Of a stretch of 40,312 nucleotides of DNA, positions 1 through 40,312 are shown piece after piece (position 1 is the stretch's first letter; each line of letters opens with the position of its first letter). The notes under the pieces were generated by a model. That model had not been told where the DNA came from. It did not search any database and worked only from the letters and a program-made list of their open reading frames with translations. Source of the DNA: Chitinophaga pinensis (lineage in GTDB: Bacteria > Bacteroidota > Bacteroidia > CAMBQF01); assembly GCA_945869825.1 (NCBI GenBank), contig CAMBQF010000008.1, positions 1-40,312 on the forward strand. The letters are read 5' to 3'. A program made the translations under genes and the position numbers.

Positions 1-1472
1 AAGAAACCACGGTAATCTGATGTTAAAAAGTTATAGTTTGCAGAGTTGTATGCATAAACATTCCATGAGCCAGAGCCATAAGCGGTTAAATCGCCGCCAC
101 TCATTTGGCACTCAGTTAGTAATGCTGATGCACCACCTGTTTGTTCGTACATATCGTAAACCAGGTTTGTGCTGCCGTTTAACAACACCGGGTTTGATAG
201 TGTAGAACCAGAACCGCTTCCCCAGTTATCAAATAATGGTGTAGTGCCTCCATCTAAATATAAGCGGCGACCATCATCGTTATTGCCTGTAAAAACATAA
301 ACACCATTAGTGTATGTTTTTGTACTTAGGTAGCGAACATTATAATAGTCATTATCCATTGTTTTACCACAACGCTGCCCCACCATAGTAGGCTGACCTG
401 TACCAAAACTATTATTAATAAGTGTTGTGCCCGCCCCTGTAGTTGTAAATGTACCCTGGTAGTCATTGTCGGCTATACTTTGATTATCAAAAACATAGGC
501 ATTCCATGTAGGATAAGTGGCAAAAGTATAATCGCCAGCCATTTGGCAGGTAGTTAAATACGCAGCAGCACCACCGGTATTTTCTCTTTGGTCAAAAACC
601 ATATTACGGTTTCCACTTAATAATGCGGTCCTTGTTGTTGTACCATTTCCTGCAGTCCAATCGTTAAAAATCCAGGTCGACCCACCATCAGCACTAAGTC
701 TGCGGCCATCGTCGTTACCCGGAGTAGAAAAAACATAATATGCTTTGGTAAATGTTTTATTCATTAACCAACGGGTGCTAAAGTTATCTGCATTGCACAT
801 TGTGCCACAACCAGTAGTAATAGGTTGGTTATTGCCCCAGTTGGCAGCTATGCTATTGGCAGTTTGTGTGCCTAAACCACCGTATAAAAAGTTAAGGTCG
901 GTACCATCGTAAACATAACCATTCCAAACACCAGCGCCATAAGCAGGTGTAACAGCACAGGGTAAAAACCTTGTTCTCCAAGCAAGGTACCTGGTGCCTG
1001 AGGTTAAATTTTGACAGTTATGTCTGGTTATTTTTACACTATAAACGCCTGATGTTGGAAACACGTATGTTCCTGTTTCATCATCAGCATTAGAGTTAGG
1101 GTAACCAGAAAAATTTAACTGAACATCATTATCCATCACCCAAAGGGAACTGGTGTTACCCTGCGGGGTAATGTTAAGCTCTGCATCTTGCCCCGATATT
1201 GTGGCAAAGTCTACCACCTGGCCTGCCAAAACAGTAAAATCAATCCTTGCTTGTTCTGAACCTGAAGCTGTAAACGTAGCAACATACCAGCCATTTAAAG
1301 CATACGGTGTGGTAGTGGTAATATTATAGGACGCTTTCAGTGTTCCATAGTTATAACCACCGGTTCCGCAAGCGTTGTTAGAAGAGCCGCTTCCGCAGGT
1401 TGCTGTTTGTGCCGTTATAGCATTAGGCAGCATGAGCAATACAAGAAGAAAACTAAATAGAATTTTTTTCAT
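1..1472 (-). CDS. Secreted PA14-like repeat protein, partial (3' end outside window)
   Basis: The frame is open on the minus strand from an ATG at 1472 to the window edge, about 490 codons, with no stop; the C-terminus is missing. It starts with MKKILFSFLLVLLMLPNAITAQ, a clear Sec signal peptide ending at AQ. A beta-rich region follows (about residues 30-165) with Cys pairs resembling N-terminal domains of Bacteroidota surface proteins. Then come at least three related units of about 120-155 residues. Each begins with a W-N-x-Y-x-Y/F block and has an N/D-DDGRRL-x-x-DGG motif followed by a Y/F-D-x-x-E-x-TGGA block, which resembles the PA14 fold (carbohydrate-binding or adhesin modules). The missing end may carry a T9SS sorting domain, but this cannot be seen. 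A surface or secreted adhesin or glycan-binding role is inferred from architecture only. A TATTTTTG box sits just upstream. Confidence 0.75.
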   Translation of the reverse strand, partial: MKKILFSFLLVLLMLPNAITAQTATCGSGSSNNACGTGGYNYGTLKASYNITTTTPYALNGWYVATFTASGSEQARIDFTVLAGQVVDFATISGQDAELNITPQGNTSSLWVMDNDVQLNFSGYPNSNADDETGTYVFPTSGVYSVKITRHNCQNLTSGTRYLAWRTRFLPCAVTPAYGAGVWNGYVYDGTDLNFLYGGLGTQTANSIAANWGNNQPITTGCGTMCNADNFSTRWLMNKTFTKAYYVFSTPGNDDGRRLSADGGSTWIFNDWTAGNGTTTRTALLSGNRNMVFDQRENTGGAAAYLTTCQMAGDYTFATYPTWNAYVFDNQSIADNDYQGTFTTTGAGTTLINNSFGTGQPTMVGQRCGKTMDNDYYNVRYLSTKTYTNGVYVFTGNNDDGRRLYLDGGTTPLFDNWGSGSGSTLSNPVLLNGSTNLVYDMYEQTGGASALLTECQMSGGDLTAYGSGSWNVYAYNSANYNFLTSDYRGF

Positions 1473-2329
1473 AACAGTTGTAATTAATTGGTAGCCAAAA
1501 ATATAATTAAGCTACCTGCCAAATAGTTTAAAATTTATTGTAAACCTACCAGAACCAAAAATTGAGGATTACCCCCTATAGTGCTGAATGATTTACTAAT
1601 CTAAAAAACGCTTATTACTTAGTGTTTAAAGGTGTTTTAATTGTTATAAGTCTCATTTTTTTATATAATGTAAGTAAGAAATAGCTGATGTAATTTTAAG
1701 ATATCGGTAATATTAAACATCACTTTGTCAAAATCTTACATATCGCAATTCTTTACCCAAGTCAAATGTTTCAATGTTATCAACAATAATTATCAACAAA
1801 ATAATGTATTTTTTCGATAAAATAAAATAGGGTTTATCCCCTATTTTTATAAATATAAAATTTTAATTATCAATACTTTACAAATATTTACATGTTATGA
1901 AAATTTAAAAAACCATCGTAAAAACAAAAAAACACATCGATATAATTAATTTAATGAAAATAAAATCCTCATCCATCTAAATCGAGAAAGAGAGGCTATC
2001 TCAGAAAATTTGACACGTAACACTAAAAGGTTAAGTGCTGTAGGTAAATAGCTTCTATTGGGTTTAAAATCTGGTTTAGCTAGCTGTAAATACTACAATA
2101 AGCCATGGCCCAAAAATATAAAAGTGCTGATACAGGCTTTTGATTAGAGCTGTAAAACAAGTTAATACGCACTAAGTCAACTTTTGTATCTTCGCTAAAA
2201 CTCACAAACATCTGCAATAGCTGGTTGAACTTATAAAGTTATTGCGAATTAGATAGAACGCTTAAAATCTAAACCAAGCGATAAGCCAATAGATATATTT
2301 TTACATTTAAATAACCAATAGAATAAGAA
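1473..2329. other. AT-rich intergenic gap with hairpin and possible IS-end remnant
   Basis: No open frame here resembles a gene. Three things are visible. First, the promoter/inverted repeat just upstream of the PA14-like gene. Second, a hairpin at 1824-1847 with stem AAAATAGGG/CCCTATTTT, 6-base loop and a following T-rich stretch, terminator-like but with no gene leading into it. Third, GAGGCTATCTCAGAAAA at about 1992-2008, which resembles terminal repeats of some Bacteroidota insertion sequences (GAGGCTGTCTCAAAA type). It is followed by about 200 bases including TATCTTCG (2187-2194), a weak -7-like box. No matching second end and no transposase fragment were found, so the IS interpretation is tentative. 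Confidence 0.4.
1490..1516 (-). promoter_or_regulatory. Candidate promoter with flanking inverted repeat for the PA14-like gene
   Basis: On the minus strand TATTTTTG (1503-1496) fits the Bacteroidota -7 consensus TAnnTTTG and lies 24 bases before the ATG. A TTTG lies about 16 bases further upstream, somewhat short for a -33 element. The -7 box is flanked by a perfect 6-base inverted repeat, GGTAGC at 1490-1495 and GCTACC at 1511-1516, which could be an operator or a chance hairpin. Confidence 0.35.
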
Positions 2330-3199
2330 TTGTGCATGATTAATTTAGAATCGCTCGAATTTAAAAAACTCAACAAGCTTAACTTAAATACCTTGTTAAA
2401 TTGGGCGGCAAAAGAGGGATGGAACCCCGGAAAAAATGATGCCGACCTATTTTGGGCAACCGACCCGGATGCTTATTATGGCCTTTTTGAAAACAATGAA
2501 TTAGTTGCCGGTGGAGCTATTACGGCATACAACATGGAATTTGGGTTTATGGGATTATTTATTGTAAACCCTGAATTTCGTAGGTCAGGAATAGGAAAAA
2601 AGCTTTGGTACCTAAGAAGGGACCAACTTATAAAAAGGTTAAAAGAGGATGCAGCTATAGGCATGGATGGCGTGGTTACAATGCAGCCATTTTATAAACA
2701 GGGAGGGTTTAATTTTGCATTTAAGGATACACGATACCAGTTGGTTTCAGCCAAGCGCAATTACAGTGAAAATATTTTAAGTATTAACCCGGATGAGTAT
2801 AATGCAATAATTGAATACGATAAAATTTGCTTCGGTTTTAAAAGGTCAACCTTTATTAAACTTTGGCTGAGTCAGAAAAATTCAGTTTCATATCAGTACC
2901 AAATTGGCAATGAGATTCTCGGATACGCTACCATAAGGAAAACTGAAATTGGGTATAAGATAGGGCCACTATTTGCCGACTCGCCAGTAATTGCTGAAAA
3001 TTTACTAAACTACTGTGTGAGTAGTTTTAAAGACGAGGTGTATTTTATTGATGTTCCCAGTATAAATTCAGATGCTACCAAATTGGTGCTGGAATATAGT
3101 GGCACTGCTGTATTTGAATGTGGACGGATGTATTACGGAACTCCCCCCTTGCTTCCTATGCATAAAATTTATGGAATTACGACACTTGAGTTAGGTTAA
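2330..3199 (+). CDS. GNAT-family N-acetyltransferase
   Basis: A 289-residue protein. The N-terminal half (about residues 10-150) is a GNAT domain: a beta-strand block ending in FIVNPEFRRSGIGKKLW holds the R-x-x-G-x-G/A acetyl-CoA pyrophosphate-binding motif, followed by MQPFYKQGGFNF, the typical late GNAT strand-helix. The second half (about 160-289) looks like a degenerate second acetyltransferase-like domain, as in YitH-type two-domain GNATs; this is family knowledge, not demonstrated. The substrate is unknown. ATG codons at 2330 and 2336 are both possible starts and there is no clear ribosome-binding site. It is a monocistronic gene with about 850 bases of empty sequence upstream and a weak hairpin after the stop. 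Confidence 0.85.
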   Translation: MCMINLESLEFKKLNKLNLNTLLNWAAKEGWNPGKNDADLFWATDPDAYYGLFENNELVAGGAITAYNMEFGFMGLFIVNPEFRRSGIGKKLWYLRRDQLIKRLKEDAAIGMDGVVTMQPFYKQGGFNFAFKDTRYQLVSAKRNYSENILSINPDEYNAIIEYDKICFGFKRSTFIKLWLSQKNSVSYQYQIGNEILGYATIRKTEIGYKIGPLFADSPVIAENLLNYCVSSFKDEVYFIDVPSINSDATKLVLEYSGTAVFECGRMYYGTPPLLPMHKIYGITTLELG

Positions 3200-3236
3200 T
3201 TGATATTTGAGAATGCAAAGCACCAAACAAATGGAA

Positions 3237-3262
3237 CAACATGCATAAAAATGTTGCTTTTT
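3237..3262 (+). terminator. Weak intrinsic terminator after the GNAT gene
   Basis: CAACAT (3237-3242) and ATGTTG (3251-3256) form a 6-bp stem with an 8-base loop, followed by CTTTTT. It lies 38 bases after the GNAT stop. The stem is short, so efficiency is doubtful. Confidence 0.45.
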
Positions 3263-3294
3263 AATGGTATAGGGCAAAAAGAAAAACCTGAAAC

Positions 3295-3325
3295 AAAAAA
3301 GGCCGACATTTCTGTCAACCTTTTT
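3295..3325 (-). terminator. Terminator downstream of tRNA-Glu (bidirectional form)
   Basis: AAAAAGG ... CCTTTTT brackets an inner GACA/TGTC stem with a two-base internal mismatch and a TTTC loop. Read on the minus strand it ends in a T run, 9 bases past the tRNA 3' end. The symmetric A/T flanks could also stop transcription from the GNAT side. Confidence 0.65.
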
Positions 3326-3333
3326 CCTTAAAG

Positions 3334-3405
3334 TAGCCCGTAGGGGAATCGAACCCCTCTTGCCAGAATGAAAATCTGAAGTCCTAACCGATAGACGAAC
3401 GGGCC
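3334..3405 (-). tRNA. tRNA-Glu (anticodon UUC)
   Basis: The 72-nt minus-strand sequence begins GGCCCGTTCGTCTATCGG and folds as a complete cloverleaf. The acceptor arm GGCCCGT pairs with ACGGGCT (first pair G-U), discriminator A. The anticodon stem TCAGA/TCTGG closes the loop TTTTCAT with anticodon TTC. The T arm is AGGGG-TTCGATT-CCCCT. The 3' CCA is not encoded. It is flanked by its own promoter and terminator, so it is a single-gene transcription unit. Confidence 0.95.
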
Positions 3406-3424
3406 ATTAATTCGATTGGGGTTG

Positions 3425-3454
3425 CAAAATTACATTTTTTTTTATTTCTGCCAA
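3425..3454 (-). promoter_or_regulatory. Bacteroidota-type promoter of tRNA-Glu
   Basis: On the minus strand TTGG (3454-3451) is followed after 18 bases by TAATTTTG (3432-3425), matching the Bacteroidota primary sigma consensus (TTG, 18-20 bases, TAnnTTTG). The box ends 19 bases before the mature tRNA 5' end. Confidence 0.7.
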
Positions 3455-3471
3455 GAAATTGACAAAAAAAA

Positions 3472-4173
3472 TCACATCAATGTTTCATCGTCACTTTGAA
3501 AACGGAAACCAAGCCGCTTAGCTGTAGATATATTCATGTTTGCCATTTGCTCCAAAAGGTCTGATACACCTACCTCTTTAATACTGTCATATGGCGGGGT
3601 ATATAAGTCAAAATCTAATGAGTAGAGCATTGCACTCTCAATAATAGAATGTGCGGCATTATCATCAAACACCTGGCTTCCAAAGTCGTTATATAAAAAG
3701 CTGAGCTGGCGTTTACCCTCAACAAAGTAATGGCCATCTTTATTAATAAACACACGGGCTACAAGGTATCCTTTGTCGCCCAACCTGTTATATAATAGCG
3801 AATCGGTTAAAAAGTTAAAGATGTTGATAATACCGCAGTACGATCGTTGCTCATCTTCATTAAAATAGCCCGTTTTCCACAGCGCATGGCTTTTCTCAAA
3901 CTGAAATATATTGGTATGGCGGTAAAATATAAGTGTATCGCCCGCAAAACGTAAATGAAAAGTAAGCGCGCCTTTATCCGTTTGCTCAATCTTTAGTCTT
4001 TTATCTGTAGCAGATACATCGGCCTGCAACTGCGCAGCAATTGCAGCAGCCTGCTGCTTAAAGCTTTTTAGCGCATTGTCGGTATTCTGCACTACGTCTT
4101 GTTTCATGCTGCTTTTTTCGCGCAGCATATCTTTTATTAATTCGCTTGCCGGTTTTAGCTCTTTTTTTGACAT
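3472..4173 (-). CDS. Conserved hypothetical protein, 233 aa
   Basis: Not recognised as a family of known function. It has no signal peptide and no membrane segment, so it is probably cytoplasmic. Residues about 1-75 are charged and Ala/Gln-rich and probably helical or coiled coil; the rest is a mixed alpha/beta domain with many aromatic residues (DTLIFYRHTNIFQF, SYCGIINIFNFLTDSLLYNR) and a C-terminal helix. The start ATG at 4173 fits well and no other Met fits the first helix. It is alone between tRNA-Glu and the kinase remnant on the opposite strand. No function is proposed. Confidence 0.7.
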   Translation of the reverse strand: MSKKELKPASELIKDMLREKSSMKQDVVQNTDNALKSFKQQAAAIAAQLQADVSATDKRLKIEQTDKGALTFHLRFAGDTLIFYRHTNIFQFEKSHALWKTGYFNEDEQRSYCGIINIFNFLTDSLLYNRLGDKGYLVARVFINKDGHYFVEGKRQLSFLYNDFGSQVFDDNAAHSIIESAMLYSLDFDLYTPPYDSIKEVGVSDLLEQMANMNISTAKRLGFRFQSDDETLM

Positions 4174-4384
4174 AGGGTTAAAAATAAGAATTAATACTAA
4201 ATGTTTAGCCTAACTGTATCTTAGCCTAAAACAAATAACAACTTACAGCATATTTTGCCCTGCATAGTACCAAATTACATTTATAAATTATAGTTTTAAC
4301 CACAAATAAGCGCTACAAGCAAACTGTATGGGGTAATAAAAGGCCTAGCGTTATATTGCTACGCAAGCGCGAAGTAACAGAATA

Positions 4385-4498
4385 GGAAAAAAGGGCATGG
4401 TCTGTATATGGTTAAAAGCCCAGAATATTTAGGTGCGGGGAATAAATATTAGCTGCCAATTAAATTATGGTGCTACTTTTACGCTGCGTTTTAAAAAA
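4385..4498 (+). pseudogene. Decayed C-terminal tail of a histidine kinase ATPase domain
   Basis: Directly upstream of the response regulator the DNA reads, with two compensating frame changes, as the end of a HATPase_c domain: G-K-K-G-M-G-L-Y-M-V-K-S (G2 box, about 4385-4419), then a disturbed stretch with a TAG at 4430-4432 in the original frame, then I-N-I-S with N-Y-G-A-T-F-T-L-R-F (4442-4492). It aligns by eye to the tail of the intact kinase at 28942-30864 (GKGMGLYMVKS ... NQGTQFTIL). This suggests an ancestral kinase/regulator pair overlapping at the stop/start, of which the kinase was lost. Upstream bases 4174-4384 show no further clear kinase sequence. Confidence 0.6.
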
Positions 4499-4501
4499 TT
4501 A

Positions 4502-4909
4502 ATGGGAAAAGATAATCACAACCTACCGGTGCACTTTGTTTTAATTGATGATGACGATGTGTCTAATATGTTAGCCAAAAACATTATTAAACGCTACATA
4601 CAATTAACAGAGTTTACCGTGTTTACCAAACCCGAAATAGCCCTTGCGTTTTTACAAACCATTAATGCCCCTGTTGTGGTTTTGTTAGATATTAATATGC
4701 CTACACTAAGCGGGTGGGATGTATTGGAAAAAATTGAGAAATTTCCTAAACAAACACTCGATTTGCTAAACATATATATCGTTTCATCATCTGTAGACAC
4801 TGACGACCACGACCGGGCCGCTGGCAATCCGCTGGTTTTGGGTTACTTAGAAAAACCTATCACATCAGGCCAAATCATGATGTATTTTGCTGCCCTGAAC
4901 ACAAATTAA
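4502..4909 (+). CDS. Single-domain response regulator (CheY/Rcp1-like receiver)
   Basis: The receiver domain fills the protein. The acidic cluster is in VLIDDDDVSNML, the phospho-acceptor Asp is in LLDINMPTLSGWDVL, the conserved Ser is in IYIVSSSVD, and the Lys is in LEKPI. There is no output domain, so it probably acts in a phosphorelay or by protein interaction. It closely resembles the regulator at 28526-28942, so the two are paralogues. The frame is open from a GTG at 4433, but those 23 extra residues read as a kinase tail; the ATG at 4502 is therefore preferred, giving 135 residues. Its cognate kinase appears to be lost, so it is either an orphan or served by another kinase. Confidence 0.88.
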   Translation: MGKDNHNLPVHFVLIDDDDVSNMLAKNIIKRYIQLTEFTVFTKPEIALAFLQTINAPVVVLLDINMPTLSGWDVLEKIEKFPKQTLDLLNIYIVSSSVDTDDHDRAAGNPLVLGYLEKPITSGQIMMYFAALNTN

Positions 4910-4918
4910 TACCCTATA

Positions 4919-4949
4919 TTGCAAGTATGGCACGCAATTTGAAACTTTG
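4919..4949 (+). promoter_or_regulatory. Candidate promoter for the Tyr/Asn-rich lipoprotein
   Basis: TTG (4919-4921) is followed after 20 bases by AAACTTTG (4942-4949), one mismatch from TAnnTTTG. It lies 58 bases before the first possible ATG at 5007. Weak call from consensus only. Confidence 0.3.
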
Positions 4950-5006
4950 ATATTACATAAGGCCATTAAACCTTTAACCGTAGTATCCGTTTAATATATA
5001 AGAGCC

Positions 5007-6659
5007 ATGAGAACGAATTTAAACATATCTTTTTCAGCCATGAAAACTGCAAAAGTATTTGCCTTAGTTGCAGCTGCCGGCCTTTTAGCATCTTGCAGCA
5101 ACCGCCTAAGCACCAAACAGTATTACGACGATGATATCTATTTCTCGTCTAAAGACCTGCGTAACTATACACCGCCCGTATTGTACCAACAATCAGACAG
5201 CGGTTCATACGCACCAAGCAACCGTAATAGCAACAGCGCCGCCACCACTCCCGACTACCAAAACGGGCAACGGGTAATTGATGATTATTATGATTATCAG
5301 TATGCCTCACGCATCCGCCGTTTCTATAACCCAAGCTTGGGCATGGGCTATTTCGACCCATACTATACCAATACCTATTGGTATAACTATAACCCGTACA
5401 GCTTTGGCACTAGTGTTTACACAACCTATAACTTTTGGCCAAACAGCTACAACTATTGGGGCTTTGGCAACCCTTGGGGCTACAACCCATGGGCAAACAA
5501 CCCGTATTGGGGATACAATAACTTTGGTTGGAATAGCTGGGGCTACGGTAGCCCCTGGATGCCTTACAACCCCTACGCCTGCGGCTGGGGCTACGGCAAC
5601 CCTGGTTGGGGCTACGGTGGCTGGGGCTACAACAATGGCTACTTCAACGGCTATAACAATGGTTATTATAATGGCTACTACAATGGCTTTAACGATGGAT
5701 TTGCCAATAACTACTATTTTAATGGGTTTGACAATAATAGCTACACTTACTATGGCCCATACAAACAAACAAGCTCATCGGGCAAGTTTAACAGCTTTGG
5801 CGAAAAGGTACAAACCGCTATGACTAACGATGGCGAGGTACTAAAATTTACCCCTGGCATAGGTGCGCAGAGCCCTACCAATGCTACCAATGCCAAACCA
5901 ATGAATTTTGACCCCGCTACACCGGGCAGCAAAGGCAACGCTAATACCAATGCCCCTGTAAAAGGTAATTTATCTGATATTAATGCGCCTGCCAACCTTG
6001 ACGAGAAAAATACCCCGGTAAATATGGCTAAGCCAAACAATGGTAAAAACCCTGCCGAAGGTAAACCAACCATTACTGGCAAACCTATACAGGTGTTTGA
6101 TTATAACGAGGCAGCCCCTGCCGGTAACAAAGGTAACCTGGGCACTGTAAACCCAAACCAGGGCAAACAGCAGGTAAGCCCTGCTATTGATAGCAAGCCT
6201 ACTCAAAAACCTGCTAATCAGGATTATGAGCGCCCGCGCAATGTAGAGCCGGTAAAACCAAACTACAATAATGAGCGTCCAGGTACTGTTGAGCCTGTAA
6301 AACCAAATTATAACGAACGTCCGCAGCAATCGCAACCAAGCTATAACGAACGCCCGCAGCAGTCAAAGCCTAATTATAACAACGAACGTCCGCGCGATAA
6401 TAACAATTACAACAGCGCACCGCAGCAAAGGCCACAAACTGCGCCCCAGCGTAATGAGAGCAAACCACGTACTGAAAATAACGACCGCCCTAAATACTCA
6501 GCACCACAAAACAACAACCGCAACAGCGGCGGTGGTTTTAACAGTGCCCCATCAGGCGGAAGCCGCGGTAACATGGGTAGCGGAAGTGGAAACGGCGGTG
6601 GAAACAATGGCGGAGGCCGCAACAATGCAGGCAACCCCGGCGGCAGGTCGCCCAGGTAA
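5007..6659 (+). CDS. Tyr/Asn/Gly-rich low-complexity lipoprotein
   Basis: ATG codons at 5007 and 5040 are both possible. From 5040 the product begins MKTAKVFALVAAAGLLASC, a textbook SPII signal peptide with lipobox LLASC, so 5040 is the likelier start. The mature protein has three compositional zones. First, about 160 residues very rich in Tyr, Asn, Trp, Gly and Phe with NPY/NGYYNGY-type motifs. Second, a Pro/Asn/Lys linker. Third, short imperfect repeats of the form PNYNERPQQS (about residues 405-475), ending in a Gly/Asn/Ser-rich tail. There is no catalytic domain. It is probably anchored in the outer membrane, disordered or adhesive; function unknown. It is followed after about 50 bases by an outer-membrane protein gene, so the two may be co-transcribed. 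Long antisense frames here come from the biased codon composition. Confidence 0.8.
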   Translation: MRTNLNISFSAMKTAKVFALVAAAGLLASCSNRLSTKQYYDDDIYFSSKDLRNYTPPVLYQQSDSGSYAPSNRNSNSAATTPDYQNGQRVIDDYYDYQYASRIRRFYNPSLGMGYFDPYYTNTYWYNYNPYSFGTSVYTTYNFWPNSYNYWGFGNPWGYNPWANNPYWGYNNFGWNSWGYGSPWMPYNPYACGWGYGNPGWGYGGWGYNNGYFNGYNNGYYNGYYNGFNDGFANNYYFNGFDNNSYTYYGPYKQTSSSGKFNSFGEKVQTAMTNDGEVLKFTPGIGAQSPTNATNAKPMNFDPATPGSKGNANTNAPVKGNLSDINAPANLDEKNTPVNMAKPNNGKNPAEGKPTITGKPIQVFDYNEAAPAGNKGNLGTVNPNQGKQQVSPAIDSKPTQKPANQDYERPRNVEPVKPNYNNERPGTVEPVKPNYNERPQQSQPSYNERPQQSKPNYNNERPRDNNNYNSAPQQRPQTAPQRNESKPRTENNDRPKYSAPQNNNRNSGGGFNSAPSGGSRGNMGSGSGNGGGNNGGGRNNAGNPGGRSPR

Positions 6660-6710
6660 ACAAAAATGGGGTTACCTTTTTTTAGTACTGAACTTTAATA
6701 AAGAATTTTG

Positions 6711-8234
6711 GTGAGAAATAATATCATAAAGTATATAGCAACATCGGTAGTAGCAATGCTGCCGATGTTTTTATTTGCCCAAAACGAGGACGATGCCTTG
6801 CGCTACAGCTACTACACACCCATTGGCAGTGCGCGCTTTTCAGCCATGGGTGGCGCTATGGGTGCCCTTGGTGCCGACTTTGGCGCATTAAGTACCAACC
6901 CAGCATCCATTGGTTTATACCGCCGCACCGAGATTAGCCTTACACCCAACTTTTATTTTGATAACACCACCAACCAATACTACGGTACCAGCCTTAACGA
7001 TAATAAGCTGAATTTTAATTTTAGTACCATAGGTGGTGTTTTTACATCGGTAAACAATGCGCTTGAAAGTCAATTAAAGGGAAAAAAGTTAAGTACGCGC
7101 GAGCGTAAAAAAATCAAAGGGTGGATGTCTTCATCGTTTGCTTTTGGCATAAACAGGTTGGCCAGCTTTCACCAAAACTATGTGGTACAAGGTACTAACA
7201 GCCAGAGCAGCATTGCCGATGCATTTGCAGCAAACTCGCAAGGCCTTACACCCGACCAGCTAAACCCCTTTGCCGAAGGCCTGGCTTACAACACCTATGT
7301 AACCGATACAGCAGGAAGCTTAAACAACTATGTAAGCTATGTAAAAAACGGTGGCACGCTGCAGCGCCTGCAAGCTCAAAACAAAGGCTCTATCAACGAG
7401 ATCATTTTCTCGTATGGGGCCAACTATAACCACAAATGGTATTTTGGCGGAACTATTGGTATACCCCGGATACGCTATACCACACAAACATCGTATACTG
7501 AAAGTAATGAGTCTGATACCTTATCTCCCGTAGAGGGTTTTACTTTTGATTCACTTCGCTTTGAGCAAACCAATGTAGTTAAAGGCTCGGGCATCAACCT
7601 AAAACTAGGTTTTATTTATAAGGTTAATGATATGTGGCGCTTTGGCCTTGCTTTCCATACCCCATCGTTTTTGCGCATTACCCAAAATTTTGAAAGCAGC
7701 ATGCGAGCACGTTTTACCTTTAACGGCAACCCTGCGGCCTTTGGTACTATACAATCGCCATTGGGGCAGTTTACCTTTAACCAGGTAACCCCCTTGCGCG
7801 CTATTGCCAGTATGGCTGTTGTTTTTGAAAAAAAGGGCCTACTGTCTGTTGAGTATGAGGTTGTGCCTTATGGTATGAATAAGCTAACATCTAGCACCTA
7901 CGATTTTGTAACAGAAAACCAGGCCATAAAAAACAAATATGCTACCGCAAGCAACATACGTGTTGGTGGCGAGCTTAGGCTTAGCGACCGTGTGGCAGGC
8001 CGTGCCGGCTTTGCTTATTTGGGCAACCCGTTTAAAAGTGAGTATGCCGCCCGAATAGGCTACAATGCATCGGTTGGTATTGGCTACCGTAAAGATGGTT
8101 TCTTTGCCGACTTTACTTACGTGTATGGCTACCGCAAGCAGGATTACTACATATACAACTCAGACCTTACCGCATCATCAAACATGGTTTCCGGCACCCA
8201 CAACCTGCTTATTGGTTTAGGGGTTAGGTTTTAA
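6711..8234 (+). CDS. Outer-membrane beta-barrel protein (OmpP1/FadL-like, 'hemin receptor' type)
   Basis: About 507 residues. A signal peptide (RNNIIKYIATSVVAMLPMFLFAQ) is followed by DALRYSYYTPIGSARFSAMGGAMGALGADFGALSTNPASIGLYRRTE. The alternating pattern and the AMGGA...GALSTNPA motif are typical of Bacteroidota FadL/PorV-like barrels, in which a hatch precedes the first strands. The remainder is alternating hydrophobic/polar strands ending in the C-terminal aromatic GLGVRF, as expected for BAM-inserted barrels. The substrate is unknown; FadL homologues move hydrophobic molecules, PorV-like ones serve T9SS. The start is GTG at 6711 (or TTG at 6708); no ATG retains the signal peptide. It converges on the minus-strand oxidase locus with only 18 bases between stops. 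Confidence 0.75.
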   Translation: MRNNIIKYIATSVVAMLPMFLFAQNEDDALRYSYYTPIGSARFSAMGGAMGALGADFGALSTNPASIGLYRRTEISLTPNFYFDNTTNQYYGTSLNDNKLNFNFSTIGGVFTSVNNALESQLKGKKLSTRERKKIKGWMSSSFAFGINRLASFHQNYVVQGTNSQSSIADAFAANSQGLTPDQLNPFAEGLAYNTYVTDTAGSLNNYVSYVKNGGTLQRLQAQNKGSINEIIFSYGANYNHKWYFGGTIGIPRIRYTTQTSYTESNESDTLSPVEGFTFDSLRFEQTNVVKGSGINLKLGFIYKVNDMWRFGLAFHTPSFLRITQNFESSMRARFTFNGNPAAFGTIQSPLGQFTFNQVTPLRAIASMAVVFEKKGLLSVEYEVVPYGMNKLTSSTYDFVTENQAIKNKYATASNIRVGGELRLSDRVAGRAGFAYLGNPFKSEYAARIGYNASVGIGYRKDGFFADFTYVYGYRKQDYYIYNSDLTASSNMVSGTHNLLIGLGVRF

Positions 8235-8252
8235 ACAGACGGAGCTATATTA

Positions 8253-8984
8253 TTAATGGCACTCTATAACCTTATGGTCATCAAGCTTGCTGCATTGGCT
8301 TACGGGGTGGTTATTGTGCATTAGGGGGCTAACGTAGGGTATGCCCAAATTCATTCCCCGTAAAATAAACAGGGTGCCAATAAGCACCATGGCGTAGGGT
8401 ACTAGTTTGCCCAGGCTTCGGCGGAGTGATAGGCTTACTTTGTTTTTTACCAGCACCAGGGTGGCCATTACGGGCAGGGTGCCTAAGCCAAACAGTGCCA
8501 TATATAGCGCACCAGAATACCAGTTGCCTGTGGTGGCGGCCCCGGCAAGGCCTATGTATACAAAGCCACAGGGTAATAGGCCGTTTAGCAGGCCTATAAC
8601 AAACAGGGTAATGAAACCTTTTTTGGCAAACTGCTTAGCCATGGCTGCTTGTAGCTTGCCAATTGCGCGGCTATAAAATTGGGGTGTGCCTGTAAAACTA
8701 CCAGCCAGTAGAGGTACGGATACCAGCAGCAGTATAAACACCCCCAATGCTATTGAAAATACTTGCTGAAACCCGGCTAACGATACGGTGTAGCCTATGG
8801 CACCAAAAACCAAACCCAGCAAGGCGTATGTAGTTGCCCTGCCTACGTTGTACAACACCGCAGCCCAAAGCCTGCCGCCTATGCCATGCCCGGGTACAGG
8901 CAGGGCAAGGGCTATGGGGCCGCACATGCCTATGCAGTGCAGGCTACCCAAAAGGCCAATGGTTAATGCGGCTATAAATTGCAT
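8253..8984 (-). CDS. TauE/SafE (DsbD_2)-like membrane protein of the cbb3 oxidase locus
   Basis: 243 residues with about six hydrophobic segments. Two pseudo-symmetric motifs are visible: GLLGSLHCIGMCGPIALALP at the N-terminus and GLLNGLLPCGFVYIGLAGA in the middle, each with Cys and Pro in a membrane segment as in the DsbD_2 / 'sulfite exporter TauE/SafE' family. Members next to cco genes are thought to take part in copper or cytochrome maturation. The C-terminal tail (HNNHPVSQCSKLDDHKVIECH) is His/Cys-rich and could bind metal. It is the last gene of the locus, starting two bases after the ccoH stop, so it is translated with ccoGH. Confidence 0.8.
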   Translation of the reverse strand: MQFIAALTIGLLGSLHCIGMCGPIALALPVPGHGIGGRLWAAVLYNVGRATTYALLGLVFGAIGYTVSLAGFQQVFSIALGVFILLLVSVPLLAGSFTGTPQFYSRAIGKLQAAMAKQFAKKGFITLFVIGLLNGLLPCGFVYIGLAGAATTGNWYSGALYMALFGLGTLPVMATLVLVKNKVSLSLRRSLGKLVPYAMVLIGTLFILRGMNLGIPYVSPLMHNNHPVSQCSKLDDHKVIECH

Positions 8985-8986
8985 TA

Positions 8987-9439
8987 TTACTGTATGAATA
9001 TGGCTAGTTTGCTGAAGTACTTTTTGCCGGCGGCTTCCCAGTCTACCAACAAACTGTAGTTGCCACGTTTTAGGCGGGTGGTAGGTACTACCATTTTACC
9101 ATCGGCATTGGCAGCCACAGGTACGGTAATATCGTCGGCAGAGTTGGATGGGCGATAGAACAGCACTGTGCCGCTGTAGGGCCCCTTTACCTCTGCCGGA
9201 AATGTTACCACTACCCCATCGGCCGTTTGTATGGCGCTAACGGGTTGGGTAAGGCCTTCGGCATTGTCCATTTTATCCAGCTTGTTTTGGTAACCCACTT
9301 CCTGTGCATAGTAGTCGGGCGTTACAAGGTCTACCTTTTCGCCCAGGGCTTTGAACACGGCAGTAAGTATTAACACAATAAATATTGCGTAGGCTACTAC
9401 TATTTTGGTTCCCCAATTCCACTTTAGTTTTAGTTTCAT
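8987..9439 (-). CDS. ccoH: FixH/CcoH-family cbb3 oxidase assembly protein
   Basis: 150 residues: a short basic N-terminus (MKLKLKWNWGTKI), one membrane segment (VVAYAIFIVLILTAVFKAL, residues about 13-31), then a periplasmic beta-rich domain that opens with the FixH-typical D-L-V-T-P-D-Y-Y-A-Q-E block. FixH/CcoH proteins assist assembly of cbb3 oxidase with the CcoI copper pump. It sits six bases after ccoG. No regulatory site of its own is visible, so it is probably transcribed with ccoG. Confidence 0.85.
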   Translation of the reverse strand: MKLKLKWNWGTKIVVAYAIFIVLILTAVFKALGEKVDLVTPDYYAQEVGYQNKLDKMDNAEGLTQPVSAIQTADGVVVTFPAEVKGPYSGTVLFYRPSNSADDITVPVAANADGKMVVPTTRLKRGNYSLLVDWEAAGKKYFSKLAIFIQ

Positions 9440-9445
9440 AGCTGT

Positions 9446-10873
9446 TTATTTTTTGTTGCGCATAAATGGGCCTAAAAAGTTGGTTTTCACCACGTCTATT
9501 TTTTTACCGTTGGAATAAACCCCAATTTTAATTGGCATTTTGCGCTCTGTTATATCGGCTTTGTTTAGGTAGATAAAGAATACCCTCTCCAGCGATGCCT
9601 CTTTAGGTACTACCATACTATTGCTGCCAACAAGCTTAATGCTACCCTTAATGCCTTCTTCAAGCTTCAACTCAACAGGAAGCTCGTAGTGGGTTTTGTT
9701 AAGCAGCTTTAGGTTATATATGTTTGATATGGTAACACTATCGGGCTGTTCCTGGTACAGCATACCCGATGCACGCAGTACGGTTGCCTGCACATCATCG
9801 CGGGTGGCTAAAAGAAACACCAACACGCCTACAAGCAATGCCAGCACTACAGAGTAGGCACGCATACGGGTTGTAAAGCGTAGTTTCTCGCCTTTAGCTA
9901 TGCCGTCTTCAGAGTCGTAGCGGATAAGGTCAGTAGGTTTGCCTACGCTTTCCATAACACCATCGCAGGCATCAATACAGGCGGTGCAGTTTACACACTC
10001 CAGCTGCGTGCCGTTGCGTATATCTATACCTGTAGGGCATACGCGCACACACAGGCCACAGTCTATACAATCGCCACCTTTGCGTTCGGCATTTTTGCGA
10101 AGGTGCTCGCGGGGTTCGCCACGAATGTAATCGTAGGCAACTACTATGCTCTTTTTATCGAGCAACACGCCTTGCAAACGGCCGTAAGGGCATACTATTA
10201 GGCATACCTGCTCTCTAAACCAAGAGAACACGCCGTAGAACACAAAGGTGAAGATGATAAGGCCTATAAGGCTGCGTACGTTGTCTGATAAGTTCAGGTA
10301 GATGTCTTTTACCTGGTCGAAGCTGATGATGTAGGACAGAAAGGTATTGGCAATAAGGAACGACAGGGCAAAAAACGCGGTATGCTTTAGTACCCGCTTG
10401 CGTATTTTTTCGGCTGTCCAGGGGGCTTTGTTTAGTGCTTTTTGGGCACCGGCATCGCCTTCTATCAGGTATTCAATTTTTCTGAATACCATTTCTAAGA
10501 AGATAGTTTGTGGGCAAACCCAACCACAAAATACCCTCCCGAAAATGATGGTGAAGAGTACTATAAACACCATAAAGGTGAGCATGCCCAGCATGAATAT
10601 AAAGAAATCCTGAGGCCAGAAAATAACCCCAAACAGGATGAATTTGCGCTGTAGGATATTGATTAGGAATAATGGCTCGCCGTTTAGCTTTATCAGTGGT
10701 AAGGTAAAAAGTACTGCTAAAAAGCCCCAGCTGATATAAGTGCGGTACTTATATAGCTTCCCCTTTGGTTTTTGGGGGTAAACCCAGTTGCGTTTGCCCT
10801 GCTGGTTTATAGTAGCTACCGAATCACGAAACGAACCATCACCTTGATGGGGGTCTCCTTTCAAATTGTCCAT
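9446..10873 (-). CDS. ccoG: Cytochrome c oxidase accessory protein CcoG (polyferredoxin-like)
   Basis: 475 residues, usual length for the family. Several membrane segments in the first half carry the paired motifs FGRVFCGWVCPQTIF and CLIVCPYGRLQG. A 2x[4Fe-4S] ferredoxin domain follows (about residues 265-305) with CIDCGLCVRVCPTGID and CVNCTACIDACD. After a further membrane helix the C-terminal part is an Ig-like periplasmic domain. CcoG is implicated in copper reduction during cbb3 assembly. Its ATG is 25 bases downstream of the terminator that covers the ccoP stop, so its expression depends on read-through or an unseen promoter. Confidence 0.95.
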   Translation of the reverse strand: MDNLKGDPHQGDGSFRDSVATINQQGKRNWVYPQKPKGKLYKYRTYISWGFLAVLFTLPLIKLNGEPLFLINILQRKFILFGVIFWPQDFFIFMLGMLTFMVFIVLFTIIFGRVFCGWVCPQTIFLEMVFRKIEYLIEGDAGAQKALNKAPWTAEKIRKRVLKHTAFFALSFLIANTFLSYIISFDQVKDIYLNLSDNVRSLIGLIIFTFVFYGVFSWFREQVCLIVCPYGRLQGVLLDKKSIVVAYDYIRGEPREHLRKNAERKGGDCIDCGLCVRVCPTGIDIRNGTQLECVNCTACIDACDGVMESVGKPTDLIRYDSEDGIAKGEKLRFTTRMRAYSVVLALLVGVLVFLLATRDDVQATVLRASGMLYQEQPDSVTISNIYNLKLLNKTHYELPVELKLEEGIKGSIKLVGSNSMVVPKEASLERVFFIYLNKADITERKMPIKIGVYSNGKKIDVVKTNFLGPFMRNKK

Positions 10874-10891
10874 GCTCTTAAAATTTTAATT

Positions 10892-10922
10892 AAAAAAAGG
10901 TGGGGGTTATTTAACCCCCACC
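10892..10922 (-). terminator. Intrinsic terminator overlapping the ccoP stop codon
   Basis: A perfect 10-bp stem (GGTGGGGGTT / AACCCCCACC) with a 4-base loop is followed on the minus strand by seven T. The stop codon of ccoP (10909-10907) is inside the hairpin. It would separate the structural oxidase genes from ccoGH. Confidence 0.88.
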
Positions 10923-12172
10923 TTACTATTAGCTACTACACTGTCTGCCTTAACAATGGCAGAATCTTTAGGCGCAGCTACAACTTCTTCTTTCCACAAG
11001 TCGCCCTGTGGCGCTTTAGCACCTGCGGGGTTACTTCCTGCTAACGATTTGATATAGCTGCTAACCTCTTGTATTGTTTTGGGTGATAATTGCGATTTCC
11101 ACGATTGCATACCATTGGGAGTACCTGTAGTTATGGTCTTGAATATGTTTTTAATGCTGCCACCATAAACCCAGTACTCATCTGTTAGGTTAGGGCCAAT
11201 ATTGCCCTGGCCTTTATCGCCATGGCATGCTATGCACATACCCTCAAAAGTGGCTTTACCATTAGCTAAAGATGCTGCATCAGTAAGCAGGGTAACTGTT
11301 TCTTCATTAACCATTACCTCACCTTTAGCTGCCATTTTCTTCATCAGTTCGGCCTTGTCGGCATCAGCATCAGTCAATTCCTGCGCATATTCTGCACCTT
11401 GCAAATCGCCTGTACGTAGCACGTGGTAGTGAAACAGATAAACAAATGCAAATACTATTGATATTACAAAACCATACAACCACCAAGGAGGTAGGGCATT
11501 ATCCAGCTCACGGATGCCATCATACTCATGGTCAAACACAATAGCTTCTTCCTGTTCAATAGGCACGGCGCGTGTTAACCATTTTTGCATAAACGATGGT
11601 TTGCGTGCTTTTTCAACTTTAGCCTTAACAGCAAACTCTTCCAACACCACAGCATCTGCCACTAAGCCATTGGCTACAAACAGCCTTTTAATAGAAGCTA
11701 TTAGCGCCAGTATTATGGTAAACTCCAGAATAATAAACATTAAACTTATTATAACAAACGGGTCTAAAGCCGGTGGTTTAGGCTGGGTTACCTGTTCAAC
11801 TGCAGTAGCAGCGGTAGCAGTAGCATCTTGCGCAAATGCTGTTACTGTTGATAATATTATCAAAGCAATAACACTAGCTCCCCTAACCCATGTAGTGCGG
11901 GTTTCGTGCTTATCTTCTATCAGTTTACCGTCGTGTTTTTTAATTTCAACATTAGTATACTGGCGGCCGAGGCCTTTTAAAACACTTGCCAATACTGTTA
12001 TTACTATCAATAGTAATATGACAACAATTATTAAGCCTGAGTGGGTTGGGTTAAAAAACGCATCCCAGCTTTGTGCGGCTTTTACAGCTTCAGTTTGACC
12101 AAATGCAACAACTGAAAATAACAATGCTGTAATACCTGCTATTAGTCTTATTTTATTTACTCTGCTTTTCAT
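10907..12172 (-). CDS. ccoP: cbb3 oxidase subunit III (CcoP), monohaem, with extended N-terminus
   Basis: 421 residues. The core is recognisable: the N-terminal CcoP motif FDHEYDGIRELDNALPPWWL followed by a membrane helix (FVISIVFAFVYLFHYHVL), then one cytochrome c domain with CIACH at about residues 313-317 and a probable Met ligand in TPNGMQSW. Proteobacterial CcoP has two haems; one is common in Bacteroidota. The first 165 residues are unusual: two successive blocks, each with a signal-like hydrophobic helix ending AFGQ or AFAQ and then a long membrane helix. The protein would thus cross the membrane about five times. Its start overlaps the end of ccoQ by one base. The stop codon is inside a terminator. 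Confidence 0.9.
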   Translation of the reverse strand: MKSRVNKIRLIAGITALLFSVVAFGQTEAVKAAQSWDAFFNPTHSGLIIVVILLLIVITVLASVLKGLGRQYTNVEIKKHDGKLIEDKHETRTTWVRGASVIALIILSTVTAFAQDATATAATAVEQVTQPKPPALDPFVIISLMFIILEFTIILALIASIKRLFVANGLVADAVVLEEFAVKAKVEKARKPSFMQKWLTRAVPIEQEEAIVFDHEYDGIRELDNALPPWWLYGFVISIVFAFVYLFHYHVLRTGDLQGAEYAQELTDADADKAELMKKMAAKGEVMVNEETVTLLTDAASLANGKATFEGMCIACHGDKGQGNIGPNLTDEYWVYGGSIKNIFKTITTGTPNGMQSWKSQLSPKTIQEVSSYIKSLAGSNPAGAKAPQGDLWKEEVVAAPKDSAIVKADSVVANSKVGVK

Positions 12173-12366
12173 TAGTTTAGGTTTTCAGGGGTTTTACCAT
12201 TGTTATCTAAAGGCATCGCTTCCATCTCGGCTACATACCCTTTGCGTAAAAAAATTACATAAGCGGTAACACCAAGAAAAAAGAGTACGAAAATCATCAT
12301 AGATACCAGTGGGTAAACTTCAATGCCCACTATCGTTTCGGCGTATTGTTTTATAAACTTAAACAT
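12172..12366 (-). CDS. ccoQ: CcoQ-like small membrane subunit
   Basis: 64 residues with one central membrane helix (VYPLVSMMIFVLFFLGVTAYVIFLRKGYV) followed by a short soluble tail, as in CcoQ/FixQ, which stabilises the cbb3 complex. The sequence is too short to identify alone; the call rests on position between ccoNO and ccoP, with two bases after ccoNO and a one-base overlap with ccoP. Confidence 0.8.
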   Translation of the reverse strand: MFKFIKQYAETIVGIEVYPLVSMMIFVLFFLGVTAYVIFLRKGYVAEMEAMPLDNNGKTPENLN

Positions 12367-12368
12367 GG

Positions 12369-14501
12369 TTACTTAGTGTTTAATACGTTATCTTTTTTCT
12401 CAGCTTTTATATCGGAACCAAGGCGTTGCAGATAAGCTATAAGGCCTATAATCTCTTCGTCGCCGTTTACCATAATTTTCTCCTTAGCAAGGTTTTCTTT
12501 TATAGTATTTGCCTGTGCTCTTAAGTCTTTATTGGCAACAGCATCATAACCTGCAGGGTATGGTACACCCAGGGTTTGCATTGCACGTATTTTGGCTGGG
12601 GTAGATGCGGTATCTAACACATCATCATACAACCATGGGTAACGAGGCATAATAGAGCCGGGTGATGTTGATGGAGGATCGTACATGTGGTTATAATGCC
12701 ACGAGTTTGTTTGCCTTCCACCTTCTCTGGCCAAATCGGGGCCGGTACGTTTAGAGCCCCATTGGAATGGGTGGTCATAAATAAACTCACCGCCTTTAGA
12801 GTAATCGCCATAACGCTCGGTCTCACTACGGAATGGGCGTATCATTTGCGAGTGGCAGGTATAACAGCCTTCGCGTACATAAATATCCCTGCCCTGCAAC
12901 TCAAGCGGGGTATATGGTTTTACTGTGCTTATGGTTGGTATGTTAGATTTGATTAGGAATGTTGGAAGGAACTCAACAATACCACCTACTAATATTACAA
13001 CCAGTGCAATTACTAATAAGGCAATAGGGCGGCGTTCAACCCAACGGTGCCAGTAGCCATCGTCGTGCACTTTTTGTCCGCGTAGTGCCGGCGCTTCAGC
13101 GGCTTCGTTAGCAACCAATTTGCCTGATTCTGCAGTTCTCCAAAGGTTGTACACCATTATCAGCGAACCTGCAATGTACATGGTACCACCAATACCGCGC
13201 ATCATATACATAGGTTTTAGCTGTTTGGTAACATCTAAAAAGGTATATACTAAGTTTCCGTCTGGCGAGAATTCTTTAAGCATCAAGGCATTCATAAAAC
13301 CACCCCAATACATAGGTATGGTATAGAATAGTATACCTAAGGTTGCAATCCAAAAGTGCCAGTTAGCCAATTTAGCTGAGTGTAGTTTGGTATTATATAA
13401 TCGTGGTATCATCCAATACAGCATACCAAAAGTTAGCATACCATTCCAACCCAAAGCACCAACGTGCACGTGGGCAATAATCCAGTCGGTAAAGTGGCCT
13501 ATAGCATTAAAGTTTTTAAGCGATAGCATGGGGCCTTCAAAAGTTGCCATACCATAAGCGGTAATAGCCACTACCATAAATTTCAATACTACATCTTCGC
13601 GTACCTTATCCCAAGCACCACGCAGTGTTAAAAGGCCGTTTATCATACCTCCCCACGATGGAAATATCAGCATTATAGAGAATACAACACCTAATGATTG
13701 GGCCCAGTCTGGCAAGGCAGTGTATAACAAGTGGTGTGGGCCCGCCCATATGTATAAGAAAATTAAAGCCCAAAAGTGGATAATTGAAAGACGGTATGAG
13801 TATACCGGCCGGCCAGCTGCCTTAGGTACAAAATAATACATCAAACCTAAGTAAGGAGTAGTTAAGAAAAACGCTACCGCGTTGTGGCCATACCACCATT
13901 GCACAAGGGCGTCTTGCACACCTGCGTACCAAGAGTAGCTTTTAAAAAGGCTTATAGGTAACTCAAAAGAGTTTACAAGGTGTAATACAGCTACAGTAAC
14001 AAATGTTGCTATATAAAACCAAATAGCTACATACAAGTGCTGCACGCGACGTTTAATAATGGTACCCACCATGTTGATACCAAATACTACCCAAACAAGG
14101 GTTATCAAAATATCAATAGGCCACTCAAGCTCTGCATATTCTTTACCTGTTGTTAAGCCTAAGGGCAGTGTTATAGCTGCTAATAGAATTATTGTTTGCC
14201 AACCCCAGAAATTAATTTTGCTCAACACATCGCTAAACATGCGGGCTTTAAGCAACCTTTGCAATGAGTAGTATACGCCTGCAAAAATACCATTACCCAC
14301 AAACGCAAAAATCACCGCGTTGGTGTGTAATGGCCTAATACGGCCAAACGTTGTAAACGGCAGGTTTAAGTTTAATGCGGGGTAATACATCTGAAAAGCG
14401 GCCAATAAGCCCACCAGCATGCCTATTACGCCCCAGAAAACCGATGCAAACGCAAAGTTTTTGACTATCCGGTTGTCGTACTCAAATTTCTCTAATTCCA
14501 T
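12369..14501 (-). CDS. ccoNO: cbb3 oxidase subunits I and II fused (CcoN-CcoO)
   Basis: 710 residues. Residues about 1-480 are CcoN: 12 membrane helices, haem b ligand in RPLHTNAV (His59), Cu-B/haem region in QWWYGHNAVAFFLTTP, the Tyr-bearing helix LMYYFVPKAAGRPVYSYRL, WAGPHHLLYT with the two Cu-B histidines, and HFTDWIIAHVHVGALGWNG with haem ligands. After a charged linker and one membrane helix the rest is CcoO, a monohaem cytochrome c with EGCYTCHSQMIRPF (Cys546, Cys549, His550) and a Met-containing PGSIMPRYPWL. Fusion of the two subunits is common in Bacteroidota. It reduces O2 with high affinity and pumps protons. ccoS ends two bases upstream. Confidence 0.97.
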   Translation of the reverse strand: MELEKFEYDNRIVKNFAFASVFWGVIGMLVGLLAAFQMYYPALNLNLPFTTFGRIRPLHTNAVIFAFVGNGIFAGVYYSLQRLLKARMFSDVLSKINFWGWQTIILLAAITLPLGLTTGKEYAELEWPIDILITLVWVVFGINMVGTIIKRRVQHLYVAIWFYIATFVTVAVLHLVNSFELPISLFKSYSWYAGVQDALVQWWYGHNAVAFFLTTPYLGLMYYFVPKAAGRPVYSYRLSIIHFWALIFLYIWAGPHHLLYTALPDWAQSLGVVFSIMLIFPSWGGMINGLLTLRGAWDKVREDVVLKFMVVAITAYGMATFEGPMLSLKNFNAIGHFTDWIIAHVHVGALGWNGMLTFGMLYWMIPRLYNTKLHSAKLANWHFWIATLGILFYTIPMYWGGFMNALMLKEFSPDGNLVYTFLDVTKQLKPMYMMRGIGGTMYIAGSLIMVYNLWRTAESGKLVANEAAEAPALRGQKVHDDGYWHRWVERRPIALLVIALVVILVGGIVEFLPTFLIKSNIPTISTVKPYTPLELQGRDIYVREGCYTCHSQMIRPFRSETERYGDYSKGGEFIYDHPFQWGSKRTGPDLAREGGRQTNSWHYNHMYDPPSTSPGSIMPRYPWLYDDVLDTASTPAKIRAMQTLGVPYPAGYDAVANKDLRAQANTIKENLAKEKIMVNGDEEIIGLIAYLQRLGSDIKAEKKDNVLNTK

Positions 14502-14503
14502 GG

Positions 14504-14677
14504 TTATAATTGTTTATCAGTAGTTTCTGAATTAATCTTTTCGTCGTCAAAAAGTATGCGGACCGATGGGGTGTAATCATCCTCAAACTGGCCACCTTTT
14601 ACCGCCCACAAAAAGGCAGCTAAAAAGCCTACAGCCACTGTTACACTTACCCCTATTAGTACTATTATCACGCTCAT
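14504..14677 (-). CDS. ccoS: CcoS-type cbb3 oxidase maturation protein
   Basis: 57 residues beginning MSVIIVLIGVSVTVAVGFLAAFLWAVKGGQFEDDYTPSVRILFDD: one membrane helix followed by the diagnostic G-Q-F-E/D-D-D and a short acidic tail of CcoS/FixS, needed for cofactor insertion into CcoN. A longer in-frame reading up to 14746 is possible, but its extra residues run through the promoter and do not resemble the family, so ATG at 14677 is chosen. It is the first gene of the ccoSNOQP transcript, two bases from ccoNO. Confidence 0.88.
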   Translation of the reverse strand: MSVIIVLIGVSVTVAVGFLAAFLWAVKGGQFEDDYTPSVRILFDDEKINSETTDKQL

Positions 14678-14699
14678 TATGGGTGTATTTTTACAGTAG

Positions 14700-14769
14700 C
14701 AAAAATAGTTTGGCCCCAGAGGGAGCGAAATGACGTGCATCAGCACAAAACATGATATATATCATGTTT
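14700..14769 (-). promoter_or_regulatory. Promoter and FNR/CRP-like operator of ccoSNOQP
   Basis: A perfect 22-base palindrome spans 14748-14769; its core is TGAT-ATAT-ATCA, one base per side from the FNR consensus TTGAT-N4-ATCAA. Downstream on the minus strand TATTTTTG (14707-14700) matches the Bacteroidota -7 box, 23 bases before the ccoS ATG. The palindrome centre is 51.5 bases upstream of the first base of the -7 box, near -62 to -65 from the expected start site, like a class I activator site. Which CRP/FNR-family protein binds is unknown. Confidence 0.65.
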
Positions 14770-14803
14770 GCCAATATCTTTCAATGGTATTAAAACAGAA
14801 TAC

Positions 14804-17245
14804 TTAGCGGCTTATAAGCCTAGAGAAAATACCAGTACCCAGCACTGCTACCAAAATGGCGCTAACCGATGCTATAGGCATTAATATTGCGGCAACTAAT
14901 GGCGAAAGAATGGCCTGAGCCCCTATTATTACCCCTACCACATTGTATACTCCTGATACCAGCAAAGCAGTAATAATAACCCATTTTACAGCATGCGAAT
15001 AATTGATAAACCCACGTATTTTTGAGAATGATGCGGCATCCAGTATCGCATCGCAAGCCGGCGAAAAATTATTGATATTGTCTGATACTGCTATGCCAAC
15101 ATTGCTCTGTTTTAACGCACCTGCATCATTCAACCCGTCCCCTATCATCAATACACGTTTCCCCCCGGCCTGTAGTTTTTTTATTATCTCCAGCTTATCG
15201 CTTGGGCTTTGGTTAAAATACATTTTTGTTTTGCATCCGAACAGCATACGCAGTTCTTTCCGCTCGCTGTCATTGTCACCCGACACAATATATACGGCAT
15301 ACTTTTTACCAAGGTAACGGGCCAAATCTTCAAGCCCTTCGCGGTAATTATTTTTTATACTGAATGAACATACCGCCTGGCCATTTATGGCAATATATAC
15401 TGCCGAATTGTTTTGGTTATCAGCCACCTCAATGCCTATAAAATCTGCCGAGCCTGCTTTTATGGTTGTACCGTTTACAACTGCAGTAATTCCTTTGCCA
15501 GACTCTTCCACAAAATGCTCCACTTCATAGTAAGCATATCCTTTTAAATAATCGTTTACAATTTTACTTAGTGGGTGGGCGCTGTGGCGCACCGCAGAGC
15601 GTATAAGCTTAAACTCACTATCATCAATAGCTTTACCTCGTAAGGGTAAAATATCCACCTGCGCCTCTCGGCTTTGGGTTATGGTTCCTGTTTTATCAAA
15701 CACCACACAGTTTATTGCCGATAGGTGCTCAAGCACCTGCGCGTTTTTCAAGTAAAGTTTGTTTTTGCCCACCATACGCATTGCATTGCCCAAAGCAAAC
15801 GGCGATGTTAGCGCCAACCCGCAAGGGCACGATATAATTAGGATAGCAATAAACGCATCCATTGCTTTATGCACATTTGGCCACCAATAAGCTGCAGCCG
15901 CAAACGACAATAGCAAAATCAACACAGTAAAATACTGCCCTGCTTTGTTTGCCAGTTTGGTTATCCCACCCTCTTCATCAACCTTGGTAAAGGTTTCGTC
16001 ATTCCACAAACGGGTAAGGTAGCTGGCCGATACCTCTTTCATTATCTTCAGCTCTATAGCCGGCCCTTGTTGTCTTCCGCCCGCATAAACAGTTTCTCCG
16101 CTATGGCGTTCGTTTATAACGGCTTCGCCCGTAACAAAACTATAATCGATAGTAGCTAAGGGCGATAGTAATAATGCATCAGCCGGAATAACCTCGTGGT
16201 TGCGTACTACTATATTATCGCCTATTTTAAGTTCTGATATAGGAACACTTTTCTCCACCCCGTCTTTCTTAAGCATTACTGATACAGGGAAGTATGATTT
16301 GAAATCGCGCTCAAACGATAAGGTTTGGTACGTTTTACTTTGAAAAGCACGACCTATCAGCAAAAAGAAAATAAGGCCAGATAGCGAGTCCATAAAGCCA
16401 GGGCCAACATGCCATAATATCTCGTAAACGCTGCGTATAAAAGTTATAGCAAGCCCAAGCGATACAGGCAAATCAATATTTAGCACCCTTTGCTTTAAGC
16501 CGTGGTACGCCGATACAAATATGTGCGATGCACTGTAAAACACTGCTGGTAGCGATAAGCCTAAGCTTAGGTAACTAAAAGTGTGCTGCAAATCGGCACT
16601 TACATTGCCCTCTCCTGCAAAATATTCAGGAAAGCTAAGCATCATAATATTGCCCGCACAAAAGCCCGCTACGCCTACTTTATACCAAAGTTCCTTTCCT
16701 GTCTTTTTCAGCTGCTTTTGCTCTAAATCGGCAATATCAATATGGGGCTCGTAGCCTACTGATGTTAACAGTTCTACCACCCTGCGCAATGTTAATTCAC
16801 TTTCATTATAGGTAAGGCTTACCGTGCGCTTTAAAAAATTTACCTGCGAGCGTATAAAGCCTTTGTGCAGCTTGTGCATATTCTCCAACAGCCATATGCA
16901 CGATGTACAGTGTATGCCCGGCACAAAAAACGATACCGATGTTTGTTTACCGTCGGTAAACTCTATAAGCTGTGTTTTTATTTTAGCATCATCAAGGTAG
17001 GCAAAGCGGCCTTCGTACAGGGGTACTTTCTGTGTTGTACCTGGTGCTCCTTCATTATTAAGGTCGTAGTAATTACAAAGGTTACTGCTATCCAGTATTT
17101 CGTATACCGACTTACAACCATCGCAGCAAAAGTGCTTATCGTGGGCAATAATATCTGTTGTGCGGCACTCTTGCCCACAATGGTAACACCAAAGCTTTTC
17201 TTTAACCTTTGCCCCCTTTACTATCGGTTCTTCTGCTATTAACAC
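14804..17245 (-). CDS. ccoI: Copper-exporting P1B-type ATPase CcoI (FixI)
   Basis: 813 residues. The N-terminus has a Cys-rich putative metal-binding segment (WCYHCGQEC, CCDGC) typical of CcoI. An HMA domain follows with GIHCTSCIWLLE. Then come eight membrane helices with the CPC ion-binding motif (Cys473-Pro-Cys475), the actuator motif VTGEA, the phosphorylation site DKTGT (Asp517), HP in VRHSAHPLSK and the hinge GDGLNDAGAL. CcoI exports Cu(I) to the periplasmic side for the Cu-B centre of CcoN. The only usable start is GTG at 17245; an in-frame TAA lies four codons upstream. A -7 box lies within five bases of the GTG, suggesting a leaderless or nearly leaderless message. The gene is separated from ccoS by a promoter/operator. 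Confidence 0.95.
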   Translation of the reverse strand: MLIAEEPIVKGAKVKEKLWCYHCGQECRTTDIIAHDKHFCCDGCKSVYEILDSSNLCNYYDLNNEGAPGTTQKVPLYEGRFAYLDDAKIKTQLIEFTDGKQTSVSFFVPGIHCTSCIWLLENMHKLHKGFIRSQVNFLKRTVSLTYNESELTLRRVVELLTSVGYEPHIDIADLEQKQLKKTGKELWYKVGVAGFCAGNIMMLSFPEYFAGEGNVSADLQHTFSYLSLGLSLPAVFYSASHIFVSAYHGLKQRVLNIDLPVSLGLAITFIRSVYEILWHVGPGFMDSLSGLIFFLLIGRAFQSKTYQTLSFERDFKSYFPVSVMLKKDGVEKSVPISELKIGDNIVVRNHEVIPADALLLSPLATIDYSFVTGEAVINERHSGETVYAGGRQQGPAIELKIMKEVSASYLTRLWNDETFTKVDEEGGITKLANKAGQYFTVLILLLSFAAAAYWWPNVHKAMDAFIAILIISCPCGLALTSPFALGNAMRMVGKNKLYLKNAQVLEHLSAINCVVFDKTGTITQSREAQVDILPLRGKAIDDSEFKLIRSAVRHSAHPLSKIVNDYLKGYAYYEVEHFVEESGKGITAVVNGTTIKAGSADFIGIEVADNQNNSAVYIAINGQAVCSFSIKNNYREGLEDLARYLGKKYAVYIVSGDNDSERKELRMLFGCKTKMYFNQSPSDKLEIIKKLQAGGKRVLMIGDGLNDAGALKQSNVGIAVSDNINNFSPACDAILDAASFSKIRGFINYSHAVKWVIITALLVSGVYNVVGVIIGAQAILSPLVAAILMPIASVSAILVAVLGTGIFSRLISR

Positions 17246-17249
17246 ATGG

Positions 17250-17292
17250 CAAAATTAGCTTAGGTGTATGGCAATAAAAATGATATTAATCA
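17250..17292 (-). promoter_or_regulatory. Promoter and FNR/CRP-like site upstream of ccoI
   Basis: On the minus strand TAATTTTG (17257-17250) matches the -7 consensus. TGAT-ATTA-ATCA (17281-17292) is an inverted repeat of the same half-sites and spacing as the one upstream of ccoS. Its centre is 29.5 bases upstream of the -7 box, near -41.5 from the expected start site, the classic class II FNR position. It lies between divergent genes and could also affect the lipoprotein at 17323. Confidence 0.5.
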
Positions 17293-17322
17293 GCCAATAA
17301 AAAGTAATTGTACTATTGTATT

Positions 17323-17718
17323 ATGAAAACACTGTTAGCTACTATACTGGTTATTTTATTTGCAGCTTGCTCGGGCCCTGTAAAAGAGGCTAACGTTGTA
17401 TTGTACGCTGTAGACCCTGATAGTTTGATGATACGCACCAGCATAGTTTTTAGGGACGATAAAACCTATACCGTTACCCAAAAACGTAAGGGAAAGCACG
17501 AGTACCATGGCACTTACGAGCAACGCGGCTATACCACTTTTATATTGCATGGCAAACAAAGCGAACCTTTTAGCTATAGCCATTTAGAGAAAGAACAGGA
17601 GTTTATTTATACCCCCACAGATACCATTACTCATGAAACGTTGGTGCAACGAGATAACGACAATAAATCGCCTAACTATTTAATGCACTTTGTGATAGTA
17701 AAAAATAACCTGCCTTAA
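17323..17718 (+). CDS. Small lipoprotein, hypothetical
   Basis: Starting at ATG 17323 the product is 131 residues: MKTLLATILVILFAACSG is an SPII signal peptide with lipobox FAAC. The mature part is about 115 residues with alternating beta-strand character (TYTVTQKRKGKHEYHGTYEQRGYTTFILHG), resembling small copper-resistance-NlpE-like or lipocalin-like lipoproteins, but no family is recognised with confidence. An upstream in-frame TTG at 17308 would spoil the signal peptide. It is divergent from ccoI and shares its 77-base regulatory gap, which makes a link to copper or respiration possible but unproven. Confidence 0.75.
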   Translation: MKTLLATILVILFAACSGPVKEANVVLYAVDPDSLMIRTSIVFRDDKTYTVTQKRKGKHEYHGTYEQRGYTTFILHGKQSEPFSYSHLEKEQEFIYTPTDTITHETLVQRDNDNKSPNYLMHFVIVKNNLP

Positions 17719-18148
17719 TTGCTAATTATTTTTTGCGAAAACCACTACTTATTTTCTTTACCTACAACCGAATAGTTTTAACTCAATTGCAGATACAATT
17801 ACCTACTAAGTATGGGTATCACCACTAATGTAAGTTTTGTTTACTTTTTGCCTTGCATTTTTAATTTAATAATAAAAAAAGCACCCTGCCTTATTGCTAC
17901 TGTTGCTATGCTTTCTTACAGCAACAGCAAGTATTAGTAAACATCTTGTAAATAACTACCGGCCGTAATAAAAAAACATGCAGGTACTATTTAGCTGACA
18001 TATCCACAATTTACCTGTTAGTAGTTTAAGCCCTAGCCTGTACTTACCATGGCAACAATACTGTGCTTTTTTGCCCACCCCGCTATACCCTTACAACTAA
18101 TTTAGCTAAACCCAATTGACTCCGTTCTTTTCTCAACCCAATTAATGC
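17719..18148. other. Intergenic gap before the giant adhesin
   Basis: 430 bases without a credible gene. Visible items: a hairpin at 17900-17927 (stem CTGTTGCT/AGCAACAG, 12-base loop, no T run), and several T-rich boxes near -7 consensus (TAAGTTTTG about 17830, TACTTTTTG about 17842) that have one base too many between TA and TTTG. No confident promoter for the adhesin could be chosen. Confidence 0.4.
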
Positions 18149-21100
18149 ATGCGGATTATGAAAAAATTACTACACGCAATGCGCAAAACGGTCACTTTAG
18201 CAGTGATGGTTTTATTACTAACAGTTACGCAAACACAAGCGCAACTATTGGTAAGCGCGCCACCCGCAGGACCAAACTACACCGCCCTTGTACAAAGCTT
18301 TTTCGTAGGTCAGGGTGTAACCGTTTCTAACGTTAGTTACACCGGCGGCGCACAAGCTATAGGCTCTTTTAGCAATACCGGCACAAACTTAGGTTTGGCT
18401 GGTGGTATTATTTTAACCACCGGTAACCGCAACCTTGCTATTGGCCCAAATAACCAAGCAGGCGCAGGTAGTAATTTAAACCGCCCTGGGTTACCCGAAC
18501 TTGATGCTCAGGCAGGTGCTGCTACTTTTGATGGTGCAGTTTTACAGTTTGATTTTGTTGCTCAGTCAACCTCTGTTAGCTTTCAATACATATGGGCTTC
18601 TGAGGAATATCCGGAATATGTAAACGCGGGCTATAACGACGCGTTTTCGTTTTTTATTAGCGGCCCTGGATTTGGCGGCCCTACCAATATTGCACTAGTT
18701 CCATCTACCACTATACCTATTACTATTGATAATGTAAACAGCGGTTCATACTCTCAATACTATGTAAACAACGCTGGCGGCCAGTTTATTCAATACGATG
18801 GTTTTACAACCACCATGACTGCTAATGCTACCGTACAACCCTGCCAAACCTATACCTTACGAATATGTATAGCCGATGCCGGCGACCATATTTACGACTC
18901 GGCAGTGTTTTTAGGCCAAAACAGCCTTTCCAGCACCACAGTTAGTGTTGCGGCAGGCAGCGGCTACAACGGAAGCTCTAACGGAGCTTACGAAGGCTGT
19001 TTACCCGGCTACATTAACTTCTCAATTCCGGCTGCATTAACTACTGATTATACCTTTAACTATATAATAGGCGGTACCGCGCAAAACGGTATCGACTATC
19101 AAAATATTGGCACCTCTGTTACCATTCCTGCAGGCCAAACATCAGCCCAGGTAGTTATAAATGCTATTAACGATAATGCTACCGAAGCACAGGAGACAGT
19201 ATTAATTACGGTAAACAATGCATGTTCTGTATCTACCACTACTGTTTATATTAATGATGTAGTGCCTTTAACCGTAAATGCCGGTGCCGACCAACTACAA
19301 TGTGGCCCGCCAACTGCAGCAACTTTAACCGCAACCGCAAGTGGCGGATTAACGCCTTATACTTATTCTTGGAGCAATGGTGTTAGCAACGTTGGCAATA
19401 CCGCCAGCATTACCAACACGCCAGCAGTTACTACCACATACACCGTAACTGCAACTGGTGCATGCCCTGGCCAAACCGCTACCGACCAGGTAGTAGTAAC
19501 CGTAAACCCAATACCTACCAGCATATTTACTTTATCATCGGCAACATTATGTAACGGCCAGCCAATGGCTGCCACCTATAGTGGCAATGCCAATAGCGGG
19601 GCTACTTATAACTGGAGTGTAAACAACGGCGCTACCATTACCGGCAGCGGCCAAAGCGTGGGTATTACTTACCCCGGCCCAGGCACTTATACTGTATCTT
19701 TAAGTGTTGCTCAGGGGGGATGTACTTCTACCACCACAACTACCGTAAATTTTACTGTATACCCACTACCTAACTCGCCATTTAGCGCACCTACCACTTT
19801 GTGTACCAGCGCCAACGGCAGCTTTAACTTTACAGGTACAACCATACCAGGCGCTACCTATACCTGGAACTTTAACGGCGGTACTGTAGTATCTGGTAGC
19901 GGCTCTGGTCCATACTCAATTAACTGGGCTACCGCTGGTACTAAAACCGTTACCTTAACTGTGGCAGCCAACGGTTGTACATCAACCTCTACCGCCAGTG
20001 TAGACGTAATACAAACCCCCGCCTCTACTTTCACCGCTACATCGCCTGTATGTACAGGCCAAAACAGTACCGTAAACTATACCGGCACTGTAATTCCGGG
20101 CGCTACTTATACCTGGGGATTTAATGGCGGCACTGTAGTATCGGGCAGCGGTGCAGGCCCATATCAAATTAACTGGACAACCGCGGGTACTAAAAATATT
20201 ACCTTAACAGTAACATCAAACGGTTGTACTTCTACAACCACTACTGTTCCTGTTGTTGTAAATTCAATACCTACAGCGGCCTTTACCTCATCGGCAAACC
20301 CTGTATGTAACGGACAGCCACTAACTGTATCGGCAACACCTGTAACTGGTGCTACCTATGCTTGGAGTGTAAACAACGGCGCAACTATTACCGGCAGCGG
20401 TGTGGGCCCTGTTACTGTTAACTACCCCGGTGTTGGCACTTACAACATATCGTTAGCGGTTACTGCAAACGGTTGTACTTCATCAACCACTACTACTGCA
20501 ATTACTGTTAACCCACAGCCTACTGCAATCTTTACCGCATCTACCCCATTATGTACCGGTGTAAACGGCACTATAACATATAACGGCACTCCAATACCAG
20601 GCGCTACCTACACTTGGAATTTCAACGGGGGTACTGTTGCTTCGGGCAGCGGAATGGGCCCTTACCAAGTAAACTGGGCCACTGCAGGCACCAAAACTGT
20701 AACCCTAACTGTTGCAGCTGCCGGTTGTACTGCAACCTCATCGCAAACAGTGGTAGTAAATCAAATGCCTACCTCTGGCTTCAGTGTTAGTGCAGCTCAG
20801 TTTTGCGCAGGTGCAAATGGCACGGTTACCTATACCGGCGCCATACTACCAGGCGCTACCTACACCTGGAATTTTGCTGGTGGCACTATTGTTTCTGGTT
20901 CTGGTGTTGGCCCATACCAAATTGCATGGAGCACTGCCGGCAGCAAAACTATTACCTTATCAGTTTCATCAAACGGATGTACCTCTACTGTAAGCTCACA
21001 AACTATTACCATATATCAGGTACCTACTTCTACCTTTAACGCTTCGGCAGCTACTGTTTGCGCAGGCCAACCGCTAACCGCAACGTATTCTGGTAACGCA

Positions 21101-24100
21101 TCAACTGCAGCTACCTACACCTGGAGTGCAAATAACAGCGCTACTATTACAGGCAGCGGACAAGGCCCTGTATCATTAAACTACCCATCGGCAGGTGCAT
21201 ACAATATTACTTTAACCGTTGCTGAAAATGGTTGCTCTTCAGGCGCCACTACCGTACCTGTTACTGTTAACCCACAGCCTACTGCTACTTTCTCCGCTAC
21301 ATCGCCACTTTGTACCGGCAACAATGGTACTGTAAACTATACCGGCATACAAATACCAGGTGCAACTTATACCTGGAACTTTGCCGGTGGTACTGTAGTA
21401 TCAGGCTCTGGCGCTGGCCCGTATACTGTTAACTGGGCTACCGCAGGCACTAAAAATATTACCCTTACTGTAGCCGCTGCAGGTTGTACTGCAAGCAGCA
21501 ACGTAAACGTGGTTGTAAACCAAATGCCCAGCTCATCATTCTCAGTAAGCAATACCCAGTTTTGTGCAGGCGGAAATGCAACCGTATCGTACAACGCGGT
21601 GCCTGTTACCGGTGCTGTATATACCTGGAACTTTAACGGTGGTACCGTAGTATCTGGTAGCGGCCTTGGCCCATATACTATAAACTGGAGTACTGCCGGT
21701 GTTAAAACTATTACCTTAAGTGTTACCGCCAACGGCTGTACCTCTACTATAACTTCTATACCTGTTACCATTTACCAGGTGCCTACCTCATCATTCACTG
21801 TATCATCGGCCAGTGTGTGCGATGGTACTCCTGTAAACATAACATATTCAGGCAATGCATCGCCTAACGCTACTTACACCTGGACATCTACCAACAACGG
21901 CAGCATAGGCACTAACCCATTGCGTTTAGTATACCCCGCACCAGGTTCTTATAACATTGGATTAACTGTATCAGAAAACGGTTGTTCATCAACCACCAAT
22001 ACTATACCTGTTACTGTGCATCCAATTCCGGTATCAACTTTCAGTGTAAGCAACAGCCAGTTTTGTGCCGGTGCAAATGCAACCGTAACATACAACGGTA
22101 CTCCTATAAACGGTGCAAACTACGCATGGAACTTTAACGGCGGTACTGTAGTATCGGGTAGCAACTTAGGGCCATACCAAATTACCTGGAACAATCCTGG
22201 TGTTAAAACCATCACCCTAACTGTATCGGCAAATGGTTGTACTTCATCTGTTACTTCGGTACCAGTTACCATATACCAGATACCAACTTCTACCTTTACT
22301 TTATCATCAAACAGCATTTGCGATGGACAGGCTGTTAACATTACTTACAACGGAAATGCATCGCCAAACGCAACCTACACCTGGGCTGTTAATAATGGTG
22401 GCAGCATAAGCTCAAACCCATCGTTTCAATTAGTATACCCTGCGGTTGGTTCATACAACATTGGTTTAACTGTTGCAGAAAATGGTTGTTCTTCTACTAC
22501 CACTACCCTGCCAGTAACTGTTAAACCACAACCGGTGGCTACCTTCACTGCCCCTACACCCATATGTACCGGCCAGACCGAAATTATTACCTATACCGGC
22601 ACCCAAATTACCGGAGCAAGCTACTCATGGGGCTTTAACGGTGCTGTTGTAGCATCAGGCACCAACGCAGGCCCATACAACGTTAGCTGGTTAACCCCCG
22701 GTACTAAAAACGTTACCTTAACTGTAAACGCTGCGGGTTGCAATGCAAGCAGCAACAGCGCAGTAGTGGTAAACCAAATGCCTACCTCTTCTTTCACCGT
22801 AAGCAATACCCAGTTCTGTGCCGGTGGCAACGCTACCATTACCTTTAACGGGGTACAGGTGCAAGGTGCTACCTACACCTGGAATTTTAGCGGTGGCAAC
22901 ATTGTTTCAGGTAGCGGCATGGGCCCTTATACCATCAATTGGAATTCGGCAGGCACTAAACAAATCACCTTAACGGTATCGGCAAACGGCTGCACCTCAT
23001 CAGTAACTACCATACCTGTTACTATTTACCAGGTGCCAACCGCAAGCTTTTCTACATCGGCCCCAAGCATTTGCAACGGCCAGCCATTAAACATTACTTA
23101 CAATGGTAATGCATCGCCAAACGCTAACTACACCTGGACAGTAAATAACGGTGGCAGCGTTGCCAGCAACCCATTACAATTGGTATACCCTGGTGCAGGC
23201 AATTATAACATTACATTAAATGTTAGTGAAAATGGTTGCTCATCAAGCGCCAATACTGTGCCTGTAACCGTTTATACTGTACCTACCGCAAACTTTACTG
23301 TACAAGGCCCAATTTGCGAAGGTGCATCAGTAAACGTATTATACACCGGCAACGCAAACCTAACAAATGCGCAGTTTACCTGGGGTTGGGATGGTGGTAC
23401 TGCCAGCAACACTATTAATCAGAATTACGCTGTGCAATATGCATCAGCAGGTAATTATGACTTAACACTGCACGTTGAAGAAAATGGCTGTAGCTCTATT
23501 GATATTACCCAGCCACTGGTGGTTAACGCCATACCTACTTCAACCTTCATCGCTACTTCGCCTGTTTGTATTAGCGATAACAGCGTTGTAACCTACACTG
23601 GCAGCGCCCCACAAAACGCTACCTATGCCTGGGACTTTGATAATGGTACTGTAGCATCTGGCCAAAACCAGGGCCCTTACAACATTAATTGGAACATACC
23701 CGGCACTAAAAGCCTTAAACTTATTGTAACCCATAACGGTTGCGCCTCTCCGCAAACCATAGTGCCTGTAATTGTTAACGACAGGCCAACTGCGGCATTT
23801 ACCATTGCAGACACCAGCATTTGTATGGGTCAGCCTGTAACAATTACCTATAATGGTACCGGCTCGCCAAATGCAATTTACAACTGGACTGCCAGCGGCG
23901 GGGCCACCGTTTCCCAAATTAGTGGCAACAACTACCAAATGGGCTACCCAGGCGCAGGTAACTACACTGTTACCCTAAGCGTAACTGAAAATGGTTGTGC
24001 ATCGGCCAACCCGGTAACCGCCACTGTATCGGTTTACGATATGCCTACCTCAGCCTTTGTATCATCGGGCAGCCCAATGTGCGATGGCACACCACTTACT

Positions 24101-26605
24101 GTTGATTATACCGGCAACGCATCGCCAAACGCAAGTTATGTTTGGAACATTAGCGGCGGCGCTATTATTGGCAACATTAACCCATCGGGTGTTTACCCAA
24201 TAACTTATCCTGGCCCGGGTGTATACAACATATCGCTAACCGTTAGCGAAAATGGTTGTACCTCTACCCAAAGCAGCACTGTAGTTACCATATACCAAAC
24301 CCCAACTTCAGCTTTCATCACCTCGGCAAGCCCTGTGTGCGATGGCAAACCTGTTGATTTCTACTACAATGGCAACGCATCGCCAAACGCAACCTACAAC
24401 TGGGTGGCAAGTAATGGTGCCAGCATTATTGCAAATGGTATAGATACATTTAGCCTTGACTATCCAGGTGCAGGCACTTACATTGTTAAGCTTACTATTA
24501 CTGAAGATGGTTGCTCATCTGCCATGAGTTCTGACACTGTTATTGTGTTTGATGTACCGGTATCGGCCTTTGCTGCCGTACAAAACCCAGTGTGCGACGG
24601 CCAACCTGTTATACTTAACTACAACGGCCCGCAAATTCCCGGTGCTGTATATACCTGGACTACCCCCGATAGTGTTTACATTGAAGAGAGTGGCTTAACT
24701 TCTTACGAAGTATTTTACCCCGGCGCAGGCACTTACAATGTAGGCCTAAAAGTAACTGCTAATGGTTGCCCCAGCGATACTACTTCAGTTCCAATTGTGG
24801 TAAACAGCAACCCTACCGCACCGTTTATTGCAAGCAACGAGGTATGCTTAGGTGCTAACAACAACATTATTTACACCGGTCCGCAAGACCCTAACTACAC
24901 CTACAACTGGAACTTTAATGGTGGCAGCGTAGTATCGGGTAATAACCAAGGCCCATACCAGGTAAACTGGCAAACCGAAGGTACCAAAACCGTAACCCTT
25001 ATTGTTACCAATGGCAACGGCTGTTCGTCAGACACTACCTCATTCCCTGTTATCGTGCACCCAATACCATCGGCATCATTTACCGCTACCGGCCCATTGT
25101 GTACCGATAATAACGGCGCGGTTTACTATACCGGTGCACCAATGCAAAATGCAACCTACACCTGGAATTTTGATGGTGCAAACGTAGTATCAGGCATCTT
25201 CAATGGTCCATACTCACTAAACTGGAGCACCCCGGGTACTAAACTGGTAACCCTTCAGGTAACTGCCAATGGTTGCTCATCGCCTGTTGTACAACAATCG
25301 GTTGTGGTAAACCCCACCCCTACTGCAAGCTTTGTAGCCTTAGATAGCACTGTGTGCGAAGGCAGCCCAATTACCCTGGTTTACAACGGCAATGCATCGC
25401 CAAGTGCAAACTACAACTGGTTTGCTACCGGCGGCGCTACTATTACTGGCACCGGCAATGGCCCATTTACTGTAAACTACCCTGCCCCTGGTACCTATTT
25501 CATCACCCTGACTGTTGATGAAAACGGCTGTACCTCGCCAATATCAGCAACCCTGCCGGTAACCATTATGCCTAACCCCAACGCATACTTTACTGTACCT
25601 GTTGGCGAGTGTTTTGGCAACAACAGCTACAATTTCTTAGCGCAAGGGCAGTTTACCTGGCAGGCCGATATTGTATGGAACTTTGGCCCTAATGCCAACG
25701 TGCAAACCTCAAACATTATCAACCCAAGCAATATATCGTTTAACAGCACGGGCGAGCAAACCGTTAGCCTAAGTGTTACCGATAATGGCTGTACCTCTAA
25801 CTTCAGCAACATGGTGCAGGTATATCCTGATCCTGTTATAGATTTTAGTGCCGATGAACTACGCGGCTGCACTCCGCTAGAAGTTCAGTTTACTGACAAC
25901 TCTGGCTACGCTGACCTTGCCACCTACCTATGGAATTTTGGCGATGGTAATACTTCATCACTACAAAACCCAATACATATCTATACCGACCCGGGTACTT
26001 ACAGCGTATCGCTGCAAATTACCTTCAGCTCGGCCTGTGGGGGCAGCATAACCCAAAACGCGCTAATTACTGTATACCCACAACCGGTGGCTGGCTTTAG
26101 CGTTACCCCCGAGCAGACTGATATGTTTGACCCATTTGTAACCGTGGTTAACGAGGGCAGCGGTGCTACCGTTTGCTACTATACCATGGGCGATGGTGAT
26201 ACCCTGATGAATACCCTTGGTGGCACCCACGAGTATAGCAATGCCGGTGTGTACACCATTACCCAATACGTTAGCAACAGCTACGGCTGCCGCGATACTT
26301 CAGTTCGTGTTGTACGTATTGATGGACAGTTTACCATTTACATACCTAATGCCTTTAGTCCGAACAATGACGGCATTAACGATAGCTTTGGCGCCAAAGG
26401 TATGAGTGTAAACAACTTCACCCTTTACATCTTCGACCGTTGGGGCGAGCTTATTTTCACCGGCCACGGTATTGATGATTACTGGGATGGCAGCGACCCA
26501 TCGGGCAAACGCAGCCAGCTTGATGTGTACGTTTACAAAGTAGTATACGATGAACCTGGTGGCGAACAAAAACAAGTAGTTGGCACCGTTGCATTAATAG
26601 ATTAA
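18149..26605 (+). CDS. Giant T9SS-secreted PKD-repeat adhesin with choice-of-anchor L domain
   Basis: 2818 residues; ATG at 18149 or 18158. A signal peptide ends near TQTQAQ. Residues about 35-275 match choice-of-anchor L (ASEEYPEYV, NDAFSFFISGPG, NIALVPSTTIPITIDNVN). About 285-372 is Calx-beta-like (GIDYQNIG, VTIPAGQTSAQVVI). About 373-454 is SprB-like. Residues 455-2560 hold about 25 PKD-like units of about 84 residues, each opening with x-P-x-S/A-x-F and carrying two conserved Cys (near the start and in the NGC motif), probably a disulfide. Units 5-15 follow a three-unit higher-order pattern. Two further PKD-like domains (2561 on; WNFGDGN) precede the type B T9SS sorting / gliding motility-associated C-terminal domain (2726-2818; IPNAFSPNNDGINDSF, FDRWGELIF). 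A cell-surface adhesin or gliding/biofilm role is inferred. Confidence 0.93.
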   Translation: MRIMKKLLHAMRKTVTLAVMVLLLTVTQTQAQLLVSAPPAGPNYTALVQSFFVGQGVTVSNVSYTGGAQAIGSFSNTGTNLGLAGGIILTTGNRNLAIGPNNQAGAGSNLNRPGLPELDAQAGAATFDGAVLQFDFVAQSTSVSFQYIWASEEYPEYVNAGYNDAFSFFISGPGFGGPTNIALVPSTTIPITIDNVNSGSYSQYYVNNAGGQFIQYDGFTTTMTANATVQPCQTYTLRICIADAGDHIYDSAVFLGQNSLSSTTVSVAAGSGYNGSSNGAYEGCLPGYINFSIPAALTTDYTFNYIIGGTAQNGIDYQNIGTSVTIPAGQTSAQVVINAINDNATEAQETVLITVNNACSVSTTTVYINDVVPLTVNAGADQLQCGPPTAATLTATASGGLTPYTYSWSNGVSNVGNTASITNTPAVTTTYTVTATGACPGQTATDQVVVTVNPIPTSIFTLSSATLCNGQPMAATYSGNANSGATYNWSVNNGATITGSGQSVGITYPGPGTYTVSLSVAQGGCTSTTTTTVNFTVYPLPNSPFSAPTTLCTSANGSFNFTGTTIPGATYTWNFNGGTVVSGSGSGPYSINWATAGTKTVTLTVAANGCTSTSTASVDVIQTPASTFTATSPVCTGQNSTVNYTGTVIPGATYTWGFNGGTVVSGSGAGPYQINWTTAGTKNITLTVTSNGCTSTTTTVPVVVNSIPTAAFTSSANPVCNGQPLTVSATPVTGATYAWSVNNGATITGSGVGPVTVNYPGVGTYNISLAVTANGCTSSTTTTAITVNPQPTAIFTASTPLCTGVNGTITYNGTPIPGATYTWNFNGGTVASGSGMGPYQVNWATAGTKTVTLTVAAAGCTATSSQTVVVNQMPTSGFSVSAAQFCAGANGTVTYTGAILPGATYTWNFAGGTIVSGSGVGPYQIAWSTAGSKTITLSVSSNGCTSTVSSQTITIYQVPTSTFNASAATVCAGQPLTATYSGNASTAATYTWSANNSATITGSGQGPVSLNYPSAGAYNITLTVAENGCSSGATTVPVTVNPQPTATFSATSPLCTGNNGTVNYTGIQIPGATYTWNFAGGTVVSGSGAGPYTVNWATAGTKNITLTVAAAGCTASSNVNVVVNQMPSSSFSVSNTQFCAGGNATVSYNAVPVTGAVYTWNFNGGTVVSGSGLGPYTINWSTAGVKTITLSVTANGCTSTITSIPVTIYQVPTSSFTVSSASVCDGTPVNITYSGNASPNATYTWTSTNNGSIGTNPLRLVYPAPGSYNIGLTVSENGCSSTTNTIPVTVHPIPVSTFSVSNSQFCAGANATVTYNGTPINGANYAWNFNGGTVVSGSNLGPYQITWNNPGVKTITLTVSANGCTSSVTSVPVTIYQIPTSTFTLSSNSICDGQAVNITYNGNASPNATYTWAVNNGGSISSNPSFQLVYPAVGSYNIGLTVAENGCSSTTTTLPVTVKPQPVATFTAPTPICTGQTEIITYTGTQITGASYSWGFNGAVVASGTNAGPYNVSWLTPGTKNVTLTVNAAGCNASSNSAVVVNQMPTSSFTVSNTQFCAGGNATITFNGVQVQGATYTWNFSGGNIVSGSGMGPYTINWNSAGTKQITLTVSANGCTSSVTTIPVTIYQVPTASFSTSAPSICNGQPLNITYNGNASPNANYTWTVNNGGSVASNPLQLVYPGAGNYNITLNVSENGCSSSANTVPVTVYTVPTANFTVQGPICEGASVNVLYTGNANLTNAQFTWGWDGGTASNTINQNYAVQYASAGNYDLTLHVEENGCSSIDITQPLVVNAIPTSTFIATSPVCISDNSVVTYTGSAPQNATYAWDFDNGTVASGQNQGPYNINWNIPGTKSLKLIVTHNGCASPQTIVPVIVNDRPTAAFTIADTSICMGQPVTITYNGTGSPNAIYNWTASGGATVSQISGNNYQMGYPGAGNYTVTLSVTENGCASANPVTATVSVYDMPTSAFVSSGSPMCDGTPLTVDYTGNASPNASYVWNISGGAIIGNINPSGVYPITYPGPGVYNISLTVSENGCTSTQSSTVVTIYQTPTSAFITSASPVCDGKPVDFYYNGNASPNATYNWVASNGASIIANGIDTFSLDYPGAGTYIVKLTITEDGCSSAMSSDTVIVFDVPVSAFAAVQNPVCDGQPVILNYNGPQIPGAVYTWTTPDSVYIEESGLTSYEVFYPGAGTYNVGLKVTANGCPSDTTSVPIVVNSNPTAPFIASNEVCLGANNNIIYTGPQDPNYTYNWNFNGGSVVSGNNQGPYQVNWQTEGTKTVTLIVTNGNGCSSDTTSFPVIVHPIPSASFTATGPLCTDNNGAVYYTGAPMQNATYTWNFDGANVVSGIFNGPYSLNWSTPGTKLVTLQVTANGCSSPVVQQSVVVNPTPTASFVALDSTVCEGSPITLVYNGNASPSANYNWFATGGATITGTGNGPFTVNYPAPGTYFITLTVDENGCTSPISATLPVTIMPNPNAYFTVPVGECFGNNSYNFLAQGQFTWQADIVWNFGPNANVQTSNIINPSNISFNSTGEQTVSLSVTDNGCTSNFSNMVQVYPDPVIDFSADELRGCTPLEVQFTDNSGYADLATYLWNFGDGNTSSLQNPIHIYTDPGTYSVSLQITFSSACGGSITQNALITVYPQPVAGFSVTPEQTDMFDPFVTVVNEGSGATVCYYTMGDGDTLMNTLGGTHEYSNAGVYTITQYVSNSYGCRDTSVRVVRIDGQFTIYIPNAFSPNNDGINDSFGAKGMSVNNFTLYIFDRWGELIFTGHGIDDYWDGSDPSGKRSQLDVYVYKVVYDEPGGEQKQVVGTVALID
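20516..23278 (+). repeat. Higher-order tandem repeat of PKD-like units inside the adhesin gene
   Basis: PKD-like units 5-15 alternate three subtypes recognised by their first residues and endings: Q (QP-start, VVVNQ end), M (MP-start, VTIYQ end) and V (VP-start, VTVNP-like end). Order: QMV (20516-21274), QMV (21275-22024), M'V' lacking a Q unit (22025-22528), QMV (22529-23278). Complete blocks are about 750 bases. This shows growth by duplication of three-unit blocks, with one Q unit lost or never gained. Confidence 0.75.
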
Positions 26606-26645
26606 ACAATCTTATCTGCCCTGTGGAAAGAGAAAGAGACATCCC

Positions 26646-26679
26646 TTCCCCTTCCTAAGACCATCTTATGGAAGGGGAA
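26646..26679. repeat. Long hairpin after the adhesin gene
   Basis: TTCCCCTTCC-TAAGA pairs with TCTTA-T-GGAAGGGGAA: 15 bp with one bulged base and a 3-base loop. A second small stem, AAACC/GGTTT (26678-26694), follows and ends in TTTTC. There is no long T run after the main stem, so it may be a transcript-stabilising or interspersed C-rich palindrome rather than a classical terminator. Confidence 0.6.
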
Positions 26680-26850
26680 ACCACGGGGAGGTTTTCAATG
26701 GTGAATAGTCAAAACTTATTTCGCTTATAATAACTATTCTTCGCCTCCATTAGTTTTTCAAAATTAGGTACACCCAATACACTAAGTTTACATAATAATA
26801 ATTTGCAAATTAATTGTAAATACCCCTATTTTACTACCTTAAACTAAGGT

Positions 26851-28482
26851 ATGAAATATATTTCTTTTATAGCCGCCATTTTGGTTTGCTTTACTGTGCA
26901 AGCGCAGGTAAAGGGTGTTGAGCATGTAATAGTAATTGGGTGCGATGGTATGAGCCCGGATGGTGTTAGAAAAGCCAATACACCCAATATGGATAAAATG
27001 ATGACCGAAGGGGCATTTACACTCAGGGCAAGGGGCGTATTACCAACGGTAAGCAGCCCAAACTGGGCCAGTATGATTATGGGTGTTGGTCCCGAAGCGC
27101 ACGGTATTACAGCTAACGAGTGGGGCCGCGAAGAATATAACCTGCCCCCCAATGTTACAGGCCCTACGGGCGAGTTTCCTTCTATTTTTGAGGTAGTGAA
27201 CAAACAAAAGTCCAACTTTGAAATTGGCGCCATATATAACTGGGATGGCTTTGGCCGGTTATTTGAAAAAACGGCGGTAGACTATGACACCACCATCAAC
27301 TCCGAATATGGCACAATGGCCAATGCCATTAATTACTTTAAGACTAAGAAACCTAACTTTCTTTTTATCCATTTAGATAATTGCGACCATGCGGGGCATA
27401 GTTTGGGCCACGGTTCGCCGGGGTACTACAAAGCTGTTGGTGTTGCCGACTCATTAATTGGCAATATGATGGATGCAGTAAAAGATGTAGGCTTATTAAG
27501 CAGTACAGTAATTATTGTAACAGCCGACCATGGCGGGGTGCAATTTGGCCATGGTGGAGAATCGCTGGCAGAGATTCAAATACCTTTTATAGTTTGGGGT
27601 AAAGGGGTGAAAAAAGGCTACGAATTTAAAAACCCTGTTTATACCTACGATAATGCCGCAACAGTAGCCTATCTGTTTGGGTTAAAAACCCCACATGCCT
27701 GGGTAGGCCGCCCTGCCAAAGCAGCTTTTGAAGGTTATACAGAAGATGATGACATGTTTGCGCGTTTTGTTGTAGAGGGCCCTGAATTTTTGCCCAAGCA
27801 AACCGACCGCTACTCGGCAGGAAATATTTTTATTGATGCCGATGCAAAGGTTGAATTAGCAGCGCCCCCTAAAGGCTGGGAGATACGGTATACAGATGAT
27901 GGCACGGAGCCTCAGCTAACATCAAAATTATATACAGCCCCCTTTATTGTGCAAAAAACTACGCTTATAAAAGCGCGCATGTTTAACAGAGCAGAAAACA
28001 CCGCCAGCCTGGTAACAAAAGCTAACTACCGGATTGTAAAATCGGCTACTGCTAATGGAATAAACTATAAATATTACAAGATAGCTGAAAACGCTGAAAA
28101 ACTTCCTGATGTTAGTGGTTTAACACCAGTAGCAACAGGCAAAACTTATGAAATTAGCCTTGACCATATTAAAAATACAGGCGAGAATTTTGCCGTAGTA
28201 TATGAGGGGCTTATTGATATTAAAACGGAAGGTGAATACCGTTTCTTTACCTTTTCGGACGATGGAAGCAAACTATGGATAGATGATGCTGTAGTTGTAG
28301 ATAATGATGGAAGCCATGGTACTAAAGAGGTGTCGGGCTCTAAAAATTTAAAGCCCGGAAAACATAAAATAAAAGCAATGTATTTTCAAGGTGGCGGTGG
28401 TTACTGGATGGAAACTTTTTATACAGGGCCAGGCATTAGCAAACAGGTAATTCCTACCGATGTTTTAACACCTACTAATTAA
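26851..28482 (+). CDS. Secreted phosphodiesterase/alkaline-phosphatase superfamily enzyme with CHB_HEX_C and PA14 modules
   Basis: 543 residues with a signal peptide (MKYISFIAAILVCFTVQAQ). Residues about 22-290 are a type I phosphodiesterase / nucleotide pyrophosphatase-like domain: first metal Asp in IGCDGMSP (Asp32), nucleophile region LPTVSSPNWASM with Ser68 where NPP enzymes have Thr, HLDNCDHAGH for the second metal site, and TADHGG plus a later His in FGHGG. About 325-395 is a chitobiase/beta-hexosaminidase C-terminal-like domain (IRYTDDGTEPQLTSKLYTAP). About 410-540 is PA14 (FTFSDDGSKLWIDDAVVVDN). It probably hydrolyses a phosphodiester or phosphomonoester attached to a glycan outside the cytoplasm; the substrate is unknown. 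There is no T9SS tail. Monocistronic, convergent with the kinase pair. Confidence 0.87.
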   Translation: MKYISFIAAILVCFTVQAQVKGVEHVIVIGCDGMSPDGVRKANTPNMDKMMTEGAFTLRARGVLPTVSSPNWASMIMGVGPEAHGITANEWGREEYNLPPNVTGPTGEFPSIFEVVNKQKSNFEIGAIYNWDGFGRLFEKTAVDYDTTINSEYGTMANAINYFKTKKPNFLFIHLDNCDHAGHSLGHGSPGYYKAVGVADSLIGNMMDAVKDVGLLSSTVIIVTADHGGVQFGHGGESLAEIQIPFIVWGKGVKKGYEFKNPVYTYDNAATVAYLFGLKTPHAWVGRPAKAAFEGYTEDDDMFARFVVEGPEFLPKQTDRYSAGNIFIDADAKVELAAPPKGWEIRYTDDGTEPQLTSKLYTAPFIVQKTTLIKARMFNRAENTASLVTKANYRIVKSATANGINYKYYKIAENAEKLPDVSGLTPVATGKTYEISLDHIKNTGENFAVVYEGLIDIKTEGEYRFFTFSDDGSKLWIDDAVVVDNDGSHGTKEVSGSKNLKPGKHKIKAMYFQGGGGYWMETFYTGPGISKQVIPTDVLTPTN

Positions 28483-28525
28483 TTAGTTTTTATTGGCAAA
28501 ACAACCTAATTGGGCCGTTTTTATT

Positions 28526-28942
28526 TTAGCCCGCAAACACCTCTTGCATTAGGTAGGGCGTAAGTGGTTTTTCTATGTAGCCATTTACCAGTGGGTGCTC
28601 TGCGGCACGGGTTTTATCGTCAGGATCTATAGACGAGGATACGATATAGATGTTGAATGCTGTAGTACCGGCATTAATTATTTTTTCAAGCTTGTCAAGC
28701 ACATCCCAGCCCGATAGTATGGGCATATTAATATCTAAAAAAACTGTGCAGGGCAAGTTGTTGTATTTTTCGCCTTCGGTAATAAAGTTAACAGCATCGG
28801 CAGGGTTGGTAAAGATGTGAATAACAGGCTCATTAAAGTAGCGCTTAATAGACATTTGCGCCAACATGTTGGCTACAATGTCATCATCTATTAAAATGAA
28901 ACAAGTAGGGGCACTGGTGCTATTTGCGTGGCTTTTATGCAT
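28526..28942 (-). CDS. Single-domain response regulator partnered with the PAS kinase
   Basis: 138 residues, receiver only: acidic pocket in FILIDDDIVANML, phospho-acceptor Asp in FLDINMPILSGWDVLDKL, Ser in IYIVSSSID, Lys in IEKPLTP. Its ATG overlaps the stop codon of the kinase gene (TAATG), so translation is coupled and the two are cognate. It is strikingly similar to the regulator at 4502-4909. Without an output domain, signalling probably proceeds through protein contact or a further phosphotransfer step. Confidence 0.92.
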   Translation of the reverse strand: MHKSHANSTSAPTCFILIDDDIVANMLAQMSIKRYFNEPVIHIFTNPADAVNFITEGEKYNNLPCTVFLDINMPILSGWDVLDKLEKIINAGTTAFNIYIVSSSIDPDDKTRAAEHPLVNGYIEKPLTPYLMQEVFAG

Positions 28943-30864
28943 TAGCTGTTAGGTAGTAGTATTGTAAATTGAGTGCCTTGGTTTACCGCGCTGGTAACTG
29001 TAATGGTGCCGCCCAGTTGTTCAATTTGGCTTTTTACCATGTATAGTCCCATACCTTTGCCCTCAGTATGGGTATGAAAGCGGCGGTATAGCCCAAATAT
29101 TTTATCGGCATTGTGGGTTAAATCTATCCCAATACCATTATCAGTAAAATGTAGTTGTACCATGCCATTTACCAAACTGCTTTTTATTGTTATATGGGGT
29201 GGTGTGGCAGGGTTGTAGTATTTAATGCTATTGGTAATAAGGTTGTGAAATATGCTGTATAAATAGCTTTTAATGCTGTTTATGCCTTCGGCCTCAAAGT
29301 GGGTATCTATCTGTACGTTTTGCCCTGTTATTAGGCTGCCCAGGCTATCATTAATATCATTTACCAACCCAGCAAAGCTAATGTAAACTTTAGCCTCAAT
29401 AGCACCGCGTTTGTGTTGTAAAATAAAGCTTAGGTCTTTTATAACGGTATCAAGCTTTTGAGCTGAATTTTTTATTTCGGTTGAAAACAGTTGATGTATA
29501 TCGGGCTGTGTGTTTGGTTCGGCCAATTCGGCCGCCATACCTATTATGTTTGATACGTGGCCGCGTAGGTTGTGCGATACGATGTAGGTAAACTGTTCCA
29601 ACTCTTTGTTGCGCAGGGTAAGGTCGTCTACCACTTTTTCTCGCTCCAGTTCAAGCGTTTTACGCTCGGTAATATCTTTATGGGTGCCTACAATTCGGGT
29701 AGCTTGGCCGGTAGTGTTATAAAATATTTCTCCTTCGGTTTTAAGCCAGCGTATGGTGCCGTTGGGTTGTACTATGCGGTATTCAATAGGGGTGGTGTTA
29801 TTATTAGCAATGCCAGTGCTTAGGGCGTTTAGCACATAATCTTTATCGTAAGGGTGCAGCCTATCAACAAATGCTTGTAGCGATGGTTGGGTAGTTTCAT
29901 CGTACCCCAAAATGCGGTAGGTTTCGTCTGTCCAAATGGCAGGTTGGGTAAAAGGGTTGCCGTTGCTAAGTTCAATATCCCAACTGCCAACTCGGGCTAT
30001 ACGCTGGGCTATGGCCATGTTTTTTTCGCTGATGCGCAAGCGCTCATCGGCAATTTTTCGCTCGGCAATGTTTTTTGCATAGCAGGCTACGCCAGTTATT
30101 ATGTTGCCCTGATAAATGGGGCTAAAGGTAACCTCGTGCATGCCATCGGGAGTGGGTAAAAAATTTAAATGCTCAACAAAGGCATTGCCGTTAAAGGCTT
30201 GGATATAGAAGACATCCCATAGTTGAGCGGTTGCCTCGTTTACGTGTTTACAGGCAATATTATCGCCGGGTTTAATTTGGCTGCCTGTAATAGCCATTAC
30301 GTGGCTGTAAAAGGCGGTATTGGCATGTATAAGACAGTGATTGGTATCAATACTCCAAATAATGTCGGGTATGGCGTTTAAAAGCGCATCGCGGTTGGCA
30401 TTTTCAGCTAATGCTTTTTGTTGGGTTTCAACCCGCTCAGTTATGTTTTTAAAGTTGAATACAATTGCGTTTATGCCCTCTACATTAATGCTGTTTGTGG
30501 CAATTGCTTCAGCCCAGTTCCATTGCCCGCTTTTGTGTTTAAAACGGTAGGTAAGCTGTATGGTTTGTCCAGGGGTGGCTTTAAGCTGTTCTATTTGCCT
30601 GGCATATTCGGGGGCATCATCTAGGTGGATAAAATCATCTTTAACATTGCCTAGCAACTCGACAGGGGCGTAACCCGAAATGCGCTCAACCGATGGCGAT
30701 ACATAACTAAATAGCCCATTGGCATTAAGCAAAGCGATGCCATCATGGCTATGGGCTACCAAGGTGTTAAATTGCAGTTCTGTTAGGCTGCTGGCAATGA
30801 GGGGGGAGGTGGTATTGGTTTGCTCCATAACAGCATTTATTGTTTTTATAGGTGCAGCATGCAA
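28942..30864 (-). CDS. Soluble multi-PAS histidine kinase
   Basis: 640 residues with no membrane segment, so it is a cytoplasmic sensor. Three PAS domains: about 25-150 (GYAPVELLG, ITERVE), about 155-285 (IIWSIDTNHCLIHAN, IAERK) and about 290-410 (ILGYDETTQPS, ITERK at its end, with a PAC segment). The dimerisation domain has ELEQFTYIVSHNLRGHVSNI with the phospho-acceptor His431 (SHNLR type, common in Bacteroidota). The ATPase domain has N box NLITNSIKYY, G1 DNGIGIDL and G2 GKGMGLYMVKSQ. ATG at 30864 or 30828 are both possible. The ligand is unknown. It is followed immediately by its response regulator. Confidence 0.92.
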   Translation of the reverse strand: MHAAPIKTINAVMEQTNTTSPLIASSLTELQFNTLVAHSHDGIALLNANGLFSYVSPSVERISGYAPVELLGNVKDDFIHLDDAPEYARQIEQLKATPGQTIQLTYRFKHKSGQWNWAEAIATNSINVEGINAIVFNFKNITERVETQQKALAENANRDALLNAIPDIIWSIDTNHCLIHANTAFYSHVMAITGSQIKPGDNIACKHVNEATAQLWDVFYIQAFNGNAFVEHLNFLPTPDGMHEVTFSPIYQGNIITGVACYAKNIAERKIADERLRISEKNMAIAQRIARVGSWDIELSNGNPFTQPAIWTDETYRILGYDETTQPSLQAFVDRLHPYDKDYVLNALSTGIANNNTTPIEYRIVQPNGTIRWLKTEGEIFYNTTGQATRIVGTHKDITERKTLELEREKVVDDLTLRNKELEQFTYIVSHNLRGHVSNIIGMAAELAEPNTQPDIHQLFSTEIKNSAQKLDTVIKDLSFILQHKRGAIEAKVYISFAGLVNDINDSLGSLITGQNVQIDTHFEAEGINSIKSYLYSIFHNLITNSIKYYNPATPPHITIKSSLVNGMVQLHFTDNGIGIDLTHNADKIFGLYRRFHTHTEGKGMGLYMVKSQIEQLGGTITVTSAVNQGTQFTILLPNS

Positions 30865-31241
30865 CTATAAACTAAGGTAAATATATAATTGATTTATGAT
30901 ATGGTATACAAGGCAATAGTGTTTATTTTTAATACAATTATAAAAATATGGATAAACATGAACAATTTAAATGTACAATTTATTATTAAAAGCTAAAATG
31001 CTGATTACTAATTTTAACCATAGGTTGCACTACTGCACGGTAACCTGCTATTGCCAATGGTAAGAAGAAAAACAGTACTAAAACATAATAGCACAATAGA
31101 TGTTATTTAGCAATTTGTATTCAATTGTGGTATTCAGACTTAATGCTCTGTTGTATTAACTTTAAAACCATATATTGCTAATACTATTTAAAATCAAATA
31201 TAAAACTCTTAGTACCAGAGTTTGTATAGTGTACACCAATA
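30865..31241. other. AT-rich divergent intergenic region
   Basis: 377 bases between the divergent kinase and glycosyltransferase genes, very AT-rich, with no open frame that looks real. It must hold both promoters, but no box closely matching TTG-N19-TAnnTTTG was found in either direction. GGTT...AACC at about 31023-31048 is a weak imperfect stem. Confidence 0.4.
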
Positions 31242-31889
31242 ATGGAAGCAAAAAACCAGGCAACAATAACCGTATTGATGGCCACCTACAATACACCTTT
31301 TAGCATGTCCAAAAGAGCCATTGACTCTGTTTTAAACCAAGATTTTCAAGATTTTGAGCTAATAATTTTAGATGATGGGAGTGATATTGAAATCAGCTGT
31401 AAACTGCTTGAATATGTGCAACATTTTGACACTAAAATAAGTTATTATAAACATAAAAACAGGGGCCAACCTAATACAATTAATCGCGGAATTTTGCTTT
31501 GTAATAGCAACTATATTAGTTTTATAGATGCCGATGATGAGTACAAAGCAAATCACTTGTCAACTTGCCTTAACGCAATGGCCGATTATGATTTGATAGC
31601 TACACACACCGAGACTGTTGTGAATGCTTTTGAAGACCATTATGTGCCCGATGTGCATAATAATAATACCACAATCCATGTAGATGATTGTATACTATTT
31701 GCCACACTGTTTGGTAAAACAGAAGTATTTAAAAAGAATATTTTTGAAAACAAATACGGTGCCGATAGTACTTTTTACGAGCAGGTTTCAAAAAATTATA
31801 ATGTAGCAAAACTACCAACGCGCACCTACATATATTATCGCAATTATAGTAATAGCATGACCGCTATTATGAAAAATAATATTGATTAA
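31242..31889 (+). CDS. Family 2 glycosyltransferase (short)
   Basis: 215 residues with a GT-A fold: TVLMATYNTPFSMSKRAIDSVLNQDFQDFELIILDDGSD at the N-terminus (nucleotide-binding strand), NRGQPNTINRGI, then the metal-binding DxD motif in ISFIDADDEYKANHL. The part after residue 120 is short compared with usual GT2 proteins (250-320 residues) but ends in a plausible C-terminal helix and YYRNYSNS motif, so it may be complete though minimal. It probably transfers a sugar from a nucleotide donor to a surface polysaccharide or lipid; acceptor unknown. There is no glycan gene cluster around it, and its AT content is higher than that of the neighbouring genes, which may indicate transfer. Confidence 0.82.
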   Translation: MEAKNQATITVLMATYNTPFSMSKRAIDSVLNQDFQDFELIILDDGSDIEISCKLLEYVQHFDTKISYYKHKNRGQPNTINRGILLCNSNYISFIDADDEYKANHLSTCLNAMADYDLIATHTETVVNAFEDHYVPDVHNNNTTIHVDDCILFATLFGKTEVFKKNIFENKYGADSTFYEQVSKNYNVAKLPTRTYIYYRNYSNSMTAIMKNNID

Positions 31890-31976
31890 TTATTGAGGCT
31901 GGTATATTACCACTCTTAAAAATAAAGAATTCACCTCTGCAACCTTGCTACCTTTGATTTGATAGCATAATAATGA

Positions 31977-32153
31977 AAAACACTTAGCGATACATGCGAT
32001 GAAATACACCTACTACAAAAAGGCAAGCAGGTAAAAACAGCCTATAAAGCCGATTTTAAAGCATTGGAAGAAGAAATGAAAGCCGTAACTATTGGCAAAA
32101 ATAGAAAAACTGGAATTAAAATAATTAAGAATAAATCCATTAAGACCAGCTGA
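31977..32153 (+). pseudogene. Open fragment without start codon, possible gene remnant
   Basis: A 58-codon open stretch preceded by a stop and lacking an upstream start reads K-T-L-S-D-T-C-D-E-I-H-L-L-Q-K-G-K-Q-V and continues with helical, Lys/Glu-rich sequence (ADFKALEEEMKAVTIGKN) to a TGA at 32151. The composition is protein-like, and codons look natural, but no family is recognised. It sits at the left border of the phage-like island and could be the 3' end of a deleted gene. The rest of 31890-32182 holds nothing visible. Confidence 0.35.
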
Positions 32154-32182
32154 ATTTCAAGCAAATTAAATTAACATAATAC

Positions 32183-32500
32183 CTACCTACCCCTTATTAT
32201 TGCAATATTTTTAACAATAATATTATCGCCGGGGCGGCCTTGCAATTCCTTTTTAAGTTCATTAATTATAAATGGCTTAAGCTCGTTATGCACATATGTA
32301 AAATGATACTGGTGCCATTGGCCATTGCTTAAAATAAAGGTATTCCAGAAATCGTCAAAGCTAGGGTGTAGTTGCTCTTCGCCATCAGCACTTTCAACCA
32401 TGCCATGCACCACAAACTCGTATTTGCCCTTTGCCAACGACCTACGAAAAACAACCACACTTTGTGTTGCACTACTGTATTGAAAATACTTCTTCTCCAT
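32183..32500 (-). CDS. Hypothetical protein, 105 aa, at the island border
   Basis: MEKKYFQYSSATQSVVVFRRSLAKGKYEFVVHGMVES is strand-rich; the middle (LHPSFDDFWNTFILSNGQWHQYHFTYVHNELKPFI) is aromatic-rich and the C-terminus basic. No signal peptide, no membrane helix, no family recognised. Its ATG at 32500 lies only three bases after the T run of the repressor's terminator, so it has no room for a promoter of its own between them and must be made by read-through or from a promoter inside or upstream of the hairpin. It is probably a small accessory gene of the phage-like island on the repressor transcript. Confidence 0.6.
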   Translation of the reverse strand: MEKKYFQYSSATQSVVVFRRSLAKGKYEFVVHGMVESADGEEQLHPSFDDFWNTFILSNGQWHQYHFTYVHNELKPFIINELKKELQGRPGDNIIVKNIAIIRGR

Positions 32501-32503
32501 ACT

Positions 32504-32533
32504 AAAAAAAAGCCCCTCTTAATCAAGAGGGGC
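32504..32533 (-). terminator. Intrinsic terminator of the repressor gene
   Basis: On the minus strand GCCCCTCTT-GATT-AAGAGGGGC forms a perfect 9-bp stem with 4-base loop, followed by eight T. It begins 13 bases after the repressor stop and ends just before the ATG of the 105-residue gene. Confidence 0.9.
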
Positions 32534-32546
32534 AAATTATAAACCC

Positions 32547-33422
32547 TTATATCTCGTTTTTGTTTACCCAGCCCTTTACTAAAAACAGGCGGCGTACCTT
32601 GCTACGCGAAATTTCAAAATCATCAAAGCGTTCGTGGTTTTCAGACACTAACAGTATTTTATCGGGCTTGCTGCCTTTACGTACATACTTAACCATGCGG
32701 CGCTCATCTGTAACAATAAGGTATATCTGGCCAAACTCAACAACCTCAAGGTCGTAAATCTGCTTACAGATAATAATATCGCCATTTGAAATACGTGGGT
32801 ACATAGAGTGGCCCGAAACAGGCACGGCAAAGTCACAATCGGCAAAACCAGGTACTAATAAACTCTCGCGTGCAACTTCCTTACCATCAAAAATACGGTT
32901 AACATTACCTGCCGTAACATCAACCTCGTAATAAGGCAATGCACGTACTTTCTCGTTAAACATAGGACCAACGCCACTTAGCAACCATTGAGTATTAACA
33001 CCTTTAATGTTGCGCACAATACCTTCAAGCACTTTAGAGCTAACACCTATGCGGCGCTTAATAATATGAGAGATTGTATTAGGCTCTTCCCCAATTTTGC
33101 TTGCAAAGTCTTTTTGGTTAATGTCAAGCGAACGGATAAGTGTTTCTACCCTGTCATTAAGTATGAAAGAAGGGCCTTCAATTTTAACACCCGGCAGTGG
33201 CGATACTGCCTGTATCAATTTAGGCTTATTTTTGTTGCCCGAAAGCACAGACGAATCGACCTTGAAGAATTTAGCAATAGTGGCAAGGGTTTCAGGGGTT
33301 GGTGTGTTTTTACCAATCTCGTACAAACTAACCATTTGTTTGGTTATTCCGGTACCATCGGCTACTTGTTGCTGAGTCAGTCCTTTTTTAACCCGCAGGC
33401 TCTTAAGCTTTTCTGATAACAT
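32547..33422 (-). CDS. Phage-type self-cleaving repressor (XRE HTH + S24/LexA-like peptidase)
   Basis: 291 residues. Residues about 1-65 are an XRE helix-turn-helix (LKSLRVKKGLTQQQVADGTGITKQMVSLYEIGKNTPTPETL). Residues about 90-150 look like a second HTH (INQKDFASKIGEEPNTISHIIKRR). The C-terminal domain is S24: Ala171-Gly172 cleavage bond in VTAGN, nucleophile Ser206 in SGHSMYP, general base Lys244 in RMVKYVRK. The spacings (35 and 38 residues) match the LexA/CI arrangement, so induction by RecA-stimulated self-cleavage after DNA damage is likely (inference). It is divergent from the phage operon and TTGACAA motifs in the shared gap are operator candidates. ATG at 33422 fits the HTH start. 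Confidence 0.92.
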   Translation of the reverse strand: MLSEKLKSLRVKKGLTQQQVADGTGITKQMVSLYEIGKNTPTPETLATIAKFFKVDSSVLSGNKNKPKLIQAVSPLPGVKIEGPSFILNDRVETLIRSLDINQKDFASKIGEEPNTISHIIKRRIGVSSKVLEGIVRNIKGVNTQWLLSGVGPMFNEKVRALPYYEVDVTAGNVNRIFDGKEVARESLLVPGFADCDFAVPVSGHSMYPRISNGDIIICKQIYDLEVVEFGQIYLIVTDERRMVKYVRKGSKPDKILLVSENHERFDDFEISRSKVRRLFLVKGWVNKNEI

Positions 33423-33455
33423 AAATATAAGTTATTAACTTTTTTATATTTTTAC

Positions 33456-33487
33456 TTGACAATCGGCATCAATATGTTGTACCTTTG
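33456..33487 (+). promoter_or_regulatory. Early promoter of the phage-like operon
   Basis: TTGAC (33456-33460), 19 bases, then TACCTTTG (33480-33487): an excellent match to the Bacteroidota promoter. It drives the plus-strand genes from 33536, with a leader of about 45 bases, and faces away from the repressor gene. Confidence 0.8.
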
Positions 33488-33507
33488 CAAAATAAATTAC
33501 TTGTCAA
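33456..33507. promoter_or_regulatory. Candidate repressor operators (inverted TTGACAA pair)
   Basis: TTGACAA at 33456-33462 overlaps the -33 element and its inverse TTGTCAA at 33501-33507 lies 14 bases past the -7 box; each is embedded in a longer shared A/TACTTGNCAA. A third copy, CTTGACAA at 34011-34018, precedes the protease gene. Repressor binding is inferred from position only. Confidence 0.45.
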
Positions 33508-33535
33508 ATATAGTACAATATTAATAAAACCAAAC

Positions 33536-33769
33536 ATGCCAGCCAAAATTAATGGAACCTACGCACTTGCCAACGGCGATAAACTTTTTATATCGGCTTT
33601 ATCAGAAACCAACCATAATACAAACACATACAACATACCCCGGTTTGCAGGCAAAAGTATATATATAGATAATGTAGAGCTGTGTAAAACCAATGGCCTT
33701 AGGGTTGATGTTACCGAACTGGTGATAGAACTGGATAAAGACGAAATATTATTAAGTAAATGCGCATAA
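33536..33769 (+). CDS. Small hypothetical protein, first gene of the phage-like operon
   Basis: 77 residues starting MPAKINGTYALANGDKLFISALSETNHNT; a compact beta-rich protein, no signal peptide, not recognised. In-frame sequence extends upstream to 33485, but that would run through the predicted promoter start site, so ATG 33536 is chosen. As the first gene opposite the repressor it occupies the place of a phage early regulator, yet no helix-turn-helix is visible. Eleven bases separate it from the next gene. Confidence 0.6.
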   Translation: MPAKINGTYALANGDKLFISALSETNHNTNTYNIPRFAGKSIYIDNVELCKTNGLRVDVTELVIELDKDEILLSKCA

Positions 33770-33779
33770 ATAAACAACA

Positions 33780-33992
33780 ATGAATACCACCGAACGAGCC
33801 ATAGACATAGTAAACAGCTGCAAAAATGAACAACAAACCGAGGTTGCCACACGTTTTATTGAACTACTAATAAAACACAAACCCAACACATTATCAAAAG
33901 AAGAAAAAGCAAAATTATTATCTGCCATTGACACTAAACTAAACGACCTTAAACATGAACTTTTAACAAAACGACATACAGCATTTGCTTAA
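33780..33992 (+). CDS. Small helical hypothetical protein
   Basis: 70 residues (MNTTERAIDIVNSCKNEQQTEVATRFIELLIKHKPNTLSKEEKAKLLSAIDTKLNDLKHELLTKR), predicted all-helical from its heptad-like pattern, highly charged. Not recognised. It is second in the operon, between the first small gene and the prohead protease, separated from the latter by 66 bases containing a TTGACAA motif. Confidence 0.6.
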   Translation: MNTTERAIDIVNSCKNEQQTEVATRFIELLIKHKPNTLSKEEKAKLLSAIDTKLNDLKHELLTKRHTAFA

Positions 33993-34058
33993 AAAATATC
34001 AAGCGATACACTTGACAAAAAAAACTAAACCAAAGAACTAATTAAACCGAACTTACTT

Positions 34059-35147
34059 ATGCCAAAAACTGCACATATTTATATCTATGGGGATATAATA
34101 AACGAACAATATGCCGAAATTGAGGAGCAAGGCTACACCTCGCTAACATCTGTAATACACTCTGTAAAAGCACAAGCCAAATTCGACGAATTGATTGTCC
34201 ATATCCACTCGCGGGGTGGAGACGTAACCGAGGGCTTTGCAATTTACGATTACTTACGCTCGCTTAAAAAGCCGGTTACTACTATTATTGACGGCTTATG
34301 CGCTTCAATAGCCACCATTATAGCATTAGCCGGCGACAAGCGAAAGATACAGCCCAACTCAGAATTTTATATTCACAACCCCTGGGGCAATGTAACAGGC
34401 AATTACAATAGCGTAAACCAATATGCTGAAGAATTGAAAAAAGCGGAAGAACGTATCCTGAACTTTTACTATCAGCACACCAACGGCGATCCGGACAATT
34501 TGCGGGAATTGATGGATAACCAAACAACACTATCGGCAACTGAAGCCTTAGGCCTGGGCTTTGTTACCGAGATTGTAGAGCAGGAACGTGCTTTTGCTAT
34601 GCTAAACCCCAAAAAAGAAAAACCAAAAAACAACAAGCCAAACATGAACAAAGCGCTAAAATTAGCACAAACAATTATGCACAAGCTATCAGGGCAAGGG
34701 CCTATATTGGCATCTTTAGCAGAAAAGCTTGACACCGGCGAACCAATCTTTATTTCCGGTTCTGATGAAATACCCAATGTTGGCGATACGCTACACATGG
34801 GCGCCGATGAAACAGCACCAACAGCCTCAGCAGGAACTTATACTCTTGAAAATGGAACTTTATTGCAAACAGATGAAGATGGCAAAATTCTATCAGTTAT
34901 TCCGTGCACAGAGGATGACACGGCTGAAATAAATGCCCTTAAAGAGTCGGTAAAATCATTGCAGGCCCGTTTACAAGAAAAAGATAAAGCAGAGAATATT
35001 CTGGTAAAAGAGCTGGAAGGAATAAAGGCACAAATACAAAGCACTTACGAACCTAAAGGCAGGCAAAAAGAAGTATTAACACGCCATGCAGCAGCAGATA
35101 GAAACCGTGTAGCCGAAGCAACAGAACGCCGCAAAGAATATAAATAA
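34059..35147 (+). CDS. ClpP-like phage prohead protease with scaffold-like C-terminus
   Basis: 362 residues. Residues about 5-175 are a ClpP-fold serine protease: oxyanion region HIHSRGGDVTEGFAIYDYLR, nucleophile Ser83 in DGLCASIATIIALAGD, His106 in EFYIHNPWG. The spacing of 23 fits ClpP-type phage head maturation proteases. The catalytic Asp position (relative to the L-S-A-x-E-A motif at 158-163) appears to be Gln155. From about residue 180 the protein is a Lys/Asn linker, a small beta segment and a coiled coil (about 280-330, DDTAEINALKESVKSLQARL), resembling a fused scaffolding domain, ending in a basic tail. It would direct head assembly and then cleave scaffold and capsid. It directly precedes the capsid gene by 22 bases. 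Confidence 0.87.
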   Translation: MPKTAHIYIYGDIINEQYAEIEEQGYTSLTSVIHSVKAQAKFDELIVHIHSRGGDVTEGFAIYDYLRSLKKPVTTIIDGLCASIATIIALAGDKRKIQPNSEFYIHNPWGNVTGNYNSVNQYAEELKKAEERILNFYYQHTNGDPDNLRELMDNQTTLSATEALGLGFVTEIVEQERAFAMLNPKKEKPKNNKPNMNKALKLAQTIMHKLSGQGPILASLAEKLDTGEPIFISGSDEIPNVGDTLHMGADETAPTASAGTYTLENGTLLQTDEDGKILSVIPCTEDDTAEINALKESVKSLQARLQEKDKAENILVKELEGIKAQIQSTYEPKGRQKEVLTRHAAADRNRVAEATERRKEYK

Positions 35148-35169
35148 ACTAAAAGTTAAAATAAAAAAT

Positions 35170-36237
35170 ATGCCAATTTTAAATCCTACAGACTTAACCT
35201 TTAATGGCAAGGAAGTTCAATCTCTTTCTGGTGCCATATTTAGTAAAACATTTAACAAACCCTCATTAAAAGAGTTCCATCAAATTGTTGAGGGAATAAA
35301 AGCCAAGCAGCAAATAGTATTTTTAGGGCTAATGGGCCTTACCGGCAAAAAGAAAACCGGTTGCTCAACGCCCATTGGAACCAATACCATTCAAAACTCT
35401 GAGAAATACTGGAACCCGGTTATTATTGCTGAGAAATTTGGTGAATGCTGGGATACAATAAAAGAAACCTTTTTTGTATGGGGTACAAAAAACGGTATCA
35501 GTCGTGATGACCTAACCGATACCGACTTTGCAAACTTTTTGGAAGACCGCATGAGCGATGCTTTACTTGAAGCGTTATTCCGTGTATCGTGGTTTGGCGA
35601 TAAAACTGCGGAAGAAGCACCCGATGGCTTATTAACAGCTGGTACAGACGTTGATTACTTTAACCCTGTTGATGGATTTTGGAAGCAGTTGTTTGCAATA
35701 GCACCAAGCTCAGGCTCACCAAGGCGTGTAGAGATTACTCGTAATGCACAAACAAGCTATACGGCACAGGCTTTTACCAATACCGACACAACCAATATGG
35801 TGGCAACCAACATATTTGCATCATTAAAATATAATTCCGATTACCGCCTGCGTGAGCAAAACAACCTTGTTTACATTGCTACACAGAGTTTGACAGACCA
35901 ATATGTAAAGGAACTGCGCTCACAACAATTGGATGCATCATTCACACGAATTGAAAGCGGTTACCAGGCAATAATGTTTGAAGGTATACCCGTTATTCCG
36001 GTAAACTTTTTCGACCGTTACATCAGAGATTATTTTGATGACGGAGATAAACTATACATGCCACACAGGGCTGTGTTAACCACTACCGACAATTTAGCTA
36101 TTGGCGTTGAAAGCAGTAATAACTTATCAGAATTAGATTCCTGGTTCTCTCGCGATGACAGGAAATACTATGTAGAATTTTCTGTAAACATAGATGCTAA
36201 AGTGTTAGAAGACGAACTGGTACAAGTTGCCTATTAA
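35170..36237 (+). CDS. Probable major capsid protein
   Basis: 355 residues, soluble, mixed alpha/beta. It starts MPILNPTDLTFNGKEVQSLSGAIFSKTFNKPSLKEFHQIVEGI; the C-terminal part contains GVESSNNLSELDSWFSRDDRKYYVEFSVNIDAKVLEDELVQVAY, the dense acidic/aromatic ending often found in HK97-fold capsid proteins of Bacteroidota phages. The motif TTTDNLAIGV resembles the 'TTPDNLxxG' segment before the C-terminal strands. The identification rests mainly on position directly after the protease-scaffold gene and on length. No N-terminal propeptide is evident. The 197-residue gene follows after 20 bases. Confidence 0.7.
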   Translation: MPILNPTDLTFNGKEVQSLSGAIFSKTFNKPSLKEFHQIVEGIKAKQQIVFLGLMGLTGKKKTGCSTPIGTNTIQNSEKYWNPVIIAEKFGECWDTIKETFFVWGTKNGISRDDLTDTDFANFLEDRMSDALLEALFRVSWFGDKTAEEAPDGLLTAGTDVDYFNPVDGFWKQLFAIAPSSGSPRRVEITRNAQTSYTAQAFTNTDTTNMVATNIFASLKYNSDYRLREQNNLVYIATQSLTDQYVKELRSQQLDASFTRIESGYQAIMFEGIPVIPVNFFDRYIRDYFDDGDKLYMPHRAVLTTTDNLAIGVESSNNLSELDSWFSRDDRKYYVEFSVNIDAKVLEDELVQVAY

Positions 36238-36257
36238 CAAATAAAAAAATAAAAAAC

Positions 36258-36851
36258 ATGTCAGCATGCACAGGCATAACAGCCTCTATTTTAATAAATT
36301 GCGACCAACCTCTGGTAGTTGGTACAAAAGATATATTATACCTGATAAACAGAGATGATATAGACAACATAATGTTTGACTCTACATTAGATTCTGGCAT
36401 TAATCAACTTGCATTATCTCTCAATTTGATTTCCTCGCGATATATATACAAAATTGAGGGGCGGAATAATAGTAATGAACCAAGCGCTGTATTAAGGAAA
36501 GGGCGATACTTTGATACTTACGAGCATAAAATATCTTTCAAAGTGTTTGGCAATGGCCCGGAGATTAAGAGCCAGCTGGAAAGCATGATACAAGCGGGCA
36601 ATCTGGTAGCTATAATTGAAAATAACTACCGTGGTACCGGCGATGCATCAGCATTTGAAATATATGGTTATAATGCAGGCCTTGAAGTAATTGAATGCTC
36701 TAGGGTTATTAATGACAATGATACCCAGGGTGCATACTCCATTGTATTAAAAACGCCTGAACAGCAGGGGGAACCACATTTACCCTACTCACTATTAGCA
36801 GGAGATTATACAGCAACAAAAGAAATGTTGAATAACCTGCTTGCCCCTTAA
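36258..36851 (+). CDS. Unidentified structural-type protein of the capsid module
   Basis: 197 residues (MSACTGITASILINCDQPLVVGTKDILYLINRDDIDNIMFD). The Cys-containing N-terminus and strands such as EHKISFKVFGNGPEIKSQLESM and GTGDASAFEIYGYNAGLEVIECSRVINDND resemble tail-tube or head-decoration type beta proteins of Bacteroidota phages, but no specific family is recognised. It ends just before a strong terminator, so it is co-expressed at the high level expected of the capsid protein. Decoration or tail-tube protein are the two main possibilities. Confidence 0.6.
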   Translation: MSACTGITASILINCDQPLVVGTKDILYLINRDDIDNIMFDSTLDSGINQLALSLNLISSRYIYKIEGRNNSNEPSAVLRKGRYFDTYEHKISFKVFGNGPEIKSQLESMIQAGNLVAIIENNYRGTGDASAFEIYGYNAGLEVIECSRVINDNDTQGAYSIVLKTPEQQGEPHLPYSLLAGDYTATKEMLNNLLAP

Positions 36852-36861
36852 TTTTTCAACC

Positions 36862-36890
36862 AACTCCGGAGCTGTTGCTCCGGAGTTTTT
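36862..36890 (+). terminator. Strong intrinsic terminator inside the phage operon
   Basis: A perfect 11-bp stem, AACTCCGGAGC / GCTCCGGAGTT, with a TGTT loop, and five T in a row at 36886-36890. It separates the protease-capsid part from the portal part. Confidence 0.93.
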
Positions 36891-36902
36891 AATCTATACA
36901 GA

Positions 36903-37085
36903 ATGGAACTAACCGAACTATTTACCAAGGGTGTTAGCTGGGCTATGAACAACCCGGTAGGCCGCAGTGTATTTGCCAAAGCATATAAAAAGAAAACAGG
37001 CAAAGATGTATGTATGAGTTGCCCCGCAGATATCTATAAAAAGTACTTTGAACTAAAAAAAATAACCCAAAACAATAATGGCTGA
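36903..37085 (+). CDS. Small basic hypothetical protein before the portal gene
   Basis: 60 residues (MELTELFTKGVSWAMNNPVGRSVFAKAYKKKTGKDVCMSCPADIYKKYFELKKI), Lys-rich, with a CMSC pair that could bind metal. Not recognised. It begins only 12 bases after the terminator and its end overlaps the portal-like gene by 8 bases, so translation is coupled. Similar short proteins precede portal genes in some phages, but no function is proposed. Confidence 0.65.
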   Translation: MELTELFTKGVSWAMNNPVGRSVFAKAYKKKTGKDVCMSCPADIYKKYFELKKITQNNNG

Positions 37086-38208
37086 AATACGAACTTCAAT
37101 AATAAAAAACGCATCACGGTTTAGTGTTACAAATAACCAGATAGACGGCATAGTAAATTACGATATTGACAATTGTTACCCGCAACGTGTAGCAGATATA
37201 GTCCAGGGTTCGGCAGTGGCCAGTAAATGTGTTGATGTGTATACTAAGTTTATTGCAGGGCAGGGTTTTGAAGATAAACAATTTTACAAAAAACACACCA
37301 ATCCACAGAAGCAAACACCGGATATTTTGCTAAGAAAAACGGCTCATGATTATGCTTTACATCGCGGCTTTGCTTTGCACATTAACTATAACGCCAATTT
37401 TAAAATATCATCAATAAGCCACATACCTTTTGAACATTGCAGGTTAGGCATACCCGATGAATTAAATTACATAAGAAAAATAGCTATATACAATGATTGG
37501 GGACGTAAACGTTCAAGGCAAATCAGAAAAGACAATATTGACCATATTGATATTTACAACCCAGACCCTACTGCAATAAAAGCGCAGGTTGAAGCTGCCG
37601 GAGGTTGGGATAAATACAAAGGCCAGGTATACTGGTACAGTGCTGATGGAAATGAATACCCTCGTGCTACAGCCGACGCTGTGTTAGAAGATTGCATTAC
37701 CGATTCGGAAATCAAAACCTATAAGTGGCGCGCCATAAGCACTAATTTCATGGCATCGCATATTTATGTACACCGCGGATATTTTGAAAACGATGAGTCG
37801 CGGATGGATTTGCACACTGTGCTTAACTCCTTTCAAGGCAGTGATAATGTAGGTAAGATAATGATGGTAGAAAGTCCGGGGGAAGAATCGGACCCGAAGT
37901 TGCTAAAGGTTGATGTACAAAATTTTGACAAACACTTTGAATACACTGAACAATCGGTACAGGATAATATTCGTTTGTGCTTTGGCATACCATCCGTACT
38001 TATAGGCAAAGAGGTTGCAGGTAAACTGGGCAACAGCCAGGAAATTGAACAGGCCGTTAACTATTACTCTTACCAAACATTGAATGAGCGACTAATAATG
38101 GAAGAAGTATTTTCTGAGTTGTTCAGCATGTTTGCAACACCCATAAACCCTAGTAATAATTATGCAATAAAACCCTTAAGCTATGCCCCAACTACTCTTG
38201 GCAACTGA
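37078..38208 (+). CDS. Phage portal-like protein
   Basis: 376 residues. Typical portal features: an N-terminal clip of short helices with CVDVYTKFIAGQGFED, a middle with YALHRGFALHINYNANFKISSISHIPFEHCRLG (portal wing strands), and a C-terminal stem region TEQSVQDNIRLCFGIPSVLIG followed by LGNSQEIEQAVNYYSYQTLNERLIMEEVFSELF, the hallmark helix that forms the portal channel. Somewhat short for a portal (usually 400-550 residues). Twelve copies would form the DNA gate at one vertex of the head. Its start overlaps the preceding small gene and its end overlaps the next gene by 26 bases. Confidence 0.8.
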   Translation: MAEIRTSIIKNASRFSVTNNQIDGIVNYDIDNCYPQRVADIVQGSAVASKCVDVYTKFIAGQGFEDKQFYKKHTNPQKQTPDILLRKTAHDYALHRGFALHINYNANFKISSISHIPFEHCRLGIPDELNYIRKIAIYNDWGRKRSRQIRKDNIDHIDIYNPDPTAIKAQVEAAGGWDKYKGQVYWYSADGNEYPRATADAVLEDCITDSEIKTYKWRAISTNFMASHIYVHRGYFENDESRMDLHTVLNSFQGSDNVGKIMMVESPGEESDPKLLKVDVQNFDKHFEYTEQSVQDNIRLCFGIPSVLIGKEVAGKLGNSQEIEQAVNYYSYQTLNERLIMEEVFSELFSMFATPINPSNNYAIKPLSYAPTTLGN

Positions 38209-38695
38209 TTTTGCCACTTATAAAGAACTATCATTAAATATTGATGATACTACCCGCATTAACCCATACATTTTACAAGCCCAACAGTTTGACTTGAAGC
38301 CACTGGTAGGCGAAGTGTTTTATAAAGACATGCTCGATAACCCAACCTCAGCAGAAAATACTTTGTTGCTTAATGGCGGAACTTATAGCTATCAAAATAC
38401 TAACTATGAATTTTCCGGATTAAAGATAGTACTGGCTTATTATGCTTATGCACGCATTATCGAAAACCAGAACATACACGTAACGAGGTTTGGTGTTGTG
38501 TTTAAAAACAATGCAGATGTATCGGAACGGGTAGATGAAAAAACGCTGCAACGACTAATAATCCAAGCCCGAAACCAGGCCCGCGCCTATTGGGATGAAT
38601 GCCTGTTATTCCTAAACAGAAAAAGCACTTCTTATCCGCTATGGGCCAATCATTCAACTACTAAACCACGGATTAATATTAGTGCCGTGGGATAG
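38183..38695 (+). CDS. Probable head-tail connector protein (DUF6712-like)
   Basis: 170 residues. Pattern: NIDDTTRINPYILQAQQFDLKPLVGEVFYKDMLDN, then FSGLKIVLAYYAYARIIENQN, then a C-terminal helix QARNQARAYWDECLLFLNRKS. This helix-rich layout resembles small head-tail connector proteins next to portal genes in Bacteroidota phages (DUF6712-type); the family name is from memory, not searched. It is translationally coupled to the portal gene by a 26-base overlap, which supports a role at the portal vertex. Confidence 0.6.
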   Translation: MPQLLLATDFATYKELSLNIDDTTRINPYILQAQQFDLKPLVGEVFYKDMLDNPTSAENTLLLNGGTYSYQNTNYEFSGLKIVLAYYAYARIIENQNIHVTRFGVVFKNNADVSERVDEKTLQRLIIQARNQARAYWDECLLFLNRKSTSYPLWANHSTTKPRINISAVG

Positions 38696-38729
38696 CAGAT
38701 TAAAATCAACATACTAAAAAACTAAACCA

Positions 38730-39008
38730 ATGGAACCTGATTTAACCTGGGTATACTCTACCCTGTCGGCGGCGGGTGGGGCAACTGTTACATGGCTGTT
38801 TAGCCGTAAAAAACAGCATGCCGAAACCGTACAAACAGAACTGGATAATGTGCAAAAAGCCGTAGCGATATGGCGGCAAACCGCTGAAGACCTTAAAAAG
38901 GAAGTGGAACAGCTGCGCGCCGAAGTAAAAGAACTACAAAAAGTAGTAGCCGATTTACACAAAGAAAATCTTGCCTTAAAAGAGCAAGTATCAAAATTTA
39001 ATACTTAA
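38730..39008 (+). CDS. Membrane-anchored coiled-coil protein (holin- or spanin-like)
   Basis: 92 residues: a short N-terminal hydrophobic segment (WVYSTLSAAGGATVTWLF, residues about 7-24), then RKK and an almost continuous coiled coil (AETVQTELDNVQKAVAIWRQTAEDLKKEVEQLRAEVKELQKVV) to the end. The topology suggests a cytoplasmic or periplasmic rod on the inner membrane. It precedes the endolysin by four bases, so a holin or lysis-accessory role is plausible but not shown. Confidence 0.65.
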   Translation: MEPDLTWVYSTLSAAGGATVTWLFSRKKQHAETVQTELDNVQKAVAIWRQTAEDLKKEVEQLRAEVKELQKVVADLHKENLALKEQVSKFNT

Positions 39009-39012
39009 GCAA

Positions 39013-39522
39013 ATGCAACTAAGCCAACAATTAACACTTGCCAATTTTACTATTTTAACAGATGATGTGTTACACCAGTTAGGCGAAAGCCCCACTGCTG
39101 TTAAACTAAAATATAAAGAACAATTTAACCCGCCACCAAGCATTGTAGCCAATATGCAGAAGCTGAGTAGCAAGCTGGATATTGTAGCTATGAAGATGAA
39201 AGCATCGGGGTACGGGTTTGACATTACCAGCGGGTACCGTTGCGAGCGGTTGAACACCGCGGTTGGCGGAAAGAAAAACTCTGCCCACGTGCGCGGGCTG
39301 GCTGCCGACATACGCTTTACTAACCAGCAACACGCCAAGGAACTGATTGACGCACTAATTGCCGCCGGGTTTAAACGCATCGGTTTAGGCTCATCATTCA
39401 TCCATGCTGATATTGACAATACCCTGCCCCAACCTGCCTGCTGGTTATACTCAGCTAAGTTTAAAACACCCGCATGGCTCGCCGCGTGGGAAAAAAACAT
39501 TGAAAGTCAGCTTAAGAATTAA
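39013..39522 (+). CDS. Peptidase M15 family endolysin
   Basis: 169 residues, no signal peptide. The M15 zinc site is complete: SGYRCERLNTAVGGKKNSAHVRGLAADI supplies His92 and Asp99, and FIHADID supplies the third ligand His131. Such enzymes cleave D-Ala peptide bonds in peptidoglycan; in phages they act as endolysins. The first 45 residues (LTDDVLHQLGESPTAVKLKYKEQFNPPPS) are helical and may position the enzyme. Adjacent membrane proteins on both sides support a lysis cassette. Confidence 0.88.
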   Translation: MQLSQQLTLANFTILTDDVLHQLGESPTAVKLKYKEQFNPPPSIVANMQKLSSKLDIVAMKMKASGYGFDITSGYRCERLNTAVGGKKNSAHVRGLAADIRFTNQQHAKELIDALIAAGFKRIGLGSSFIHADIDNTLPQPACWLYSAKFKTPAWLAAWEKNIESQLKN

Positions 39523-39540
39523 AAGATAAAGAGATAAAAA

Positions 39541-40212
39541 ATGAAGGAATGGAAAACATACGCGCTTGCATTATGTAGTTTAATAATTATTGCTTTGCTG
39601 TTAAAAGGGTGCGTCAATAAATCAGTTTACGAAAATGAAATATCAGTATTAAATGACAAACTGGTTAAGCAGGGTGCCGAACTAAAAACTACTAAACAAA
39701 AAGATAGCAGCAAGCTATATGTAATGGAGCAAAAACTAATGAGCGAGCGCCATGCCCGCATTCTGGCAGAAGATGCGTCAAAACGCTTTAAAAGCCTAAC
39801 TGCGGTTATAAAAACCACCGTAGATGTGCGGCGCGATACTGTTTGGATACCGTTTAACGATGGCAGCCCCCTCCTAACCTCCCCCCAAGGGGGAGGAACA
39901 GACTCAACCAATATTGATATTGCTTATAATGACAAATGGTTTTACTTGGGTGGAACAATAAGGCAAGGCGGATTGCTATTAGACAGTATTGGGTTTAAGC
40001 CCGGCTACGTAAATGTGCTTATTGGGGAACAACGCCGTGGGATATTTAAAAAGCCTTTACCCATAGCAGAGTTGCAGGTGGAAAACCCCTATATGCATAT
40101 TACCGGAGCCAATAATGTTATTGTAAAAGACTCGAGCAAAAAACCTTTACTATTAAGCCGCACCGCTATGTTAGTTTATGGGTTTGTGTTGGGGATGGTG
40201 GTTATGAGGTAG
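39541..40212 (+). CDS. Bitopic membrane protein, spanin-like, with an inserted C-rich palindrome
   Basis: 223 residues. N-terminal hydrophobic segment (YALALCSLIIIALLLKGC, residues about 6-23), then a coiled coil (NEISVLNDKLVKQGAELKTTKQ through about residue 80), a beta domain with YNDKWFYLGGTIRQGGLLLDSIGFKPGYVNVLIGEQRRGIFKKPLPIAELQVENPY, and a C-terminal hydrophobic segment (AMLVYGFVLGMVVMR). The IGEQRRGIFKKPLPIAE block resembles a domain seen next to lysins in Bacteroidota phages. Residues about 110-119 (SPLLTSPQGG) are encoded by an interspersed palindrome. The protein may bridge membranes during lysis. Last gene of the module. Confidence 0.65.
   Translation: MKEWKTYALALCSLIIIALLLKGCVNKSVYENEISVLNDKLVKQGAELKTTKQKDSSKLYVMEQKLMSERHARILAEDASKRFKSLTAVIKTTVDVRRDTVWIPFNDGSPLLTSPQGGGTDSTNIDIAYNDKWFYLGGTIRQGGLLLDSIGFKPGYVNVLIGEQRRGIFKKPLPIAELQVENPYMHITGANNVIVKDSSKKPLLLSRTAMLVYGFVLGMVVMR
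39868..39898. repeat. C-rich interspersed palindrome inside a coding region
   Basis: CCCCTCCTAACCT leads into CCTCCCCC-CAA-GGGGGAGG (39878-39896), an 8-bp perfect stem with a 3-base loop. This kind of sequence is known as an abundant dispersed repeat in some Bacteroidota genomes and is tolerated in frame, here encoding SPLLTSPQGGG. Family knowledge is from memory; copy number here is unknown. Confidence 0.6.
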
Positions 40213-40252
40213 ATTATAACAACGATTATATGACCTTTTGCTAGCTTACAGG

Positions 40253-40290
40253 ACAACCTCAGCCGTAATGTTGGGGTTGTTTTGTTTTAT
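40253..40290 (+). terminator. Intrinsic terminator at the end of the phage-like operon
   Basis: ACAACCTCA (40253-40261) pairs with TGGGGTTGT (40272-40280), 9 bp with one G-T pair and a 10-base loop, followed by TTTGTTTTAT. It lies 40 bases after the last gene and closes the operon. Confidence 0.75.
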
Positions 40291-40312
40291 GTTCTTTGAT
40301 TTATTGGTAAAA

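Follow-up and report, generated by a model that had tools for sequence, protein, structure and literature searches.

The genes at 32183-40290 of the window (cluster A), coding for a repressor and for head, portal and lysis proteins (Table 1), are, judging from their homologies and conservation, probably one half of a vertically inherited, domesticated siphophage-type particle system, for which a gene transfer agent (GTA) is the likeliest identity. The packaging and tail genes form a second locus (cluster B) on another contig of the same genome, C62.

The window is the whole stretch of DNA analysed, 40312 bp, and it is an entire contig (C8) of a genome in 189 contigs (G000), ending 100 bp past the last gene. 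What is absent to the right of cluster A is invisible from the window, since the contig ends there, and was read instead in two congeners: G001, a complete genome in a single 4.16-Mb contig, and G002, a MAG whose contig C156 carries cluster A. These three species are all the genomes representing the genus. The host lineage is one of freshwater Bacteroidota. Profile searches used Pfam and PHROG, and AF2 structure models were compared with PDB folds. An Rfam search of 31000-40312 gave no match.

Table 1. Features of cluster A, with window coordinates, strand and the evidence for each.
Feature	Position	Strand	Evidence
105-aa protein	32183..32500	-	downstream of repressor; adjacency kept in 3/3 species
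S24/LexA-type repressor, two HTH regions and S24 peptidase	32547..33422	-	HTH_3 4e-20, Peptidase_S24 6e-13, phrog_4 3e-42
Divergent control region	33423..33484	.	palindrome and promoter; kept in G000, G001, G002
94-aa protein, opens operon	33485..33769	+	ORF
70-aa protein	33780..33992	+	ORF
Head maturation protease, ClpP fold, C-terminal scaffold-like part	34059..35147	+	CLP_protease 8e-35, phrog_94 2e-61
Major capsid protein	35170..36237	+	phrog_38780 3e-45, phrog_1623 'virion structural' 2e-7
Probable tail-tube (major tail) protein	36258..36851	+	phrog_21217 7e-22; AF2 pLDDT 70
Terminator-like hairpin between tail-tube and 60-aa genes	36862..36887	+	consensus match only
60-aa basic protein	36903..37085	+	homologue at equivalent position in nearest viral contigs
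Portal protein	37078..38208	+	phrog_11226 1e-73
Putative head-tail connector/adaptor, DUF6712	38183..38695	+	PF20459 4e-27
92-aa coiled-coil lysis-region protein, holin/spanin-like, weak membrane segment	38730..39008	+	phrog_8369 5e-9
Endolysin, peptidase M15	39013..39522	+	PF08291 4e-13, phrog_894 3e-20
223-aa spanin-like protein, N-terminal membrane segment	39541..40212	+	hydropathy 2.3 at residue 7
Intrinsic terminator ending cluster A	40248..40285	+	16-bp stem and T-run

An earlier sequence-only reading had described a compact repressor-capsid-portal-lysis island here. All the genes that it named are open and lie where it placed them, the strong terminator at the end of the island was found, and the absence of terminase, integrase and replication genes from it was borne out. 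Its statement that a tail is lacking holds for most tail genes, which are elsewhere, but the product of 36258-36851 looks like a tail tube. When the model of this protein is compared with PDB folds, the best matches are, with few exceptions, to tail tubes and to neck, tail-terminator and Hcp proteins, though at E ~0.01 and with TM-scores of only 0.2-0.5; a tail tube is the probable assignment. The capsid protein is 28% identical to gp3 of Bacteroides phage BS-TP3, whose record note names phage major capsid; its AF2 model, with a pLDDT of 43, was too poor to confirm the fold and was set aside. The DUF6712 protein would act as the connector according to the position of its gene, and the hairpin after the tail-tube gene may set protein ratios. 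Homologues of the 92-aa and 223-aa proteins are found within the lysis regions of viral contigs L143 and L138, respectively. The 105-aa protein, 50-55% identical in G001 and 83% in G002, has no Pfam or PHROG match.

Cluster B encodes TerL, a TerS-like protein, connectors, baseplate-like proteins and a 347-aa tape measure, and it adjoins clpX-proS. TerL was located by phrog_2, a search with PF03354 giving no match, and its ATPase/nuclease motifs are intact. In G001 a distance of 13.5 kb, which includes clpP, tig and pdhB, separates the two clusters; clpX and proS flank cluster B, and the order is kept in both clusters. In G002 the genes run DUF6712-92-M15-223 and then into host clpP and tig. 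The sequence-only reading was therefore right that packaging and tail genes are lacking from cluster A, but not from the genome, and since they form a second conserved cluster there the element is split, not incomplete. The phage-derived DNA of both clusters totals ~14.6 kb, similar to the ~14-15 kb of RcGTA.

It is very improbable that this is an ordinary prophage or an assembly artefact, with a contig break hiding a contiguous element. The genome is fragmented and C8 ends at cluster A, so that no sequence past 40312 could be added from this contig; against this, the single contig of G001 shows the split, G002 independently joins cluster A to clpP-tig, and host genes flank cluster B on both sides on C62. 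This reading is largely refuted by the two congeners. As their right-hand side is clpP-tig, without a normal tail, terminase or integrase adjoining, the proposal that the island is the left arm of a prophage is not supported. Gene order and right-hand neighbours of both clusters are conserved between species.

No tyrosine recombinase was found on C8 or C62 or in the G001 region; those of the window's genome are only on C63, C50 and C98. Between the host genes, neither cluster contains integrase, replication or excision genes, and a search for att-like direct repeats of 12 bp in the surroundings of A and in the stretch separating it from B gave only one chance match. The integrase and replication or excision genes that a temperate prophage has beside its structural genes are thus not found. 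Unlike BaGTA, which has a linked origin of amplification, none was seen here. A phage satellite resembling cf-PICIs and borrowing the tail of a helper, another of the proposals made earlier, would fit a compact capsid-portal island without terminase, but it is scarcely credible: the integrase, primase and regulator of such elements are absent, terminase and tail genes are present elsewhere in the genome, a tail tube lies inside cluster A, and the position is fixed in three species.

Selection points to a maintained system. The median dN/dS is ~0.1 for both clusters between species, i.e. strong purifying selection, and with the order kept in three species this puts the gene set beyond chance. 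Between G000 and G001, dS is ~0.6 to 2.6 and dN/dS 0.016-0.25 in cluster A, 0.07-0.31 in cluster B and 0.03-0.28 in host genes. For the capsid dN/dS is 0.016-0.033 and for the repressor 0.03-0.04. The position is orthologous in the three species, three genomes being too few for a tree-congruence test. Among Mucilaginibacter genomes, distances between capsids correlate with those between tig genes (rho 0.62, 0/5000 permutations).

An ancient prophage that decays slowly, was split by chromosomal rearrangement and has no particle function, its genes lingering or being kept for side effects, is an unlikely explanation. In its favour, the element has lost its genes for replication, integration and fibres, its tape measure is short and host genes separate the clusters. 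In G002, moreover, cluster B is broken by an in-frame stop in TerL and by deletion of tail genes, so the system can be lost; the decay of homologues considered in the sequence-only reading is thus seen in one of the three species and in cluster B only, cluster A being intact there. Against decay, all genes of both clusters are open in G000 and those of cluster A in G002, dN/dS is far under 1 at high dS (capsid, portal, protease, TerL, 473, 640), and the full head, packaging, tail and lysis set is retained together. The scattered frameshifts of G001 hit host genes as often as phage genes.

The nearest viral relatives, IMG/VR contigs L137-L143 (e.g. IMGVR_UViG_3300034064_000394), and phage BS-TP3 carry homologues of most cluster A genes. 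Identity to the viral contigs is 53% for the capsid, 58% for the portal and 55% for the DUF6712 protein, and ~40% for the 640-aa and tape-measure proteins of cluster B. In the portal tree the genus is sister to L137-L143 (99/97). Unlike in the window's genome, the genes of both clusters are contiguous in one genome in these contigs, together with fibre genes, an 837-aa tape measure (L139) and other phage genes, and BS-TP3 has an annotated integrase. The GC content (39.9% in A vs 44.6% in B) prompted the idea of separate origins. We think this unlikely, as cluster B, where it is testable (the 640-aa and tape-measure proteins), has its nearest relatives in the same viral contigs as cluster A. 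The nearest relative of TerL is in G047, from another family, not in the viral contigs; the 958-aa protein beside TerL and the 830-aa protein beside the G047 TerL have no similarity. G047 has the same gene families over three contigs among host genes, a split that rests on a fragmented MAG, and a tape measure was not found in it.

Of 150 Mucilaginibacter genomes, half carry this gene family, in single-copy structural clusters with TerL, tail and head genes, often with an S24 repressor upstream and with a portal ~40% identical to that of the window. Two of the loci were inspected by eye over their whole length, and no integrase was recognised in them. The Mucilaginibacter clusters differ from clusters A and B in being contiguous (TerS-TerL-tail-head-fibres), with a long tape measure and a variable fibre region.

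The repressor retains Ala171-Gly172, Ser206 (GHSMYP) and Lys245, and with these cleavage residues present it is probably RecA/SOS-cleavable. A perfect 6-1-6 palindrome, AAGTTATTAACTT, at 33429-33441 is kept in all three species, has a single exact copy in the G000 genome and is a probable operator. Adjoining it is a rightward-facing promoter-like TTG..TACCTTTG, which we take to be of the Bacteroidota type after the TTG/TAnnTTTG consensus. An operator common to both clusters was not found, the best match to the palindrome in B having 3 mismatches (chance level), so their joint control stays a proposal.

From these genes we infer the following course. The repressor would keep the operon off at the control region until DNA damage or another RecA-type signal leads to its cleavage, after which both clusters would be expressed. 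Capsid and ClpP-type protease would build a prohead on the portal, and the headful-type TerL (Terminase_3) would fill it with any DNA encountered; this would be mostly host DNA, as genes for replication or excision are lacking and no function for packaging the element's own DNA is recognisable. A short siphovirus-type tail, with the tube and the 347-aa tape measure, would be joined, and the M15 endolysin and its partners would lyse the cell and release particles able to deliver DNA, the net effect being that of a GTA.

The same gene content would also suffice for a killer particle (phage-like bacteriocin) similar to PBSX of Bacillus, a host-fixed, SOS-controlled defective phage particle and possible analogue, which would be made under SOS with small heads holding random host DNA or none, and would kill relatives and deliver no genes. 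The S24 repressor and lysis genes suit this, and structural genes alone presumably cannot separate the two kinds of particle. Even so, we consider a killer particle quite improbable, since killing specificity would require a receptor-binding fibre and none was recognised in either cluster, nor an immunity gene beside them. PBSX has a contractile tail, and no sheath was seen here.

Six features describe GTAs: particle proteins derived from caudoviricetes, packaging of mostly random host DNA, an endogenised genome, often at multiple loci, a head smaller than the own genome needs, vertical inheritance with co-diversification, and delivery of DNA to other cells (PMC9662315). Here, known from the genes, capsid, protease, portal, TerL and tape measure are caudoviricete-derived by homology and the tail tube by fold, and the system is fully endogenised at two loci. 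Formal classification in 2022 covered three GTA families, two of them alphaproteobacterial and one from spirochaetes (PMC9662315), and recent gut work points to Oscillospiraceae and Ruminococcaceae (PMC12946183). RcGTA (Rhodogtaviriformidae) likewise derives its genes for head, portal, terminase, short tail and lysis from a caudoviricete, has them at more than one place in the chromosome, is inherited as a fixed part of the host and lacks integrase and replication genes (PMC9662315). The present system differs in gene order and modules, in its two half-clusters around clpP/tig/clpX and in its own S24 repressor by the head operon. Brachyspira VSH-1/BhGTA, whose genome is likely dispersed over loci, and Bartonella BaGTA also consist of host-fixed phage-derived genes without full phage functions (PMC9662315).

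Of the three options in the sequence-only reading, a domesticated, gene-transfer-agent-like particle is the best fit. We found no report of a GTA in Bacteroidota in the literature, and this most likely GTA would be the first candidate of the phylum known to us. The wider proposal is quite possible and is held more tentatively: a functional Bacteroidota GTA, split around clpP-tig-clpX, that was domesticated in an event separate from those behind the known GTA families and has sister systems both in another family, on three contigs, and in half of the Mucilaginibacter genomes sampled. Cultured species among the Mucilaginibacter relatives, e.g. M. phyllosphaerae, make direct testing feasible. Bacteroidota are among the dominant phyla of water, soil and gut, and if this is a conserved host-fixed particle system, it would be a further, independent instance of a domesticated virus and may offer the phylum a route for exchanging genes.

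The compact capsid-portal-lysis cluster proposed by the sequence-only reading (cluster A, see the table) is borne out: every gene is open, and a good terminator closes it. By family searches, the cluster encodes an S24 repressor (two HTH regions precede the S24 domain), a head protease of the ClpP fold, capsid and portal proteins, a DUF6712 protein, an M15 endolysin and spanin-like proteins. The 197-aa protein, earlier called an unknown structural protein, is probably the tail tube. The PDB entries that best match its AlphaFold2-type model (pLDDT 70) are the monocin tail tube and head-tail connector, baseplate and neck proteins; SPP1 and lambda tubes, Hcp and one chain of the gene transfer agent (GTA) particle 6tba rank lower. 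Because E is about 0.01 and the TM-scores are low (0.2-0.5), the matches suggest the tail-tube fold class, short of proof.

Coordinates of the features discussed
Feature	Sequence	Positions	GC (%)
Cluster A genes	window (contig C8)	32183-40212	39.9
Repressor gene	window (contig C8)	32547-33422	
Terminator	window (contig C8)	40248-40285	
Cluster B (terminase and tail genes)	contig C62, same genome	3669-11583	44.6
958-aa low-GC gene	contig C62, same genome	787-3663	
Genes between tape measure and head protease	viral contig L139	5160-8325	

The genome (2.98 Mb) is in 189 contigs and the window is the complete contig C8, so the right side of cluster A cannot be read from it, and two relatives were used. 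The first, G001, is a complete chromosome (4.16 Mb) from the same genus; there cluster A spans the 105-aa gene to the 223-aa gene and is followed by peptidase, clpP, tig, secreted protein, pdhB-like and ceramidase genes. The second is the congener MAG G002, whose contig C156 continues from the DUF6712, 92-aa, M15 and 223-aa genes through two small genes into clpP and tig. Neither genome thus shows, among the neighbours read, the directly adjoining normal tail, terminase and integrase that would have made this an ordinary prophage; clpP and tig stand there instead. In the genome of the window, the tig-clpP pair sits on contig C183 (3.6 kb).

Searching the window's genome for terminase gave a match on contig C62. 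There TerL (PF04466 Terminase_3, 4e-28), with ATPase and nuclease motifs kept, and a small TerS-like gene are oriented leftward; six genes of 229, 157, 154, 473, 640 and 347 aa are oriented rightward, the last resembling the C-terminal part of tape measures. This cluster B is bounded on both sides by non-phage genes, since clpX and proS lie to its right and genes for 958-aa and 156-aa proteins to its left. The 958-aa gene adjoins TerL and is without a counterpart in the corresponding stretches of G001 and G002. In G001, cluster B is 13.5 kb from cluster A and also adjoins clpX and proS; the clusters there each hold nearly the same GC value as in the window's genome (A 39.8%, B 44.5%) despite differing flanks.

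The split arrangement and the right-hand neighbours are common to the species, so the insertion predates them and selection on the phage-derived genes most likely acted inside the host. Between the window genome and G001, dS is about 0.6 to 2.6, saturated in two genes. The dN/dS is 0.016 for the capsid, 0.04 for the repressor and M15, 0.06 for the portal and 0.07 for the protease in cluster A, and 0.12 for TerL, 0.11 for the 473-aa protein, 0.09 for the 640-aa protein and 0.10 for the tape measure in cluster B. Host genes give 0.03-0.19 by the same measure, with one response regulator, probably a paralogue, outlying at 0.28. Frameshifts in G001 look like sequencing errors, because host genes (tig, clpP, 156, 191, 143) are hit as often as phage genes (portal, 229, tape measure). 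In G002, the cluster A genes read are intact; only the final 22 residues of the tape measure are left beside TerS where the tail genes should lie, the gap holds a methyltransferase-like gene fragment (read by eye), and TerL has an in-frame TAG. This loss also favours a decaying phage remnant; for a GTA, loss in a single lineage would not be surprising.

The nearest viral contigs (L137-L143, IMG/VR) share 53% identity in the capsid, 58% in the portal and 55% in DUF6712, and L139 has homologues of the 640-aa protein (40%) and the tape measure (39%). Their order is contiguous: 640-aa protein, tape measure, protease, capsid, tail tube, portal, DUF6712. The L139 tape measure has 837 aa and is separated from the head protease by several glycosyltransferase-like genes and one methyltransferase-like gene (by eye, no family search). 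On L138, DUF6712 is followed by a fibre-like protein and by lysis genes; the more distant L150 has a RecT-like gene (by eye) after the lysis genes. In the portal tree, L137-L143 and the window genus are sisters (support 99/97); the capsid tree leaves this grouping open. The most likely source of the element is thus ordinary phages whose fibre, replication and integration functions were lost and whose tape measure was shortened.

With a portal profile, 15 of 395 genomes of the class (9 of 197 genera) proved to hold relatives. In G047, a fragmented MAG of another family, host genes adjoin all three loci: protease-capsid-tube-portal-DUF6712 (C143), TerS (PF16677)-TerL (C6) and homologues of 150, 154, 473 and 637 aa (C71). 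No tape measure was detectable in this fragmented MAG. Its TerL adjoins an 830-aa protein unrelated to the 958-aa one.

The capsid is also found in 76 of 150 Mucilaginibacter genomes, nearly always as a single copy and mostly with 80-96% identity to the query. Clusters there (L073-L084, L089-L108) hold TerS, TerL, tail, head and fibres, and the TerS/TerL-tail-head order is largely kept in nine of ten loci compared; in G430 the tape measure precedes the homologue of the 229-aa protein, and the G512 locus is rearranged. Host-like genes adjoin the G279 and G505 loci, whose proteins were read one at a time; inspection by eye, without a profile, showed no integrase-like protein in these two. Distances between capsids parallel those between host trigger factors (Mantel rho 0.62, 0/5000 permutations as high). 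These clusters may be a GTA-like system of their own, more widespread and present in a cultured genus. In some Mucilaginibacter genomes (G466, G419, G402, G433, G447 and G440) the capsid is split through an internal inversion (G466, C9, L111), lies in two frames (G419) or is only partial; these defects are lineage-specific damage or rearrangement.

The repressor retains its self-cleavage residues (Ala171-Gly172, Ser206, Lys245), and its gene faces a conserved palindrome that occurs once in the genome. DNA damage would cause repressor self-cleavage and induce cluster A; joint control of both clusters is putative. Terminase_3 includes headful enzymes, e.g. SPP1 G2P, and a TerL of this type would suit non-specific packaging. 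A tape measure sets tail length at 1.5 Å per residue, so 347 aa would give a tail of about 50 nm, near that of RcGTA.

PMC12946183 describes lateral transduction for Bacteroides and assigns GTA activity to Oscillospiraceae and Ruminococcaceae. No GTA report for Bacteroidetes, Bacteroidota, Flavobacteria or Mucilaginibacter was found in literature whose coverage is thin for subscription papers and preprints. Two of the six GTA features of PMC9662315 are seen, phage-derived proteins and endogenisation over loci; vertical inheritance was examined in three genomes of the genus only. The system is therefore not classed as a GTA; it is taken to be a domesticated particle system, most likely GTA-like in its working.
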